From the NCBI RefSeq assembly GCF_022809315.2, contig NZ_JAKZJU020000001.1:2207001-2271000 (forward strand): a stretch of 64,000 nucleotides of DNA, written 5' to 3'. The notes under the pieces are model-generated. The model saw only the letters and a list, made by a program, of their open reading frames with translations. It was not told the origin of the DNA and did not search any database. This document shows positions 1 through 64,000 of the stretch, one piece after another. The first letter of the stretch is position 1. Each line of letters begins with the position of its first letter. This DNA comes from Mesosutterella faecium. Lineage in GTDB: Bacteria > Pseudomonadota > Gammaproteobacteria > Burkholderiales > Burkholderiaceae_F. The translations under genes and the position numbers were made by a program.

Positions 1-252
1 AGCACCGCCCCGCGATCCTGTATTCGGAGCCCTGCCCGGAAAGAGCACTGCTCCTGCCTGAAAAGCCCGGGGGCGGGGAAAGACCAGGAAAAACGGGGGA
101 CATGAGGCGGCCCGGAGCGTAAAAAAATCCCGGCAAAGCCGGGAAACGGCCTCTGCCGGGATTTCAGGCGCAGGCGGGAAAGACCCGCCGGGACGGCGCA
201 AGGCGCAGAGGGCCGGATGGAGTGAAAATCCGGTCCGCCCCGCTTCTGCGGC
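1..252. other. Left-edge intergenic region
   Basis: No convincing coding sequence is seen on either strand. The only recognisable element is the minus-strand terminator at 121-143 that follows the DUF2721 gene. Confidence 0.6.
121..143 (-). terminator. Rho-independent terminator of the DUF2721 gene
   Basis: Read on the minus strand, CCCGGC-TTT-GCCGGG forms a 6-bp GC stem followed directly by an A and seven T. It lies about 110 bases after the stop of the minus-strand gene ending at 253. A second, longer pairing (TGCCGGGAT at 154-162) could compete with the stem. Confidence 0.75.
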
Positions 253-702
253 TTAGTTTTCCTTATGCACGCGCGGGTGCACGGTGAGCCCCAGGGCGTG
301 CAGCGAGGTGCTGATCTCGAGCACGAAGTAAATCATCGACACCACCGTGAGCGCCATGCCGCACAGCAGCAGCACCGACTCGGGCACGTCAAGCCGGATT
401 CCGAAGAGCGCGTCAAGCACGTTGCAGAGCACGATGCAGGCGCTGAAGGTGACCGACACCGCCATGCACAGCATCGCGCGGCGCAGGTACCAGGCCCGCT
501 TGTAGATCAGTTCGATCGAGGCGTCCAGCTCCGGGTCGATCAGCTTGTCCGACTGGCTCGCCTTCTCGCGCAGCAGCTCGCGGATGCGGTTCGTGGCGTG
601 GCTGTAGCGGTTCGTCATGGACAGCAGGAGAAGGCCTACTCCGGAAATCAGCGTGACGGGGGTCAGAGCGGAAAGAAGGACAGAACTGAATTGCACGGCC
701 AT
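253..702 (-). CDS. DUF2721 family membrane protein
   Basis: This 149-residue protein looks like the DUF2721 family of small integral membrane proteins of unknown function. It has a hydrophobic segment at about 8-28, a basic amphipathic stretch rich in Arg/Glu (NRIRELLREK, about 37-46), and two further hydrophobic segments at about 75-95 and 108-130. The length fits the family. The start ATG at 702 is preceded by GGGAGG about 12 bases upstream, slightly far for a ribosome-binding site. It is transcribed alone and followed by a terminator. No biochemical role is known for the family, and nothing nearby suggests one. Confidence 0.75.
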   Translation of the reverse strand: MAVQFSSVLLSALTPVTLISGVGLLLLSMTNRYSHATNRIRELLREKASQSDKLIDPELDASIELIYKRAWYLRRAMLCMAVSVTFSACIVLCNVLDALFGIRLDVPESVLLLCGMALTVVSMIYFVLEISTSLHALGLTVHPRVHKEN

Positions 703-847
703 TTGGATTAATGCCTCCCATTCGAATGGATGATTTTTGTGAAAAAAGTGAACTATAAGCCCAGAAAAGGCTCATGGCACAAAAATCTCATGAAAACAGG
801 GTTTAATCCTATTTCCGGCCCCTCCGGGGCCCAACGGCCGCTCAGGG

Positions 848-894
848 AAAAAGGCGGCCTGTCCGCAAAGCCGCAGGCTTACGGGCAGGCCGCC
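848..894 (-). terminator. Rho-independent terminator of autotransporter 1
   Basis: Minus-strand stem GGCGGCCTGCCCG (894-882) pairs with CGGACAGGCCGCC (865-853), with a 16-base loop and then five T (852-848). It starts 28 bases after the stop codon of the autotransporter gene. Confidence 0.85.
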
Positions 895-921
895 TCGCAG
901 GGCGCGCTTTCCCTTCTTTAA

Positions 922-3900
922 TCAGAAGGAAAGCCTCACGCCGGCGTTCACGCTCCAGGCGCTCTCAAGGGAGTTTCCGAAGCGGTACTCGGCGTCCGCA
1001 AACGCGAAGGCGCTCCGCCCGAGCGCCACCTGGAAGCCCGCGCCCGCGTCGTACCAGCTGCCCTTGTTTTCGATCGAGGCGTCGTAGCCCGAGGCGCGGG
1101 TGGTCGAATCGAAGGCGCGGATCTTCTGCTTCCCGCTCCACTCGCGAATCCAGTCGGCCTTGAAGTAGAACGAGCTCGCCTTCTCGGCGCCGAAGCTGCG
1201 CCCGGCCCGGAAGCCCGCGCGCGAAAGCACCGAATTGAAGCTGTCCTGCGCGATCCGCGAGCCCTGCGTCGTGCTGTAGTTCCCGTCGGTCACGTGCAGG
1301 TACTGCAGCTGCAGCTCAGGCTCCACGAACCACCCCTCGGCGCCGAGCGGGAGCTTGTGGCCCGCCTCGGCCGAAAAGCCGAGGACGTGGTTGTCAAAGT
1401 CGCCCTTCACGCGGCCGCCCGAGCCGTTCACGATGTTAAAGCTGTTTGCGAGCCGCCCCCACTGCGCGACAAGGTCGACGTAGGCGCCGCTTACTCCCAG
1501 CCACGTGCCGTAGGCCTTCACGCCGAAGCGCCGGGTGTCCCCGTCTCCCGAGAGCCCCTTGAAATCGTCGTCGGCATGCCGCCAGTCGAGGGCCAGGCCG
1601 GCAAGCGCCCGCCCAGCGCTAAAGGAGAAGGCGCGGTCAAAGCCCGCCTGGTAGGTCGCGGCCGAACTCTTGAAGTCGCCCCGGCCCGAGGAGCTCTCGA
1701 GATTGTCATAGCGGATGCGAAGCCACAGGCCGTCGTCTCCCTTTGCGTGCCGCGCTTCGCCCAGCCTCTTTACGAGCCGGTCCATGTCGACCGCGTTCCA
1801 GTACAGGGAGCGCGCGGCCCCGAGCACCGCGCGGCCCGCGTCGGAGAGCTCCACCTTCGGCTTTTCAGGCGTCTGGCCGCCGTTGTCGGGCTGAACCGGC
1901 GCTACGGGCTGGTCAGGCGTGGCAGGTGTGTCGGGGGTATCAGGGGTGTCAGGAGTCTCTGGAGTATCGGGGGTGACAGGCTTGGTCTCAGTCGCCTCCG
2001 CGATGTACCAGTTCGTGCCCTCCTCGCCAAAGGCGGCGTCCGTGAAGGCAACGCCCGGCCGGTAGGTGCCCTCGCCGCTTCCCTCGCCGTTGTAGAGAGC
2101 GTTGGAGGCGTCGCCCTTCACGTAGTCGCTCTTTGCAAGCGAAAAGGTGACGTTTGTCACGCCCTGGTCCTTCATCTCGGCCTTGAACTCATTGCCCCAG
2201 CCCGCGGCCTTCCCGTTCGTGGTCGCAAGCCGCACGCCCTTCAGCGCCTCGATGTTCGGGACCTCGCTTCTGTCAACGACCAGGGCGATCGTGTTGGAAG
2301 AGCCTTTCTGCAGGTCCGTCGTATAGAGCATGCTGCCGCGGGACGGAGTCGGGCTCGCCCGCATGACGAATGTCCCGGAGCCGGACAGGCTTCCCGCGGT
2401 GAAGCTTGCGCCCTCGGACTTCGAGAGGTCGACCGTTCCGCCGCCCTCGCCGAAGGCAAGACTCTTCACGAAGCTCCTGCCGTAGGCCGTCCAGGCCGCC
2501 CCCTTGGAGAGCGAAACCGAAGCGCTCCCGGCCGTGGAGGCGGGGACCATGCTCCCGGAGCCGTAGAAGATCCCCGGGCTGGTGAGGAAACTTACCGACC
2601 GGGCCGCTGAGGCCTCCCCTCCGAGGTCGTGGTAGTCGTCGATCTGGCCGCGGATGAAGGAGTCGGAGCCGCTCGCCTCGAGCGTGAGCTGCCCGCCGTT
2701 CGCGACATAGATGTCGCCCGCGATCTGCGTGGTGCCGCCCGAGAAGGAGAGCGAGGCGGGGGTCGATTCGGTCCCCGCGTCGCCGCCCACAAGGATCGTG
2801 CCGCTGATGCGCCGCGTGCCTTCGCCGCTGAAGGCGACGGAGCCCGCCTGAACCACCCGGATCGCGGCGCTGCGGATGTTGAGCCCATCATTGGAGGGCG
2901 CGCCGGAAAAAGCGCCCTTGTAGTCGCCCGAGACGCTCTCGTCGATCGTGATGTCGGCATTTCCGGTGATGTTGAGAGTGGCCGACCGGATTTGCACGCC
3001 GTTGGCCGCGCCATTCGCCCCTTCGGACGAGATGTCGGCGACAGACAGATCACCGACGGAGACGGGGAGCGCGATGGAATTCAGGTAAAGGCCCCTCGCC
3101 TTGCCGTTTTCTCCTGTAGCCGTGACGCCTTTCACGCTGAGGCTGCCAAAGCTCGCGGGAACAGGGTAATAGTGAACCATTGATGAGCCGTTGTCTCTCC
3201 AGTACTCTTCACTGAAATCCTCGAGAATGACGCCGTCAGCCCGGGTGACGCCCTTGACATTGGCCACCTGCACTGATGAGAACGTCAGCTTGTTTGAATC
3301 GCCGAGTGTGCTCCTTTCAGTATACAAAGCCAAGCCGGAGGCACTCGCTCCTGTCGACGTGATTCCGTCAACCGTGAGGCTGCCCACGCTGATGTCCGGC
3401 TGCTCCTCTACAAAAAAGCCGGACGTATCGCTTACGCCCGTGATATTCCTGATATCCATGCGGTCAATGTCGACATAGTGGGCTCCGCCGGCCCCGACGC
3501 CGTAGGCGAGCATCGTCGGAGTAGTGTTGTTCAGCGTGTCGACTTCTATATTTTTCGCTTTGATGTCACGCACAGCAATGCCAATGATGCCCGTGAGGTC
3601 ACGGATCGAGAGCGTCCCCGTGACTTCTATGATTCCGTAGCTGCGGATAGCGGTTTCCGCGGTGTTGTGTTCCAGCGTGATGTCTGTGGCATGAACCTCG
3701 CTGCCCCATCCAAGATACATGAGAAAAGTCCCTGTACTCGGCAAGGGAGTGGAATTCAAGTCTCTTCGGTCATCGAGGGTTATGCCTCCCGTCGAATGTG
3801 AAATGGTGAGGCCCTGGTTGAAATGAAGGACCGGCTCAATGTAGCCAATGTATCTTTTTTTGTCGTTATAGCCAGGATTGGGAAGGATATCCAAAGCCAG

Positions 3901-4349
3901 TCCCGTCCCCTCGAATAAGACGGGCGCATTAAACGAGATTGAAACAGGAGTTTTTTCAGAATCCGTGCCGGCTGCGGTGTTGCGAACCAGGATGCCGGTG
4001 TAAGGGTTCGCGAAGTCCCCGGTGGTGCCCTTGAGATTTACTGCGGAAGCGTTGATGACGAGGTCGTTGTTGCCGCCTTCGACCCGAATGCCTGTGGACT
4101 GAAAGTCCATGCGGTGAGTGCCTGAATCAAGCGTTGTTTTGGTGTTTTGGCTCTGGCGGTCAAGCCACACGCCGCCGTAAGGGAGCATATCGGCTGAAAA
4201 AGTTACGTCCTCATTCCAGGACTGGCTTCCATACACCGGCCAATAGAGCGTTTCTGCTCCGGCGGTGGGGGGGGGGGCAGCGCAACAACCGCCGCTACGG
4301 CGGCGGCCAAAAGGGGCTTTCTAAAATTTTCCGAACAGCGGGCAGGCAT
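922..4349 (-). CDS. Autotransporter 1 (type Va secretion), out of phase at a poly-C tract
   Basis: Classical autotransporter: an N-terminal signal peptide, a repetitive beta-helix passenger, a Pro/Thr/Asp linker (TPDTPETPDTPD type), an alpha-helical plug around LSDAGRAVLGAARS and a C-terminal 12-strand beta-barrel ending in Phe (VRLSF). It would display its passenger on the outer surface. An ideal AAGGAG site lies 5 bases before the ATG at 4349, which opens a signal peptide (MPARCSENFRKPLLAAAV) aligning with that of paralogue 2. After 24 codons the frame enters 11 consecutive C (4277-4267) and slips out of phase with the passenger, which can otherwise be read from a GTG at 4236 without any signal peptide. 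Nine or 12 C would restore an uninterrupted protein of about 1141-1142 residues, with a plausible signal-peptidase site at AGA. The state in this assembly is therefore OFF. A sequencing miscount in the homopolymer is the alternative explanation. Confidence 0.85.
1910..1977 (-). repeat. Tandem Pro-Asp-Thr linker repeat in autotransporter 1
   Basis: About seven degenerate 9-base units encode TPD, TPE and TPA triplets between the passenger and the barrel. Autotransporter 2 carries a shorter version at about 5757-5805. Copy number could vary by slippage while keeping the reading frame. Confidence 0.6.
4267..4277 (-). repeat. Poly-C(11) homopolymer, putative phase-variation tract
   Basis: Eleven uninterrupted G on the plus strand, which read as C11 in the coding strand, sit inside the signal-peptide codons of autotransporter 1. 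This is the only homopolymer of this length noticed in the window. At 11 it breaks the reading frame; at 9 or 12 it closes it. The paralogue at 4787-8161 has no such tract at the equivalent place. Confidence 0.8.
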
Positions 4350-4786
4350 ACACTCTCCTTGCATACGTCAGTTGATTTATGAGCAAAGGGTTTTATTTTA
4401 ACGCTTCTTAACAAAATCAAACATTTATTTATGTATAAAAAATAACTCTCTAATAGCTGGCTATACAGGGGATCATTAACAGTTGAAATGCTCTGAATGG
4501 AAGCCGGCTCAAAGAAGAAGGGGCCGCTGACTGACAGAAAATCCGCTTCGACGCAGGCTCGCAGAAAAGAGAGTGAAGTGCTCCGGCCGGTCTTGGGAAG
4601 AGAAATGGGAAAAGGAAGGATGGACAGATGGGGCACTTTCAGGAGGAGCGCCCGCTTCCAGCAAACCGTACACTGCTTCTTCCCGCCCCTGGCCGGAACT
4701 TCAGGCATCTTAAAAAGCAAGCGGCCCGCCCCGGGCATCTGACCCCGGGGCAGGCCGCCTGGCAGAGCGCGCTTTCCTTTCTTTAA
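4350..4786. other. Intergenic region between the two autotransporter genes
   Basis: It holds the AT-rich upstream region of autotransporter 1 (about 4371-4460), with possible minus-strand -10 elements such as TAAAAT but no clear -35 partner. It also holds about 250 bases with no feature I can support, and the terminator of autotransporter 2 at 4712-4758. No convincing gene is present. Confidence 0.5.
4712..4758 (-). terminator. Rho-independent terminator of autotransporter 2
   Basis: On the minus strand GCGGCC...CCCCGGGG pairs with CCCGGGG...GGCCGC, followed by TTGC and five T. It begins about 30 bases after the stop codon of autotransporter 2. Confidence 0.75.
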
Positions 4787-7700
4787 TCAGAAGGAAAGCC
4801 TCACGCCGGCGTTCACGCTCCAGGCGTTTTCAAGCGAATGCCCGAAGCGGTACTCGGCGTCCGCAAACGCGAAGGCGTTCCGCCCGAGCGCCACCTGGAA
4901 GCCCGCGCCCGCGTCGTACCAGCTGCCCCGGTTCTCAATCGAGGCGTCGTAGCCCGAGGCGCGGGTGGTCGAGTCGAAGGCGCGGATCTTCTGCTTTCCG
5001 CTCCACTCGCGGATCCAGTCGGCCTTGAAGTAGAACGAGCCCGCCTTCTCGGCGCCGAAGCTGCGCCCAGCCCGGAAGCCCGCGCGCGAAAGCACCGAAT
5101 TGAAGCTGTCCTGCGCAATCCGCGAGCCCTGCGTCGTGCTGTAGTTCCCGTCGGTCACGTGCAGGTACTGCAGCTGCAGCTCCGGCTCCACGAACCACCC
5201 CTCGGCGCCGAGCGAGAGTTTGTGGCCCGCCTCGGCCGAAAAGCCGAGGACGTGGTTGTCGAAGTCGCCCTTCACGCGGCCGCCCGAGCCGTTCACGATG
5301 TTAAAGCTGTTTGCGAGCCGCCCCCACTGCGCGACAAGGTCGACGTAGGCGCCGCTTTCTCCCAGCCACGTGCCGTAGGCCTTCACGCCGAAGCGCCGGG
5401 TGTCCCCGTCGCCCGAGAGCCCCTTGAAGTCGTCATCGGCATGCCGCCAGTCGAGGGCCACGCCGGCAAGCGCCCGCCCGGCGCTAAAGGAGAAGGCGCG
5501 GTCAAAGCCCGCCTGGTAGGTCGCGGCCGAGCTCTTGAAGTCGCCCCGGCCCGAGGAGCTCTCGAGATTGTCATAGCGGATGCGAAGCCACAGGCCGTCC
5601 TCGCCCTTTGCGTAACGCGCCTCGCCCAGCCTCTTCACGAGTCGGTCCATATCGACCGCGTTCCAGTACATGGAGCGCGCGGCCCCGAGCACCGCCCGAC
5701 CCGCGTCGGAGAGCTCCACCTTCGTCTTTCCGCTGTTGGGCTGGACTGGCGTCACCGGCTCATCGGGCGTATCGGGCGTATCGGGCGTGTCAGGGGTGAC
5801 AGGCTCGGTCTCGGTCGCCTCTTCTATATACCAGTTCGTGCCTTCCTCGCCAAAAACCGAGTCGGTGAAGGCGACGCCAGGCCGATAAGTGCCCTTGCCG
5901 CTGCCTTTGCCGTTGTAGAGGGTGTTTTCCGCATCGCCCTTCACGTAGTCGCTCTTTGCGAGCGTGAAGGTCACGTTGGTCACGCCCTGGTCCTTCATTT
6001 CGGCCTTGAACTCGTCGCCCCAGCCGGAGGCCTTCCCGTTCGTGGTCGCAAGGCGCACGCCTTTCAGCGCCTCGATGTTCGGGACCTCGCTCCTGTCAAC
6101 GACCAGGGCGATCGTGCTGGAGGAGCCTTTCTGCAGGTCCGTCGCATAGAGCATGTTGCCGCGGGACGGAGTCGGACTCGCCCGCATGACGAATGTCCCG
6201 GAGCCGGACAGGGTTCCCGCCGTGAGGCTCGCGCCCTCGGACTTTGAGAGATCGACCGAGCCGCCGCCCTCGCCGAAGGCGAGGCTCTTCACGAAGCTCC
6301 TGCCATAAGAGGTCCAGGACGCCCCTTTGGAGAGCAAAACCGAGGCGCTCCCGGCCGTGGAGGCGGAGGCCATGCGCCCGGAGCCGGTGAGGAAGTTCAC
6401 CGTCCGGGCCGCTGAGGAATCGCCCCCTAGGTCGTGGTAGTCGTCGATCTGGCCGCGGATGAAGGAGTCGGAGCCGCTTGCACCGAGCGTGAGCTGCCCG
6501 CCGTTGGCGACGTAGATGTCGCCCGCGATCTGCGTCGTGCCGCCCGAGAAGGAAAGGGAGGCGGGGCTCGACTCGCTCCCCGCGTCGCCACCCACGAGGA
6601 TCGCACCATCGATGCGCCGCGTGCCTTCCCCGCTGAAGGCGACGACACCCGCTTGATCTACCCGGACCGCTGCGTTCCGCACGTTCACCTCCTCTTCCGA
6701 GGGAGAGCCGGAAAACGCGCCCTTGTAGTCGCCCGAGGCACTCTCTTCGAGCGTGATGTTGACATTTCCGGTGATGTTGAGAGTCGCCGACCTAAGCCGC
6801 ACGCCGTAGGCTGAGCCGTTTTCTCCCTCGGCCGAGATGCTGGCAACCGACAGATCCCCGACGGTGACGGGAAGAGCCACGTTCGTCATATAAAGGCCGT
6901 TGGCCGTGCCTGTATCACCCGTGGCGGCGACGCCCTCTACGTTGATACTGCCAAAATTCCCGGAGACAGGGTAAATGTAGATGGGGACGTCGTCACTATA
7001 TGTCGTCCAAGCATCCCGCCAATCTTCCAAATAAACGCCGTCCGCACGGGTTACGCCCTTGACTTTGGAGACCTTTGCCGTAGAAATTTCGACTTTGCTT
7101 GCTGGACGTAGGCTCTCAATTTGAGACATCAAAATTCCGCTGGCCCACTCCGAGGTCGAGGCGACGGCGTCAACGGTGAGAGAATTCACGTTGACGGCTC
7201 CCTGGTGCTCAGCAAAAAAAGCGGCTGTCATGGCGTCGCCGGTCACATTGGTGACAGTCACGCGGTCAGCTCGAAAAAGAGAGCTTGATGTGTCAACAGG
7301 GAACGCCTGGTCTCCTGACAAGGACTTCACATTGTCAATTTCGATGTTGTGGGCATAGAAGTCGTCTGCGTCGGTCTGCAGAGGTGAGCATCCTGTAAAG
7401 CCATGGCTTGAAAACGTGCCGGAAATATAAAACTTGCTCGCGGAGCTGGAAACGCCTACGTCTGCGGCATTGTCATTGAGCGTGATGTTAGTGGCGCGGA
7501 TTTCCGTCCCTTCGCTCCCAAGATAAGTGAGGAAAGTTGTGCCGACAGGAATCCATTCCAAGTCAGCGTCTCTGCGCTCGTTAAGGGGGATGGTTCCTGT
7601 GGAATTCGAGATGGTGAGCCCCTGGTTGAATTTGAGGACAACGTTCAGGGGACCGATCTTGTTTTGGTGGTCATGCGAGCCGGGGAAGTTGACGATGTCC

Positions 7701-8161
7701 ACGGCAAGAGCCTTGCTGCCGGAAAATGACACGGGGGCGTTGAACTCTATGGAAACGGGGAGATTCTCAGAGGCCGTGTTGCGCGCGGTGTTGGCGATCA
7801 GGATGCCGGTGTAAGGGTTGCGGCTGTCCCAGGTGCTGCCATTAAAGTTCACGGCGGAAGCGTTGATGACGAGATCGTTGTTCCCACCGTCGATGCGGAT
7901 GCCCGTGGACTGAAATGAGATCTGGTGCTCGCCCGCGTCAAGCGTCGTCGTGGTTTTCTGCGACTGGCGGTCAAGCCACACGCCTCCGTACGGGAGCTCC
8001 TGGGCCGACAGGGTCACATCCTCGTTCCAGGACTTGCTCGATTCCAAAGGCCCGTATTCAACCGTTGCCGCTTCGGCGCTGAAAGGAGCGGCGGCAGTCC
8101 CCGCGGCCACGGCGGCGGTTAAAAGCGTTTTTCTGAAATTTTGAGGTGAGAAAGCAGACAT
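4787..8161 (-). CDS. Autotransporter 2 (type Va secretion)
   Basis: Intact 1124-residue paralogue of the neighbouring autotransporter. Residues 1-32 form a signal peptide (hydrophobic LLTAAVAAGTAAA, cleavage probably after AEA). A long Gly/Ser/Thr-rich beta-helical passenger follows to about residue 820, then a TPDTPDTPDE linker and a helical segment (LSDAGRAVLGAARS). The C-terminal beta-barrel ends in VRLSF, with the terminal Phe needed for Bam-dependent assembly. The ATG at 8161 has AAGGAG 5 bases upstream. From the linker to the stop it is nearly identical to copy 1, whereas the first half of the passenger has diverged strongly. That pattern suggests duplication followed by gene conversion of the barrel end or diversifying selection on the exposed part. 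The passenger function is unknown: I see no protease triad or recognisable adhesin domain. Confidence 0.92.
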   Translation of the reverse strand: MSAFSPQNFRKTLLTAAVAAGTAAAPFSAEAATVEYGPLESSKSWNEDVTLSAQELPYGGVWLDRQSQKTTTTLDAGEHQISFQSTGIRIDGGNNDLVINASAVNFNGSTWDSRNPYTGILIANTARNTASENLPVSIEFNAPVSFSGSKALAVDIVNFPGSHDHQNKIGPLNVVLKFNQGLTISNSTGTIPLNERRDADLEWIPVGTTFLTYLGSEGTEIRATNITLNDNAADVGVSSSASKFYISGTFSSHGFTGCSPLQTDADDFYAHNIEIDNVKSLSGDQAFPVDTSSSLFRADRVTVTNVTGDAMTAAFFAEHQGAVNVNSLTVDAVASTSEWASGILMSQIESLRPASKVEISTAKVSKVKGVTRADGVYLEDWRDAWTTYSDDVPIYIYPVSGNFGSINVEGVAATGDTGTANGLYMTNVALPVTVGDLSVASISAEGENGSAYGVRLRSATLNITGNVNITLEESASGDYKGAFSGSPSEEEVNVRNAAVRVDQAGVVAFSGEGTRRIDGAILVGGDAGSESSPASLSFSGGTTQIAGDIYVANGGQLTLGASGSDSFIRGQIDDYHDLGGDSSAARTVNFLTGSGRMASASTAGSASVLLSKGASWTSYGRSFVKSLAFGEGGGSVDLSKSEGASLTAGTLSGSGTFVMRASPTPSRGNMLYATDLQKGSSSTIALVVDRSEVPNIEALKGVRLATTNGKASGWGDEFKAEMKDQGVTNVTFTLAKSDYVKGDAENTLYNGKGSGKGTYRPGVAFTDSVFGEEGTNWYIEEATETEPVTPDTPDTPDTPDEPVTPVQPNSGKTKVELSDAGRAVLGAARSMYWNAVDMDRLVKRLGEARYAKGEDGLWLRIRYDNLESSSGRGDFKSSAATYQAGFDRAFSFSAGRALAGVALDWRHADDDFKGLSGDGDTRRFGVKAYGTWLGESGAYVDLVAQWGRLANSFNIVNGSGGRVKGDFDNHVLGFSAEAGHKLSLGAEGWFVEPELQLQYLHVTDGNYSTTQGSRIAQDSFNSVLSRAGFRAGRSFGAEKAGSFYFKADWIREWSGKQKIRAFDSTTRASGYDASIENRGSWYDAGAGFQVALGRNAFAFADAEYRFGHSLENAWSVNAGVRLSF

Positions 8162-8251
8162 TCATTCTCCTTGGATCTGTAAAGCAACAATGTATGAAAA
8201 GAAATAGCGGGAAAAAATTGCATATTTTAACATGACCTTACAATCATTAAT

Positions 8252-9763
8252 GGTTCTTCAAGGAATAGCAGGAAGAACTACCTCAAATCGAATACCGCTC
8301 TCGCTCGCAAGCAGCCTGCAGCGAGCCATTTGAAGCGTTTTCTGGATCAGGGAATTCGGGACTAGAAAAAGGACAAAAACTCCGGTTTAACAAATTCATC
8401 CCTGCCGCCTAAACCCGATTTTCTCTCCCAGCTCCGCTGCCCCGGTTCTTTCATCAAAGACATGAAACGAGAAGCGGACGGAAGCATTCACATCTACTTG
8501 GAACCTGTGTGCGAAGCAGTCTGCCCCGCTTGCGGTAAACGGTGTTTCTCAATTCACGAAAGCACGCGACGGATTGTGAGAGACGCGCCTCTGATGACGC
8601 GGGAACGCGTGTACGTTTACTTTGAAGCCCGGCGGGTTCAATGCAGCTGCGGCTGTCATAAGACGGAACGCCCGCCCTGGGTCAGCCAGCGATCCAGGCT
8701 GACGAATCTGATGATGATAACATCCAATCACTGCTCCGGCTCCGTGTGTCCATCAGCGATGCAGCCGCCCACTACCGCCTGGGCTGGGACACGGTCAAGG
8801 CTTGTGACAAGGTTCTCCTCAAGTATTTATTCCAGAAAGTTGATTTCACCGGTGTGTAACACCTGGCCATTGACGAATTCGCCGTCCCTAAGGGACATCG
8901 GTACGCAACGGTCGTCATGGATCTGGACACAAGGCGCATCCTGTGGGTAGGAAAGGGAAAAAGCCGCAGAGACGTAGAGCCCTTCTTTGAACTCCTGCGG
9001 CAACACCACGCCTCCGGCCAGATCCAGTCCGTATCCTGCGGCATGAACGCCGCATATCCTCGGATGGTGAAGGATCACCTGAAGGGGGCGGTCGCGGTCT
9101 ATGACCTTTTCCACGTCATGGCCAATTTTATCAAGGAGGTCCTGACTGAGGCCAAGACCGTCATCCGTGAGCAGATACGGAAGGAACTTCGTAAAAACAG
9201 CAAAATCCGGGAGAACGAGGAAACGAGGGAAAGCAGAGCCGGTCTGGTCAGGAAGCTCTCCGATTTGAAAAGCGCGGAATGGGTGCTTGCGCGGCGGCCG
9301 GACGATCTGCAGGTCGACATTGAACCGTCTGAAGGCCGACAACGAGCTGCTGGCTTCCCTCTACCCGATTGCCGATTTAATCCGAAGAATATGGTGCTGC
9401 CGTTCGGAGGCTCTGGCTCGTGAGGAATTACAAAAAACAAAAAACCTGCTGGAGGCTGCAGCTGAGAGACATGATTTCAGTCCGGCACGGAGATTTGCCA
9501 AAATGCTCGGCCGCCGCGCAGAAGGCATTGTCAATGCCGGGAAGTTCAAACGGGGTACCGGCCCCCTTGAAGGAGCGGACAATGCGATCAAAGTGCTCAG
9601 GCGAACGGCATACGGCTTCAGAGACTTTGAGTATTTTGTACTGAAAATCAAGTCAATTTTCCCCGGAAGGAACCTGTCTCCATGGAGAAGCCTTCCAGAC
9701 TATGCCGCTGTGTTGAAATCAGGGCTGTGGGTACCAGCCTTTCCCGGCATACCGTGAAGAACC
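8252..9763 (+). mobile_element. ISL3-family insertion sequence, degenerate copy
   Basis: The element spans 1512 bp between imperfect terminal inverted repeats. The left end starts GGTTCTTCA (8252-8260) and the right end is its complement TGAAGAACC (9755-9763). About 20 of the first 28 positions match between ends. The transposase inside is broken. The 8-bp flanks (8244-8251 and 9764-9771) do not match, so no target-site duplication survives. The left end lies 90 bp upstream of the autotransporter 2 start codon and may have changed its promoter. Confidence 0.8.
8462..9757 (+). pseudogene. ISL3-family transposase, disrupted
   Basis: The N-terminal part (from the ATG at 8462) has the ISL3 zinc-finger pattern CPACG and a second pair in VQCSCGC. 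The frame is lost near 8700, where the homologous reading moves to another frame and runs into a TAA at 8857-8859, just before HLAIDEFAVPKGHRY. A central DDE-type part (DLDTRRILWVGKGKSR, later YDLFHVMANF) continues to about 9300. The C-terminal part, with TGPLEGADNAIKVLRR carrying the presumed catalytic Glu, is again in the first frame. At least two frameshifts and one nonsense codon make this a non-functional relic. Confidence 0.85.
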
Positions 9764-10037
9764 AGGTTATGAAGCTTCAGGGACGATAGGCGGAAAGCTT
9801 TGAAAAAAGAATCTTTCGCCGCAGGAGAATGAACCGCGAGGACCGGGAGCCGGACCGGACCCTCGGCGCCCTATCATGTGAGAGGCACCAGGCGCTTCGG
9901 CCAGCCATTTTTTTGTCAAAAACAGAAGAATGCGCGAGGGGGCAGGCGCGCCTCTCCCGGGAAGACCCCGGAAAAAGGACTGCTTACAGACGGGCTGCCG
10001 CCCGACAAAGCACCCCTTTTTCAGGCCGGGCGGACTT

Positions 10038-11255
10038 TCAGGAAACTCCTTCCCGATTTTTCTGGGAGGCTCCGAGCCGCCGGCGCTCCGCGTAGAAGCG
10101 CACCGCCGCGAGCGCGAGCAGCACCGTGGCGTAGAGGAGATACTCCCCGTAGGGCCCCGCCATCTCGGAGAGCGTCTTCCCCCTGAAGGCGAAGTCGCGC
10201 AGCATGCCGAACTGCCAGGTGAGCGGGAAGGCGTTTGAGACGTAATGGACCCAGCCGGGGAACTCGTGCTCGGCCATGGTCATCCCGCCCATGATGAAGC
10301 CCGGGGGCACGATGAAGATCATGAAGGCCGCCCCGTTGGCAGGCGTGGGCATCCTCCAGGTCACGATCATGGCGAGCAGCCCGATGCAGAGCGGCAGCAG
10401 GAACAGGCTGGGCAGATAGGCGAGGTAGTTCCCCTTGAAGGGCAGCCCGTCAAACTGCACGAGCGCCGCCGTCATCAGGGTGACAGCGGCGCAGTAGCCC
10501 AGGCAGTAGGGGAAGAGCCTCGCGACGAGCGCCGACAGCCCCCGCTCGCAGATCGTTGTTTCCCAGAGCCCCGAGACATGGAGCCGCCCCATGATCATGA
10601 GGGAAGTGATGCCGAAGTAGATGCCGGAAAAGAAATAGAGGAAGGCGAGCACCGTGATGTGCAGAGAATTGGCGGGGTTAAAGAGTCGTCGCACCTCCAC
10701 TCCGATCCCGGAGGAGGAGGCACTTTCCGAGGCCTGGGAGGCGGCCCCGAGCGCTGCCAGGTTCGCCGCCGACACCGGCACGCCCTCGGCGGCGGCCACT
10801 TCGCTGAGCGAATTGAAGACCTCCCCGTTCTGAGCCGCGTTCGTCTGGTCCGCGAAATACCCGACCCGCGCCGAGCCGCGTCCGGTGAGGACCGATTCGG
10901 TGAGCCCGCGCGGAATGTAGATCACGCCCACGAGCTCGTCCTGGCGCAGCAGGCTCTCGGGGTTCACCGGGGAGCGCACCACCTTCGCCACCCGGATATC
11001 CCTCGAAGAGTCGAGGGCGCTGATCAGCGCATCGCTCTGCGTGGTCCGGTCAAGGTCGATCACCGCGACCGGGGCCTCGATCACGCTCATCTGGGTGAAA
11101 AAGAGGCCGAGAACGACGGTGGTCACAACGGCAGCCATGACCGAGAGCTTGTGATAGGGCACGAAATGGCCCGAGGTCATCGCCTCGAGCTCCTCGAACA
11201 TCGAGTCAATGATGTCCTGCAGCCACTTGGAGCGGCCCCTGCGCGCTTCAGGCAT
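10038..11255 (-). CDS. ABC-2 type transporter permease
   Basis: Inner-membrane permease of 405 residues with the ABC-2 layout: a cytoplasmic N-terminus, one transmembrane helix (about 40-60), a large extracytoplasmic domain (about 60-215) and then five to six helices (about 220-390). It resembles the YhhJ/YbhR group, which work with HlyD-type adaptors in drug or macromolecule export. Its start overlaps the end of the HlyD-like gene by 8 bases, so translation is probably coupled. No ATP-binding subunit and no outer-membrane channel is encoded alongside, which is unusual for a complete exporter; they must come from elsewhere or the unit is incomplete. Regulation is probably by the MarR repressor at the head of the operon. 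Confidence 0.85.
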   Translation of the reverse strand: MPEARRGRSKWLQDIIDSMFEELEAMTSGHFVPYHKLSVMAAVVTTVVLGLFFTQMSVIEAPVAVIDLDRTTQSDALISALDSSRDIRVAKVVRSPVNPESLLRQDELVGVIYIPRGLTESVLTGRGSARVGYFADQTNAAQNGEVFNSLSEVAAAEGVPVSAANLAALGAASQASESASSSGIGVEVRRLFNPANSLHITVLAFLYFFSGIYFGITSLMIMGRLHVSGLWETTICERGLSALVARLFPYCLGYCAAVTLMTAALVQFDGLPFKGNYLAYLPSLFLLPLCIGLLAMIVTWRMPTPANGAAFMIFIVPPGFIMGGMTMAEHEFPGWVHYVSNAFPLTWQFGMLRDFAFRGKTLSEMAGPYGEYLLYATVLLALAAVRFYAERRRLGASQKNREGVS

Positions 11256-12468
11256 GGGTCTTCACCTCGATGGTCATGCCGGGCTCCACCCCGGACTGCG
11301 GCGTGACGTAGATGCGGGCAATGAAGGAGGTGAGGTCGGCCTGGCCGCGCTCGCGCGTGCCGCGGATCTCGGCAAAGGAGGGCGCCCGGTAGAGCACCCG
11401 CACGATGCCCTGCACCTTCCGGCCCGAGGCGGTCGTGCCGGTCACCGTGCTCCCCTCGGAAAAGCGCGGGACGTCCTTCTCGCTCACATAGATCTCGTAG
11501 TACTGGCGGGAGGACTGCAGGAGCACGGCGGGGCTGCCTGCGCTCACCATGTCGCCGGGCTGATAGAGCAGCTTCACGATCTTGCCGTCCTCGGGCGCTG
11601 TGAGGGTGAGGCGGCCGCGCTCGACTTGGAGCGACTCAAGGTCGGCGCGCAGCTGCTCGCCCTGAGCTTCGAGCTGCCTCACCTTCAGGCGCCGGTTTTC
11701 AATGGATGCGCGGGTATCGGCGATGGAGGACAGCCGCATGCCCTCCGCGCTTCCGGTCCGCTCAAGGCGCGCAAGGTCCGAGCGGTTCGCGCCCACCGTG
11801 GCAGCCGCGAGGTTCTTGCGGGCGTTGGCCAGCGCCGCGGCAGCCGACTCCCAGCTGCTTTTGGCCGAGTCAAAGCTCGACTGCGACACCGCCCCCGAGC
11901 CCACGAGCCCGCGGGCTCTTCCGTAGTCCGCCCGGGCGCGCCGCTCGGCGGCCGCGGCCGAGTCGAGCGTCGCCTTGTCCGCCTCGATCGTGCGCCAGGC
12001 GTTTTTCTCCGTCGTGGAGGCGGCCGCGAGGTCGATGCCGATCTGGCGCTTTTCGGACTCGACCGAGGCCTCGTTTTCAGCGATCTGGGCCTTGAGGCGC
12101 TTCACCGCGATCGCGTTGTCCACGCCGTCGAGCGTCATCAGGGGCTCGCCCTTCTTCACCCGGCCGCCTTCCTGGACCGGCCGCTCAACGAGGCGCCCGG
12201 AGACCTTCTCGAAGGCCACGTTCACCTCTTCGGCGGTGAGGATGCCGTACTTCTGGCGCTGCGCGAGCGTGTCGGCGTCGTGCCGCGGGCCGAGCAGCAT
12301 GAGGAGCACCCCGACCGCAAAGAGCGCGCCGAGCGCCGCGACGGGCTTGAGAAGCTCGCGCCGCCCTCCGGCGGGACGGCCGAGGCGCTGCGGCCTGCCG
12401 CCCTGCGCGGGCGAGCCCGAGTCTCCCGTCTGTCCGCCCTGGACCATCTTTTGATTATCTTCAGTCAT
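11248..12468 (-). CDS. HlyD-family periplasmic adaptor (membrane fusion protein)
   Basis: 406 residues with a short cytoplasmic Pro/Gly-rich N-terminus, a single membrane anchor (about 38-58, LFAVGVLLMLLG), a lipoyl-like half-motif near 80-115, and a long Ala/Glu/Arg-rich coiled coil (about 120-275). The second lipoyl half (LTAPEDGKIVKLLYQPGDMV) and a beta-barrel domain follow. It would bridge the inner-membrane ABC-2 permease to an outer-membrane channel. It is the middle gene of a marR-hlyD-permease operon, starting 32 bases after the regulator's stop. The substrate is unknown. The arrangement is typical of EmrA-like or YhiI-like adaptors. Confidence 0.88.
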   Translation of the reverse strand: MTEDNQKMVQGGQTGDSGSPAQGGRPQRLGRPAGGRRELLKPVAALGALFAVGVLLMLLGPRHDADTLAQRQKYGILTAEEVNVAFEKVSGRLVERPVQEGGRVKKGEPLMTLDGVDNAIAVKRLKAQIAENEASVESEKRQIGIDLAAASTTEKNAWRTIEADKATLDSAAAAERRARADYGRARGLVGSGAVSQSSFDSAKSSWESAAAALANARKNLAAATVGANRSDLARLERTGSAEGMRLSSIADTRASIENRRLKVRQLEAQGEQLRADLESLQVERGRLTLTAPEDGKIVKLLYQPGDMVSAGSPAVLLQSSRQYYEIYVSEKDVPRFSEGSTVTGTTASGRKVQGIVRVLYRAPSFAEIRGTRERGQADLTSFIARIYVTPQSGVEPGMTIEVKTHA

Positions 12469-12500
12469 TTTTCTTTATTTTTCACTAAATGCACGCTTTT

Positions 12501-13010
12501 TTATTCTTCGGGCGCCGGCCCGGAGAGCTTGAGCAGAAGCCTGGCGAGCTCGCTTCGCTCCTGCCCGGTGAGCCTCTCCGAAAATGCCGCCACGCGCTTC
12601 AGGTGCCCGGGGAAAATCCGTCCGATGAGTTCGATGCCTTCCGGCGTGATCTGCACCCGCCTCGCCCGCGCGTCGTCCGCGGGCCGCTCCATCCGCACGA
12701 GGGGCTTTTCGGCCTGGCGCATGCGCCGCAGCATGATCGACATCGTGGGCGGGGTGACGCCCACCCGGAGCGCGAGCTCGCGCACCCCGAGCCCGGCGGG
12801 CTGCTCGCGCAGCGCCATGAGAAGCAGGAACTTCCCCTCCGAGAGCCCCTCGCGCTCGAGCGGCCCGATGATCTCCTCCTGCACGCGCGAGGCGCAGTTC
12901 AGCAGCGAGAGCGTGAGCGAGGCCGCCTCCGGGGCGAGCCTCACGCCCGCCTTTTTCACGTTCTTCTCGATCGTCTCGAGGCTCGGAAGCTTTCTGATGC
13001 GGTAGTTCAT
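12501..13010 (-). CDS. MarR-family transcriptional regulator
   Basis: 169-residue winged-helix regulator. The helix-turn-helix covers about residues 75-105 (VRELALRVGVTPPTMSIML), and the wing shows the family signature RPADDARARRVQITPEG. Flanking helices form the dimer interface. It is the first gene of the operon with the HlyD adaptor and ABC-2 permease, so it most likely represses that operon and responds to an exported compound. No Shine-Dalgarno is visible before the ATG at 13010; a 24-bp inverted repeat ends just 2 bases upstream. The transcript may therefore be leaderless or nearly so, with the operator lying over the promoter. Confidence 0.88.
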   Translation of the reverse strand: MNYRIRKLPSLETIEKNVKKAGVRLAPEAASLTLSLLNCASRVQEEIIGPLEREGLSEGKFLLLMALREQPAGLGVRELALRVGVTPPTMSIMLRRMRQAEKPLVRMERPADDARARRVQITPEGIELIGRIFPGHLKRVAAFSERLTGQERSELARLLLKLSGPAPEE

Positions 13011-13012
13011 TT

Positions 13013-13036
13013 AAATAGTTAGCCGGCTAAATATTT
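13013..13036. promoter_or_regulatory. Inverted repeat, probable MarR operator
   Basis: A 24-bp AT-rich dyad centred on TTAGC-CG-GCTAA is symmetric except for one mismatched pair. It abuts the marR start codon. Size, symmetry and position match autoregulatory MarR-family operators. Confidence 0.7.
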
Positions 13037-13162
13037 GAGAAGTTTAATCGTTTCCGGCCGGCCCGGCATGCCGAAAAAGGGGATGGCAGGGAAAAATCCC
13101 CATGAGAGAATGAAAGTGAGGCGCCGCCTTTGCCCGGCGCTAGACCGGGCTCTGCATTTCCC

Positions 13163-14452
13163 ATGAAAAATCTCGTCCTGCTCACTTTCTGCCTGATCCT
13201 CGCCCTGTTTCTCGTGCTGCAGGGGCCGCTGCTCGGAGCCCTGTTCCTGGGCTTCCTGCTTTTCTCGGGCTACGCGCTGCTGCAGGGCCACACGCCCGCC
13301 CGGATCCTCGCGATGGCCTGGAGCAGCATCTGGAAGGTGCGGCTCCTTTTCATCGTCTTCATGCTGATCGGGATGCTCACCGGGGCCTGGCGCGCCTCGG
13401 GCACCATCGCCTATCTCGTCTCGCTCTTCTCGCAGATGATCCACCCGGCGGGCTTCCTTCCGCTTGCCTTTCTCGCGAACTGCGCCGTGTCGTTTCTCCT
13501 CGGCTCCTCCTTTGCCACGGCGGCCACCATGGGCGTGGTGTCGATGAACATCGGCTTGAGCCTCGGCGTTCCGCCCCTTTTCACCGGCGGGGCCATTCTT
13601 TCGGGCGTCTACTTCGGGGACCGTATGAGCCCCGTGTCCACGAGCGCCATGCTGGTGTGCGCGCTCACCGGCACGAACATCTACCGCAACATCCGCAGCA
13701 TGGCCCGCTCGGCCTTCGCGCCTTTTCTCCTCGCCTGCGCGGCCTACCTTGCGCTCGGGCTTCGCGGCAGCGCCGGGGGCCTCCCGGCCGAGACCGGCCT
13801 GTCGGGGCTCGCCTCACTTTACAGCTTCTCGCCCTGGCTGCTCCTGCCGGCGCTTTCCATCCTCGCCTGCAGCTTCCTGAAGGTCCCCGTGAGGTGGAAC
13901 ATGGCGGTGAGCATCGCGCTTGCCTCGGCGCTCGCCCTCTGGCAGCAGGGCATGGCGCCCTCCGACCTCCTTCGAAGCCTGATCCTCGGGTTCCGCTCGC
14001 CCGTGCCGGCGCTCTCGTCTCTTGCCGACGGCGGCGGCATGGTCTCGATGCTCAAGGTCGCTGCGATCGTCTGCCTGTCCTCCTCCTACGCCGGGATCTT
14101 CGAGGCGACCGGGCTGCTCGACGGCCTGAAGGGGAAATTTGAAAAGCTCGCTGCGCGCCGGGGCAGTGCGCCCGCATTCGCCGCGGCGGGTCTTTTTTCT
14201 TCGCTGATCGCCTGCAACCAGACCTTTGCCATCATCCTCACGCACCAGTTCTGCAGCCGCTTCGGGCTGTCCCGCGAAAAGTTCGCCCTCGCGCTTGAAG
14301 ACTCGGCCGTGATCCTCTCGCCCCTTGTGCCCTGGTCGATCGCCTGCGCCGTGGTGCTCGATGCGACCGGCTCTCAGGCCGGCGCCGTTTTATTCGCCTT
14401 CTACCTCTACCTGATCCCGCTCTGGAACCTCTGGCGCGGCCGCGGGCTCTAG
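13163..14452 (+). CDS. NhaC-family Na+/H+ antiporter
   Basis: Polytopic inner-membrane protein of 429 residues with about 10-12 hydrophobic segments. It carries NhaC-family features such as LGSSFATAATMGVV and GAILSGVYFGDRMSPVS, and a second repeat of the fold around VILSPLVPWSIACAVVL. Such proteins exchange Na+ for H+ or, in some members, couple organic-acid exchange (malate/lactate). I chose the ATG at 13163, which opens directly into the first membrane helix; an in-frame TTG at 13130 would add 11 residues. Neither has a strong ribosome-binding site. It is divergent from the MarR operon, and both promoters lie in the 150-bp gap. Confidence 0.85.
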   Translation: MKNLVLLTFCLILALFLVLQGPLLGALFLGFLLFSGYALLQGHTPARILAMAWSSIWKVRLLFIVFMLIGMLTGAWRASGTIAYLVSLFSQMIHPAGFLPLAFLANCAVSFLLGSSFATAATMGVVSMNIGLSLGVPPLFTGGAILSGVYFGDRMSPVSTSAMLVCALTGTNIYRNIRSMARSAFAPFLLACAAYLALGLRGSAGGLPAETGLSGLASLYSFSPWLLLPALSILACSFLKVPVRWNMAVSIALASALALWQQGMAPSDLLRSLILGFRSPVPALSSLADGGGMVSMLKVAAIVCLSSSYAGIFEATGLLDGLKGKFEKLAARRGSAPAFAAAGLFSSLIACNQTFAIILTHQFCSRFGLSREKFALALEDSAVILSPLVPWSIACAVVLDATGSQAGAVLFAFYLYLIPLWNLWRGRGL

Positions 14453-14926
14453 AGCCTCCTCCCGGGCCGGCCGGAGCCGCTTTTTTCGGCCTCCCGCCTC
14501 CCTCGCGCTTTATGAGCCTCCGAAAAGCTGAAGATCCCGGTTACATTTATACCTCTTTATAGTTAGTTCAGACCCCGTATACTAAGGTGGTATTTTGTGT
14601 CATAAATTTTTCATTTCATTCAATAAAAAATGGCCGGTCTTTCGCGAACCTCAGGCTCCTCATTCTTTGCCTAAATATTTACAACACATTGTTTTATATA
14701 ACTAAATTCTTATTAGTGGCCTATAGGTTCTGTCTTAGTTATAACTGCTTACCGATAATGCCGCAGATCAATTTCTTTGCATTTTTTTAACATGCTCCCG
14801 GTTTCCGGCAACGCATATTTCCTCCGCTTGGCTAAAATTTTATTGCCGATAGGATTACTTATAAGTGGTAATACTATAGACAGACAGAATTACGTCTTAT
14901 GCGGTAGTTTTACAAGGAGAGAGAAC
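14453..14926. other. AT-rich leader upstream of flavoprotein A
   Basis: About 470 bases without a convincing gene. From about 14540 to 14910 the composition falls sharply below that of the surroundings, with many TA-rich stretches. Plausible -10-like elements near 14870 (TATAAG, TAATACT) lie 40-60 bases before the Shine-Dalgarno at 14914. The open frame through this stretch (from 14777) has no ribosome-binding site and non-coding composition, so I treat it as untranslated. Confidence 0.55.
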
Positions 14927-14929
14927 ATT
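14914..14929 (+). promoter_or_regulatory. Shine-Dalgarno and ATT initiation codon of flavoprotein A
   Basis: AAGGAG (14914-14919) is followed after 7 bases by ATT (14927-14929), in frame with the Tat signal SRRSFLGG. No ATG, GTG or TTG with a ribosome-binding site exists upstream in this frame, and the next ATG downstream lies after the twin-arginine motif. Confidence 0.65.
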
Positions 14930-16831
14930 ACAAGCAGGATTTCCCGTCGTTCATTCCTGGGCGGCTCCGTCGCGATGGGCGGCGCCATGATGGCCTTTGC
15001 CGGCGACGCGCTTGCCGCCAAGGGCGGCAAGTCCTCGAAGGCGCCCGCGAAGTGGGACTTCGAGGCTGACGTGGTCGTTGTGGGCGCCGGCGCTTCCGGC
15101 ATCCCGGCCGCGATCCGCGCCCGCGAGGCGGGCCTCACCGCCCTCATCGTCGATGCCAACTACGACATCGGCGGCCACGCGATCATCTCCCAGGGCAACA
15201 CGCTGCTGGGCGGCGGCAACGCGGTCCAGAAGAAATACGGCATCGCCGACAGCCCCGAGACCTGGTTCAAGGATCTGACCGACTGGTCCGTCATCCTGCC
15301 CAACGGCTTCCCGGACTTCCGCTTCAACGACCGCGGCCTCGCGCACATGATCGCCATGAACGGCGTTCCCACCTACGACTGGCTCGTGAAAATCGGCGTG
15401 CCGTTCCTCGACAAGGCCCCGAACAACGCGGGCGCCTACGGCGCGGGCTGCAGCGCCCCGCGCGAGCTGCACTTCGCCTGGACCAAGGGCGCCTGCCCCG
15501 AGGCCCCGAACGGGAAGTCCGGCACGGTTCTGATGCGCGCCCTTGAAAAGGCGGCCCTGAAGGCGGGCGTCAAGTTCCTGATGAACTACTACATGGACGA
15601 GATCGTCCCCGAGACGAAGGGGGGCGAGGTGACCGGGGTGCTCGGCATCCGCGCCCACAGGACCCCGAAGGTTCTGCCCGACGGCAAGGAGCTCGTCGCC
15701 TTCAACGGCGCCAATCCGCTCTACATTAAGAACAAGGCGAAGAAGATCACGGTGCGCGCGAAGAAGGCCCTCGTGCTCGCCACGGCCGGCTACACCGACA
15801 ACGTGAAGTTCCGCCGCATGGTCGACCCGCGCCTCACCGAAGAGTTCGCCTCCGCGGCCTGCGAGTACTCTCCGCAGGACGGCTCGGGGACGCTTGCCGC
15901 CATGAAGCTGGGCGCCGCGCTCTGGGGCGTCACGAACGCGAACACCGACCGCTCGATCTCGCTCACCCGCGGCGCCGTGGTGGGCGTGCACGACACCTAC
16001 CTCAAGTGGGAGCCCGAGTCCCCGATCTTCCCGCTCGTGAAGCACTCGGGCGTGTCGATCCGCAACTGGCAGGACGCGATCGTCGTGAACTGGTGCGGCA
16101 AGCGCTTCTACGATGAGCTCGTCTCCGCCGGCCAGGTGAAGAACGGCGCAGCGCTCACCTCCTACGGCACCTCCAACGCCACCCGCGGCCTGATGAACGG
16201 CACGAACGGCGCGCACTTCAAGGACATCAAGACCAACCCCTACGTCCAGGGCTACTACGACAACTACAAGCGCACGAAGTTCAACCCGATCAACTTCATC
16301 CCGGCCGCGCTGGCCCTGAACGAAGGCTCTTCGGAAGAGAACAACTGGTCCTCGGGCCCCCAGTGGGCGATCTTCGACGCCGATGCCGTGAAGCGCGAGC
16401 GCATGCACATCGACAACACCTCGGTCGACCCGGAGTACTTCTTCAAGGCCGACACGATCGAAGAGCTCGCCGCGAAGATCAACACGAACAAGTGGATGAA
16501 GCACAAGATCGACCCGAAGGCGCTCGCTGCGACCGTGAGCCGCTACAACAGCTTCGTCGACAAGGGCGAGGATCCGGACTTCGCCAAGCCCAAGCCCCAG
16601 TACAAGATCGCGAAGGCCCCGTTCTATGCGGCCTGGACCTCGGTCACGCTGCACGACTGCTACTGCGGACTGCATGTGAACAAGGAGTGCAACGTGCTCA
16701 CCTGGGACGAGAAGCCGATCAAGGGCCTCTACGCCGTGGGCGAGGTGACGGGCGGCTCCTCCATGCACGGGCTCTCCCGCGGCCTCGTCATGTCCTACGT
16801 GCTCGGCAAGAAGTTCGCGAGCCTGAAGTAA
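14927..16831 (+). CDS. Tat-exported respiratory flavoprotein A (fumarate/urocanate reductase-like, FAD)
   Basis: 634 residues from the ATT at 14927. A twin-arginine signal (SRRSFLGG, residues 6-13, then an Ala/Met/Gly-rich core) is followed by an FAD-binding Rossmann motif (VVVVGAGASGIPAA) and a flavocytochrome-c/fumarate-reductase flavoprotein fold. The FAD-closing GLYAVGEVTGG lies near the C-terminus. The usual HGxNRLGGN signature that carries the substrate-binding Arg is replaced by SSMHGLSRGLVMS, and the GKRF segment continues into YDELVSAG instead of a fumarate-reductase-type NE..RD. The substrate is therefore probably not fumarate. The enzyme should act in the periplasm and receive electrons from the tetraheme cytochrome encoded 19 bases downstream. 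An alternative start at 14777 would add 50 residues but has no ribosome-binding site. Confidence 0.85.
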   Translation: MTSRISRRSFLGGSVAMGGAMMAFAGDALAAKGGKSSKAPAKWDFEADVVVVGAGASGIPAAIRAREAGLTALIVDANYDIGGHAIISQGNTLLGGGNAVQKKYGIADSPETWFKDLTDWSVILPNGFPDFRFNDRGLAHMIAMNGVPTYDWLVKIGVPFLDKAPNNAGAYGAGCSAPRELHFAWTKGACPEAPNGKSGTVLMRALEKAALKAGVKFLMNYYMDEIVPETKGGEVTGVLGIRAHRTPKVLPDGKELVAFNGANPLYIKNKAKKITVRAKKALVLATAGYTDNVKFRRMVDPRLTEEFASAACEYSPQDGSGTLAAMKLGAALWGVTNANTDRSISLTRGAVVGVHDTYLKWEPESPIFPLVKHSGVSIRNWQDAIVVNWCGKRFYDELVSAGQVKNGAALTSYGTSNATRGLMNGTNGAHFKDIKTNPYVQGYYDNYKRTKFNPINFIPAALALNEGSSEENNWSSGPQWAIFDADAVKRERMHIDNTSVDPEYFFKADTIEELAAKINTNKWMKHKIDPKALAATVSRYNSFVDKGEDPDFAKPKPQYKIAKAPFYAAWTSVTLHDCYCGLHVNKECNVLTWDEKPIKGLYAVGEVTGGSSMHGLSRGLVMSYVLGKKFASLK

Positions 16832-16850
16832 GGCAGAAGGAGGAAGGGAT

Positions 16851-17255
16851 ATGAAACTCACGATGATCGCAGCGGCCGCCGCGGCCGCAGCCGCTCTCGC
16901 CTTCGCATCCCTTCCGGCCTTAGCTGAGGAGGCGGGCGAAGGCTCCGCCCCTCAGTGCCTTGGCTGCCACGGGCCTTACGAAAAGGTCCGCGAGCTCACC
17001 AAAGACTGGAAGGATGAATTCGGAGACCCCGTCCAGCCGCATCAGTACATGGACGCGAAGGCTGCCAAGCCCCACGCGGCGAGGAAGATAGCGCCGGACT
17101 GCAAGATGTGCCACGGCACGCATCCCATCCCGCCCACCAAGGGCATGACGATGAAAAAGCCCACACTCAACTCCTGCTACGGCTGCCACCACATGGAGAA
17201 CTTTCAGAAGTGCTCGAGCTCCGGGTGCCATGAAAAGGACCCGCCGCGCAAATGA
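16851..17255 (+). CDS. Periplasmic tetraheme cytochrome c, partner of flavoprotein A
   Basis: 134 residues: a Sec signal peptide (residues 1-25, Ala-rich core, cleavage after ALA) and four heme-binding sites. These are CLGCH (36-40), CKMCH (84-88), CYGCHH (109-113) and CSSSGCH (121-127). The last is CX4CH instead of CX2CH, with two extra residues compared with the same site in the cytochrome at 44187-44546. The fold should match the N-terminal cytochrome domain of flavocytochrome c3, here as a separate protein that carries electrons from a membrane quinol dehydrogenase to the flavoprotein. AGGAGGAAGG lies just before the ATG. A terminator follows at 17344, so the two genes form one operon. 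Confidence 0.92.
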   Translation: MKLTMIAAAAAAAAALAFASLPALAEEAGEGSAPQCLGCHGPYEKVRELTKDWKDEFGDPVQPHQYMDAKAAKPHAARKIAPDCKMCHGTHPIPPTKGMTMKKPTLNSCYGCHHMENFQKCSSSGCHEKDPPRK

Positions 17256-17343
17256 GGCCTGAGGAGCCTCCTTCAAAGCAGAGATAAAACAACGCAACTT
17301 GAGGCCGGAGCAGCGCCCAGGACAGTGGGCGGCCGGCCGTTTA

Positions 17344-17386
17344 GCCTGACGCTGAACCTCCTCTCCTAGGCGTCAGGCCTTTTTTG
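17344..17386 (+). terminator. Rho-independent terminator of the flavoprotein A operon
   Basis: GCCTGACGC (17344-17352) pairs with GCGTCAGGC (17370-17378) across a 17-base loop, followed by C and six T. Confidence 0.88.
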
Positions 17387-17414
17387 TCCCGTTTTCGGAC
17401 AATATCAATTTTTA

Positions 17415-17429
17415 CTGTAACAGGTACAG
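17415..17429. promoter_or_regulatory. Inverted repeat upstream of a sigma-54 promoter, possible activator site
   Basis: CTGTA-ACAGG-TACAG is a short dyad 103 bases upstream of the -24 element of the DASS transporter promoter. That is the usual distance for a bacterial enhancer-binding protein site. The match is to position and symmetry only; no specific activator can be named. Confidence 0.35.
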
Positions 17430-17531
17430 CTAAAGCACTGTTTTTAAGCAGACCGCACCACTCTGGGGCCAAAAACGCACCAAAGCCGCATTTTCCTTCT
17501 TCCAAATCCCCGAAACAGGGCGTTTCAGCAC

Positions 17532-17547
17532 TGGCACGCCTTTTGCA
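17532..17547 (+). promoter_or_regulatory. Sigma-54 (RpoN) promoter of the DASS transporter gene
   Basis: TGGCACG-CCTT-TTGCA matches the sigma-54 consensus fully: GG at -24 and GC at -12 separated by exactly 10 bases. It sits 30 bases before the ATG at 17577, leaving a short leader with AGAAGGAGG. Confidence 0.85.
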
Positions 17548-17576
17548 TGAATTTCAGGCCATAGAAGGAGGAAGTC

Positions 17577-19070
17577 ATGTCAGAAAAACTAAAAGCAAAT
17601 CTCCCTGGAGAAGGCGGCCGGATCAACGCGAAGGCAGTCGGGCTCGCCGCGGCGCTCATCGCGCTCGCGCTCATCTGCCTCGCCCCGGCCCAGCCCGGGC
17701 TTTCCATCGCCGGCCAGCGCATGCTGGGCGTCATGATCTTCGCCGTGATCGTCTGGGCGACCGGCGCGATGTCCTACCCGGTCTCGGCGGGCGTCATCCT
17801 CGCCCTCACGGCGCTGCTCGTAGGCTTTTCCCCGAACAGCACGGGCGGCATCGTCGGCACGAGCGCCGGCATGAAGATGGCGCTCGCGGGCTTTTCCTCG
17901 CCCGCGTTCTGCCTCGTGGGCGCGGCGCTTTTCCTTGCAGCCGCAATGACGATCACGGGGCTTGACCGCAGAATCGCGCTTCTCGTGCTCTCGAAGATCG
18001 GCACCGAGCCGCACCGCGTCGTGATCGGCGTGATCCTCTGCGGGTTCATCCTCTCGTTTTTCGTCCCCTCGACCACGGCGCGCGTCGCCTGCCTCGTGCC
18101 CATCGTGATGGGCGTGATCGCCGCCTTCAAGGTGCCCCTCACCTCGAAGTTCGCCGCCGCGCTCATGATCACCGTGGCCCAGGTGGACTCGGTCTGGAAC
18201 GTCGGCATCAAGACGGCGGCCGCCCAGAACATGGTCGCGGTGAACTTCATCAAGAGCATCACCGGCTACGACGTGAGCTGGCTCGAGTGGTTCACGGCGG
18301 CTGCGCCCTACGCGGCCTGCATGTCCGTGTTCCTCTATTTCGTCGTGACCCGCCTCATGCCGATCGGGGACGTGAAAATCGAGCACGGCCGCGAGGCGAT
18401 CCGCGCCCAGCTGAAAGCGCTCGGGCCGATGAAGAAAAACGAATGGAAGCTGCTCATCGTCTCCTGCGTGCTCCTTTTCCTCTGGGTTACGGAGAAAAAG
18501 CTCCACCCGATCGACACCACGACCTCGACCGTGGCCGCCATCGCGCTGCTTATGATGCCGGGCTTCGGCGTGATGGAGTGGAAGGACACCGTGCACCGCA
18601 TCAACTGGGGAACGGTCTTCCTCTTCGGCATGGGCATCTCGCTGGGCTCGGCGCTGCTCTCGACGCACGCCGCGCAGTGGCTCGCAAATGAAATCGTCGC
18701 CGGCTTCGGGCTCCAGAGCGCCGCGCCCTTCACGGTGCTCGCCGTGATGGCCGCCTTCCTGATCGTGGTGCACCTGGGCTTTGCCTCGGCCACGGGACTC
18801 GCCTCGGCGATCATCCCGATCATCATCGCGGTTCTCTCCTCGCTGCAGAGCCCGGGCGTGAACGTGATCGGCATGACGATGATTCTCCAGTACGTGGTGA
18901 GCTTCGGCTTCATCCTGCCGGTGAACGCCCCGCAGAACATGATCGCCTACTCGACGGGGACCTTCACGGTGAAGGAATTCGCCAAAACGGGCCTCATCCT
19001 CACGGCCGGCGCCTACCTGCTGCTGCTCCTCATGGCCAAGACCTACTGGAGCTGGCTCGGGCTCGTCTGA
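17577..19070 (+). CDS. DASS-family anion:Na+ symporter (SLC13-like)
   Basis: 497-residue polytopic membrane protein of the divalent anion:sodium symporter family. It has about 12 hydrophobic segments, a conserved substrate/sodium loop near SFFVPSTTARVACLVP, and the second inverted-repeat loop near VVSFGFILPVNAPQNMIAY. Family members import succinate, malate, fumarate, tartrate or citrate. The ATG has a strong AAGGAGG site 5-6 bases upstream. Transcription should depend on sigma-54 and an enhancer-binding activator, because a consensus promoter lies directly upstream; no such activator is encoded nearby. It follows the flavoprotein A operon, suggesting, without proof, that it imports a related organic acid. 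A GC hairpin without a T-run lies after the stop. Confidence 0.88.
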   Translation: MSEKLKANLPGEGGRINAKAVGLAAALIALALICLAPAQPGLSIAGQRMLGVMIFAVIVWATGAMSYPVSAGVILALTALLVGFSPNSTGGIVGTSAGMKMALAGFSSPAFCLVGAALFLAAAMTITGLDRRIALLVLSKIGTEPHRVVIGVILCGFILSFFVPSTTARVACLVPIVMGVIAAFKVPLTSKFAAALMITVAQVDSVWNVGIKTAAAQNMVAVNFIKSITGYDVSWLEWFTAAAPYAACMSVFLYFVVTRLMPIGDVKIEHGREAIRAQLKALGPMKKNEWKLLIVSCVLLFLWVTEKKLHPIDTTTSTVAAIALLMMPGFGVMEWKDTVHRINWGTVFLFGMGISLGSALLSTHAAQWLANEIVAGFGLQSAAPFTVLAVMAAFLIVVHLGFASATGLASAIIPIIIAVLSSLQSPGVNVIGMTMILQYVVSFGFILPVNAPQNMIAYSTGTFTVKEFAKTGLILTAGAYLLLLLMAKTYWSWLGLV

Positions 19071-19222
19071 GCCCCCTTTCGCCGCAGGGGAGCCCTCCGC
19101 GGGGCTCCCCCCCTCTGGCGGGTAAATCCTGAGGCGCTTCAAGGTTGACGCGGCTGCAGCCCGTTTAGACAGAACGGCCTGTCCCTTTCGTTCCAATCTC
19201 AAAAAGAGACGTTTTCGGAGGG

Positions 19223-20371
19223 TCAGGCCTTCGGCGTTTCAGGCTCAGCAAAATACCGGTAGAAGTTGCTCTGGTTCACCACGTGGAAGCTTGCCCCTGG
19301 GTATGCCGCCGCGAAAGCGGAAGGTGTTTTTACATCGCTTCTGTTCAGTTTTATTTCAAAAGCCTGCATTTGATCATCGTTTAGTTCGATCAGGTCAACT
19401 TCGCTGCCCGCCTTGTTTCGCCAGAAATAGTGCTGTACGAATCGGTCTTTGTAAGAGTGGCGCTTGATTCGCTCCATCACAAAATAATTTTCAAACAAGG
19501 CTCCCTGCTCTTCGGGAGGCCTCGTGCTGAACGGAGAAAAGTCTGCAATCGCCGTGTTTCTTACGCCAAGGTCGCAAAAATAGATCTTCTTTGACTTTTT
19601 CAGCTCATTGGCGTGATTGGCGGCATACGAGGGAAGAATTTTGATAATGAAGCTTTCTTCAAGAAGGCCAAGATAACTTTCTACGGTCCCGGCGCTCAGG
19701 TCGCACTCTCTGGCGAGCGATTCGGCAGTTGACATCCGGCCGATGCGATACGCAAGGATCTCTACCAGACGCAAAAAGGCCGGATGCTTTCGAACTCCGG
19801 AACAGCTGAAAATATCCTTGAAAAGCAACGTGTCATAGTACGCAGTCAAACTGCCCTTTGCCTCTTCCGGATCGAGAACAATCGAAGGATAGCTGCCAAA
19901 AACCAGCCGCTCCGGCAGAGACCGCACAGCATCAAGCCAGGAAGTGTGCAGTGCGATTTCCTCAATCGTGAGCGGCCACAGCGCAAACCGGCGGATCCTC
20001 CCTGCGGCCGACTCCATGACTCCGTCGGCAAGATCCAGTGAACCGGAGGCCGTTGCAAAAACTCTGACGGAAGAGCCTAAATCCGCCAGTCTCTTGATCA
20101 GCAGCCCGATGTTCGGGATTTTCTGAGCTTCATCAATGACAATGCTGCTTATGCCGTCCAGCAGCACTCTGAGGTCTGCCGCTGAAGCCAGAGAGGTCAG
20201 CATTTGGACATCTGCCGAATGATCTCCAGAAAACCACCGGGCATCAGAGTTTCCCAACAGATGAGACAAAAGCGTTGTTTTCCCAGCCCGCCGCGCCCCA
20301 AAGAGAATGACCGCCTTATTTTTGGGACTTTTTCTGATGGCATCCGACAGGAGTCTGCTGACATATTCCAT
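19223..20371 (-). CDS. AAA-family ATPase with DUF4143 domain
   Basis: 382 residues from the ATG at 20371; a TTG two codons upstream is possible. The N-terminal ATPase has Walker A GARRAGKTTLL and Walker B SIVIDEAQ. A DUF4143 C-terminal region ends with a nuclease-like core EVDLIE...FEIKLN. This family is widespread, often in mobile or defence-related contexts, and its role is not settled. The composition is clearly lower in GC than neighbouring genes, suggesting acquisition by transfer. It stands alone on the minus strand, with several AACTTTTCC repeats just upstream that probably hold its operator. No strong ribosome-binding site is visible. Confidence 0.85.
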   Translation of the reverse strand: MEYVSRLLSDAIRKSPKNKAVILFGARRAGKTTLLSHLLGNSDARWFSGDHSADVQMLTSLASAADLRVLLDGISSIVIDEAQKIPNIGLLIKRLADLGSSVRVFATASGSLDLADGVMESAAGRIRRFALWPLTIEEIALHTSWLDAVRSLPERLVFGSYPSIVLDPEEAKGSLTAYYDTLLFKDIFSCSGVRKHPAFLRLVEILAYRIGRMSTAESLARECDLSAGTVESYLGLLEESFIIKILPSYAANHANELKKSKKIYFCDLGVRNTAIADFSPFSTRPPEEQGALFENYFVMERIKRHSYKDRFVQHYFWRNKAGSEVDLIELNDDQMQAFEIKLNRSDVKTPSAFAAAYPGASFHVVNQSNFYRYFAEPETPKA

Positions 20372-20377
20372 GATCAA

Positions 20378-20679
20378 TCCAAACTTTTTTAACTTTTCCA
20401 GATTGTATTGGGGAAAAGTTTGAACTTTTCCTCATTACGTTCTGGAAAAGTCAAATTCCAGACAGGCCGGCAGGAGACCGCCCCTCAAAAGGCCGGGAAG
20501 CCAGGCGCCGGCTGCGCCATTGTTTCGACTGCTGAGGGCGGGTCCCGCATTTTGAACAATGAGCGGGTCACTCATTTTCAATATTGACGCCCGATGTGCC
20601 TCAAGGCGGAAATGCATTTTGACTTTCTGCTGAAAAACGGCTAAGTGTCAGATAAGGTCTAGTCCTTTTGGAGAAAACA
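20378..20679. other. Intergenic region with operator-like repeats
   Basis: It contains the AACTTTTCC repeat cluster at 20391-20461 and otherwise no gene that I can support. The right end carries the ribosome-binding site (GGAG at 20670) of the small ORF at 20680. Confidence 0.55.
20391..20461. promoter_or_regulatory. Cluster of AACTTTTCC inverted repeats
   Basis: Four copies of one 9-base word occur within 71 bases. AACTTTTCC stands at 20391. The palindrome GGAAAAGTT-TG-AACTTTTCC is at 20412-20431. GGAAAAGTC at about 20444 is part of a second dyad, CTGGAA...TTCCAG (20442-20461). The cluster lies 20-90 bases upstream of the DUF4143 ATPase start and looks like a multi-site operator. Confidence 0.6.
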
Positions 20680-20844
20680 ATGTCAATGGCTCTCACACCG
20701 GATATGATGGTTTGGTACAAGTGGCTCGATGATGATCCGAAAGAGCTGCGCCTGAGGAAAGACGCTCCCGAGGAGGCCAAGAAAGCCTTTGAGGAGTTTC
20801 AGAAAGAAATGAAAGAGGCCGAGGAGCAGGGAATCTGTCTCTGA
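20680..20844 (+). CDS. Small acidic/charged protein, 54 residues, unknown
   Basis: Short ORF beginning MSMALTPDMMVWYKW and ending in a Lys/Glu-rich helix (about residues 28-50). GGAG sits 6 bases before the ATG and a good rho-independent terminator starts 22 bases after the stop. These are the marks of a real, independently transcribed small gene. No signal peptide or membrane segment is seen. I do not recognise the family. Its proximity to a DUF4143 ATPase and an operator cluster could mean a small regulatory or antitoxin-like protein, but that is speculation. Confidence 0.6.
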   Translation: MSMALTPDMMVWYKWLDDDPKELRLRKDAPEEAKKAFEEFQKEMKEAEEQGICL

Positions 20845-20865
20845 TTGCCCAGTATCCGTGACGCA

Positions 20866-20893
20866 GCCCGTCCCCAGCCGGACGGGCTTTTTG
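20866..20893 (+). terminator. Rho-independent terminator of the 54-residue ORF
   Basis: GCCCGTCC-CCAGCC-GGACGGGC followed by five T: a perfect 8-bp stem. Confidence 0.88.
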
Positions 20894-21196
20894 TTGCCCG
20901 CAGACTATGGCCAGAGCAGATGAAAGGGCAAGGACGTTCCGGGAGGCCGGCAGGGCGCGCCGCTTCGGGCCGCGGCGCCGCCGGCAGCTTAAAGGCAGCC
21001 GCCTGCAGGGCTCTGCCTGCGGTTGATCAGGCGCACGACCGCTTCCCCCCTGCTCCTTTGTCTGTTTTTTTCCATCGCCTGCCTCTTTTCAGGCTTCCGG
21101 CCCGCAGGCCTGCGCGGGCCTTCATTTCTTTGCCTATTCAGCCCGGAGCAGGGGTCTCGACCCTGCCTTTTTCCGCCTGAGCAATGCCTGAAATGA

Positions 21197-21227
21197 CTTT
21201 TTCAATGCATTTCATGCATGAAAAAAG
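21197..21227. terminator. Bidirectional hairpin with A/T tails
   Basis: CTTTTTC-A-ATGCAT-TTC-ATGCAT-GAAAAAAG is an inverted repeat with a one-base bulge, T-rich on one side and A-rich on the other. It lies beyond the main terminator of flavoprotein B and may be a backup. Confidence 0.45.
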
Positions 21228-21242
21228 AAGCCTTTCCGGCGC

Positions 21243-21276
21243 AAAAAAACGGGACCCCGGAAATTCCGGAATCCCG
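21243..21276 (-). terminator. Rho-independent terminator of the flavoprotein B operon
   Basis: On the minus strand CGGGA-TTCCGGAA pairs with TTTCCGGGG-TCCCG, followed by seven T (21249-21243). It lies 70 bases after the stop of the flavoprotein. Confidence 0.8.
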
Positions 21277-21345
21277 CTTCGGAAGAGTCCCCGGGGGAGG
21301 CGCTCTTTAGGGGCGCGCCCCTTAGGGCCGGGCCTTTCGGCCCCG

Positions 21346-22893
21346 TCAGACGTCCTTCCTGCCCATCGCGATCTGGCCCGCCATGTAGCCCGAGGTGTGG
21401 GCGAAGCCGCAGGCGTTGCCGCCGCAGTAGAAGGCCCCGTGCACGCCCGCCACGGTTTCGCCCGCGGCGTAGAGGCCCTTCACGGGCTTCAGATCCCAGC
21501 CGAGGACCTCGAGCCGGTCGGTCACGCGGAAGCCGCCGCACGACAGGTTGTTCCACGGATACATCTTGATGCCGTAGAAGGGGCCGTTCTCGTCGATCTT
21601 CACCGTCATGTCGGTGCGGCCGAACTGCGTGTCGTTCTTCTGCTCGACGGCCTTGTTCCACTGCGCGAGCTGGGCGCGCAGCCCCTTCTCGTCGATCCCC
21701 GAGAGCTTGCAGAACTCAGAGAGCGTATTGGCGCGGAAGAGGTTCTGGCCCTTCTTGAACTCCTCCTCGACGCGCGCGTCGTTCCAGGAGGGCAGGCCGA
21801 TCAGCGCGCCCACCTTGTACTTCGCGCGGGTGGCCTCGTAGATCTTCTTGTCCATGAAGACCAGGTGCCAGCCGCCGGGATTGCCCGCGAGGTGCGGCGT
21901 GATGTGGCAGATGCCTTCCTTTTCCGTCACGAAGCGCCGGCCGTTCTTGTTGACGAGGATGGCGCCCGCGTTGGTGAAGTACCAGAAGCGGCAGTAGGGG
22001 CCGTTGCGGCCGTTCACCACGATGCCGCAGGGATAGGAGGCGATGTACTGCATGTGCGACAGCGGCACGCCGACGTCGCGGACCGCAATGCGCATCGCGG
22101 TGCCGTCGTTGGCCGAGCAGCCGATCGACACGCCCTTGCCCGCGACCGACGGAACCCAGAAGTCGAGCGACTGCGGGGTGCCGGTGATGCCGCCCGTGGC
22201 GAGGATCACGCCGCGGCGGGCGCGGATGCAGGTCTTCTTTCCGGTGTCGAGGTTCGTCGCCTCGATCCCGGTCACCGTGTTCTTTTTCACGTCGAAGAAG
22301 ATCTTCGTGAGCGGGGTGCCCTCAAGGATCTGGATGTTCTTTTTCTTCGACTCGCGCACGAGCACGTCGATGTAGTCCTTGCCCTGGTAGCTTTCCTGGC
22401 GGATCGCGCGCAGGTTGCTGTGGCCCGGGTACTTCTCGAGGTGGTGCGGGGCGAGCCCGTGGTTCTCGAGCCAGTCGAAGGCCTCGCCCGAGTGCTTGGC
22501 GAAGAGCTCCACGGGCTCCTTAAGCGACATGTAGCCGCCGTAGTCCATGATGTCGTGCGCAAACTCCTGCCAGGAGTCCTTCGCATGCTCGCGCTTCTGG
22601 ATGGCCGAGCCGTAGGCGGTGTAGAGGCCCCCGCACATGCGGGTGGCGGAGTGGTACGGGCTGTAGGACTTGTCGACCACGAGCACGCTGCCGCCCTTTT
22701 CCACCACCTGGTTGGCGGCCATGAGCCCGGCGCCGCCCGCGCCGCAGACGACCACGTCAACGGTCTTGTCCCAGCGGGCGGGGGAGGCGGAGGACTGGCT
22801 CGCGGCAAAGGCCGGGGCCGCTGCAACGGCCGCGCCGGCGCCGGCTGCGGTGCCGAGGAACTGGCGGCGGGAAAGGTTCTTGAGATTCATCAT
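21346..22893 (-). CDS. Tat-exported respiratory flavoprotein B (FAD)
   Basis: 515 residues with a Tat signal SRRQFLG (8-14) and Ala-rich core ending AFAAS. An FAD dinucleotide motif VVVCGAGGAGLMAA, a flavocytochrome-c-like capping domain and the C-terminal GLYAAGETVAGVHG follow. After this motif the typical NRLGGN, whose Arg binds a substrate carboxylate in fumarate reductases, reads AFYCGGNACGF, so Arg is replaced by Tyr. The GRRF segment continues VTEKEGICH rather than NE..RD. These changes argue for a substrate other than fumarate. GGGGAG lies upstream of the ATG pair. It is the second gene after its tetraheme cytochrome (6-base gap) and is divergent from the sensor kinase at 23477, its probable regulator. 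Confidence 0.9.
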   Translation of the reverse strand: MMNLKNLSRRQFLGTAAGAGAAVAAAPAFAASQSSASPARWDKTVDVVVCGAGGAGLMAANQVVEKGGSVLVVDKSYSPYHSATRMCGGLYTAYGSAIQKREHAKDSWQEFAHDIMDYGGYMSLKEPVELFAKHSGEAFDWLENHGLAPHHLEKYPGHSNLRAIRQESYQGKDYIDVLVRESKKKNIQILEGTPLTKIFFDVKKNTVTGIEATNLDTGKKTCIRARRGVILATGGITGTPQSLDFWVPSVAGKGVSIGCSANDGTAMRIAVRDVGVPLSHMQYIASYPCGIVVNGRNGPYCRFWYFTNAGAILVNKNGRRFVTEKEGICHITPHLAGNPGGWHLVFMDKKIYEATRAKYKVGALIGLPSWNDARVEEEFKKGQNLFRANTLSEFCKLSGIDEKGLRAQLAQWNKAVEQKNDTQFGRTDMTVKIDENGPFYGIKMYPWNNLSCGGFRVTDRLEVLGWDLKPVKGLYAAGETVAGVHGAFYCGGNACGFAHTSGYMAGQIAMGRKDV

Positions 22894-22899
22894 GATCTT

Positions 22900-23250
22900 T
22901 TACTCCCCTTTAAACGTGCGGTTCGGGATCGCGTGGCAGTCGTGGCAGATGTAGTGGCTCTTGCCGTGCATGGAGTGGCACTGCGTGCACTCGACGCGGC
23001 CCATGTGAGAGTCATGGGGGTTAAACTTCTCGCCGGCCCTGGCCGTTTTTTTGGCGAGCGCCTCGTAGCTGCCGTGGCACTTGAGGCAGGTCTTCTGGCC
23101 GGGTGCGGACTGCGTCTTCTGGCCCGCGTGGCAGGTTTCGCACTTCAGGGACGCATGCGAGCCGTTGATCGTGACGGCGCCGGCAGGCGCGGCTCCCAGG
23201 CAGACGGCCGCAGCAAAGGCCGCCAGGATGGCTTGAGCAGGGAATCTCAT
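22900..23250 (-). CDS. Periplasmic tetraheme cytochrome c, partner of flavoprotein B
   Basis: 116 residues: a Sec signal peptide (1-25, LAAFAAAVCLGAAPAGA) and four CXXCH sites, CETCH (37), CLKCH (55), CTQCH (88) and CHDCH (102). This is the small tetraheme cytochrome of flavocytochrome c systems, carrying electrons to the flavoprotein encoded 6 bases downstream. I set the start at the ATG at 23250, which opens the signal peptide and has AGAGGAAG upstream. The frame remains open further upstream but has neither a start context nor coding character. It is the first gene of its operon, so its promoter lies in the divergent gap shared with the sensor kinase. Confidence 0.92.
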   Translation of the reverse strand: MRFPAQAILAAFAAAVCLGAAPAGAVTINGSHASLKCETCHAGQKTQSAPGQKTCLKCHGSYEALAKKTARAGEKFNPHDSHMGRVECTQCHSMHGKSHYICHDCHAIPNRTFKGE

Positions 23251-23356
23251 CTTTGTTCTTCCTCTGGTCTGCTTCCGGGGGACTGGGCGCGGCGTCGGCG
23301 GAAGCGGGGTCATGTTATCTTTCTTTTGAGCCAGAGCTGCGTGGCGGCCCATCTGG

Positions 23357-23410
23357 CTTAAGCAAATCTTAAGGACGAGGCCGGGCGCGAAACTACCTCC
23401 AAAAGGAGGT
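23357..23410. promoter_or_regulatory. Symmetric motifs in the divergent kinase/cytochrome promoter region
   Basis: Two CTTAAG hexamers spaced 11 bases apart (23357-23362 and 23368-23373) are followed by the dyad ACCTCC-AAAA-GGAGGT (23395-23410). The 226-bp gap separates a sensor kinase from its probable target operon, so these are the best candidates for the response-regulator site. The dyad could instead act as an RNA hairpin. Confidence 0.4.
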
Positions 23411-23476
23411 GGACGAAAAGACGTCCCGCCCTGCGCCTTTCCTTTTTCTCCCGCGGAGCGAAGCGCTTTTTTGGGC

Positions 23477-25309
23477 ATGAAGAGAAATCCGACAACACGA
23501 TGGCTTGCGGCGGCGGCCGCTGCGGCCCTGGCGCTTGCCTGCACGCAGGCCCCGGCGGCCCCGCGCGGCGCGCCGGAGCCGGAGCGCACCGAGGTCCTGA
23601 TCGGGGTGATCGGCTCAAACGACCTCGGCTTCCGCTCGGGCACCATCACGCCCACGCTGCGGCACCTTGAAAAGAGCCTGCCGCGCTACCGCTTCCGCAT
23701 CGTGGACATTCCCTCCCACCAGGCGGTCGACCTGATCCACCGCACCCGGCCCGACTTCATCGTGGGGCCCTCCGACGTCTTCTTCACCCTCATCAACACC
23801 GCGGGCGCGCAGGCGCTCGTCACCCGGAAAAACGTCTGGGCGCGCGACGGCGGCGCCTCGGTGGGCTCGGCGATCGTGGTGAAAAGCGGCAACAGCTCGA
23901 TCCGCACCCTCGCCGACCTGCGCGGCCGGAAGATCGCCGCCTCGCTGCCCGACTCGCTGGGCGGGTGGCTCGCCTTCACCGGGGAGCTCGCCCGCGCGGG
24001 CCACGACCCGGCCACTTTCATTTCCGGCGCGAACTTCCTCTCCTACGAGTACCCCGCGGTCTTCGAGAGCGTGATCGACGGGCGCGCCGACGCGGGCATC
24101 CTCACCGCCTGCCAGCTCGAGTCCGCGGAGGCCTCGGGGCTGCTCGAGCCCGGGCTGCTGCGGGTGATCAACGAAAAGGACGACGGGGCGATCGCCTGCC
24201 GGCACTCGACCGGCCTCTACCCGGGCCAGACCTTCGGGGTGCTCGACTATTCGCGCCCGGAGCTCGTGAAGGAGATCGCGCTCGCGCTGCTGTCGATGCC
24301 CCCGCAGCCCACCTTCTCCTGGCAGATGGCCGGACAGTTCCACGCCGTGAGCCGCCTCTACCAGGACCTGCGCATCGGGCCCTTCGCCGAGAAGCCCTGG
24401 ACGCTCGAGGACTTCATCCGGCGCTACTTCTGGTACTTCGCCGGGGCCCTGGGGCTCGCGCTTTTTCTCGTCCTCAACGAGATCCGGCTCAACCGCCTGG
24501 TCGCCCGCCGCACTTCGGCCCTCGAGCGCTCGCTCGAGGAAAACCGCCGGCTCGCCGACACCGAGCGGCAGGCGCGGGAGCGGCTTTCGGTGCTCGAGCG
24601 CCGGTCGCTCGTCTCGCACATGGGCTCGATGATCGCCCACGAGCTCAAGCAGCCGCTCGCCGCGATGCGCAACTACTGCGAGGTCGCCCGCATCCGGCTC
24701 GAAGATCTTGACTCGCCGCCGGTCGAAGAGCTCCTTCTCGCGCTCTCGCGCGAGGTCGAGCGGGTGAACGCGATCGTGGACCGCGTGAGAAGCTACGCGA
24801 AAAAGACCCCGCAGTCGCACAGCCCGGCCGACCTCTCGGAGGTGGCGCGGCGCGCCGCCGGGAACTTCAGGAACTACCAGGAGTACGCGAAGGTGCGCCC
24901 CGCGCTGCGGCTCGAGCTCGAGCCCGGAGCCCGGGTCGACGGGGACGCCCTGGAGCTTGAGATCCTGGTGCTCAACCTGATGAAAAACGCAGCGCGCGCC
25001 GAGCAGGGAACCGCCTCCCCCGAGATCCGCCTGCAGGTGAAGCGGACCGCAGGGGGCGTGAGGCTGCGGGTCGAGGACAACGGCCCGAGGCTCACCGACC
25101 AGCAGTTCGAGCGGCTGCAGCACGCCTCGGACTCCACCTCCGCGGAGGGCCTGGGGCTGGGGCTGCCGATCGTGCGCAGCATCGCAGACGCCCATTCGGC
25201 CGACCTTTCCGTCACGCGGCTCGACCCGCAGGGGCTGCGCTTTGAAATCCTTTTTGACGCGTCCGCGCAGGCCCCGGCCGGCGGCGCCCCGGAGAACAGC
25301 CATGGCTGA
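23477..25309 (+). CDS. TtrS-like sensor histidine kinase with PhnD-type periplasmic domain
   Basis: 610 residues from the ATG at 23477; a TTG two codons upstream is possible. An N-terminal signal segment (ALALACTQAP, which could also be a lipobox) precedes an extracytoplasmic domain (about 30-310) resembling the PhnD-like substrate-binding fold used by the tetrathionate sensor TtrS. A transmembrane helix (about 317-335), coiled coil, HisKA H-box AHELKQPLAA with His about 388, and HATPase motifs (NLMKNAARAE, GLGLGLPIV) follow. It should sense a small molecule in the periplasm and phosphorylate the regulator whose start overlaps its stop by 8 bases. Its position, divergent from cytochrome/flavoprotein pair B and upstream of flavoprotein D, suggests that the ligand is the electron acceptor. 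Confidence 0.88.
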   Translation: MKRNPTTRWLAAAAAAALALACTQAPAAPRGAPEPERTEVLIGVIGSNDLGFRSGTITPTLRHLEKSLPRYRFRIVDIPSHQAVDLIHRTRPDFIVGPSDVFFTLINTAGAQALVTRKNVWARDGGASVGSAIVVKSGNSSIRTLADLRGRKIAASLPDSLGGWLAFTGELARAGHDPATFISGANFLSYEYPAVFESVIDGRADAGILTACQLESAEASGLLEPGLLRVINEKDDGAIACRHSTGLYPGQTFGVLDYSRPELVKEIALALLSMPPQPTFSWQMAGQFHAVSRLYQDLRIGPFAEKPWTLEDFIRRYFWYFAGALGLALFLVLNEIRLNRLVARRTSALERSLEENRRLADTERQARERLSVLERRSLVSHMGSMIAHELKQPLAAMRNYCEVARIRLEDLDSPPVEELLLALSREVERVNAIVDRVRSYAKKTPQSHSPADLSEVARRAAGNFRNYQEYAKVRPALRLELEPGARVDGDALELEILVLNLMKNAARAEQGTASPEIRLQVKRTAGGVRLRVEDNGPRLTDQQFERLQHASDSTSAEGLGLGLPIVRSIADAHSADLSVTRLDPQGLRFEILFDASAQAPAGGAPENSHG

Positions 25310-25934
25310 CCAGCCCCTCATCCGCATCGTCGACGACGACGCCGAAATCCTCCACTCGCAGCGGCTGCTGCTCGAGACGCTCGGCTGGGAGGTCGTGGCC
25401 TATTCGAGCGGCGAGGAGTTCCTGCGGCACGACGCGCTGCGCCGCCCGGGCTGCGTCGTGCTCGACGTGCGCATGCCCGGCATGACCGGGCTCGAGGTCC
25501 AGGAGGAGATGGAGAAGCGGGGCGCGGCGCACATCGCCGTCATCTTCCTCTCGGCCCACGGCGACATGCCGATGGCGGTCCACACGATGAGGCACGGCGC
25601 GGCCGACTTCCTGCAAAAGCCCGCCGACCCCCGGTACCTGCTCGAGCGGGTGTCGGCCTGCGTCGCGCGATCGGTGGCCAAAAGCGACCTCGAGGCAGAG
25701 CTGCAGCGCCTGCGCGGGCTCTACGCGGCGCTCTCGCCGCGCGAGCGAGACGTCGCCCGCTGCATCGCCCGGGGCCTTCGCAACAAGGAGATCGCCCGCG
25801 AGCTGGGGATCGAGGAGACGACCGTGAAGATGCACCGCGGCAACGCGCTGCTGAAGCTGCAGGCCCGCACGAGCGCGGACCTGGTGCGGATTTTCACGCT
25901 CCTTGACATGAAGGAGAAGGAGGCCTCGCTTTGA
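25302..25934 (+). CDS. FixJ/TtrR-like response regulator
   Basis: 210 residues: a receiver domain with acidic pocket DDD (11-13), phospho-acceptor Asp55 (VLDVRMPG) and conserved Lys in QKPAD. A LuxR-type helix-turn-helix (about 150-200, ARELGIEETTVKMHRGNAL) follows. It starts at the ATG at 25302 inside the end of the kinase gene and ends in a 4-base overlap with the next flavoprotein gene, so the three are cotranscribed. It probably activates the divergent cytochrome/flavoprotein B operon and perhaps its own operon. Confidence 0.92.
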   Translation: MADQPLIRIVDDDAEILHSQRLLLETLGWEVVAYSSGEEFLRHDALRRPGCVVLDVRMPGMTGLEVQEEMEKRGAAHIAVIFLSAHGDMPMAVHTMRHGAADFLQKPADPRYLLERVSACVARSVAKSDLEAELQRLRGLYAALSPRERDVARCIARGLRNKEIARELGIEETTVKMHRGNALLKLQARTSADLVRIFTLLDMKEKEASL

Positions 25935-27376
25935 AACGAAGAGCGCTTGTGGCAGGGCTGGCCTCGGCCGCCGCCCTCGGGGGCGGCCTGGGGGCCGCCG
26001 GGGCCCGGCCCCAGGGCCCGAGAAGCGACGGCCCGGCCGACGTCCTGGTGGTGGGCTCGGGGCTTGCGGGGCTCTCGGCCGCGGTCTCCGCGCGCGAGGC
26101 CGGGGCCGCACGCGTCGTCGTGCTCGAAAAGGACTATCTGCTCGGCGGCCACTCGGCCATCGCGAACGGCTACTTCGCCGCGGTGCGGCTCGGGGGCCGC
26201 AGCCGCGCCGAATACGAGCAGGCCGTGCGGGCGATGATCGCCGACATGAACCAGACCGGCCGGGGCGCGGGCGACCAGCGCCTGATCGAGACCCTCGTGC
26301 GCGGCACGGGCCCGGCGCTTCAGTGGCTGTCGCGCCACGGCGTGGTCTGGATGGACTCCACCTACGAGGCGCTCGGGGGGCTTGCGCCGCGCTGCTACGT
26401 CTCGAGCTTCGAGCGCGGGGGCTACGACTTCGTGCGGGCCTTGAGCCGCGCGGCGCGGCGGCTCGGGGTCGAGATCCGGTTTTCAAGCCGCGCGACCGCG
26501 ATCGCCCGCAGCGGCCCGAACCTCGTCGTGACGGTGAACGGCCGCACGCCGGCCGCCGCCCGCTCGGTCGTCCTCGCGACCGGGGGCTTCGGCGACAACC
26601 CGCGCATGCGCATGAAGTACGACCCGAGGCTCACGGAGGACATCCGCAGCACCGCCAACCCCTACGGGGAGGAGCACGACACCGCGATGGGCGACGGCAT
26701 CGCGCTGGGCGAGTCGCTCGGGGCGGCCCTCGTCGACATGGACCAGATCCTCACGATCCCCTACTCGGGCGGCAGGCTCACGAACTACGTGGGGGCCGAC
26801 ACCTACCTCACGCGCGAGGGGCGGCGCTTTGTGCGCGAGGACGCCCCGATGGACGCGATCTCGGAGGCGGTCTGGAAGCTGCCGACCCACGACTTCTGGG
26901 TCGTCACCGACTCGCAGTCGGCCAAGGGCGCGAGCCGCAACGTGAAGCTGATCAAGGGGCTCGTGAAGACCGCCGACAGCCTCGAGGAGGCGGCCCGCGG
27001 CATGGGGATCGACCCGTCCCGCTTCAAGGCGGTCATGGCGCGCTACAACGAAAGCGCGAAAAGCGGCCGGGACCCGGAGTTCGGCCGCACGATGTTCACC
27101 CAGCAGATCATCCGCCCGCCCTTTTACTACGGGCTCGAGAAGCCCTACGTCCACTTCTGCAACGGGGGGCTCCTCTTCAGTCCCGAAGGGAAGGTGCTCC
27201 GCGCCGACCGCTCGGTGGTCGAGGGGCTTTTCGCCGCGGGCGAGGTGACCGGGGGCGTGCACGGGCGGGGGCGGCTCGGGGGCTGCTCGCTGCCCGACTG
27301 CGCGGTGTTCGGCCACATCGCGGGCCGCAGCGCCGCGGCCCGGGCGCGGCGCCTGAAGGCGGGGCGCCGGGCGTAA
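25931..27376 (+). CDS. Respiratory flavoprotein D (FAD), fumarate-reductase-like, without its own cytochrome
   Basis: 481 residues starting with TTG in a TTGA overlap with the response regulator stop. A Tat-like signal (MKRRALVAGLAS) is followed by the FAD motif VVGSGLAGLSAAVSA and a flavocytochrome-c-type fold. The C-terminal GLFAAGEVTGGVHGRGRLGG retains the Arg-containing RLGG that flavoproteins A-C lack; the GRRF segment continues VREDAPMDA. It is the most canonical of the four flavoproteins here but is encoded in the sensor operon with no adjacent cytochrome. It may take electrons from cytochrome B, or could act as an accessory protein that modifies or detects the sensed compound. It ends at a GC hairpin. 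Confidence 0.87.
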   Translation: MKRRALVAGLASAAALGGGLGAAGARPQGPRSDGPADVLVVGSGLAGLSAAVSAREAGAARVVVLEKDYLLGGHSAIANGYFAAVRLGGRSRAEYEQAVRAMIADMNQTGRGAGDQRLIETLVRGTGPALQWLSRHGVVWMDSTYEALGGLAPRCYVSSFERGGYDFVRALSRAARRLGVEIRFSSRATAIARSGPNLVVTVNGRTPAAARSVVLATGGFGDNPRMRMKYDPRLTEDIRSTANPYGEEHDTAMGDGIALGESLGAALVDMDQILTIPYSGGRLTNYVGADTYLTREGRRFVREDAPMDAISEAVWKLPTHDFWVVTDSQSAKGASRNVKLIKGLVKTADSLEEAARGMGIDPSRFKAVMARYNESAKSGRDPEFGRTMFTQQIIRPPFYYGLEKPYVHFCNGGLLFSPEGKVLRADRSVVEGLFAAGEVTGGVHGRGRLGGCSLPDCAVFGHIAGRSAAARARRLKAGRRA

Positions 27377-27383
27377 GGACGCC

Positions 27384-27420
27384 TGAAGCCCCCGGAGACT
27401 CAAGGCCCCCGGGGGCTTCA
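27384..27420. terminator. Hairpin between convergent genes
   Basis: TGAAGCCCCCGG (27384-27395) pairs perfectly with CCGGGGGCTTCA (27409-27420). There is no T-run on either side, but the position between two converging genes suggests a bidirectional terminator. Confidence 0.6.
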
Positions 27421-27442
27421 TGGGCGAAAGGGCGAAGGGGCG

Positions 27443-28345
27443 TCAGCCGCGCACCACCAGCAGCGGGATCTTCCCCTCGGCCGCGACGCGGGTCGCCACC
27501 GAGCCCATCACCGCGGACTTGAAGTTGCCGTAGCCGTGGCTGCCCATCACGATGAGGTCGAGCCCTTCCTGCGCGCCGTACTTCGCGATCGCGTCGCCCG
27601 CCATGCCTTCGAGCTTCACCTCGCTCGCCGCGGCCCCCGCTTCCTTCAGGATCCGGCGGGCCGGCGCGAAGGCCTCCTCGTACTCTTCATCCTCGAGGGC
27701 CCGCAGCTGCTTCTTGTCCTCGTCGGTGAGGGTCATGTAGCCCGCGGTCTCATAGGCCTTGATGCCGTCCATCCCCTCAAAGACATGCAGGAGAAAGAGC
27801 TTCGGGTCGGGCCCGAGGAGGGCGAGGTGCTTCACGACGCAGGAGGCGGCCGCGTCCCCGGCGCTCGAGCCGTCCAGGGCGATCCCGACCTTCATCCCCG
27901 AGGCGGGGCCCGCCTGGCGGCCGCGCACGAGCAGCACCGGCACGCGGGTCTTCGAAATCACCGAGGTGGAGACGGACCCGAGGAAGAGCTTCTTCACGTT
28001 CGAGAGTCCCTGCGCGCCCATCACGATGAGGTCGGGCCGGATCGACTTCACGGCCGCGGCCACCGCGTCGGCGGGCCGCCCCACCACGACCTTCTCCTCG
28101 GCGTCGATCCCCTTCGAGTGCAGGATCTTGCGCAGCGGCGCGAAGACCTTTTCAGAGGCCTTCGCCACGAACTCGTCGAAAGCCTCCCGGGCGCCGTTCT
28201 TGAGCAGCGCCTCGCTCCAGGGCATCTGGGCGTTGAGCAGCATGACGCGCGGCTTGCTGCCCAGCAGCTTCGTCCTCGCCGCCACGAACCTCACCGCATA
28301 GAGGCTGTAGAGGCTTTCATCGACCGGCAGCAGAATCTTCAGCAT
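27443..28345 (-). CDS. Tandem-domain universal stress protein 1
   Basis: 300 residues with two UspA domains (about 1-145 and 150-300). The nucleotide-binding pattern G-2X-G-9X-GS appears in the second domain (GSHGYGNFKSAVMGS), and a related GAQGLSNVKKLFLGS appears in the first. Two-domain USPs bind ATP or AMP and are induced by stress or growth arrest. A ribosome-binding site GGGGAGG precedes the ATG. It lies 19 bases downstream of a paralogous gene and is probably cotranscribed with it. Confidence 0.9.
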   Translation of the reverse strand: MLKILLPVDESLYSLYAVRFVAARTKLLGSKPRVMLLNAQMPWSEALLKNGAREAFDEFVAKASEKVFAPLRKILHSKGIDAEEKVVVGRPADAVAAAVKSIRPDLIVMGAQGLSNVKKLFLGSVSTSVISKTRVPVLLVRGRQAGPASGMKVGIALDGSSAGDAAASCVVKHLALLGPDPKLFLLHVFEGMDGIKAYETAGYMTLTDEDKKQLRALEDEEYEEAFAPARRILKEAGAAASEVKLEGMAGDAIAKYGAQEGLDLIVMGSHGYGNFKSAVMGSVATRVAAEGKIPLLVVRG

Positions 28346-28364
28346 TTTTTTCCTCCCCGCCCCC

Positions 28365-29297
28365 TCAGGCCGGCACCACGAGCATCGGCACCTTGCCGTC
28401 GGCGGCTACGCGCGAAGTGGCCGAACCGAGCAGAATCGACTTGACGTTGGAGCGCCCGCGGGTTCCCATCACGATGAAATCGAGCTTTTTCTTCGCGTAC
28501 TTCGACAGGGCGATGCCCGGGTCGCCCGACAGGCACACTTCCTTCACGGGAATCCCGGCCTTCTCGAAAATCGGGCGCACCGGCGCCATCGCCTTCTCGA
28601 AGGCTTCCTTTTCGAGCCCCGGGAGCTGCTTCTTCAGGTTCTCGAAGTTCATCTCGGCCTCTTTCGTCTCGGCCGGGGTCTCGGGCAGGGGGCTCTCTTC
28701 CGGATAGGAGTACGAGAGCTCCTCGAAGACGTTCACCACGTTGACGAGCCGGAAGGCCGCGTCCGCGCCGAAGAAGTCGCGGTGCGCGGCCACGAACCGG
28801 GCCGCGGCGAGGCTCGTCTCCGAGCCGTCGACCGCGATGCCCACGCGCAGGCCCTCCGTCTTCGGGGCCTCCTTGTCGCGGATCACGAGGACCGGCACGT
28901 GCACGCGCGCGAGCACCCCGGTCGTCGCCGACCCGAGGAAGAGCTTCTTGAAGTTGTCGAGGCCGCGCGAGCCCATCGCGATGAGGTCGGCCCCGAAGAT
29001 GCGGGCCTCCTCGGCGATCGACCCGGCCGGCAGGCCGATCACGGTCTTTTCGGCGGGCTCCATGCCCTTGGCCTGGAAAATCGCGCGGGCCGCCCCGAAG
29101 ACCTTTTCGGAGTCATCGCTGTAGAGTCTTCCGTCGGGATCCCGGCCCCGGATTTTGGGCAGCATGGCGCCGTAGTACGGCTGGACGTTGAAAAGCTCGA
29201 CTTCAGGCTTCTGCCCGAGCAGCCCGATGCGGTCGGCGACAAACTGTGCGGCGCCCGTGCTGTAGGCGCTGCCGTCGATCGGAAGCAGAATCTTCAT
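28365..29297 (-). CDS. Tandem-domain universal stress protein 2
   Basis: 310 residues, again two UspA domains, with GSRGLDNFKKLFLGSA in the first and GTRGRSNVKSILLGS in the second. The start is the ATG at 29297, preceded by AGGAGGAG and opening with the family N-terminus MKILLPIDGS. The frame is open further upstream but without coding signs. It is a paralogue of the next gene and the first of the two-gene unit. The sequence is long for a double USP because of a linker (about 185-205, rich in Pro/Glu). Confidence 0.9.
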   Translation of the reverse strand: MKILLPIDGSAYSTGAAQFVADRIGLLGQKPEVELFNVQPYYGAMLPKIRGRDPDGRLYSDDSEKVFGAARAIFQAKGMEPAEKTVIGLPAGSIAEEARIFGADLIAMGSRGLDNFKKLFLGSATTGVLARVHVPVLVIRDKEAPKTEGLRVGIAVDGSETSLAAARFVAAHRDFFGADAAFRLVNVVNVFEELSYSYPEESPLPETPAETKEAEMNFENLKKQLPGLEKEAFEKAMAPVRPIFEKAGIPVKEVCLSGDPGIALSKYAKKKLDFIVMGTRGRSNVKSILLGSATSRVAADGKVPMLVVPA

Positions 29298-29608
29298 GGT
29301 GGCTCCTCCTTGTCTTGGCCAGGCCCTGCAGCAGGAGAAGACCGCCCCGCCGGGGCCGGCGCATGTGAGTGGATTGATCCGCAAAACGCGGGTGAATCTC
29401 TTAATTAGAAGTATATCCCATCCTATGGTGCGCGGCCCGGCCATAATCTCGAACATATCCGGCGGGCGGCGCCTGAAGGGCCGACCGGGGCTCTCCGGGG
29501 ATTTTCAAAAGGGCCCGCCTTCACTAAGATAGGGGCTTCTCCCGACCCCGTTCCGGCCTCCGGAGCCCTCTCCTTCTGGGAAGGCTCCTTCAAAGTGCGC
29601 TTTTTTTA

Positions 29609-31132
29609 ATGAAGCTCAATCCCGAACTCCTCCTGCCCGCCGCCCGGGCCCTCCTTGTCTTCGCCTTCGGCGCGGCGCTCTGCTGGCTCCTTCTGAAGGG
29701 GGCCGCCTACCCGGTGAGCGCCCCTGAAGTCCTCGCCTTCGCCGCGTTCCTGTTCGTCGCGGCGCGCTCTCCGGCGGTGCTCCGGGTTCTGACCGCCCTC
29801 GTGCTCGCGGCCTACTGCCTGTATTTCCCGGTCGGGCTTCGCTACGGGATCGTCTCGGAGGGCCAGATCGCCGCGGCCTTCGCCACCGACGCGCGCGAGG
29901 CCTCGGAATTCTTCGGCACGTTCGGGGCGCTCGACTTTGCCTCGCCCGCGCTGCTTGCAACCGGGCTCGCCCTCTTTTACCTCTTCGCCCGCCGCGTGCG
30001 GCTCTTTCAAAGCCGGAAGCTTTTCGCGCTCGCCCTTGTTCTCACGGCCGCGGCCTCCTTTGAGACGAAGGCCTTCCACCCCCTCACGCACGCCGTGAAG
30101 CTCACGAACCGCGTGGTGGCAGAGCGCGCGAACCTAAAGCACATGGACTGGACGCCCGCCTGGAAGGTGCTCTCAGCCCGCCCCGCCTACAAAAACTACG
30201 TCCTCGTGGTGGGGGAAAGCGAGCGGCGCGACTACATGAACGCCTACGGCTACCCGGAGGACGACACCCCCTTCATGTCGAAGGCGCCGGGCATCGTCTA
30301 CGAGGGCTTCACGGCCGAGGGCGACGGCACGATCGAGTCGCTCACCCGCACTCTCACGCTCCCCGACCCGAAGACCCTGCAGCCCCGCTACGAGTACAAC
30401 CTTGTCGACCTCGCCCGCGCGGCGGGCTTTGCGACCGCCTGGTTCTCGAACCAGGGCTACGTCTCGCGCTTTGACACGCCGCTCACCGCCATCGGCGAGC
30501 GCTCCGAGCGCAGCCGCTGGCTCAAATTCGGCCGGGACGCGAGCCGCAACTACTTCGACTACGAGCTGCTGCCGCTTGCCGAGGCCGAGCTCGAGCGGGA
30601 CGATCCGCGCCCGAAGTTGATCGTCCTTCACCTGATCGGCTCCCACGAAGACACCTGCGAGCGGGTGAGCGACAGGCTCCCCCGGGTCTCCCGCGTGAAG
30701 GACCCGGCCTGGAAGACTCCGGGCTGCTACCTCGACACGATCCGGCAGACCGACGCCGTGCTCGAGCGCCTGCGGGACCTCCTCGCAAAGAAGGGCGAGC
30801 CCTGGAGCCTCCTTTACTTTTCAGACCACGGGCTCACGCTCGTGAGGCAGCGGGGCGTGATGCGGTTTTTGCACTCCCCGGTCTCCCGGCAGCAGCGCGA
30901 CATCCCGCTTTTCCTCACGTCGAGCGACGCAAAGGAGCACCGCACGATCCGGGGCCTGCGCTACGGGAGCTCTTTCCTCGAGGGCTTCATGGAGTGGACG
31001 GGCGTGAGCACGCGCGGCATTCCCCGCCCGAGATCTCTTTTCCTCGCGCCGCCCGACGCCCCGCGGGCTGAAGATGAGAAGCTTCGGGCCTCGCGCCCGG
31101 ACGATCCCCCGGCGGACATCCAAAGCCACTGA
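29609..31132 (+). CDS. Phosphoethanolamine transferase-like sulfatase-fold protein, copy 1
   Basis: 507 residues. Five hydrophobic segments (about 8-150) are followed by a periplasmic alkaline-phosphatase/sulfatase-fold domain. Metal-site features include VVGESERRDYMNAYGYP (GES at 202-204), a Thr-rich segment (about 241-250) that may hold the nucleophile, HLIGSH, and SDHG near residue 409. This is the architecture of EptA/EptB/CptA enzymes, which transfer phosphoethanolamine to lipid A or core sugars and can lower polymyxin susceptibility. The exact acceptor cannot be told. It is the first of a tandem pair, with the next copy starting 29 bases after its stop. No strong ribosome-binding site is visible. 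Confidence 0.85.
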   Translation: MKLNPELLLPAARALLVFAFGAALCWLLLKGAAYPVSAPEVLAFAAFLFVAARSPAVLRVLTALVLAAYCLYFPVGLRYGIVSEGQIAAAFATDAREASEFFGTFGALDFASPALLATGLALFYLFARRVRLFQSRKLFALALVLTAAASFETKAFHPLTHAVKLTNRVVAERANLKHMDWTPAWKVLSARPAYKNYVLVVGESERRDYMNAYGYPEDDTPFMSKAPGIVYEGFTAEGDGTIESLTRTLTLPDPKTLQPRYEYNLVDLARAAGFATAWFSNQGYVSRFDTPLTAIGERSERSRWLKFGRDASRNYFDYELLPLAEAELERDDPRPKLIVLHLIGSHEDTCERVSDRLPRVSRVKDPAWKTPGCYLDTIRQTDAVLERLRDLLAKKGEPWSLLYFSDHGLTLVRQRGVMRFLHSPVSRQQRDIPLFLTSSDAKEHRTIRGLRYGSSFLEGFMEWTGVSTRGIPRPRSLFLAPPDAPRAEDEKLRASRPDDPPADIQSH

Positions 31133-31161
31133 TCCGAAAGGAATAAAAACAAGTCCGTCCC

Positions 31162-32685
31162 ATGAAGCTCAGTTCTGAAAACCTTCATTGCGCCGCCCGG
31201 GCCCTCCTCGTCTTCGCCTTCGGCGCGGCGCTTTCCTGGCTGCTCCTCAAAGGGGCCGCCTACCCCGTGACGGCGGCGGAAGTGCTGTCGCTCGCCGCCT
31301 TCCTGCTTCTTGCAGCCCGCGCCCCGGCGGCGGTCCGGGCGCTTGCCGCGCTCGTGCTCGCGGCCTACTGCCTCTACTTCCCGGTCGGGCTGCGCTACGG
31401 GATCGTCTCGGAGGGCCAGATCGCCTCGGCGCTTGCCACCGACGCGCGCGAGGCCTCGGAATTCTTCGGCACATTCGGGGCGCTCGACTTTGCCTCGCCC
31501 GCGCTACTTGCAGCCGGACTCGCCCTTTTTTACCTCTGCGCCCGCCGCGTGAGGCTTTTTCAAAGCCGGAAGCTTTTCGCGCTCGCCCTCGTCCTCGCGG
31601 CCGCGGCCGCCTTTGAGACGAAAGCCTTCCACCCCTTCACGCACGCCGCGAAGCTCGCGCACCGCGTCGTGGTGGAGCGCGGGAACTTAAAGCACATGGA
31701 CTGGACGCCCGCCTGGAAGGTGCTCTCCGTGCGGCCCGCCTACAAAAACTACGTCCTCGTGGTGGGCGAGAGCGAGCGGCGCGACTACATGAACGCCTAC
31801 GGCTACCCGGAGGACGACACCCCCTACATGTCGAAGGCGCCAGGCATCGTCTACGAGGGCTTCACGGCCGAAGGCGACAACACGATTCCGTCGCTCACAC
31901 GCACGCTCACGCTTCCCGACCCGAAGAGCCTGCAGCCCCGCTACGAGTACAACCTCGTCGACCTCGCCCGCGCGGCGGGATTCGCGACCTCCTGGTTCTC
32001 GAACCAGGGCTACGTCTCGCCCTTTGACACCCCGGTCACCGCGATCGGCGCCCGGTCCGAACGCAGCCGCTGGCTCAAATTCGGCCGCGACGCGAGCCGA
32101 AACTACTTCGACTATGAGCTCCTGCCGCTTGTCGAGGCCGAGCTCGAGCGGGACGACCCGCGCCCGAAGCTCATCGTCGTCCACCTGATCGGCTCCCACG
32201 ACGACATCTGCGAGCGGGTGAGCGACAAACTCCCCCGGATCTCGCACGTGAAGGACCCGGCCTGGCGGATCCCCGGCTGCTACCTCGACACGATCCGGCA
32301 GACCGACGCCGTGCTCGAGCGCCTGAGCGGGCTCCTTCAAAAGAAAGGCGAGCCCTGGAGCCTCCTTTACTTTTCCGACCACGGGCTCACGCTCGCGCGG
32401 CGCCGCGGCGTGATGCGGCTTCTGCACTCCCCGGCGGGGCGCGAGCACCGCGACATCCCGCTTTTCCTCACTTCGAGCGACGCAAAGGAGCACCGCACGA
32501 TCCGGGGCCTGCGCTACGGGAGCTCCTTTGTCGAAGGCTTCATGGAGTGGACGGGCGTGAGCACCCGCAGCATCCCCCGCCCGAAGTCGCTCTTTCTCGC
32601 GCCGCCCGATCCCCCGCGGCCTGAGGCCGAGCGGCTGCGGGCCTCGCGCCCCGACGATCCCCCGGCGGACATCCAAAGCCACTGA
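31162..32685 (+). CDS. Phosphoethanolamine transferase-like protein, copy 2
   Basis: Same length (507 residues) and architecture as the preceding gene, and identical over long stretches including the GES motif, FFGTFGALDFASPAL and the C-terminal RPDDPPADIQSH. Differences cluster in the membrane segments and scattered positions. AAAGGAAT precedes the ATG at a fairly long distance. The pair is a recent tandem duplication; both copies look intact. Copy 2 may have a shifted specificity or simply raise dosage. Confidence 0.85.
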   Translation: MKLSSENLHCAARALLVFAFGAALSWLLLKGAAYPVTAAEVLSLAAFLLLAARAPAAVRALAALVLAAYCLYFPVGLRYGIVSEGQIASALATDAREASEFFGTFGALDFASPALLAAGLALFYLCARRVRLFQSRKLFALALVLAAAAAFETKAFHPFTHAAKLAHRVVVERGNLKHMDWTPAWKVLSVRPAYKNYVLVVGESERRDYMNAYGYPEDDTPYMSKAPGIVYEGFTAEGDNTIPSLTRTLTLPDPKSLQPRYEYNLVDLARAAGFATSWFSNQGYVSPFDTPVTAIGARSERSRWLKFGRDASRNYFDYELLPLVEAELERDDPRPKLIVVHLIGSHDDICERVSDKLPRISHVKDPAWRIPGCYLDTIRQTDAVLERLSGLLQKKGEPWSLLYFSDHGLTLARRRGVMRLLHSPAGREHRDIPLFLTSSDAKEHRTIRGLRYGSSFVEGFMEWTGVSTRSIPRPKSLFLAPPDPPRPEAERLRASRPDDPPADIQSH

Positions 32686-32762
32686 TCGGGCAGACCTTTT
32701 TATAATTCCACTCCGGACCTCAAGGAGTAGAATTTCCATTTTTTTCCGCGCGCTGAACCAAC

Positions 32763-33728
32763 ATGCTGGACGCATTCCTCAACGGGCTGTCCGCGATCGT
32801 CGTGATCGTCGCGATCGCGGGCTTCGGCTACTTCACCGCCGCACGGGGCTGGTATGACGACAAAGGCCGCCAGCTGGTCGCGCGCATCGTGAACCTGTCG
32901 ATCCCCTGCCTCCTTTTTTACTCGCTCACCTCGCACTTCACCCACGAGGCCTTCATCGACATGCTCAAGATCGTCCCGATCTCCTTTCTCACCGTCGGGA
33001 CGAACTTCCTCATCTCGGTGCTGCTCGTGAAAAAGGGCATTGTCGACAGGAAAATGGGCGGCACCTTCATCGCCTGCTTCACGACCTCCACGGTGCTTTT
33101 CATCGGCATTCCCCTCATCTGGTCGCTCTACGGCAACAAGGGGCTGCCCTACCTCCTCGTCTACTTCTTCGCTAACAGCCTCTTCACCTGGAGCCTCGGG
33201 ATCTTCAACATCCAGCTCGAGGGAAGCCTGCGGCGCGGCGAGCCCCGCCCGAAGCTGCTCTCGGCGAAAAACCTGAAGATGATCCTCTCGCCGCCGATCC
33301 TGGGCTTCGCCGCGGCGGTGATCTTCCTCGTCTTCAGCATCCCGATCCCCCAGCCTCTCGCGATGATCGTGCAGTACATGGGGCAGCTCTCTTCGCCCCT
33401 CGCCCTCATCTTCGTGGGCATCACGGTCTACCTCGTGGGCTTCAAGCGGCTGCGGAACTTGAACCGCGAGCTCGTGCTCATCATGCTCTCGTGCTTCCTC
33501 CTGCGGCCGGCGCTCGTCGCGCTTTTTTCGCTGCCCTTTGACCTGCCCCCGGGAGCGAGGCAGGCCTTCATCATGTCGGCCACGCTGCCGGTGTCCTCCA
33601 CGATCCCGGTGCTCGCGAAGGTCTACGGCGCCTCGCCCGCCTTCGCCTCCGAAGCCGTCGGGGTCACGACCGCGGCCTACGTGTTCGTCCTGCCGGTGCT
33701 GATCCTCGTGGTGACCCTGCTCTTCTGA
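32763..33728 (+). CDS. AEC-family transporter (auxin efflux carrier/malate permease type)
   Basis: 321 residues and about ten transmembrane segments in two inverted halves. The N-terminal pattern NLSIPCLLFYSLTSH and the C-terminal half with ATLPVSSTIPVLAKVYG are typical of AEC permeases such as MdcF-like malonate/malate carriers. It would move an organic acid across the inner membrane. A TATAAT hexamer lies at 32701-32706 after the preceding gene, but with no good -35. It is monocistronic as far as can be seen. Confidence 0.85.
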   Translation: MLDAFLNGLSAIVVIVAIAGFGYFTAARGWYDDKGRQLVARIVNLSIPCLLFYSLTSHFTHEAFIDMLKIVPISFLTVGTNFLISVLLVKKGIVDRKMGGTFIACFTTSTVLFIGIPLIWSLYGNKGLPYLLVYFFANSLFTWSLGIFNIQLEGSLRRGEPRPKLLSAKNLKMILSPPILGFAAAVIFLVFSIPIPQPLAMIVQYMGQLSSPLALIFVGITVYLVGFKRLRNLNRELVLIMLSCFLLRPALVALFSLPFDLPPGARQAFIMSATLPVSSTIPVLAKVYGASPAFASEAVGVTTAAYVFVLPVLILVVTLLF

Positions 33729-33873
33729 AAGCCGGGGGCCGCGCCCCCTGAAAGCCTACGCTCGCGGGCCCCTGCCGCCCGCCCGGAGGTGACCGGCCCC
33801 CGGAAATTGGTATAGGCTTTCCATTCCGGGGCCGCCTGAAACAAGTGGCGCGGCCTCTCAGAGGAGAATCAAA

Positions 33874-34389
33874 ATGGAATTTTTCGAAGCCGTTTCCGCC
33901 AGGCACTCCACCCGCGACTACAGCGCGGAGCCCGTCGCCGAGGCCTCGCTCAAGAAGATACTGGGCGCGGCCTGCGCCGCCCCCGCCGGCATGGGGCGCT
34001 ACGACACGCTGCACCTCTCGGTCGTCTCGACGCCCTCGGGCGCCGCGGCGCTGCATGCCCGCATGAACGCGCTTTTCCCGCAGGATCCCCTCTACAACGC
34101 CCCGGTCTTCATCCTGGTGTCCTCGGCCGACTCGCCGATGGCGGGAGAAAACGCCGCCTGCATCATTGAAAACGTGCTGCTTGCCGCGGCGGCCGAGGGG
34201 CTGTCGGGCTGCTACATCGCAGGGGCCATCCCGAAGATCGCCGAAGACCGCGCGCTCCTGCGCGAGCTGGGCGTCCCCGAGGGCTTCAGGCCCGTGGCGG
34301 GCGTGCTGGTCGGGCACCCGAGGAACAAAAAGGAGCTCGCGCTGCGGCGGCCTCAGGCGCTGGACAAAATTCGCATGACGAGGCTCTGA
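33874..34389 (+). CDS. Nitroreductase-family FMN protein
   Basis: 171 residues. The N-terminal RHSTRDYS is the phosphate-binding Arg-x-Ser motif for FMN in nitroreductases. A helical segment IENVLLAAAAEGLSGCYI and the C-terminal VAGVLVGHP complete the short form of the fold. Such enzymes reduce nitro, quinone or flavin substrates with NAD(P)H as dimers. AGAGGAG lies upstream of the ATG. The ACT-domain gene follows after 3 bases and is probably cotranslated. Confidence 0.85.
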   Translation: MEFFEAVSARHSTRDYSAEPVAEASLKKILGAACAAPAGMGRYDTLHLSVVSTPSGAAALHARMNALFPQDPLYNAPVFILVSSADSPMAGENAACIIENVLLAAAAEGLSGCYIAGAIPKIAEDRALLRELGVPEGFRPVAGVLVGHPRNKKELALRRPQALDKIRMTRL

Positions 34390-34392
34390 GCC

Positions 34393-34788
34393 ATGGAGGA
34401 GAGCGCCCCCGGGGCCGGCCTCGAGCTTCTGGCCTCACCCTACCTCTTTGCCGTGGCGAAGATCGCCGACCCGTCCGAAATAGACTGGAGCGTCCCCGGC
34501 ACCTTCGTCTCCAGCACCCGCGGGGAGCTCTCGGTCGTGTGCCAGGAAAAGGCGCTGCCCGCTTCCGCCCGGCCCGTCTCCTACGGCTGGAAGATGATCC
34601 GGGTGGCGGGGAAGATGCCCTTTGACGCCGTGGGCGTCATGTCGCTCCTTTCCGGGGCGCTCGCCCGCGAGGGCATTCCGCTTCTTGCCTTTTCGAGCTA
34701 CGACACGGACTTCCTCTTCGTGAAGACCTCCAGTTACAGCCGCGCGCTCGAGGCGCTGGAGAAGGCCGGCTGCAGGGTCCGGCGCTGA
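34393..34788 (+). CDS. ACT-domain protein
   Basis: 131 residues that look like the stand-alone ACT_7/CASTOR-type family. The first half carries EIDWSVPGTFVSSTRGELSVVC. The second is an ACT fold with PFDAVGVMSLLSGALAREGIPLLAFSSYDTDFLFV. ACT domains bind amino acids, so a regulatory role is likely, but no partner enzyme is fused. It lies 3 bases after the nitroreductase stop. Confidence 0.75.
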   Translation: MEESAPGAGLELLASPYLFAVAKIADPSEIDWSVPGTFVSSTRGELSVVCQEKALPASARPVSYGWKMIRVAGKMPFDAVGVMSLLSGALAREGIPLLAFSSYDTDFLFVKTSSYSRALEALEKAGCRVRR

Positions 34789-34834
34789 AAAAAAAAGGAA
34801 AAGCCACGGCCGGGCGGCGGGCCTTCGGCCGCCC

Positions 34835-35752
34835 CTAGAGGATCGCCATGAAGTCGCGGCGGTTTTCTTTAAGCAGCATCACGAGCTTCAGGGCCGCAGG
34901 CGACAGGTTCGCGGTCTTCAGATAGTTGAGGTAGTAGCCCGTGCTCAGGTTGAAGCGCTCCACCTCGACCCGCACGAGCTGCCCCGCCTCGAGCTCCCTT
35001 CGCACCGTCATCTCGGGCAGCACGATGAGCCCCATGCCACAGACGGCCAGCTGCTTTGCGAGCTCCATCGAATTGACCGAGCAGCTGCCGGAAAAGTGCG
35101 TCTCGCCCTGCTCGGCGAGCCACTCCTCGAGCTTCGCCTGCGAGCGGGCGCCCTTCTCGCGCGTGATGATGCAGCCCTTCGCGAACTCCGAGGGCAGCAG
35201 CGGGCGGCCCATCGCGCACCAGCGCGAGCTCGGGCTCGCGAGCACCCGGTAGGGCTCGCTCAGCAGCTGGTACTGCACGAGGTCGCCTGCGCCCACGATG
35301 CGCGCGCAGATGCCGAAGTCCGCCTCCTGGCCTCGCACGTCGCGGGCGACCTGCTCGGAGTTGCCGATCCGCAGGTGCAGCTCGATGCCGGGGTAGCGGC
35401 GCCGGTACTCCGCAATGAGCGGCGGCAGGTAGTACGTTCCCACGACCGCCGAGGCGCTCACGGAGACGTGCCCGCTCTGCAGCTCGGTGAAGTTCTGGAA
35501 GGCGTTGTCGATCTCGCCAAAGAGGTCGAAGAGCCGGCGCGTGTAGTTGTAGAGAATCTCGCCCTTCGGAGTGAGCGAGATCTGCCTGCGCGAGCGGTCG
35601 AAAAGCGGAGCCTTGAGCGAGTGCTCGAGCTTCTGGATCTGGCTGCTCACGGTGGGCTGCGTCAGATAAAGCGCCTCGGCCGCCTTGGAGAAGCTTCTGC
35701 ATCGGGCGACGGCGTGGAAGGTTTTCAGCCAGTCAAGGTTCATAAGGGGCAT
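34835..35752 (-). CDS. LysR-family transcriptional regulator
   Basis: 305 residues. An N-terminal winged helix-turn-helix (about 4-65, FSKAAEALYLTQPTVSSQIQKLE) and a periplasmic-binding-like effector domain (about 90-300). Two in-frame ATGs (35752 and 35743) are possible; neither has a clear ribosome-binding site. The gene starts 16 bases after the Na/Pi cotransporter stop on the same strand, so the two may be cotranscribed. That is unusual for LysR regulators, which are normally divergent from their targets. Confidence 0.9.
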   Translation of the reverse strand: MPLMNLDWLKTFHAVARCRSFSKAAEALYLTQPTVSSQIQKLEHSLKAPLFDRSRRQISLTPKGEILYNYTRRLFDLFGEIDNAFQNFTELQSGHVSVSASAVVGTYYLPPLIAEYRRRYPGIELHLRIGNSEQVARDVRGQEADFGICARIVGAGDLVQYQLLSEPYRVLASPSSRWCAMGRPLLPSEFAKGCIITREKGARSQAKLEEWLAEQGETHFSGSCSVNSMELAKQLAVCGMGLIVLPEMTVRRELEAGQLVRVEVERFNLSTGYYLNYLKTANLSPAALKLVMLLKENRRDFMAIL

Positions 35753-35768
35753 GGGAGTGTCGGTCCGG

Positions 35769-37397
35769 TTATTGTAGAGCGGCCGCCCCCTCGGGCCGGG
35801 GCCGCAGGAGAAGCTCCGAGAGCCGCCCGTAGAGCGTGAGCAGCTCCACCTGCAGCGGCAGAAGGCCCGCGGCCCGGTCGCCTTCGGGCATCTTCAGGCA
35901 CTGCGCGAGCGCGGCCTCCCCGCAGGCGCGGCCCGACCTCCGGAGCGCCTCGGCCTCGGCCTCGAGCGCGCGCCCTCCGCCGGGAGCGCTCTTCTCCCCC
36001 AGGGCCCCGAGCGCCCGCTCGAAGTGCGCGAGACAGCGCTCCGCGTGCCGCTGCGACTCGAGGATCAGCGCCTCGGAGCGGGGCGGAAAGAAGCGGTTCG
36101 CGCTGCACTTGCCCTTTACCAGCGCGGCCACCGCGGCCTCGAGCAGCCCCGAGGCGGACTGCACGACGGCGTTGGCGCGCTCCAAGGCCTGCCACTGCGC
36201 GATTTCATCTTCGGAGAGCGAGCGCTGCACGAGCGCGGTGAGAAAGCGCCCGATCTCCTCCGAGCGGGCGCGCAGCGCCCGGCCCTCGTCCTGCAGCAGC
36301 ATCCATTCGCCCTCGGGCGGGTTGCCGCGGATGAGCGGGGCGACGGCCGCCCCCTCGCGCCGCAGCATCGCGGCCGAGCGCGCGATCTCCCGGCGCGCGG
36401 TCTCGAGCGCCGCGCCGGGCGAGAGGAGGTTTTCCTCGCTCATGAGCCTTAAGGCCGGAGCCGGCCCCTCCGTGCGCTCCGGCAGCCTCGCGTCCACCCA
36501 GGCGGCCACGGGCTTTGTGAAGAAAAGCCCCGTGGCGCCCAGGGCGGCGTTGAAGGCCACGTGAAAGTAAATGGCCCCGTCGGGCAGTCCCGAAAAGAAC
36601 GCGCCGCAGGCGGGGACGGCCGCAAGGAGCGCCGCCCCGGCGGCCACCCCGGCCAGCCGGAAGACCATGTTGCCGAGCGGCGCCCTCTGGGCGACCCGGG
36701 TGCCGCCCGCGGTCGTGATGAGCGCGAGAAAGGCGCTGCCGAGATTCGCGCCCAGCACCACCCAGAGCCCGCTCCCCGGATCGGCGAAGAGCCCCGCCTG
36801 CAGGAAGCCCGAGGCGATGATCACGGCGGCGAGGCTCGAGAAGCAGGCCACGGCAAGGACGGCGCCGCAGAGCAGGCACGCCCCCGGCACGGCGCCCACC
36901 GCCGCGAGAAAGCCCGCGGCGGCGGGGCTGCCGCGCACCGGGACCACCGCGGAGGCGATGAGCCCGAGCGAGAGCATCACAAGCCCCAGCCCCAGCACGA
37001 CGCGCCCGAACTGCCCCAGGCGGCTCGCGGGCTTTTTCAGAAAGCAGAAGACCCCCACCGCGATCAGAACGGGAGAAAGCGCCCGGAGGTCGAGGCTGAG
37101 AAGGCGCGTCATCAGGGCGCTGCCGAAGTCCGCCCCCAGCACGCAGCTTAAGGCGCGCTCGGTGGAGACAAGGCCGCTGCCCTGCAGCCCCGCCACGAGC
37201 AGCGCCGTCGCCGTGGAGCTCTGCAGCAGCATGGCGATCCCGGTGCCGGCGGCAAAGCCGCGCAGCCGGTTCACCAGGATGATCTCCAGCCAGCCGCGCA
37301 GCGCGTAGCCGAACGTGCGCAGCATCCCCGTCTTCACCATGTAGGTGCCCCAGAGGAGGAGCGCCACGGCGCCGGCCAGGTTTACGATGCTGTCCAA
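35769..37397 (-). CDS. Na/Pi cotransporter family protein (NptA/YjbB type)
   Basis: 542 residues. The membrane part (about 1-310) contains two repeats, the first with MLLQSSTATALLVAG, the QSS signature of sodium/phosphate cotransporters. The second includes GANLGSAFLALITT. A helical C-terminal domain (about 330-540) resembles PhoU-like helices. Bacterial homologues move phosphate, mostly outward in the case of YjbB. It is transcribed toward the LysR gene. Its upstream region (37430-37520) is AT-rich and probably holds promoters for this gene and the divergent CYTH gene. Confidence 0.87.
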   Translation of the reverse strand: MDSIVNLAGAVALLLWGTYMVKTGMLRTFGYALRGWLEIILVNRLRGFAAGTGIAMLLQSSTATALLVAGLQGSGLVSTERALSCVLGADFGSALMTRLLSLDLRALSPVLIAVGVFCFLKKPASRLGQFGRVVLGLGLVMLSLGLIASAVVPVRGSPAAAGFLAAVGAVPGACLLCGAVLAVACFSSLAAVIIASGFLQAGLFADPGSGLWVVLGANLGSAFLALITTAGGTRVAQRAPLGNMVFRLAGVAAGAALLAAVPACGAFFSGLPDGAIYFHVAFNAALGATGLFFTKPVAAWVDARLPERTEGPAPALRLMSEENLLSPGAALETARREIARSAAMLRREGAAVAPLIRGNPPEGEWMLLQDEGRALRARSEEIGRFLTALVQRSLSEDEIAQWQALERANAVVQSASGLLEAAVAALVKGKCSANRFFPPRSEALILESQRHAERCLAHFERALGALGEKSAPGGGRALEAEAEALRRSGRACGEAALAQCLKMPEGDRAAGLLPLQVELLTLYGRLSELLLRPRPEGAAALQ

Positions 37398-37628
37398 TTG
37401 CCTCTCCTTTCAGCCTGCAGGGGGCGGCCCGGGCCGCCGCAACGCATAAAATTTTATTATTGATTTATTCGATTACTTATAGAAAAACGCAATAGAAAGC
37501 ATTCGATCTTTCAATTGTTCATTTCCTGGCCCGGCCGCGATAATTTCCCCAGGGCGCAGGGCCTTCCGGCCCCGCCCCTTCATTCATCAAGCCCCGGCAC
37601 AAAGGGCGTTTTAAGCAAGGAGCAGTCC

Positions 37629-38099
37629 ATGGGAAAGGAAATCGAACGCAAGTTTCTCGTTGTGGGCGGCGAGTGGAGGAAGCTCGCCCGGGGCACGGCC
37701 TACCGCCAGGGCTACCTCAACAGCCAGAAGGAGCGCACAGTGCGCATCCGCACGATCGGACAGAAGGCCTTCCTCACGGTGAAGGGCCCCACGGTGGGCG
37801 TCACCCGGCTTGAATTCGAGTACGAGATCCCCTACGCGGACTGCGTCACCATGCTCGCGCAGCTGGCCGAAAAGCCGATCATCGAAAAGAACCGCTACAA
37901 GATTCCGCAGGGCCCCTACACCTGGGAAATCGACGAGTTCCTCGGCGTGAACAAGGGCCTCGTCGTGGCCGAGATCGAGCTCCCCTCCGAGGACGCGCCC
38001 TTCGAGAAGCCCGCCTGGATCGGCCGGGAAGTCTCGGGCGACCCCCGCTACTTCAACTCGAACCTAGTGAAGCACCCGTTCACCACCTGGGAGAAATGA
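37629..38099 (+). CDS. CYTH-domain protein (triphosphate tunnel metalloenzyme)
   Basis: 156 residues covering one CYTH domain. The diagnostic ExExK appears as EIERK near the N-terminus (residues 4-8), with further basic and acidic strands (VRIRTIGQKAFLTVKG, EFEYEIP, EIDEFLG, VVAEIELP) that line the tunnel. Bacterial members hydrolyse inorganic triphosphate or related substrates with a divalent metal. The start at 37629 has AAGGAG upstream; an in-frame extension to 37515 lacks coding features. The stop overlaps the next ATG (ATGA), so translation is coupled to the second protein. Confidence 0.88.
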   Translation: MGKEIERKFLVVGGEWRKLARGTAYRQGYLNSQKERTVRIRTIGQKAFLTVKGPTVGVTRLEFEYEIPYADCVTMLAQLAEKPIIEKNRYKIPQGPYTWEIDEFLGVNKGLVVAEIELPSEDAPFEKPAWIGREVSGDPRYFNSNLVKHPFTTWEK

Positions 38100-38737
38100 T
38101 CATGACGGACGCCTATGCAAAGAACGTGGCCACGAGCGCCGAGGAGGCCGCCCGGATCGTCCCGCGGGCGGAGTTCCGCGTGTTCGGCCAGGACATCGTC
38201 GAAGCCGTGAAGGAAAAGATGTGGTCCTGCAGGGCGCAGCTCTACAAGGCGCGCACGATGCCGCCCGAGACCTACATCCTCTCGCGCTTCACCGACGAGG
38301 CGAACGTGAAGGTGCGCGACGGGCTGCTCGACATCAAGACCCGCACCGGGCTCACCCCCGAGGGCTACGAGATCTTCCAGCCGCGCGGGAAATTCCAGTT
38401 CCCGGTGAAAAAGGAGGAGCTCGAGGAGATCCTCTCGCACCTGAAGGCGCCGCTGCCGCTTGAGAAGGAGAGCTACAGCTTCGAAGACTTCAGGGCCCTG
38501 GCCGCCTCCTGCCCGGACCTCGCCCTGGTGCGCGTCGACAAGAAGCGCTACGGCTTCACCGTGAACGGGGTCATCTGCGAGTTCGCCTACGTGTGGTTCA
38601 ACGGCGCGCGGGTCGAGACCGCCTGCTGCGAGAGCGAGGACTACGCGGCCATGAAGGGCGCGGTGGAGGCCCTGGGGCTCGCGGGGAGGCCCAACACCAA
38701 CTACCTGCGGGCCGCCAAGGCAGTGATCGGCATGTAG
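38096..38737 (+). CDS. Protein coupled to the CYTH enzyme, possibly a diverged CYTH-like domain
   Basis: 213 residues, soluble, with no signal peptide. The pattern of strands (YILSRFTDEANVKVRDG, LLDIKTRTGL, ALVRVDKKRYGFTVNGVICEFAYV) recalls a tunnel-type beta barrel, but the ExExK motif is absent. It could be a degenerate regulatory partner of the upstream enzyme or an unrelated barrel. The first ATG (38096) overlaps the CYTH stop; an ATG two codons later is equally possible. I do not recognise a named family with confidence. Confidence 0.55.
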   Translation: MIMTDAYAKNVATSAEEAARIVPRAEFRVFGQDIVEAVKEKMWSCRAQLYKARTMPPETYILSRFTDEANVKVRDGLLDIKTRTGLTPEGYEIFQPRGKFQFPVKKEELEEILSHLKAPLPLEKESYSFEDFRALAASCPDLALVRVDKKRYGFTVNGVICEFAYVWFNGARVETACCESEDYAAMKGAVEALGLAGRPNTNYLRAAKAVIGM

Positions 38738-38845
38738 CCGTCCCGCCTTCTTCTTCCCCCTTGAGGCCGCCCGGGCGCCGCCCCCTCTTTCAAAAGCGGG
38801 GCGCGGGCGCCGGGCGCCCGGGGCTTATCTGCAAGGAGCATCGCC

Positions 38846-40372
38846 ATGAACACTGCCGCAGCGACGCCGCCCAGGGACTACGACCCCCTGGACATGAACA
38901 ACTACTCGCTCAACAAGCTGCCCAGGCGTCCCCTGTCGGCCACGGGGCGCTTCTTCCGGATCTGGGGGCTGCCGATCGCGGCCGCCATTTTCGTCCTCTT
39001 CTCCTACGTCATCCATTTCCCGATCCTCAGCGCGAGGCAGCAGGTCATGTTCGGGCTTTTCGCCACCTCGCTCTTTCTGTGGATCAGCGAGACCGTCCCC
39101 AACTACGTCACCTCGATGCTGCTCATCTGCGGGCTGATCCTCACCGGCATCCTCAAGGTGAAGCCGGCCATGGCCACCCTGGGCGACCCGGTGATCTGGC
39201 TGAACGTCTCCGCCTTCATCATGGCGAGCGCCATGATCAAGACCGACCTCGTCAAGCGCGCCGCGCTCTGGCTGATCCTGCGGTTCGGCAAAAACGCGGG
39301 CAGCATCTTCGTCACCTTTCTCGTGATCAACATCATCCTCGCCGCGTTCGTGAACGCCACGGCCGCCAAGGCCGCGCTGATGATGCCGCTCTTCATGGTC
39401 GTGTGCGCGGTCTACGGGGCGCCCGGCACCGACACGACGAACAACTTCGCCCGCAACCTCGTGCTGCACAACCTGCTGATGATCAACGCGAGCTGCAACG
39501 CGTTCATGACCGGCTCGGGCGCGAACCTCCTCGGCGTGGCGATCCTCGCCGGGGCGGGCGTCTCCATCTACTACTTCGACTGGTTCGTGGCCGGGCTGCC
39601 GCTCGTGATCTGCTTCGGGCTGCTCGCCTACGTGATCGGCGTGCGGTTCGTTTTCCCCCTCTCGAAGGAAGACCGCGAGCCCAAGCTCAAGGGCGGCCGC
39701 GCCGCCCTCGAGAAGGCCTACCGGGATCTCGGGCCCTTCAAGATGAACGAGCTCAAGGCCTCCATCGTCTTCCTGATCGTGCTCATCGTGTGGGCCACCG
39801 ACAAAATCCACGGCATCAACGCGACGGTCGTGGCGATGCTGGGCGCGGTCGTCATGCTCGCGCCGCAGTTCAAGCTGCTTAACTGGAACGACGTGGACAT
39901 TCCCTGGCACCTCATGATCTTCTCGGCGGGCGCCTACTCGCTGGGCGCGGGCCTGAGCGCGACGAAGCTCATGAACGTGCTCACGGTGCAGCTCATGCAG
40001 GCGCTCGGCATGGACACCATGAGCTACTTCGCGCTCTACGCCGTGCTCACCGCGATCTTCATCGCGAGCCACTTCATCTTCCAGTCGAAGAACATGCGCA
40101 CCCTCATCTTCATGCCGATTGTGATCGGCATCGCGCAGCACCTGGGAGTCGACATCCTGTCGCTCGCGCTGCCCGTGGCGCTGTGCATCAACTGCTGCTG
40201 GTCGCTGCCCTTCAACGCGAAGCCAAACGCCATGCTCTACGGCACCAACAAGTACACGATGGGCGAGACGTTCCGGTACGGGCTCGTGATGAGCGTCCTC
40301 TACTGGGGGCTGCTCCTTGTCGCAGGCGGCACCTACCTGCACTGGATGGGCATCACCCCGGGGTTCTTCTGA
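38846..40372 (+). CDS. DASS-family anion:Na+ symporter 2 (SLC13-like)
   Basis: 508-residue membrane protein with about 12 hydrophobic segments. Residues 1-35 are cytoplasmic. The DASS substrate loops appear around FVNATAAKAALMMP and LPFNAKPNAMLYGTNKYTMGE. It is distantly similar to the carrier at 17577 and should import a di- or tricarboxylate or a related anion with sodium. AAGGAG lies 7 bases upstream of the ATG at 38846. Unlike the first carrier, no sigma-54 promoter is seen. A terminator follows. Confidence 0.88.
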   Translation: MNTAAATPPRDYDPLDMNNYSLNKLPRRPLSATGRFFRIWGLPIAAAIFVLFSYVIHFPILSARQQVMFGLFATSLFLWISETVPNYVTSMLLICGLILTGILKVKPAMATLGDPVIWLNVSAFIMASAMIKTDLVKRAALWLILRFGKNAGSIFVTFLVINIILAAFVNATAAKAALMMPLFMVVCAVYGAPGTDTTNNFARNLVLHNLLMINASCNAFMTGSGANLLGVAILAGAGVSIYYFDWFVAGLPLVICFGLLAYVIGVRFVFPLSKEDREPKLKGGRAALEKAYRDLGPFKMNELKASIVFLIVLIVWATDKIHGINATVVAMLGAVVMLAPQFKLLNWNDVDIPWHLMIFSAGAYSLGAGLSATKLMNVLTVQLMQALGMDTMSYFALYAVLTAIFIASHFIFQSKNMRTLIFMPIVIGIAQHLGVDILSLALPVALCINCCWSLPFNAKPNAMLYGTNKYTMGETFRYGLVMSVLYWGLLLVAGGTYLHWMGITPGFF

Positions 40373-40442
40373 AAGACTCCCCCCGGAAGCGGCGCCGCGC
40401 TCCGCCCCCTCTCCCCTGAAGCGCCGCTTCCTTCCCCTTCAG

Positions 40443-40470
40443 GCCCCCGGCTTTCCGGGGGCTTTCTTTC
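40443..40470 (+). terminator. Rho-independent terminator of the second DASS gene
   Basis: GCCCCCGG-CTTT-CCGGGGGC is a perfect 8-bp stem followed by TTTCTTTC. Confidence 0.85.
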
Positions 40471-40480
40471 ATTCTCCATT

Positions 40481-40508
40481 TTGGTGCACGGCTCCACTTT
40501 TAGTGCAT
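40481..40508. promoter_or_regulatory. Possible NtrC enhancer upstream of glnK
   Basis: Two half-sites resembling the NtrC consensus TGGTGCA occur at 40482 (TGGTGCA) and 40501 (TAGTGCA), 70-90 bases upstream of a sigma-54 promoter. Their spacing does not follow the classical 17-bp dyad, so the match is partial. Confidence 0.4.
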
Positions 40509-40573
40509 GAGCGGCGCCCCCGCGCCGCGCCGCTATTTCCCGCCCGGACTGTTTTCTCAAGGCTTTTCCCCTC

Positions 40574-40589
40574 TGGCACGCTTTATGCA
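40574..40589 (+). promoter_or_regulatory. Sigma-54 promoter of glnK-amtB
   Basis: TGGCACG-CTTT-ATGCA has GG at -24 and GC at -12 with the required 10-base gap and only one departure from consensus. It lies 67 bases before the glnK ATG. Nitrogen-controlled sigma-54 transcription of this gene pair is well established in Proteobacteria. Confidence 0.82.
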
Positions 40590-40592
40590 TAG

Positions 40593-42280
<1,688 letters not shown>

Positions 42281-42317
42281 CAGAACACCTTCATACACTT
42301 TGTCTCTCCAGGAGTTT

Positions 42318-42344
42318 GCCGGGCCCTCGGGCCCGGCTTTTTTT
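42318..42344 (+). terminator. Rho-independent terminator of glnK-amtB
   Basis: GCCGGGCCC-TC-GGGCCCGGC followed by seven T. The stem is perfect; in practice its inner pairs open to allow a loop. Confidence 0.9.
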
Positions 42345-42374
42345 CGCTCCGGACGCGCCGTTGACCTCGCGCAA

Positions 42375-42388
42375 TTTACTCGAGTAAA
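42375..42388. promoter_or_regulatory. Palindrome TTTACTCGAGTAAA upstream of flavoprotein C
   Basis: A perfect 14-bp palindrome flanked by partly symmetric CGCG-rich arms lies 76 bases before the start codon. A TTGACC hexamer at 42361 could serve as a -35 element, which would place the palindrome over the -10 region. It is the best candidate operator for this operon. Confidence 0.45.
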
Positions 42389-42463
42389 CGCGCGGGAAAA
42401 ATGACCCTGTGCCCCGGGAGAAAAAGATTCCGGGCGAAATAAAACTTTTGGAGAGAAAACATC

Positions 42464-44050
42464 ATGGCTGACATGACCCGTCGTTCCATCCTCAAGGCTT
42501 CCGCCGCCTCCGCGGCCGCGGCGGCCGCAGCTGCCTTTGCCGCCCCCGCCGAAGCGAAGGCGAAGGCCTCCTCTTCGGGGCTGCCCGCCCGCTGGGACAT
42601 GACCGCCGACGTCGTCGTCGCGGGCTCCGGCATCGCCGGCATGAGCGCCGCGATCACGGCGCTCGATCTCGGCGGCAGGGTCCTCGTCTTCGAGAAGGGC
42701 GAGAACTACGGCGGCTGCGCCATCATCAACGGCGGCATCATCGCGCTGCGCGGCGGCACCCGCTTCCAGCGCGAGCGCGGCGAAAAGGACACCCCGGCCG
42801 ACGTCTACGCGCACCTCACCGACCCGAAGAACGCCGAGTACCGCAAGAACGACCCGGCGCTCGCGATGCGCTACTCGAAGATGGTGGGCGGCACCCAGGA
42901 GTGGCTCGAGGCCCACGGCGTGAAATTCATGAACACCTCCACCGCGGCCGGCAAGTACGACAGCCAGCACCACGAGTCCTACCTGCACATCTACTCGCCC
43001 GACCAGGGCGACGGCAACGGCCACCCGAACCCCGACGGAGGCTTCCGCACGGGCCGCGGCATCATGATCCCCTTCCAGAAGTACTTCACTGAAAAGGGCG
43101 GCCGGATCTTCCTCAACTCCAAGGTGACCGACGTCTACAAGGACGCGAAGGGCCGGGTCGTGGGCGCCCGGGTCGAGACCGCGAAGGGCGTCGTCAACGT
43201 CCGCGCGAAGAAGGGCGTGGTGCTTGCCGGCGGCGGCTGGAAGGCGAACAAGGAGCTGCGCGTCATCACCGATCCGCGCTTCACCCCGGACCTCGTTCCG
43301 ACGGGCTATCCGTTCGTCGCCCCCGACGGCTCGGCGATCCTCGCCGGCCTCAAGGCGGGCGCGATGTACCTGGGCGACCGCGGCGAGGACACGCCGCACC
43401 TGCGCCGCATGTTCGGCACCAACCGCTACGGCTTCCACAAGGGCTCCAAGTACGGCTGCCCCGGCCTCAGCGTGAAGGGCCCGCGCTGGGGGGACGTCGT
43501 CTTCGTGAACAAGAACGGCGACCGGTTCGTGCGCGAGGAGGACAAGGGCAACCTCGGCGGCTACAGCTTCTACGACATGGCCTACGTGCAGCCCGAAAAG
43601 AAGGTCTACTGCGTCTTTGACGACGCCACGGCGAAGAAGTACCACTGGGACACCTCCTACCCGACCTGCGAGAAGGGCTTCGCCTTCGACGCGCCGACGC
43701 TCGAGGAGCTCGCCGCGAAGCTCGGCACGAAGAACCTCCCGGCCACGGTCGCGCGCTACAACGGCTTTGTCGACAAGAAGCAGGACGACGACTTCCAGAA
43801 GCCCGCCGCGCTCATGAGAAAGAAGATCGAGAAGGGGCCGTTCCACGCCGTGCAGGTGGTGCTGTTCGTGCATAACCTCACCGGCGGCCTGCGCATCAAC
43901 GAGAACGCCCAGGTGATCGACATCTTCGGGCGCGTGATCCCGGGCCTCTACGCTGCGGGCGAAACCGCGGGCGGCCTCTACGTGGGCAACGGCATGCCCC
44001 GCGGCATCCTGCCGGGGCGCTTTGCGGGCGAGCACGCCATGAAGTCCTGA
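42464..44050 (+). CDS. Tat-exported respiratory flavoprotein C (FAD)
   Basis: 528 residues. Tat-type signal TRRSILKAS (5-13) with a long Ala-rich core ending around AEAKA, FAD motif VVVAGSGIAGMSAA, and a flavocytochrome-c-like substrate region. The C-terminal GLYAAGETAGGLYVGNGMPRG departs strongly from the fumarate-reductase NRLGGN, and the GDRF segment continues VREEDKGNLGG. A substrate other than fumarate is likely. GGAGAG lies upstream of the ATG. The gene is followed by its tetraheme cytochrome and then by a TtrSR-like pair, all on one strand, forming a probable acceptor-sensing and reduction unit. Confidence 0.9.
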   Translation: MADMTRRSILKASAASAAAAAAAAFAAPAEAKAKASSSGLPARWDMTADVVVAGSGIAGMSAAITALDLGGRVLVFEKGENYGGCAIINGGIIALRGGTRFQRERGEKDTPADVYAHLTDPKNAEYRKNDPALAMRYSKMVGGTQEWLEAHGVKFMNTSTAAGKYDSQHHESYLHIYSPDQGDGNGHPNPDGGFRTGRGIMIPFQKYFTEKGGRIFLNSKVTDVYKDAKGRVVGARVETAKGVVNVRAKKGVVLAGGGWKANKELRVITDPRFTPDLVPTGYPFVAPDGSAILAGLKAGAMYLGDRGEDTPHLRRMFGTNRYGFHKGSKYGCPGLSVKGPRWGDVVFVNKNGDRFVREEDKGNLGGYSFYDMAYVQPEKKVYCVFDDATAKKYHWDTSYPTCEKGFAFDAPTLEELAAKLGTKNLPATVARYNGFVDKKQDDDFQKPAALMRKKIEKGPFHAVQVVLFVHNLTGGLRINENAQVIDIFGRVIPGLYAAGETAGGLYVGNGMPRGILPGRFAGEHAMKS

Positions 44051-44186
44051 AACGGCTGAAGAACCAAAGAACCAAAGAACCTAAGAAGTCTCTCTCCACC
44101 CGGGCCGCCGGTCCCTTTTCGAGGCGGCCGCGGCCCGGGATCTTTTTTTAGAAGAAGAGACAGAAAGAAAAAAGGAAGACCCCGCC

Positions 44187-44546
44187 ATGAACAGACTGAT
44201 GCTTGGATCGCTTGCCGCGGCCCTCGCCCTCGGGCTCGCCTTCTCGGGCCCGGGACTCGCCGCGCCGGCCATGAAGAAGGCCGACTGCCTGCAGTGCCAC
44301 GGCCCGATCGAGAAACTCACGGCGCTGCCGCCGATGTACGAGACCGACTCCGGGAAGATCAACCCGCACAAATACGTGCCGCACGACAGCCGCGACCTCG
44401 CAAAGTTCCCCGAGTGCACGACCTGCCACACGCCGCACACGATGCCCCCACCCAAGGGCTTCAAGGACAAGAACGCGAACGTAGAATACTGCTACAGCTG
44501 CCACCACAACTACACGTTCCAGAAGTGCAGCGGCTGCCATAAGTAA
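44187..44546 (+). CDS. Periplasmic tetraheme cytochrome c, partner of flavoprotein C
   Basis: 119 residues with a Sec signal peptide (1-26, cleavage near GLAA) and four CXXCH sites at 34 (CLQCH), 77 (CTTCH), 102 (CYSCHH) and 114 (CSGCH). It aligns well with the cytochrome of pair A, including the conserved INPHKY/VQPHQY segment whose His may act as an axial ligand. The 136-base gap to the flavoprotein includes a run of AACCAAAG-like repeats and a hairpin that could adjust the ratio of the two products. Confidence 0.92.
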   Translation: MNRLMLGSLAAALALGLAFSGPGLAAPAMKKADCLQCHGPIEKLTALPPMYETDSGKINPHKYVPHDSRDLAKFPECTTCHTPHTMPPPKGFKDKNANVEYCYSCHHNYTFQKCSGCHK

Positions 44547-44622
44547 GCCCCCCGGGGGCCGCGCGGTCCCAAGGCGCCCTCCCGGCCTCTTCAAACCTGA
44601 CTCCAGGCGCAACGGTCACGAC

Positions 44623-46518
44623 ATGACGCGGGAAGACAAAGCAAAGGGCGGCCGCAGCGCGGCCGCGGTTCTGCCGGCCGCCGCAATGGCGGTCTGCGCC
44701 GCGGCGGCCGCCGCCGTCCTCTTCTTCACCTCGGGCGACGCCCCGGGAAACGAAGAGCGCGCCTCCTACCCCAGCGCCGCCGCGGCCCACGTCGAGCCCG
44801 GCTCGCCCGTGGTGAGGATGGGCCTCATCGACTTCAGCTATTCATCCACCAACTCCCGCGAAATCGACCGGACGCTCGAAGTGATCCGGCGCGCGGTCGC
44901 GCCGTTAAAGCTCGAGGCGGTGCGCTACCGCGCCGAGGACCTCGACCGCGAGGTGAAAGCTGGCCGCATCGATTTCTTCGTCGCGAGCTCGGGCTTTTAC
45001 TGGCGCATGATCCCCTACGGGGCCCGGGGGCTCGCCACGCTTGTGAATCCCTCCCGCCCCGACCCCAACCACAGCAGCGGCGCCTCCTTCATCGTGCCCG
45101 CCTCCTCGCCCGCGCGCACCATCGAGGACCTGCGCGGCCTGCGGCTTGCCGCGAGCTACCCCACGGCCTTCATGGGCTACCGGATCTCGATGGCGGATCT
45201 GGTCGAGCGCGGCTACGACTGGGAGCATTTCTTCCGCTCGGTCTCCTTCACCGGAACGCCCTACGTGCACGGGCTCATGCACAAGATCATCGCGGGCGAG
45301 TCGGACGTCACCATCATCCCCTCCTGCACCTGGGAGGAGATGACCCCGAAGGAGCGCTCGGGCTTCAGGCTCGTGGGCGTGCGGGAGAACACCGGCATGG
45401 AGTGCCTGTCGACCACGCGGGCCTACCCCGGGCACACGCTCGCGGTGATGAACGGCGTGAAGCCCGCGGTCGCCGCCCGGGTCGCCTCCGCGGTCCTCAC
45501 GATGAAAAGCGTCGGGGGGAGCGAGGCCTGGAGCATCGCCACCGACTTCACCGCCGTGGACCAGGCCTACCGGGACCTCCGGATCGGGCCCTACGCGTAT
45601 CTGAGGGAGCCGACGCTGCGGCGCTGGCTGAGGCAGTACCGCTCGGCGGTCCTCTTCGCGCTCATGCTGGTGGCGGGGCTTGCCTTCCACGCCTGGCGCT
45701 CCGACGAGCTCGTGCGGCGCCGCACCGCGCAGCTGCGCTCCGAGGAGGCCGCCCGGGAGCAGGCCTCCCGGGCGCTCGAGGAGCTCAACCAGCGCATGGA
45801 GCGCATGCACAAGGCAAACGTCGTGGGGCAGCTCTCGAGCATGATCTCCCACGAGCTCGCGCAGCCGCTTGCCGCCATCCGCTACTACTGCGAGGGCGAG
45901 CGCGAGCTGCTCCGGAATCCGCAGGAGAAGGCCCCGGCGCTTAGGACCTGCAACGAGCGCATCAGCTCGCAGGCCGACCGCGCGATCGCGATCGTGGAAA
46001 AGGTGAGAAGCTACGCCCGGTCCGAGGCGACCCGGGAGGAGCGCGTGGACCTCGCCCGCACGCTCTCCCAGGTGCTCACGGAACTGCGCGTGAAGGGGAT
46101 CGGGAAGGTCGAAGTCTCGCGCTCGATTCCCGAAAAGCTCCCCGTGCGGGGCGATCCCCTGGAGCTCGAGCTCCTCTTCTGGAACCTCCTCAAGAACGCG
46201 ACCGAGGCGGCGCTGCGCTCCGACGAGCCCCGGATTCGGATCGAAGCGGCCGCCTCGGTGGGCCGCGCGGAGATCGTGATTGAAAACTCGGGGCCGCAGA
46301 TGACGGACGAGGACATGGAGCGGCTTGCCTCGCCCCTCTCCAGCACGCGAAGGGGCGGGCTCGGGCTCGGGGTCGCGATCGCCCGCTCGATTGCGGAATC
46401 CTCGGGCGGCGGGCTTGAATTCGCGCGCCGCCCGGCGGGGGGCCTCACGGCCCTCGTGCGGCTGCCGGCCTGGGAGGACGGGGGCGCGGATCCGGACGGG
46501 AAAAAGGAGAAGGCATGA
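44623..46518 (+). CDS. TtrS-like sensor histidine kinase 2 with PhnD-type periplasmic domain
   Basis: 631 residues. An N-terminal uncleaved membrane anchor (about 13-36) precedes an extracytoplasmic PhnD-like domain (about 60-330, beginning VVRMGLIDFSYSSTN). A second helix (about 345-365), coiled coil, H-box SHELAQPLAAIRYY with His about 410, and HATPase motifs NLLKNATEAA and GLGLGVAIA follow. The domain order equals that of the kinase at 23477, but the sensor domains differ clearly, as expected for different ligands. It lies 76 bases downstream of cytochrome C on the same strand and overlaps the next gene by 4 bases. Confidence 0.88.
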   Translation: MTREDKAKGGRSAAAVLPAAAMAVCAAAAAAVLFFTSGDAPGNEERASYPSAAAAHVEPGSPVVRMGLIDFSYSSTNSREIDRTLEVIRRAVAPLKLEAVRYRAEDLDREVKAGRIDFFVASSGFYWRMIPYGARGLATLVNPSRPDPNHSSGASFIVPASSPARTIEDLRGLRLAASYPTAFMGYRISMADLVERGYDWEHFFRSVSFTGTPYVHGLMHKIIAGESDVTIIPSCTWEEMTPKERSGFRLVGVRENTGMECLSTTRAYPGHTLAVMNGVKPAVAARVASAVLTMKSVGGSEAWSIATDFTAVDQAYRDLRIGPYAYLREPTLRRWLRQYRSAVLFALMLVAGLAFHAWRSDELVRRRTAQLRSEEAAREQASRALEELNQRMERMHKANVVGQLSSMISHELAQPLAAIRYYCEGERELLRNPQEKAPALRTCNERISSQADRAIAIVEKVRSYARSEATREERVDLARTLSQVLTELRVKGIGKVEVSRSIPEKLPVRGDPLELELLFWNLLKNATEAALRSDEPRIRIEAAASVGRAEIVIENSGPQMTDEDMERLASPLSSTRRGGLGLGVAIARSIAESSGGGLEFARRPAGGLTALVRLPAWEDGGADPDGKKEKA

Positions 46519-47159
46519 AGGAAGAAGACAGGCAGCGCGTGCTCGTGCGCATTGTGGACGACGACCCGGACGTGCGGGAGGCCGAGTCCTTCATGCTCGA
46601 CTGCAAGGGCTGGAAGACCCGCTGCTACGACTCGGCCCGGGCCTTTCTCGTGGGCGACGCCTCAAGCGTCCCGGGCTGCCTCGTGCTCGACATCCGGATG
46701 CCGGGCATGAGCGGTATCGAGCTGCAGGCCGAGATGCGGCGCCGCGGCTACACGCTCCCCATCATCTTCCTCACCGGGCACGCCGACGTCGACTCCGCTG
46801 TGAAGACCCTGCGGCGCGGGGCGGCCGACTTCCTGCAAAAGCCTGTGGAAAACGAGCGGCTCCTCGAGTCGATCGAGCGCTGCTGCGACCTGTCGCTTGC
46901 GGCCTCGCGCGGGGAGCTCACGGGCGAGGAGGCCGCGCGGGCGCTCTCCGAAATGAGCGCGCGCGAAGCGCAGGTCTCGGGCCTCATCGCCCAGGGCGTG
47001 AGCAACCGCGAGATCGCCTCGCGCCTGGGCCTTTCGGAGCGGACCGTGCAGGGCCACAGGAACAACATCTACAGGCGGCTTCGCGTGCACAACGAGGACG
47101 GTTTCCTCGAGTGCCTCAGGCGCGCGGCGGACTGGAAGCGGGACAACGGGCTCGATTAG
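46515..47159 (+). CDS. FixJ/TtrR-like response regulator 2
   Basis: 214 residues. A receiver domain with DDD (15-17), phospho-acceptor Asp59 (VLDIRMPG) and Lys in QKPVE, then a LuxR-type helix-turn-helix (ASRLGLSERTVQGHRNNIY). It is translationally coupled to the kinase through ATGA. It probably controls the flavoprotein C operon via the palindrome upstream of 42464. Confidence 0.92.
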   Translation: MKEEDRQRVLVRIVDDDPDVREAESFMLDCKGWKTRCYDSARAFLVGDASSVPGCLVLDIRMPGMSGIELQAEMRRRGYTLPIIFLTGHADVDSAVKTLRRGAADFLQKPVENERLLESIERCCDLSLAASRGELTGEEAARALSEMSAREAQVSGLIAQGVSNREIASRLGLSERTVQGHRNNIYRRLRVHNEDGFLECLRRAADWKRDNGLD

Positions 47160-47177
47160 CCTGCGGCCTGCCGGCCG

Positions 47178-47945
47178 CTAGCCGATAAAGCGCTCGATCT
47201 GGCGCTCTGTGGCCTGCGGAAGGAGCTTGGCGAGCCAGGAGCCGATGCGCTCCTTCGATTCTTCAGGCGTGCGCTCCGCGCGAAGAGCCGCGGGCCCGAA
47301 AAAGCTCTCCGGGGTGGTGAGGCGCGAGAGCCCCCAGCCGTAGGGCCGGCCGTTCCTGTCGTGCGCCATCTCGAAGTCCGCGGTCACGATCCAGCAGCCT
47401 TTCTGCAGCCGCGTGAGCGCGGTCTCAAAGCTTTCCGCACGGGGGGCGTCCGCCGCCGCGCCCCCTTCTTCCAGCGCGGCCTCAAGCCGCGCGAGCTTGC
47501 CCGCGCCAGGATCTGGCGCCGCAAGGGATTCCTTCTTCCCTCTGCGGCGCGAGTAGCCGGAGAGCGCCCTCAATTCTTTCAAAAGGAGCGAGTCCTCGCC
47601 CCGCAGCGTCTCGAGGATCCGCCGCTCGGAGGCAGAAAGCGGCCAGCGGCTTCTCCTGTAGTTGAGAAAGTCCGGGAACCACCGCTCGCTCACGAACCCC
47701 ATGCCGCGGAAGAACTTCGCGTAGGCGAAGTTCCCAAGCGAGATGATCCTCCCCTTCCAGTCCCAGACCGGCCACTGCCAGCGCCCGTCGCCGTACTCAA
47801 CGTACCAGAGGTCGGGCGGGCAGGCCTCTTCGAGCGAAAAGCCCTCGATGTCGTTTTTGAAAAAAGGAAGGAACCCGTCGCGCCGGATGAGGCCGACGAT
47901 GTCCTCCGCGCTTCGCACCAGCTTCTTTTTCCCGGCCGCAGGCAT
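47178..47945 (-). CDS. AlkZ-related/winged-helix-like protein
   Basis: 255 residues from the ATG at 47945, which has GGGAGGGG upstream. A more distal ATG at 48002 falls inside the loop of the gltS terminator and is unlikely. The sequence (FLPFFKNDIEGFSLEE, WPVWDWKGRIISLGNFAYAKF, LLPQATERQIERFIG) resembles proteins annotated as AlkZ-related, distant from the AlkZ/YcaQ DNA glycosylases that repair interstrand crosslinks. The catalytic QxQ/QxD-type motif is not evident, so activity is uncertain. It is convergent with the regulator gene ending at 47159. Confidence 0.6.
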   Translation of the reverse strand: MPAAGKKKLVRSAEDIVGLIRRDGFLPFFKNDIEGFSLEEACPPDLWYVEYGDGRWQWPVWDWKGRIISLGNFAYAKFFRGMGFVSERWFPDFLNYRRSRWPLSASERRILETLRGEDSLLLKELRALSGYSRRRGKKESLAAPDPGAGKLARLEAALEEGGAAADAPRAESFETALTRLQKGCWIVTADFEMAHDRNGRPYGWGLSRLTTPESFFGPAALRAERTPEESKERIGSWLAKLLPQATERQIERFIG

Positions 47946-47985
47946 CGCTTCGCCCCTCCCTTCCCTGTCTTCTTTTCCTGACGCG

Positions 47986-48018
47986 AAGCCCCCGTCCGGC
48001 ATACCCGGGCGGGGGCTT
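47986..48018 (-). terminator. Hairpin terminator of gltS
   Basis: AAGCCCCCG (minus strand, 48018-48010) pairs perfectly with CGGGGGCTT (47994-47986). The T-run is weak. It lies 70 bases after the gltS stop. Confidence 0.55.
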
Positions 48019-48087
48019 GTCCCCTGGAAGGTCAGTTTAATGCCGCCCCGGGGGAGGGAAGAGGCCCCCGGAGAGTCCCTCGGATCC

Positions 48088-49335
48088 TCACCAGGTCGCG
48101 AGATAGGTGATCACGAGCGCGTTGATGAAGTCGATCAGGAAGGCGCCCACGATGCTCACGATGAGCCAGGCCTTGGGGCTCTGGCCGTACTTCTCGCCCA
48201 CGGCCTGCATGTTGGCCAGGCCGTTTACCGTCGCGCCCATCGAAAAGCCGATCCCGCCCACGGTGAGCATCACCGCGTCGTAGGAGCGCCCGAAGAGCGT
48301 GAACATCACAAGCCACGCGTAAAGCAGCATGAGAAGCGTCTGGCCGGCGAGGATCACGAGCATCGGGACCGCGAGGTGCACGAGCTCGTAGAGCTTGAGC
48401 GAGTTGATCGCCATCGTGACGAAAAGCACGAGGCTGATGTCGGCCACGGCGTCGAGCCCCTTGCCCTGGACGCGGTAGAGGCCCGTGAAGTCGCCCACGT
48501 TTCGGACGATGGCGGCGACAATCATCGAGCCGATGTAGGCGGGCAGCGTGACGAACTGCCCGAGGTAGCTCGAGACGATGGCGCCGAGCGCGACGCAGAC
48601 CGCCACGATGCCGCCCGCGCGCATGAGCTGCTCGGTGAAGGTGGGCTCCTTCGCGGCCGACCCAGGCGCAAGCCCGGTTTCCATCTCCTTGGGCAGGTGC
48701 AGCTGCGGCTCGGGCTTGTCCACCTCCTTCGGAGTCTTCACCTTGTAGCGGCGGATCGCCCACTCGCCGAAGGGCCCGCCGATCAGCAGCGCCGCCACCA
48801 TGCCGAAGGTAGCCGAGGTGATGCCGACCGCGGTGCCGCCGGTGACGCCGTAGGTCTGCTCGAAGTACGGCCCGAAGGCCGCGGCCGTGCCGAGGCCGCC
48901 CATCATGGACACCGACCCGGAGAGGATGCCGTAGTGGGGGTCAAGGCCCATCAGTTCCGAAAGCCCCATGCCGAGGAAGTTCTGCAGCACGCAGAGCACC
49001 GACACCGCCACGAGAAAGCCCACCAGCATCCGCCCGCCCTGCGTGATGAGCTTCACGCTCGCCATGAGGCCCACGGTCGTGTAGAAGGCGAGCATGAGCA
49101 GCGTCTGCAGCGACGAGTCGAAGTGCACCTTGAGGACCCCGCAGCCCTCGAGCACCGAGAGGATGAGGGCGAAGGTCATGCCGCCCACCACGGGGCTCGG
49201 GATCGCGTATTTCTCGAGAACCGGGATCTTTTTCTTCGCCCAGACGCCGAAATAGTAGGTGATGACGGCAAGCGCCACGGCCTGGATGGCGCTCACGTTG
49301 ATAAGAAGGGTTCCTGCCTTGACTGTGTAATCCAT
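48088..49335 (-). CDS. gltS: Sodium/glutamate symporter GltS
   Basis: 415 residues. Two inverted halves, each with about five helices and a reentrant loop: SGSVSMMGGLGTAAAFGP in the first and MLTVGGIGFSMGATVNGLAN in the second. A cytoplasmic Pro/Glu-rich linker (about 205-235) joins them. It imports glutamate with Na+. The gene is monocistronic, with a terminator downstream. An AT-rich promoter region lies around 49400-49450; TTGTTA and TGTTAT elements 18 bases apart are plausible. Confidence 0.92.
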   Translation of the reverse strand: MDYTVKAGTLLINVSAIQAVALAVITYYFGVWAKKKIPVLEKYAIPSPVVGGMTFALILSVLEGCGVLKVHFDSSLQTLLMLAFYTTVGLMASVKLITQGGRMLVGFLVAVSVLCVLQNFLGMGLSELMGLDPHYGILSGSVSMMGGLGTAAAFGPYFEQTYGVTGGTAVGITSATFGMVAALLIGGPFGEWAIRRYKVKTPKEVDKPEPQLHLPKEMETGLAPGSAAKEPTFTEQLMRAGGIVAVCVALGAIVSSYLGQFVTLPAYIGSMIVAAIVRNVGDFTGLYRVQGKGLDAVADISLVLFVTMAINSLKLYELVHLAVPMLVILAGQTLLMLLYAWLVMFTLFGRSYDAVMLTVGGIGFSMGATVNGLANMQAVGEKYGQSPKAWLIVSIVGAFLIDFINALVITYLATW

Positions 49336-49789
49336 TTTGACTTCGTGTTCTCTGTGATACCTGCGGCACCGCGGCGGCGCGCGTGAGACGTAAGGTTACT
49401 CGTTTTTGCGGATAACACAAACAGCAATTTACCTGTAACAACTGGTGCCTTAACCCTTTTGAATGCTCTTTTCTCTTTGGATTTTCAGAGGCTTGAAGAG
49501 AAATCCGCCGGAAGGAACAGTCCCTGGAAAAGAACTTTTGGGGAATTTTCGGTGTTCGGGCGCGGTGACGTTTATAAAAAGGAGAAAATCCCGGGCGCAG
49601 GAGACAGCGCCAGGCGCAGCTTCAGATAGTCGGTCGCCGCAGGCGAGCCGAGGCCTTCCATTTGAGACGGACAGCCTGAATTCAGCGGATTTCACGTAAA
49701 AAAGGGGCCGGGCCCCTGAAGGCCTGGGGTTTCTCCAAAAGCCTCTTCAGGCTGCCGGCGGACTTTTCCTGGGATGAGACAGGCGCCTT
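49336..49789. other. Intergenic region upstream of gltS and downstream of the feo genes
   Basis: The left part carries the presumed gltS promoter. The stretch 49460-49690 holds no feature I can support. A minus-strand terminator for the feo operon lies at 49698-49718. Confidence 0.5.
49698..49718 (-). terminator. Rho-independent terminator of the feo operon
   Basis: Minus strand AGGGGC-CCG-GCCCCT followed by a T-run (49703-49698), 72 bases after the stop of the Cys-rich gene. Confidence 0.7.
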
Positions 49790-49966
49790 TCAGCGCTTTT
49801 CCGGCCCCCGGCCCGGGTCCTTCCCGCAGCCGCAGCAGCCGCCGCAGGATCCGCCCCCGCAGCCGCATCCACAGCCGCAGCCTCCGCGCTTTCTCCTGCG
49901 GATGATGGAAACAAGGGCTGCGGCGACGGCCGCCGCAAGCAGCGCCCCGAGGATGTAGTCAGCCAT
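49790..49966 (-). CDS. FeoB-associated Cys-rich membrane protein
   Basis: 58 residues: MADYILGALLAAAVAAA forms a single transmembrane helix (about 4-22), followed by IIRRRKR and a Cys/Gly cluster with nine Cys between residues 30 and 48. This matches the small Cys-rich proteins often encoded after feoB, thought to assist ferrous iron uptake in a FeoC-like or metal-handling role. A GGAGAAAG site precedes the ATG. It lies 18 bases downstream of the FeoAB gene in the same direction. Confidence 0.85.
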   Translation of the reverse strand: MADYILGALLAAAVAAALVSIIRRRKRGGCGCGCGCGGGSCGGCCGCGKDPGRGPEKR

Positions 49967-49984
49967 AGCTTTCTCCTTTTTTGT

Positions 49985-52348
49985 TCACGAGAGGCCCGCG
50001 AGCCGCCCGATGCCGTAAATCAGGAAGGCCGCCGCCCAGGCGACCGCGCACTGGAAAAAGACGAGCTCGACCGCGCTCCTGCCCCCCAGCTCGCGCTTTA
50101 CCGAGGCGATCGCCGCGATGCAGGGCGTGTAAAGGAGGCAGAAGACGAGAAGCGAAAAGGCGGCGAGCGGCGTCAGGGACGCGCGAAGCGCCGGGACGCT
50201 CCCGTAAAGCACCGACAGGGTCGAGACCACGCTTTCCTTCGCGAGGAACCCCGAAATGAGGGACGTGGAGACGCGCCAGTCGCCGATCCCGAGCGGCGCG
50301 AAGATCGGAGCGATCGCGCCCGCCGCCGAGGCGAGGATGCTGTCCTCGGAGTTCTGCACCATGTTGAGCGTGAAGTCGAAGCTCTGCAGGAACCAGACTA
50401 CGATCGTGCCCACGAAGATCACCGTGAAGGCCCTCTGCAGGAAGTCCTTCGCCTTGTCCCACATGAGCCGCAGCGTGTTCTGCAGGCCGGGGAGCCGGTA
50501 GTTGGGCAGTTCCATCACGAAAGGCACCGCCTCGCCCTCGGCCCGGAAGCGCTTCGAGGCGAGCGCGACGAGGATTCCGGTCATGATCCCGATCAGGTAG
50601 AGCGAGACCATCACAAGCCCCCCGTGCTTCGGGAAAAAGGCCGCGGTGAAGAAGGCGTAGATCGGCATCTTGGCCGAGCAGCTCATGAAGGGCGTGAGGA
50701 GGATCGTGAAGCGCCGGTCGCGCTCGGAAGGCAGCGTCCGGGTCGACATCACCGCGGGCACCGTGCAGCCAAAACCGATCAGCAGCGGCACGATGCTGCG
50801 GCCCGAAAGGCCGATTTTCCGCAGGAGCTTGTCCATCACGAAGGCGACCCGCGCCATGTAGCCGCTGTCTTCCAGCATGGACAGGAAGAAAAAGAGCACG
50901 ACGATGATCGGGATGAAGCTCACGACGCTGCCCACGCCGTTCATGACCGCGTCGACCACGAGCGACTTCATCGCCTCGTTCACGCCCGAGGCCTCGAGCG
51001 CCTCGGAGGCCCGGTCGGTCAGCCATTCGATCCCCGCGGCGAGCTCGTCCTGCAGGAACGCCCCCACCACGCTGAAGGTGAGCCAGAAGACCACCGCCAT
51101 GATTGCGACGAAGGCCGGGATCGCGGTGAAGCGCCCGGTGAGGATCCGGTCGATCCTCTGGCTTCTCTCGTGCTCGCGGCTGCGGCGCGGCTTCACCACC
51201 GTGCGGGCGCAGAGCCTGCGGATGAAGAGAAAGCGCATGTCGGCCATGGCCGCGGCACGGTCGAGCCCCCGCTCGGCCTCCATCTGCTGCACGATGTGCC
51301 CGATCATGTCCTTTTCGTTTGGCTCGAGCTTTAAGTCCCGCTCGACGATCGGGTCGCCCTCGATCAGCTTGCCCGCGGCGAAGCGCACCGGGATGCCCGC
51401 GGCCCTCGCGTGGTCCTCGACCAGGTGCATGATGCCGTGGATGCAGCGGTGCACGGCCCCGCCGTGGTCGTCGCGGCCGCAGAAGTCCGTGCGGCCCGGC
51501 AGCTCGTGGTAGCGCGCGATGTGCACCGCGTGCCGCACGAGCTCGTCGACGCCCTGGTTCTTCTTCGCGGAGATCGGCACCACCGGGATCTGCAGGATCG
51601 ACTCCATCTCGTTGATGTGGATCGTGCCGCCGTTGCCCTCCATCTCGTCCATCATGTTGAGGGCGAGCACCACCGGGACCCCGAGCTCCATGAGCTGCAT
51701 GGTGAGGTAGAGGTTGCGCTCGATGTTGGTCGCGTCGACGATGTTGATGATCGCCGAGGGCTTCTCGCGCAGGATGAACTCCCGGGAGATGATCTCCTCG
51801 CTCGTGTAGGGCGAGAGCGAATAAATGCCCGGCAGGTCCGTCACCTCGAGCTCGGGGTGCCCCTTGATGAAGCCGCTCTTCCTGTCGACCGTGACGCCGG
51901 GAAAGTTGCCGACGTGCTGGTTCGAGCCCGTGAGCTGGTTAAAGAGCGTGGTCTTGCCGCAGTTCTGGTTCCCCACGAGCGCGAAGGTGAGCTTTCCCTC
52001 GATGGGGCTCGCGTGCTCCTCCTCGTAGTTCTCCTGGAAGCTGCGCTCTTCGCCGAGCGCCGGGTGCGGCACAAGGCTCAGGTCCTCGTCGTCGGCGGCC
52101 TCCTGCGCGGCCCGCGGCTCGTCCCGGACCCCCTCGATGCCGATCTTCTCGGCGTCTGCCACCCGGAGCGTGAGCGAGTAGCCCTGCACGAGCAGCTCCA
52201 TCGGGTCGCCCATCGGGGCGTACTTGACCAGAACCACCTCGACGCCCGGGATGAGGCCCATGTCGAGGAAGTGCTGCCGCAGCGCCCCCTCGCCCCCCAC
52301 CGTCGTCACCGTCGCGGCCTTGCCGACAGGCAGTTCGCGTAAATTCAT
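49985..52348 (-). CDS. feoB: Fused FeoA-FeoB ferrous iron transporter
   Basis: 787 residues. The first 75 residues form a FeoA SH3-like domain (MNLRELPVGKAATVTTVGG). After an acidic linker (about 76-118), a FeoB G-domain carries G1 GNQNCGKT (126-133), G3 DLPG and G4 NMMD. A GDI-type helical domain and about eight membrane helices with two gate motifs (one near LLIGFGCTVPAVMSTRTL) follow. The fusion joins the FeoA partner, usually a separate protein, to the transporter. It imports Fe2+ under anoxic conditions. AAGGAG precedes the ATG at 52348. The Cys-rich gene lies immediately downstream. Confidence 0.94.
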   Translation of the reverse strand: MNLRELPVGKAATVTTVGGEGALRQHFLDMGLIPGVEVVLVKYAPMGDPMELLVQGYSLTLRVADAEKIGIEGVRDEPRAAQEAADDEDLSLVPHPALGEERSFQENYEEEHASPIEGKLTFALVGNQNCGKTTLFNQLTGSNQHVGNFPGVTVDRKSGFIKGHPELEVTDLPGIYSLSPYTSEEIISREFILREKPSAIINIVDATNIERNLYLTMQLMELGVPVVLALNMMDEMEGNGGTIHINEMESILQIPVVPISAKKNQGVDELVRHAVHIARYHELPGRTDFCGRDDHGGAVHRCIHGIMHLVEDHARAAGIPVRFAAGKLIEGDPIVERDLKLEPNEKDMIGHIVQQMEAERGLDRAAAMADMRFLFIRRLCARTVVKPRRSREHERSQRIDRILTGRFTAIPAFVAIMAVVFWLTFSVVGAFLQDELAAGIEWLTDRASEALEASGVNEAMKSLVVDAVMNGVGSVVSFIPIIVVLFFFLSMLEDSGYMARVAFVMDKLLRKIGLSGRSIVPLLIGFGCTVPAVMSTRTLPSERDRRFTILLTPFMSCSAKMPIYAFFTAAFFPKHGGLVMVSLYLIGIMTGILVALASKRFRAEGEAVPFVMELPNYRLPGLQNTLRLMWDKAKDFLQRAFTVIFVGTIVVWFLQSFDFTLNMVQNSEDSILASAAGAIAPIFAPLGIGDWRVSTSLISGFLAKESVVSTLSVLYGSVPALRASLTPLAAFSLLVFCLLYTPCIAAIASVKRELGGRSAVELVFFQCAVAWAAAFLIYGIGRLAGLS

Positions 52349-52500
52349 CGGCAGATCTCCTTGACGCCCCCGGGCCTGGGACTTTGCTTTGTTTTTAACC
52401 GGCCCGAAAAACTGCAGCTTCCCCTCCGCCTGCCGCGGCGGAGGGCCGCATTGTAGTCCCTTCGGGGCCGCGCGCGGGCGCGGCCTTCGGAAGGGCGCCC

Positions 52501-53598
52501 TCAGCCCAGGTGCCGCAGCACGAAGGCCGTCATCACGCGCGGCCCCATCGGCAGCAGCGTGTCGTCAAAGTGCATGTTCCGGTCGTGCAGCCCCGGGACG
52601 GCGCCCACGCCGATGCCGAGGTAGCCCGTCCGGATCGAGGGCTTGTGCGACTTGAAAAAGAAGAAGTCCTCGCTGCCGCCCCCGCAGTCGGGCGCAAGGG
52701 CCTCGGGCCCGAGCGCGCTGCGGATGCAGTCCTCGAGCTCGGCGTGAATCTCCGGGTCGTATTCGGCGGCCGGGCCGACGCTGCCCAGCTCCACCTCGGC
52801 CTTCGCCCCCACGGAGGAGGCCGCGCCCTGCACCGCTCTTTCGAATTTATCGAGCAGCTCCTTCATCACGGCGTTCTCGCGCGCCCGGATGTCGAACTGC
52901 ATCGTGCACAGCGGCGGCACCACGTTCATCGGCCCCTCGACCCGGATGCGGCTCGGGACCACGGTCCAGTGGCTGTCGGGCGTGAGGTGGATCGCGTTCA
53001 CGGCGAAGACCGCGGCGGCCGCGGCCTCGATCGCGTTCACCCCGAGCTGGGGGCGCGAGCCGTGGGCGATGCGGCCGAGAAACCGCACGACCGGGAAGGC
53101 GAAGGCGTTGTAGGTGACGCCCGCGCAGACCTTTCCGGGCGGCAGGTCCTGGATCGGGCGGATGTGGGCCCCGAGGGCGATGTCCACGTCGTCGACCACC
53201 CCCTCCCTGATCATCCGCAGCGCCCCGGTGAGCAGCTCCTCGGCGGGCTGGAAGAGGATCTTGAGCGTGCCGCGGCGGATCCTTCCCGCAAGCCTCGAGG
53301 CGGTCTCGAGCATCATCGCCATGTGCGCGTCGTGCCCGCAGGCGTGGACCGCGACGGTCCGGCCGTCCTCCGTGAAGGGCAGCGCGTCCATGTCGCTGCG
53401 AAGCAGCAGCACGGGCCCGGGCTCCCGGCCCCGGATCACAGCAAGCACCCCGTTCGTGTCCCCGATCCTCGAGGCCTCGATCCCCAGGGCGCGAAGCTTC
53501 GCGAGCACGAAATCGGCCGTCCGCGCGACGTCAAACCCGAGCTCGGCCATCGGATGCAGCTCCCGGCGAAGTTCGGTCGAATTGTAAATTTCAGGCAT
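52501..53598 (-). CDS. M20 family metallo-amidohydrolase
   Basis: 365 residues of the M20D type (hippurate/N-acyl-amino-acid amidohydrolase family). Metal-binding features are RSDMDALP and ACGHDAHMAMML, followed by QPAEE with the general-base Glu. A lid/dimerisation domain lies at about 165-275. It probably hydrolyses an N-acylated amino acid or similar amide in the cytoplasm. The start has an excellent AAGGAGGTG. There is no neighbour that defines a pathway. Confidence 0.88.
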   Translation of the reverse strand: MPEIYNSTELRRELHPMAELGFDVARTADFVLAKLRALGIEASRIGDTNGVLAVIRGREPGPVLLLRSDMDALPFTEDGRTVAVHACGHDAHMAMMLETASRLAGRIRRGTLKILFQPAEELLTGALRMIREGVVDDVDIALGAHIRPIQDLPPGKVCAGVTYNAFAFPVVRFLGRIAHGSRPQLGVNAIEAAAAAVFAVNAIHLTPDSHWTVVPSRIRVEGPMNVVPPLCTMQFDIRARENAVMKELLDKFERAVQGAASSVGAKAEVELGSVGPAAEYDPEIHAELEDCIRSALGPEALAPDCGGGSEDFFFFKSHKPSIRTGYLGIGVGAVPGLHDRNMHFDDTLLPMGPRVMTAFVLRHLG

Positions 53599-53674
53599 GA
53601 AGCACCTCCTTTTTTGCCCGCATTTCCCGCATCTCCCGCATTTCCCTTAAGGCCGGCCGCCTCGCCGCCCTCCT

Positions 53675-54913
53675 TCAGGCTTTCCGCAGCACGCTGCGGT
53701 CGATCAGGCTCCCGTCGGGCAGCCGGGAAGCGAGCTCGAGCGACGAAGCGTCCGCCCGGAGCACCAGATAATTGTCCGTCTCGGGCTGGGGCGCCACGAA
53801 TTCGTCGAGCGGGCTGTCGATCCAGAAGTCGTTGTACCGGATGTTGCCCGCCACGCCGCTCACGACGTAAAGGGGGCCGGATGCGTCGCGCCGGAAGCCG
53901 CGGACATGGCCCCTGCGGCGGTAGGTGTGCAGGTGGGCGGTGACGACGAGATCCACCCCGGCCTCGTCAAAGAGCGGCATCAGCTCGCGCCCGGCCTCGG
54001 AAAAGGGGCCCCTCGGCTTTCTGCCCCGGATGCTGTTCGCAACGGCGCTGCGGTGCATGAGCACGACCTTCCAGGGCTGGGACGTCTTCGAGGCCTCCCG
54101 GAACCAGCGCTTCATTTCGGGCAGCAGCCCGGGCCTGAAGCTGTCGGACTCGGGCCACTCGGTGTTCACCACCAGAAAGCGCACGGGGCCCGAGTCGAAG
54201 GCGTAGTACCAGCGCTGCCAGTCCGCGCTCCCGTTCTCAGGCGGCGCGAAGGCCGCGAGGAAGTTCTCCGGCATCCCGATCCGGGCGTTCTGGTCGTAGG
54301 TGTCGTGGTTGCCCATCACGGGGGCGGCGGGCACGCGCTCGATCCCGCCCTTCACGGCCGCGAACCAGTCGTACCAGTGCTCAAGCCACGCGCCGCAGTC
54401 GACGAGGTCGCCCATGTGGGCCGTGAAGTCGGCCTGCGGCTCGCGCCTGAGGGCCTCCTGGTAGAGCTGCCTCCAGGTCTCGTAGCGGTCGGTCGACTGC
54501 GAGTCCGGAAAGAGAAGCGCCGTGGTGGCGCCGCGCCCGGCCGTGCGAAAGGGCGTCCAGTCCCCGAGGACCCCGGGGATGCGGTAGGCGTAGGAGCCCC
54601 CGGGCTGCAGGCCCTCGAGCCTCACCTCGTTCAGGTGAAAGAGCGTCTCGCCCGAGCGGTGTTCGGCCCGGACGGGCTCGAAGGTCCGAACCGACCCGTC
54701 CGGCCCCCGGAGCTCGAGCCCCGCGCTCTTTTTCCCCTCCCACATCACCGTGCGGGAGGCCGAATTGTCGGCCCCGACCACAAGCCTCACGCGGGGCCCG
54801 CCCGGGGCGGCCTGCTCTTCTTTCCTGCGGACCATATAGACGGCGGCGCCGGCTGCCGCGGCCGCGGCGGCCGTGCCGGCCCCGGCCAGCAGAGTGCGGC
54901 GGGACAGTGCCAT
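53675..54913 (-). CDS. Tat-exported metallophosphoesterase (calcineurin-like)
   Basis: 412 residues. Tat signal SRRTLLAG (4-11) and an Ala-rich hydrophobic core. An N-terminal fibronectin-like domain (about 38-125) as in purple acid phosphatases precedes a calcineurin-like catalytic domain with HMGDLVD, MGNHDTYD, a later LMHRS and TAHLHTYRR. It should act on phosphomonoesters or diesters in the periplasm. One departure is that the usual first metal motif D-x-H appears as FPDSQS, so metal coordination may differ. The gene is monocistronic. Confidence 0.85.
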   Translation of the reverse strand: MALSRRTLLAGAGTAAAAAAAGAAVYMVRRKEEQAAPGGPRVRLVVGADNSASRTVMWEGKKSAGLELRGPDGSVRTFEPVRAEHRSGETLFHLNEVRLEGLQPGGSYAYRIPGVLGDWTPFRTAGRGATTALLFPDSQSTDRYETWRQLYQEALRREPQADFTAHMGDLVDCGAWLEHWYDWFAAVKGGIERVPAAPVMGNHDTYDQNARIGMPENFLAAFAPPENGSADWQRWYYAFDSGPVRFLVVNTEWPESDSFRPGLLPEMKRWFREASKTSQPWKVVLMHRSAVANSIRGRKPRGPFSEAGRELMPLFDEAGVDLVVTAHLHTYRRRGHVRGFRRDASGPLYVVSGVAGNIRYNDFWIDSPLDEFVAPQPETDNYLVLRADASSLELASRLPDGSLIDRSVLRKA

Positions 54914-54953
54914 GCGCGCTTCTCCTTTTCTTTTTCTCTTTGGAAACCGTGAG

Positions 54954-54979
54954 AAAAAAGGGCGCCCGGGCGCCCTTTT
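54954..54979 (-). terminator. Terminator of the MarC-family gene
   Basis: AAAAGGGCGCCCGGGCGCCC continued by TTTT is a self-complementary stem; on the minus strand it ends in six T. It lies about 60 bases after the MarC stop. Confidence 0.8.
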
Positions 54980-55039
54980 CTCACCGCTGCTTCTATTTTA
55001 GGCGACCGCGGGTGAGGCCCGGAGCCGCCGGGAGGGAAT

Positions 55040-55687
55040 TCAGGAGCCCGCCATGAAGGTGCGGATCCCGGAGCCCACGAACTGCACGCCGATGCACACC
55101 AGCAGGAACCCCATGATCTTCGAGAGCACCTGCGTGCCCGAGGGCCCCAGCGCCCGCGCGCAGAAGTCCGAGGAGCGCATCACGATCCAGACGATGAGCG
55201 CGGTCACGGCGATCGCGGCGGTGATCACGGCAAAGGCCGCGGCCTTGCCCGGCCAGTCGGAGACTTCGGCGATCTGCGTGGAAAAGCCGATCACCACGGC
55301 GATCGTGCCCGGGCCCGAGATCCCAGGCATTGCAAGCGGAAAGAACGAGTAGTCGTCCTTCGTGCGGCTCACCGGAGGAGCCTTGTTGGGCGAGGCCCCG
55401 CCAAAGAGCATCTGCTGGCCGATCAGGGCGACCACGATGCCGCCCGCGATGCGCATCGCGCCGTAGGAGATCCCGAAGACGGTGAGCAGGAGGTTGCCGG
55501 CGATCAGGCTCACCACCATGATGAGGAAGGCGTAGATCGCGGCCCACTTCGCCTGCTCGACGCGCCTCTGCGCGGGCATCCCCTCGGTGAGGCTGATGAA
55601 AAGAGGAATCTTGGAGACCGGGTTCGTGATCACGATGAGCGAAATCAGCGCCCCGAAGAAAAACTGAAAATGCAGTGCCTGCGGCAT
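55040..55687 (-). CDS. MarC/YhgN-family integral membrane protein
   Basis: 215 residues and six membrane helices. The family pattern is visible in IVITNPVSKIPLFISLT at the start and AMPGISGPGTIAVVIG in the middle. MarC relatives are often annotated as small-neutral-amino-acid transporters, although the function is largely unproven. The gene is single, with an AT-rich upstream region shared with the convergent end of tag and a strong terminator downstream. Confidence 0.88.
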   Translation of the reverse strand: MPQALHFQFFFGALISLIVITNPVSKIPLFISLTEGMPAQRRVEQAKWAAIYAFLIMVVSLIAGNLLLTVFGISYGAMRIAGGIVVALIGQQMLFGGASPNKAPPVSRTKDDYSFFPLAMPGISGPGTIAVVIGFSTQIAEVSDWPGKAAAFAVITAAIAVTALIVWIVMRSSDFCARALGPSGTQVLSKIMGFLLVCIGVQFVGSGIRTFMAGS

Positions 55688-55791
55688 GACTCTTGCCTCT
55701 GCGGTTTGCGAAGGCTCAAATCATCCTCTTTTTGCATAACAAAATCAAACAGTGAAATGTTGTTTTTAATACAAATTATTTTTGTATTAAA

Positions 55792-56394
55792 TCACTTCCA
55801 CGTGAGCTTCTCGCCCAAGGCGCGGACTTCCTCGCGCCGAAAGCACCCGAGGATGTGGTCGTTCACGAGGCCGGTGGCCTGCAGGTGGGAGTAGAGGATG
55901 GTGGTGCCGAGAAACCGGAAGCCCAGCTTTTTCATGTCGCGCGCGAGCCGGTCGGAGAGCGGGCTGTTGGGAGGAAGCTCCTTGTCCGAGGCGATCTCGT
56001 GCTGGAGGGGCCGCCCGTCCACGTAGTCCCAGATCCAGCGCGAAAAGGAGCCGTGCCGCGCGGCCACCTCGAGGAAGGCCCGGGCGTTTGTGACCGCGCT
56101 TTCAATCTTGAGGCGGTTGCGGATGATCCGGCGGTCGGCCATGAGCCGCCCGATGTCGGCCTCGGTGAAGGCGGCGACCCGCGCGGGGTCGAACCCGGCA
56201 AAGCACGCCCGGTAGCCCTCGCGGCGCTTGAGGATCGTGCTCCAGGACAGCCCCGCCTGGGCCGACTCGAGCACCAGAAACTCGAACTGCCCGCGGTCGT
56301 CGGTGCGCGGCACGCCCCATTCCTCGTCGTGGTAGCGGACCATGAGGTCCGACCCCCGGGCCCAGCCGCAGCGCGGCTTTTCAATCGGATCCAT
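55792..56394 (-). CDS. tag: DNA-3-methyladenine glycosylase I (Tag)
   Basis: 200 residues. N-terminal CGWA and YHDEEWG, and the C-terminal HILGCFRR, supply the Cys/His zinc site typical of Tag. The body is a helix-hairpin-helix fold with ESAQAGLSWSTIL. It excises 3-methyladenine from alkylated DNA. It is monocistronic. An AlkA-like glycosylase is also present in the window (61193). Confidence 0.93.
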   Translation of the reverse strand: MDPIEKPRCGWARGSDLMVRYHDEEWGVPRTDDRGQFEFLVLESAQAGLSWSTILKRREGYRACFAGFDPARVAAFTEADIGRLMADRRIIRNRLKIESAVTNARAFLEVAARHGSFSRWIWDYVDGRPLQHEIASDKELPPNSPLSDRLARDMKKLGFRFLGTTILYSHLQATGLVNDHILGCFRREEVRALGEKLTWK

Positions 56395-56588
56395 TTTTTT
56401 CCTCGGTCGCCTGAAGGTGAAAACAGCCTTCCGATCTTAGCCGAACCGGGCGGGGGCCGAGCGAAAAAGTCGGGACGCCGTCCGGCCGCGCGCCGGCTAA
56501 AATGTCTCCCGCTTTTGGAAGGCGGGCCGCCCCTCGCGGGCCTTCGCCCTCAGCGGCCCGCCCGCGCATGATTGAACAGGAGTTTGCC

Positions 56589-56939
56589 ATGAAGCGTCGC
56601 TTTTTCCTCGCGGCCGCAGCCGCCGCTCCCCTCCTTCTCGCGGGATGCGTTCCCCCGCCGCCGCACGGCGGCCGCCCCGGCGAGCACGGCTCTGAGGTGC
56701 GCCCCCTGCCCGCCGACGGCCGGCGCACCGGCCCCGCGCCGCGCCCGGAAGAGCACGGGAAACAGGCTCCGGGAAGAGCCCCGAACACGCCTGACCGGAA
56801 TCCGGGGAAGGCTCCGAACACGCCCGACCGGAACCAGGGCAGGGCGCCGGGCACGGCTGACCGCAGCCCGAACGGAAGCAGCCGCGACCCGAAGAAGGAC
56901 GGCCGCGTTCCGCAGGACGACAGCCGCAGCCGTCCCTGA
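56589..56939 (+). CDS. Pro-rich putative lipoprotein with internal repeats
   Basis: 116 residues. The signal peptide ends in the lipobox LLAGC (cleavage before Cys21), followed by a Pro/Gly/Arg-rich low-complexity region. Three near-repeats of about 11 residues occur (RAPNTPDRNPG, KAPNTPDRNQG, RAPGTADRSPN). AGGAG precedes the ATG at 56589; an upstream extension to 56502 lacks support. It is probably anchored in a membrane and extended into the envelope. No known domain is recognised. Confidence 0.65.
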   Translation: MKRRFFLAAAAAAPLLLAGCVPPPPHGGRPGEHGSEVRPLPADGRRTGPAPRPEEHGKQAPGRAPNTPDRNPGKAPNTPDRNQGRAPGTADRSPNGSSRDPKKDGRVPQDDSRSRP

Positions 56940-57036
56940 AGGTGAGCACATCTGAAGGCTCCTCCCCGGAAGGGAAAAATCAGATAATCGGTTCTGTGTC
57001 CTTCTTTTTTTCCTTCCCCGCCTTCAGCGCCACATC

Positions 57037-57195
57037 ATGATGAAGTCAATCCTCCGGGTTTTAGCCGGGGCCTGCCTCGCCCTCACCCTCGCCGGCTGCA
57101 ATGTCTTTGCGGTCAACGGGGCGGCGGGCGCCTCGGGCACCATCCACTTCCTCGCCCCGGCGGGCGGCGCGCCCGCCGCGGGGGCCTCCAGATGA
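57037..57195 (+). CDS. Small putative lipoprotein, 52 residues
   Basis: MMKSILRVLAGACLALTLAGC is a lipoprotein signal with lipobox LAGC, followed by about 30 small and neutral residues. The TGA overlaps the ATG of the MBL-fold gene (ATGA), so the two are translationally coupled. No clear Shine-Dalgarno is seen. The function is unknown; it might be a short leader-type lipoprotein tied to the downstream hydrolase. Confidence 0.6.
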   Translation: MMKSILRVLAGACLALTLAGCNVFAVNGAAGASGTIHFLAPAGGAPAAGASR

Positions 57196-58301
57196 AGCCG
57201 ACAAGGCGCGCCCTGCTTTTAGGAAGCGCGGCAGCGGCCGCCGCGGCAGCGGCCGCAGGCGGCGCTTCGGTCTACCGGCGCGGCACGCCCGCGATAACCC
57301 CGGAGCGCCGGGCTCGGATCGAGGCCTCGCCCCACTACCAGGGCGGCGAGTTCCGCCCGGTCGTGCCCCACACGCCGCTGCGGGCGGGCCCGGACGTCTG
57401 GAAGAAGCTCCTTTTCCCGAAGCCCGGCTACGGGCAGCCGCTCAATCCGCTCCCCGCGGTGAAGACCGACCTGAAGAGCCTGCCGCGCGGCCGGGACCTC
57501 CTCGTCTGGTTCGGGCACTCGAGCTTTTACCTGCAGCTCTCCGGCCACCGCATCCTGATCGACCCGGTCTTCTCGCGCTACGCCTCGCCCGTGCCCTTCG
57601 TCTGCCGCGCCTTCCGGGGCACGGAGATCTACTCGGCCCGCGACCTCCCCGACGAGATCGACGTGCTCGCGCTCACGCACGACCACTGGGACCATCTCGA
57701 CTACGAGCTCACCCGCGAGATCGAGCCGCGGGTGCGCCGCGTCGTGACGGGCCTGGGCTGCGGGGGCTACTACGAGGCCTGGGGCTATCCGCCCTCGAAG
57801 ATCAGCGAGGAGGACTGGGACACGGAGGTGAAAATCGACCCGCAGCTTTCCGTCTGGGTGCTGCCGACGAGACACTTCTCGGGGCGGCTGCTCGAGAGGA
57901 ACCAGACCCAGTACGTGAGCTTTGCCTTCACCACGCCGGAGCGCCGGGTCTTCGCAAGCGGCGACGGGGGCTACGACTCGAGGTTCTCCGATTTCGCGTG
58001 CCGCTTCGGGGGCTTTGACCTCGCGATCATTGAAAACGGGCAGTACAACCCCGGCTGGCACTCGGTGCACATGCTGCCCGAGGAGTCCGCGCGGGCGGCC
58101 GAGGAGGTGGGCGCAAAGGAAGTCGTGCCCTGCCACAACTCGAAGTACTGCCTCTCGCCCAGCCCCTGGAAGGAGCCGCTCGAGCGCTTTGAGGCAGAAA
58201 GCCGCGGCCGGCCCTACCGGCTTCTCACGCCGCGCATCGGCGAGGTCGTCGAAATCGGCGCGGGCCGCAGCTTCCCCGCCTGGTGGAAGAGCGCGCTCTA
58301 G
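57192..58301 (+). CDS. MBL-fold metallohydrolase (UlaG/NAPE-PLD-like)
   Basis: 369 residues. An N-terminal TRRALLLGS followed by a long Ala/Gly core looks like a Tat signal. The metallo-beta-lactamase fold shows GHSSFYLQLSG, THDHWDH (about 160-166), a later His in PTRHFSGR and Asp in ASGDGGYDS. Family members include phospholipase-D-like NAPE-PLD and lactonases, so the substrate cannot be assigned. It is expressed with the small lipoprotein upstream and ends shortly before the convergent hydE. Confidence 0.87.
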   Translation: MKPTRRALLLGSAAAAAAAAAAGGASVYRRGTPAITPERRARIEASPHYQGGEFRPVVPHTPLRAGPDVWKKLLFPKPGYGQPLNPLPAVKTDLKSLPRGRDLLVWFGHSSFYLQLSGHRILIDPVFSRYASPVPFVCRAFRGTEIYSARDLPDEIDVLALTHDHWDHLDYELTREIEPRVRRVVTGLGCGGYYEAWGYPPSKISEEDWDTEVKIDPQLSVWVLPTRHFSGRLLERNQTQYVSFAFTTPERRVFASGDGGYDSRFSDFACRFGGFDLAIIENGQYNPGWHSVHMLPEESARAAEEVGAKEVVPCHNSKYCLSPSPWKEPLERFEAESRGRPYRLLTPRIGEVVEIGAGRSFPAWWKSAL

Positions 58302-58328
58302 AAGCGGGCTCCCCGCGCGGCCTCCCCC

Positions 58329-59555
58329 TCACTCTTTTTCAGCCTGCCAGGACTCGCAGGGCCCGATCTGCGACTCGCCGCAGATCGGGATCGTGCGGCC
58401 GCGCCGGGGGGCGGCGGCGCCGCCCGAGCCCGCGGCCTGGCCCGGGGCCGGGCGCTGCCCCGTGCGCTCGAAGAACGCGTTCGAGTCGCCCCAGGAGTCC
58501 CAGCCCACTTCGTCGCCCGCCCAGCGCACCCGCGCGGTGAGGCAGTTCGCGCACTGCGCGGAGGTGTCCTCCACGCAGGGCTTGCCGTCGTAGAGCTGGT
58601 AGCTGGGCCGGAACCGGGGCAGCGTCACAATCGGCATCAGCACGTTCGCCCCCGCGCGCAGCCCGAGCTCGCGCCCGTGGCGGTTGAGGCCCTGCAGCGC
58701 CGTGGTGGCGGCGATGTTCGCCTCCGGCATGAGAAGCCTCGCGGCCGCGATCATGTTGAGCCCGAGCTCGAAGCGCCGGGCGCGGTGAGCGTCGGTGTCG
58801 AGCCCCGCCTTGAGCACGGCCTGCCCCATCGGCGTGTCGTGCGCGACGATGTAGGGCCCCATGCCGATCATGTCGATTTTCATGTCCCGGAAGTAAAGGA
58901 GGTCGTCGGCGAGCATCTCCTCGCTCTGGCCCGGCAGCCCGATCATCACCCCGGTGCCCACCTGGTAGCCCGCGCGCCTCAAGGCAAGCAGGCACTCGTG
59001 CCGCACCTGCCAGAGGTGGCGGCCGTCGTCGGGGTGCATCGTCGCGTAGAAGGCGGGGCTGCTCTCCTCGATCCGAAGGAGATAGCGGTGGGCGCCGGAG
59101 GCGAACCACCGGCGGTAGGTCTCCTCGGTCTGCTCGCCCACGCAGAGCGTAATCCCCAGCCTGCCGCCCGTGACGCGCTTGATGCCGCGCACCGCCTCGT
59201 CCACGAAGTCGATGAACTTCGGGTCCGTGCGCTCGCCCGACTGCAGCACGACCGAGCCGTAGCGGTGCCCGCAGACCCACTTCGCCTGCTCGAGGATCTC
59301 CTCGAGCGTCGACTCAAAGCGCCGAACGCCGCGGCTGCCCTTCCGGATGCCGCAGTAGAGGCAGTTCTTCACGCAGATGTTGGAGAACTCGATGAGGCCG
59401 CGGTAGTAGTCGACGCGCCCGACGCGGCGCGCCTTCACCTCGTAGGCCGCCCGGTAAAGCGCCTCGCGCTCGGCCGGGTCCTGAAGCCCGATGAGGCGCG
59501 CGAGATCGGCGCGGCTGAAGCTCTCCTGCCCGAGGAGCTCTGTGAGCGGCTTCAT
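58329..59555 (-). CDS. hydE: [FeFe]-hydrogenase maturase HydE (radical SAM)
   Basis: 408 residues. The radical-SAM cluster motif CVKNCLYC (Cys61, 65, 68) is followed by a TIM barrel with GLPGQSEEMLADDLLY and MGPYIVAHDTPM. HydE helps build the dithiomethylamine-bridged diiron unit of the H-cluster. It overlaps hydF by 4 bases (ATGA) in one operon. The C-terminus carries an extra Gly/Pro-rich tail and CESWQ. HydG, the third maturase, is not in this window. Confidence 0.94.
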   Translation of the reverse strand: MKPLTELLGQESFSRADLARLIGLQDPAEREALYRAAYEVKARRVGRVDYYRGLIEFSNICVKNCLYCGIRKGSRGVRRFESTLEEILEQAKWVCGHRYGSVVLQSGERTDPKFIDFVDEAVRGIKRVTGGRLGITLCVGEQTEETYRRWFASGAHRYLLRIEESSPAFYATMHPDDGRHLWQVRHECLLALRRAGYQVGTGVMIGLPGQSEEMLADDLLYFRDMKIDMIGMGPYIVAHDTPMGQAVLKAGLDTDAHRARRFELGLNMIAAARLLMPEANIAATTALQGLNRHGRELGLRAGANVLMPIVTLPRFRPSYQLYDGKPCVEDTSAQCANCLTARVRWAGDEVGWDSWGDSNAFFERTGQRPAPGQAAGSGGAAAPRRGRTIPICGESQIGPCESWQAEKE

Positions 59556-60835
59556 CGGCGCTCCCCGCGCTCAAGCCTGCGCTGCCGCTCGGAGCGCCAG
59601 GCCTCGAGCGCCTCCGGGAAGGGCGAGAGCGTTCTCTCCAGCACGCCCTGCAGGTACGAGATCGCGACCCCGTAGTTCGTCATCGGCACGCCCTGGCTCT
59701 CGCACTCGCGCAGCCTCGCGAGCATGTGCCGGCGCGTCACCATGCAGCCCCCGCACTGGATCACGACCCGGTAGGGCTTGAGCTCCAGCGGGAAGTCCTT
59801 CGAGACGGCGATCGTGATGTCGAGCGGCCCGCCCGTCTTCTGCATGAGCCACTTCGGGATCTTCACGCGCCCGATGTCCTCGCCCTGCGGGTTGTGGCTG
59901 CAGGTCTCGCAGATGAGCACCTTGTCGCCGGGCCTGAGCTCGGGCAGCTCCGCGGCGCCCGCCGAGAGCTTCTCGAGGTCGCTCTTAGACCTCGCCATGA
60001 GGATGGAAAACGTGGTGAGCGGGATCTCGGGCGGCACCTGCTCGGCCACCTGCTTTACGGCCTGGGAGTCGGTGATCACCACGGCGGGCGGCACCTTCAT
60101 TTCGGAAATCGCCTGCGCCACATGGTCCTCGCGGACCACGAGGCAGCCCCGCCCCTCGTCCATGAGCTCGCGAATCGCCTGCACCTGCGGCGGGATGAGG
60201 CGGCCCTTGGGGGCGCCGAAGTCGATCGGCACCACGAGGATCGCGGTCCGGCCCTCGGGGACGAGCCCCTCGGTGAGCGGCCGGTCGGGCTCCCAGCCCG
60301 CCTCGACCGTCTTCACGATCGCCGCGCGCAGCTCCTCAAGCCCCGTGCCCTTCAAGGCCGAGACGAGCACGATCGGGTAGCCGAACCCGTGCAGCGACTC
60401 GCGCAGCGCGGCCTCGGACGCCCCCCGGGAGCGGTCGGCCTTGTTGAGCACGATCACCGCAGGCGTGCCCTGGGCCTTGAGCTTCCAGAGGATCAGCCGG
60501 TCGGAGTCCAGGAGCTCGCCGCCCGCGTCGATCACGAGCAGCGCGAGATCCATCCAGGACAGCACCGACAGGGAGCGGGCGACGCGCTCGCGCCCGAGCT
60601 CGCCCACGTCGTCGAGGCCCGCCGTGTCGATGAAGACCACCGGGCCGATCGGGTGCAGCTCGCAGGCCTTCTCGACCGGGTCCGTGGTCGTGCCGGGAAT
60701 GTCGGAGACAATTGAGAGGTTCTGGCCGGTGAGCCGGTTGATGAGAGAGGATTTGCCTGCGTTTCTGCGGCCGAAGATGCCGATGTGGATGCGCAGGGCC
60801 TTCTGGACTTCGAGTTTGATGGGAACGCTGTTCAT
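59552..60835 (-). CDS. hydF: [FeFe]-hydrogenase maturation GTPase HydF
   Basis: 427 residues from the ATG at 60835. A GTPase domain has P-loop GRRNAGKS (22-29), DIPGTTTDP and NKAD. A dimerisation domain and a C-terminal [4Fe-4S] site (CETCSHNPQGEDIG and CGGCM) follow. HydF is the scaffold that delivers the diiron precursor to the hydrogenase. The start fits the family N-terminus; an ATG at 60898 would add 21 residues without a better context. A TATAAT on the minus strand at 60957-60952 is a plausible -10, which would rule out the longer form only if transcription began downstream of it. Confidence 0.94.
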   Translation of the reverse strand: MNSVPIKLEVQKALRIHIGIFGRRNAGKSSLINRLTGQNLSIVSDIPGTTTDPVEKACELHPIGPVVFIDTAGLDDVGELGRERVARSLSVLSWMDLALLVIDAGGELLDSDRLILWKLKAQGTPAVIVLNKADRSRGASEAALRESLHGFGYPIVLVSALKGTGLEELRAAIVKTVEAGWEPDRPLTEGLVPEGRTAILVVPIDFGAPKGRLIPPQVQAIRELMDEGRGCLVVREDHVAQAISEMKVPPAVVITDSQAVKQVAEQVPPEIPLTTFSILMARSKSDLEKLSAGAAELPELRPGDKVLICETCSHNPQGEDIGRVKIPKWLMQKTGGPLDITIAVSKDFPLELKPYRVVIQCGGCMVTRRHMLARLRECESQGVPMTNYGVAISYLQGVLERTLSPFPEALEAWRSERQRRLERGERR

Positions 60836-61192
60836 CGCTGTTTTTGTTCGAAAGAAAATGGCGGCCCGCCCGAGGGAGGCGGAGCACGGGCCATTCATGA
60901 GGGAAACACCGGGCGTCCGGTTTTGCGGACGGGCGGTTTTCCCCGGCGGAAATTATAACTTTGTTCGTTTTGCATCTGCCGGCGAAAGCCCGCCCGGCCG
61001 CCTTCTCCGCAGAGACGGGGAGAGGCACAGGAAGCGCCGGAACGTCGTTTATCATCTGTTCCGGAAGAAGCTTCAAAACAGCGGCGGGTTTTCCGCTTCC
61101 GGCTCCGCCCGGGCGGAGCCTCCGCCGGGACGCGGGCGGCGGCCTGAGCCGGCTTCCGTGTTTCCTGGCATGCCCTTTTTCCGAGAACCAGG
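60836..61192. other. Divergent intergenic region between hydF and the AlkA-like gene
   Basis: It includes a minus-strand TATAAT (60957-60952) upstream of hydF without a convincing -35, and GC-rich sequence on the alkA side. No FNR-like dyad (TTGAT-N4-ATCAA) is seen, and no gene. Confidence 0.45.
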
Positions 61193-61885
61193 ATGACCTG
61201 CTTTTTTTCTTACGGGCGCGATGCCATGGACTACCTGCGGGGCCGGGACCGGCAGCTCGGCGAGGTGATCGACCGGCTGGGGCACCTCAGCCGGCCGGCC
61301 GATCCCTGCCTTTTCGAATCGGTCGTCCGGCACATCATCGGCCAGCAGATTTCGATCCGGGCGGAGAAAACCGTCTGGGAGCGGCTGCGCGGCAGCATCA
61401 GGCCTTTTGACGCCGCCCATCTGGCCGCGGCGTCCCTCGCGGAGATCCAGTCCTGCGGAACCACCTTCCGCAAGGCGGGCTGTATCCTCGATTTCGCGAA
61501 ACAGGTGGACAGCGGCAGCTTTGATCTCGGCGCGGTCGCGGCAATGACCGACCAGGAGGCGGTGGCCGCTCTCTCCTCGCTCAAGGGCATCGGCGTGTGG
61601 ACTGCGGAGATGATTCTCCTTTTCAGCCTCCAGCGGCAGGACATCTTCAGCTTTTCCGACCTTGCGGTCCTGCGGGGGCTGCGCATGGTCTACCGCCACC
61701 GGAAAATATCCCGCGGGCAGTTTGAAAAATACCGGCGGCGCTATTCGCCTTACGGGAGCGTCGCGAGCCTCTACCTCTGGGCAGTCGCCTGCGGGGCGAT
61801 TCCCGGGCTCACCGATCCGGCGACCCGCAGGCCCCCTGCCGCCGCAAAAATGGGCGGGATCCCTCCCGAAGCCTTTTCGCCCTAG
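61193..61885 (+). CDS. AlkA-like DNA-3-methyladenine glycosylase II (HhH-GPD)
   Basis: 230 residues. A helix-hairpin-helix followed by the Gly/Pro/Asp loop is clear: LKGIGVWTAEMILLF, then IFSFSDLAVLRGL with the catalytic Asp. This short form, without AlkA's N-terminal domain, resembles archaeal and Gram-positive glycosylases removing alkylated purines. It sits on the opposite strand between hydF and the hydrogenase operon, with no obvious functional link. The ribosome-binding site is weak; the start could be the ATG at 61226. Confidence 0.88.
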   Translation: MTCFFSYGRDAMDYLRGRDRQLGEVIDRLGHLSRPADPCLFESVVRHIIGQQISIRAEKTVWERLRGSIRPFDAAHLAAASLAEIQSCGTTFRKAGCILDFAKQVDSGSFDLGAVAAMTDQEAVAALSSLKGIGVWTAEMILLFSLQRQDIFSFSDLAVLRGLRMVYRHRKISRGQFEKYRRRYSPYGSVASLYLWAVACGAIPGLTDPATRRPPAAAKMGGIPPEAFSP

Positions 61886-61912
61886 GAGAGCCCATGGGCC
61901 TGCGTCTGCCTG

Positions 61913-61950
61913 GAAAAACGCGGCCGGCCGGGAAGTCCCGGCCGGCCGCG
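61913..61950 (-). terminator. Rho-independent terminator of the hydrogenase operon
   Basis: A perfect 14-bp stem, CGCGGCCGGCCGGG and its complement, with a 4-base loop. It is followed on the minus strand by T-rich sequence (61917-61913). Confidence 0.88.
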
Positions 61951-61981
61951 CTGCGTTCCAGTCCTTCGGAGAAAAGAAGGA

Positions 61982-62683
61982 TCAGGACTGGTTCTTCGGA
62001 TCCTTGATGTCGATCCTCACCACGTCGCGCTCAAACCAGAGCGGGGTGTGGTGCTGGGCGGCCTCGACCGAAATCGTGCCGGAGCCGAACCTCCACAGGC
62101 CCGTCACGTGAGACCAGGACAGGAGGGCGAGCGGAATGTGCGCGCACACGACGAGCACCGTGATGATCACGCCGCCCCAGACATGGAAGTAGAACATCGG
62201 CTTGAAGACGCCCTTGCCGATCAGGGGCGCGCAGACCCACAGCAGCCAGCCCGTGATGCACAGCGTGAAGATGAAGAAGAAGAAAAGGAGGTAGCTCATC
62301 TTCTGACCGCCGTTGTAGCGGCCCTGCGGGGGCACTTCCACGGGCCCGAACGGGATGTGGAAGAAGCGTCGGGGATAGCCGCCCAGGTTGCGGAACCAGA
62401 GAATCGAGTTCAGGTCCCACTCGAGCAGGTTCTTCATCGTAACCGCGAAGCGCTCGGGAGCCATGAGCAGGTAGCTGATAATGTTGATCGTGAAGATCAG
62501 GCCCACCACGATGTGGGCGAACATCAGGCCCGACTTGGTCTCGTCCGGGGCGTTGCTGAAGTAGACGATCGCGCCGGTGATGAGCAGGATGAACCAGGTG
62601 ATCGCGTTCACGCCGTGGAAGATCTTGTCGGAGGCGTGGTAGCGGAGGATCCTCTCCTCGGTGGGGCAGACGTTAAGCTTCAT
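61982..62683 (-). CDS. Cytochrome b subunit of the periplasmic hydrogenase (FdoI/HydC-like)
   Basis: 233 residues and four membrane helices resembling the formate dehydrogenase gamma/hydrogenase cytochrome b family. Candidate heme-ligand His are in RYHASDKIFHGVNA (helix 1), FAHIVVGL (helix 2) and FHVWGG...CAHIPLAL (helices 3-4). It should pass electrons from the [FeFe]-hydrogenase through the membrane to menaquinone. Its start overlaps the small-subunit stop by 11 bases, so it belongs to the same operon. It is the last gene before the terminator. Confidence 0.88.
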   Translation of the reverse strand: MKLNVCPTEERILRYHASDKIFHGVNAITWFILLITGAIVYFSNAPDETKSGLMFAHIVVGLIFTINIISYLLMAPERFAVTMKNLLEWDLNSILWFRNLGGYPRRFFHIPFGPVEVPPQGRYNGGQKMSYLLFFFFIFTLCITGWLLWVCAPLIGKGVFKPMFYFHVWGGVIITVLVVCAHIPLALLSWSHVTGLWRFGSGTISVEAAQHHTPLWFERDVVRIDIKDPKNQS

Positions 62684-63026
62684 GGCTCTTCTCCTCGAGG
62701 TCCAGGTTCGCGCGGGCCGAGTAGGTCGTGTGCACGAGGTCGTACATGAGGCCCTCGCAGGGCTTGCCGTTCATGTCCTCGTAGGCCTTCTTCACCGAGG
62801 GGTTCTGGTGCGAGGAGGCGAGGTTCATCTTCTGCAGCCGCAGGTCGTCCTTGTAGAGGCCGTCCTGGCGGGCGAGCAGGATCTTGTTGCGCCGGGCGAT
62901 GAGGTCGCTGATCGCGAAGCCGGCGAGCGCCGCGCAGGCGACCACGAGCCCCACGACCTTGAAGAAGCCGCGGCGGCCGATCAGCATCGCGGCCGGCGCT
63001 TCCATCAGTGTGTAGCGGGTTTCCAT
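62673..63026 (-). CDS. hydB: [FeFe]-hydrogenase small subunit with Tat signal
   Basis: 117 residues. Tat signal GRRGFFKVVGLVV (about 17-29) with a hydrophobic core to about residue 41, and then the Fe-hydrogenase small-subunit domain (RQDGLYKDDLRLQKMN, NPSVKKAYEDMNGKP). The small subunit wraps around the catalytic subunit and carries the export signal for both, placing the enzyme in the periplasm as in Desulfovibrio. It begins 24 bases after the large-subunit stop. Confidence 0.9.
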   Translation of the reverse strand: METRYTLMEAPAAMLIGRRGFFKVVGLVVACAALAGFAISDLIARRNKILLARQDGLYKDDLRLQKMNLASSHQNPSVKKAYEDMNGKPCEGLMYDLVHTTYSARANLDLEEKSHEA

Positions 63027-63050
63027 TTAACTGTTGTCTCCGAAATAGGT

Positions 63051-64000
63051 TCAGGCGCGAAGCGGCAGCGGCAGCGCGGGCTTGAGCCAGGCCGTGCCCA
63101 TGTTCTGCACCGGCTGGCCGCCTCCGTTCACGCAGCCGCCCGGGCAGTTCATCACCTCGATGAAGTGGAAGGCGGTGCGGTCCTGGCTCAGGCGGTGCAT
63201 CAGCACCGGCAGCCCCTGCAGCGCGCCGTTCACCACGGCCACGCGCAGCTTGAAGATCTTGCCGCCCAGGGCCTTCACGGGAATCGCGATCTCGGCGGTG
63301 ACGAGCGCCTCGTTCCTGCCGCGCACGCGCAGCACGTTGGGGTCGGCCATGTCCTCGCCGGAAAGGGCGCGGTAGGCCGTGCGGATCGCGGCCTCCATCA
63401 CGCCGCCCGAGGCGCCGAAAATCGTGCCCGCGCCCGTGTAGAGCTCCATCTCGGTGGGCTGGTAGTCCTTCGGCTCCTTCAGGGGGTTGATGCCCTTGCG
63501 CCGGAAGAGCTCCGCGAGGTCGCGCACGGTGAGCACCGCGTCGATGTCGGGGAACTGGGGGGTCGAAGCCGGGATCTTGCCCGCCTTCTTCAGGTAGTCG
63601 TAGGCCTGGTGGAACTCGGGGCGCGAGGCCTCGTAGATCTTCGCCGTGCAGGGGGCGACCGCCACCATGTAGATCTTCGAGGGGTCCTTGTGCCAGACGT
63701 GCTCGGCGGCCCAGGCCTTCGCCATCGTGCCGCCCATCTGGATCGGGGACTTCGTGGTGGAGATGTGCGGGATCCAGCCCGCGTAGTTGCCCTCCATGTT
63801 GCGCACCCAGGCCGGGCAGCAGCTCGTGAACTGCGGCAGCGGGTGGTGCGCCATCATGGCGACATCCGGCGACCGGTCGTTCAGAATCCAGTAGCGGATC
63901 CTCTTCACGAGCTCCATGCCCTCCTCCCAGATCGTCTGGTCGGCGCTCTGGTTCACGTCGTAGACGGTGAAGCCCACCTTGCGCAGCGCGTTCACCAGCT
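63051..64000 (-). CDS. hydA: [FeFe]-hydrogenase large (catalytic) subunit, partial
   Basis: The C-terminal 316 residues lie in the window; the N-terminus, with the ferredoxin-like clusters, lies beyond 64000. H-cluster motifs are complete: TSCCPAW (L1), VAVAPCTAKIYEASRPE (L2) and MNCPGGCVNGGGQP (L3), together with the cysteine expected to relay protons in L1. The L1 motif ends PAW instead of the more common PGW. There is no fused small-subunit domain, in agreement with a separate hydB. The enzyme oxidises or produces H2. With the cytochrome b downstream, periplasmic H2 oxidation feeding quinone is likely. Confidence 0.94.
   Translation of the reverse strand, partial: LVNALRKVGFTVYDVNQSADQTIWEEGMELVKRIRYWILNDRSPDVAMMAHHPLPQFTSCCPAWVRNMEGNYAGWIPHISTTKSPIQMGGTMAKAWAAEHVWHKDPSKIYMVAVAPCTAKIYEASRPEFHQAYDYLKKAGKIPASTPQFPDIDAVLTVRDLAELFRRKGINPLKEPKDYQPTEMELYTGAGTIFGASGGVMEAAIRTAYRALSGEDMADPNVLRVRGRNEALVTAEIAIPVKALGGKIFKLRVAVVNGALQGLPVLMHRLSQDRTAFHFIEVMNCPGGCVNGGGQPVQNMGTAWLKPALPLPLRA

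What the first reader, a model, noticed from the sequence alone, without database searches (positions are those of the whole stretch)
4261..4349. Poly-C(11) switch in an autotransporter signal peptide, currently OFF
An ideal ribosome-binding site and ATG (4349) open a signal peptide that aligns with that of the neighbouring paralogue, but 11 C shift the frame so the passenger is unreachable. Nine or 12 C would give one uninterrupted autotransporter. Slipped-strand mispairing in such tracts is a known way for pathogens and commensals to switch surface proteins. The paralogue has no tract, so one copy would be constitutive and one phase-variable.
Basis: partly seen in the sequence, partly recalled or inferred. 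Interest (0 to 1): 0.85.

Follow-up and report, generated by a model that had tools for sequence, protein, structure and literature searches.

The report
Poly-C switch in commensal surface protein
A gut bacterium carries a run of eleven C's in the start of a large surface-protein gene that puts the gene out of frame, very probably a slippage on/off switch of a kind known from pathogens, and related gut bacteria carry similar runs in similar genes.

Summary
On the minus strand a Shine-Dalgarno (4360-4355) and ATG (4349) open a signal peptide broken by 11 C (4267-4277). The ATG frame stops after 48 codons; a separate 1,104-aa autotransporter frame (922-4236) stays open. The 74%-identical neighbour A (4787-8161) has no tract there. 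The genome matches Mesosutterella faecium AGMB02718T, a pig-gut isolate. Tract length alone is not significant (genome runs of 9 or more: 10 observed, 33 expected). Position is: 3 of the 10 runs lie between ATG and exported protein of autotransporter-type genes (P about 1e-7). Tract genes are not decaying: a YadA-type gene, out of frame in two species, has dN/dS 0.135. Lengths differ between relatives: one autotransporter is in frame with 6 G here and out of frame with 8 G in a second species; a sulfatase-family gene has C12 here, C7 in a third. Five further PF03797 autotransporters and one fimbrial gene in other Sutterellaceae share the layout, three of six in frame. Best reading: a slipped-strand phase-variation switch, OFF in the consensus; switching itself was not observed. 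It is a new member of a known kind (meningococcal NalP/MspA, Bordetella tcfA/bapC); my searches found no report for this family.

The parts
4355..4360 (-). Shine-Dalgarno AAGGAG, 5 nt before the ATG
   Evidence: sequence
4278..4349 (-). start codon and first part of the signal peptide of gene B (MPARCSENFRKPLLAAAVAAVVAL)
   Evidence: aligns by eye with the signal peptide of gene A
4267..4277 (-). C11 homopolymer, the proposed slippage tract
   Evidence: one of 10 runs of 9 or more C/G in the 2.6-Mb genome
4203..4349 (-). frame read from the ATG in the assembled sequence: 48 aa, then stop (OFF product)
922..4236 (-). gene B body: passenger and barrel, open frame of 1,104 aa, out of register with the ATG (frame open up to 4320)
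   Evidence: 74% identical to gene A
991..1728 (-). autotransporter beta-barrel (PF03797, E 3.9e-38) of gene B
4787..8161 (-). gene A: paralogous autotransporter without a tract in its signal peptide, 1,124 aa, uninterrupted from ATG
4718..4761 (-). intrinsic-terminator-like hairpin after gene A (18 pairs, 15 GC), suggesting that B is its own transcription unit
   Evidence: consensus scan; 3 terminator-like sites against 1.3 in shuffles; no sigma-70-like promoter found in 4200-4900

Best explanation
Gene B is a phase-variable type Va autotransporter. Slipped-strand mispairing during replication changes the length of the C tract. One of three length classes joins the SD-ATG and signal-peptide start to the passenger-barrel frame (ON); the other two end in a short peptide (OFF). 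The assembled consensus is an OFF class. Gene A next door lacks the tract, so the pair is probably one steadily expressed and one switching copy with different passenger tips. B is one of several such tract loci in this genome. Shown: the anatomy, open passenger, purifying selection, recurrence, and length differences of other tract genes between relatives. Inferred: slippage as the cause, reversible switching in culture, expression, and the surface (adhesin-like) role.
For: (1) SD-ATG-signal peptide-C11-passenger layout with no start codon in the passenger frame before the tract. (2) Passenger intact: 1,104 codons without a stop; A/B dN/dS 0.23 (codons 42-150), 0.37 (150-450), 0.19 (450-840) and 0.13 (barrel). 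(3) Same layout in two YadA-type genes of this genome, C10 and G9, both ATG frames stopping just past the tract; placement P 9e-8 to 2e-6. (4) The C10 YadA-type gene has its orthologue in G004 with C9 at the same place, inside a locally conserved stretch; out of frame in both, yet dN/dS 0.135 over 752 codons. (5) Length change toggling frame: the PF03797 gene of L186 (6 G, in frame) is out of frame in L189 (G004, 8 G), 93.6% nt identity. (6) C12 in a sulfatase-family gene here versus C7 in G002; this 7-nt gap is the only one in a 615-nt alignment at 98%. (7) In 67 Sutterellaceae genomes the SD-ATG-C9+ patterns have 25 distinct sites against 6 hits of the reversed patterns (P 4e-4; 21 against 6, P 0.003, without the sites of G000 and G004); 9 of 25 lead into Pfam-confirmed surface proteins, 3 in frame and 6 out, about as random phase predicts.
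Against: No reads, second strain or expression data. B itself was found only in this genome: no B orthologue in the other 60 of 61 genomes. Tract length is not improbable by composition. All three tract autotransporters of this genome are OFF in the consensus, possible by chance ((2/3)^3, about 0.3) but also fitting little use. 16 of the 25 family-wide sites do not lead into a confirmed surface protein. Gene A itself shows dN/dS 0.86 against M. porci A in codons 42-450, at very low divergence (dS 0.024), so constraint on this passenger is weak or recent there. The G002 copy with C7 lies in a gene that looks disrupted.
Confidence: 0.85

Rival explanations
1. The phase call is wrong: the true consensus tract length differs (homopolymer error in the assembly), and B is simply ON, with a tract that may or may not vary.
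Against: Illumina reads were also made. Other assemblies also hold the tract layout, and lengths differ between them. An error of one or two bases would change the phase, not the presence of the tract.
Confidence: 0.2
2. B is a decaying duplicate, a frameshifted pseudogene whose tract is incidental.
For: B is absent at the same place in M. porci (A is followed directly by the flank), so it is dispensable. Autotransporter genes with G tracts upstream or inside do decay in Campylobacter lineages (PMC7168839, passages).
Against: 1,104 codons without a stop and A/B dN/dS 0.13-0.37 by region; constraint persists in the two-species out-of-frame YadA-type gene (0.135).
Confidence: 0.06
3. B is expressed at a low constant level by transcriptional or ribosomal slippage on the C tract, without genomic switching.
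For: All three tract autotransporters are out of frame in this consensus, yet the passengers tested (B against A, and the C10 YadA-type gene) are constrained.
Against: Other family members are in frame (L242, L243, L256), and genomic lengths differ between relatives. Poly-C is less prone to such slippage than poly-A/T (recalled).
Confidence: 0.12
4. B is mainly a silent donor: recombination through the near-identical 3' halves feeds B sequence into A, with the tract keeping B quiet.
For: A and B barrels are closer to each other (dS 0.126) than A is to M. porci A (dS 0.342), whereas codons 42-840 of A are nearly identical in the two species (dS 0.02-0.04). M. porci lacks B, as a crossover between 3' halves would leave it.
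Against: The likeness is in the barrel, not the passenger tip (codons 150-450 of A are only 44% identical to B). Import of a foreign barrel into M. porci explains the same dS pattern.
Confidence: 0.08

Closest known systems
NalP and MspA autotransporters of Neisseria meningitidis (AusI in PMC5472700; that MspA and AusI are one protein is recalled)
   Same: Autotransporter genes with a poly-C tract inside the coding sequence; tract length sets ON or OFF, with immunoblot proof for NalP (PMC3723659, passages; PMC5472700, passages).
   Different: Pathogen proteins, not compared with B by sequence here. In B the tract lies inside the signal peptide, and B sits beside a tract-free paralogue.
tcfA and bapC of Bordetella pertussis
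   Same: Autotransporter-family genes with C/G tracts in the coding sequence that vary across strains and within single cultures (PMC1891110, abstract and passages); Bordetella is also in Burkholderiales (recalled).
   Different: Respiratory pathogen; the tcfA tract begins at codon 130, not in the signal peptide.
Neisserial AutA/AutB (AAGC repeats just after the start codon) and nadA variants with a poly-C stretch
   Same: A repeat in an autotransporter gene switches it on or off (PMC5472700, passages).
   Different: Tetranucleotide unit in AutA/AutB; nadA is a trimeric autotransporter that also has a promoter repeat.
G-tract pilus switch of Bifidobacterium breve UCC2003
   Same: Replication slippage at an intragenic G tract switches a surface structure in a beneficial gut commensal (PMC9187656, abstract).
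   Different: Sortase-dependent pili, not autotransporters; tract lengths were measured directly by deep sequencing there.

Membership tests
Type Va autotransporter (PF03797) | C-terminal autotransporter beta-barrel over the curated cut-off | tested here: met
   PF03797 E 3.9e-38, 132 bits against a cut-off of 26; TIGR01414 E 9e-55
Type Va autotransporter (PF03797) | Sec signal peptide joined in frame to the passenger | tested here: not met
   Not in the assembled phase: the ATG frame stops after 48 codons; the signal peptide start is present but out of register, as expected for an OFF phase variant
Type Va autotransporter (PF03797) | Beta-helical passenger | tested here: inconclusive
   AlphaFold2 model of the 1,104 aa is beta-rich but of low confidence (mean pLDDT 53, 4 sequences)
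Simple-repeat (slipped-strand) phase-variable gene | Long homopolymer between start codon and protein body | tested here: met
   C11 between ATG and passenger; hypermutability itself not measured
Simple-repeat (slipped-strand) phase-variable gene | Tract length polymorphic between strains or relatives | tested here: inconclusive
   No other copy of B found; length differences seen for other tract genes of the genus
Simple-repeat (slipped-strand) phase-variable gene | Downstream coding sequence kept intact despite the OFF frame | tested here: met
   1,104 codons open; A/B dN/dS 0.13-0.37 by region
Simple-repeat (slipped-strand) phase-variable gene | Reversible ON/OFF expression within a clonal culture | not testable with these tools
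   needs reads, fragment analysis or proteomics

The most novel reading that the evidence does not exclude
Sutterellaceae, little-studied gut commensals, carry a family-wide poly-C/G phasome centred on autotransporters (classical and trimeric), a fimbrial subunit and sulfatase-family envelope enzymes. Tracts arise repeatedly in or just before signal peptides, so each strain is a mixture of surface types. In Mesosutterella this is combined with recombination between a switching and a tract-free paralogue.
Probability: 0.5. Interest if true: 0.68.

Novelty: new member of a known kind. Interest (0 to 1): 0.55.

Why it matters
Phase variation of autotransporters is known mainly from respiratory and enteric pathogens. 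Here the same device appears in a gut isolate whose describing paper reports a protective effect against inflammatory bowel disease (M. faecium, PMC11022602; title, start of abstract and passages seen) and, by pattern, in other Sutterellaceae. If real, one strain is a mixture of surface types, which would affect adhesion, host recognition and reproducibility of studies of these bacteria as beneficial strains. It is cheap to test: tract lengths can be read from existing sequence data and colony PCR. The tract-free paralogue provides an internal control.

Tried and rejected
Searches that led nowhere or were limited: the genome-collection scan with P0002 found one relative, M. porci, at gene A. 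The protein-database search with the B frame gave 4 hits, none a B allele in another phase (only 7,991 candidates were scored). Among the 120 listed hits for each YadA-type gene I saw no N-terminus running through a proline or glycine tract as an ON form of these genes would. No sigma-70-like promoter was found in 4200-4900. The structure model is of low confidence and was not used for a fold search. Chance from tract length alone was rejected as an argument.

Other long runs of this genome were inspected and not counted as switches: C1:250576, 514984, 1464372, 2085180 (21 G) and C2:167688. C1:318284 does match the SD-ATG pattern (L227), but its tract lies inside a 388-codon frame of the other strand, so I did not count it either. 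None of these was scanned against Pfam. L162 and L166, frames without a nearby ATG, were inspected and left unexplained. Of the 64 genus autotransporter rows, two (G003:C4 and G002:C32, the last below the cut-off) were not fetched; 60 loci were fetched and A and B came from the window. In 8 of the 60 the longest frame that one search reported was not the one named (L152, L158, L174, L195, L197, L198, L199, L207); C/G runs of 7 or more were listed over the whole locus in every case, so tracts would still have shown, but the start-codon and other-repeat columns are not valid for those 8. Some loci are cut by contig ends.

Full report
WHAT IS THERE. On the minus strand, AAGGAG (4360-4355) stands 5 nt before ATG 4349. 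The ATG opens MPARCSENFRKPLLAAAVAAVVAL, a signal peptide start, which runs into exactly 11 C (4267-4277). The ATG frame continues into prolines and ends after 48 aa. A different frame is open for 1,132 codons from 4320 to 922; its first start codon is GTG 4236, past the signal peptide. From 4236 it encodes 1,104 aa with a C-terminal PF03797 barrel (E 3.9e-38). Gene A (4787-8161) is an uninterrupted 1,124-aa paralogue, 74% identical over 1,106 aligned positions, with a matching signal peptide and no tract there. A strong terminator-like hairpin lies after A (4761-4718); no sigma-70-like promoter was found in 4200-4900.

WHICH ORGANISM. The genome has 2,606,253 bases in 3 contigs, the one with the window 2,332,978 long. 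Mesosutterella faecium AGMB02718T is reported with 2,606,253 bp and N50 2,332,978, from swine faeces, sequenced by PacBio Sequel and Illumina NovaSeq and assembled with Flye and SPAdes (PMC11022602: start of abstract, passages). The paper calls it a single circular chromosome, which does not fit 3 contigs. A term search of its main text found no 'autotransporter', 'YadA' or 'phase vari'. G004 is probably the M. porci assembly: its contig with gene A has the same length, 176,817, as the M. porci contig of L042.

IS IT MORE THAN CHANCE. By a second-order Markov model from the window, 33 C/G runs of 9 or more are expected in the genome and 10 are seen; for 11 or more, 2.4 expected and 3 seen. Tract length alone is therefore no evidence. 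Place is: the genome has 10 PF03797 and 6 YadA-anchor matches, and 3 of the 10 tracts lie between ATG and exported protein of such genes: B (C11), a YadA-type gene in L047 (C10) and one in L049 (G9). With 150 nt per gene the binomial P is 9e-8, with 400 nt 2e-6. Over five genus genomes 4 of 26 tracts do so (0.02 expected, P 5e-9; genome sizes rounded). In all three genes of this genome the SD-ATG frame ends shortly after the tract. For L049 the YadA anchor was found by the genome search (40 bits, over cut-off); a whole-protein hmmscan of the same frame did not list it.

NOT DECAYED. A/B dN/dS is 0.23 (codons 42-150), 0.37 (150-450), 0.19 (450-840) and 0.13 (barrel). The YadA-type gene of L047/L160 has an orthologue in G004 (L161) with C9 instead of C10 at the same place. 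Both are out of frame, yet dN/dS is 0.135 over 752 codons at dS 0.41. Four autotransporter pairs without tracts gave 0.13-0.35 between the same two genomes, so tract genes are as constrained as their neighbours. Against this, A versus M. porci A reaches 0.86 in codons 42-450, at dS 0.024, which is little data. Selection has acted on these proteins, so they are probably made at times.

TRACTS CHANGE LENGTH. The PF03797 gene of L186 (this genome) has 6 G inside its signal peptide region and is in frame. In L189 (G004; 93.6% nucleotide identity over 4.7 kb) the run is 8 G and the frame is broken. The Shine-Dalgarno also differs by one base. A sulfatase-family gene (L048; the best NCBIfam matches are phosphoethanolamine transferases such as CptA, all below cut-off) has C12 after a possible ATG without a clear Shine-Dalgarno. 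The G002 copy has C7, and this 7-nt gap is the only one in 615 aligned bases at 98% identity. That copy is split between two contigs 195 bases further on, with a 6-base overlap of the matches, probably an insertion, so its tract may be under relaxed selection.

FAMILY-WIDE. In 67 Sutterellaceae genomes the patterns AGGA-N(4-10)-ATG-N(46-76)-C9 and -N(15-45)-C9 give 13 and 12 distinct sites; the reversed patterns give 4 and 2 hits (P 4e-4, or 0.003 without the four sites of G000 and G004). Of the 25 sites, 9 lead into Pfam-confirmed surface proteins: L220, L222, L241, L242, L243 and window B (PF03797), two YadA-type genes (L247, L248) and a fimbrial subunit (L256); 3 are in frame (L242, L243, L256) and 6 out. 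L249 looks secreted by eye but has no Pfam match and is cut by its contig. The other 15 were judged from their downstream frames only and not scanned. About one in three in frame is what random phase gives. L222 has its tract inside the signal peptide, as B does. The survey of 62 of 64 genus autotransporter loci found 5 with a C/G run of 8 or more in the start region: B, L160, L161, L164 and L189 (plus window).

HOW B AND A RELATE. M. porci (L042) has A followed directly by the flank that lies beyond B here. No B orthologue appeared in the 60 other genomes. A and B passengers differ far more (dS about 0.9-1.4 in codons 42-450) than A differs from M. porci A (dS about 0.02-0.04 in codons 42-840), so B is probably old and lost in M. 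porci, or was imported here. The A and B barrels are alike (dS 0.126), while A and M. porci A barrels are not (dS 0.342): recombination between A and B, or import into M. porci.

MECHANISM. Slipped-strand mispairing at the tract is the standard cause of such length changes (established knowledge). One of three length classes joins start and passenger, and the assembled one does not. Shown: anatomy, constraint, recurrence, length differences of other tract genes between relatives. Inferred: slippage, reversible switching in culture, expression, function. Confidence that B is phase-variable: 0.85.

KNOWN OR NEW. NalP and MspA of meningococcus are switched by poly-C tracts inside autotransporter genes, with immunoblots for NalP (PMC3723659, passages; PMC5472700, passages). 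tcfA and bapC of Bordetella vary within cultures (PMC1891110, abstract and passages). A gut commensal, B. breve, switches pili by a G tract (PMC9187656, abstract). In Campylobacter some tract-linked autotransporters decay (PMC7168839, passages). Searches for Sutterella with phase variation (3 papers, none on topic by title and start of abstract), Parasutterella with phase variation (1, likewise), Sutterella with autotransporter (11, 10 listed, none on topic by title and start of abstract) and Sutterella with slipped-strand (0) found no earlier report; the library lacks most subscription papers. So: a new member of a known kind, in a lineage where these searches found it undescribed.

Noticed in passing
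L047:4395-6677 (minus); L161: YadA-type trimeric autotransporter with C10 between ATG and signal peptide, out of frame; the orthologue in G004 has C9, also out of frame, with strong purifying selection.
   Followed up: yes
L049:961-5820 (minus): A second YadA-type gene (1,619 codons) with T8-G9 just after the ATG; the ATG frame stops right after the tract.
   Followed up: partly
L186 and L189: Orthologous PF03797 autotransporters with 6 G (in frame) and 8 G (out of frame) in the signal peptide region.
   Followed up: yes
L048:5301-6959 (plus); L209; L265: Sulfatase-family (phosphoethanolamine-transferase-like) gene with C12 at its 5' end here and C7 in G002; another sulfatase-family gene in G002 (C70) has C9 near its start.
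   Followed up: partly
L220, L222, L241, L242, L243, L256: Autotransporter (and one fimbrial) genes in other Sutterellaceae with a C9-C10 tract between SD-ATG and the protein body, three of the six in frame.
   Followed up: partly
L047:10181-10201: A 21-base G run about 3.5 kb from the C10 YadA-type gene, not clearly tied to a gene start.
   Followed up: no
window 8462-9423: ISL3-type transposase in two overlapping frames (zinc ribbon PF14690 and DDE PF01610), looks frameshifted, just upstream of gene A.
   Followed up: partly
window 4787-5640 versus L042: The barrel of A is much more diverged from M. porci A (dS 0.34) than codons 42-840 of A (dS 0.02-0.04), a recombination footprint.
   Followed up: partly
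G002:C86/C59 (L209, L212): The sulfatase-family gene is split over two contigs with a 6-base overlap of the matches, probably an insertion.
   Followed up: no
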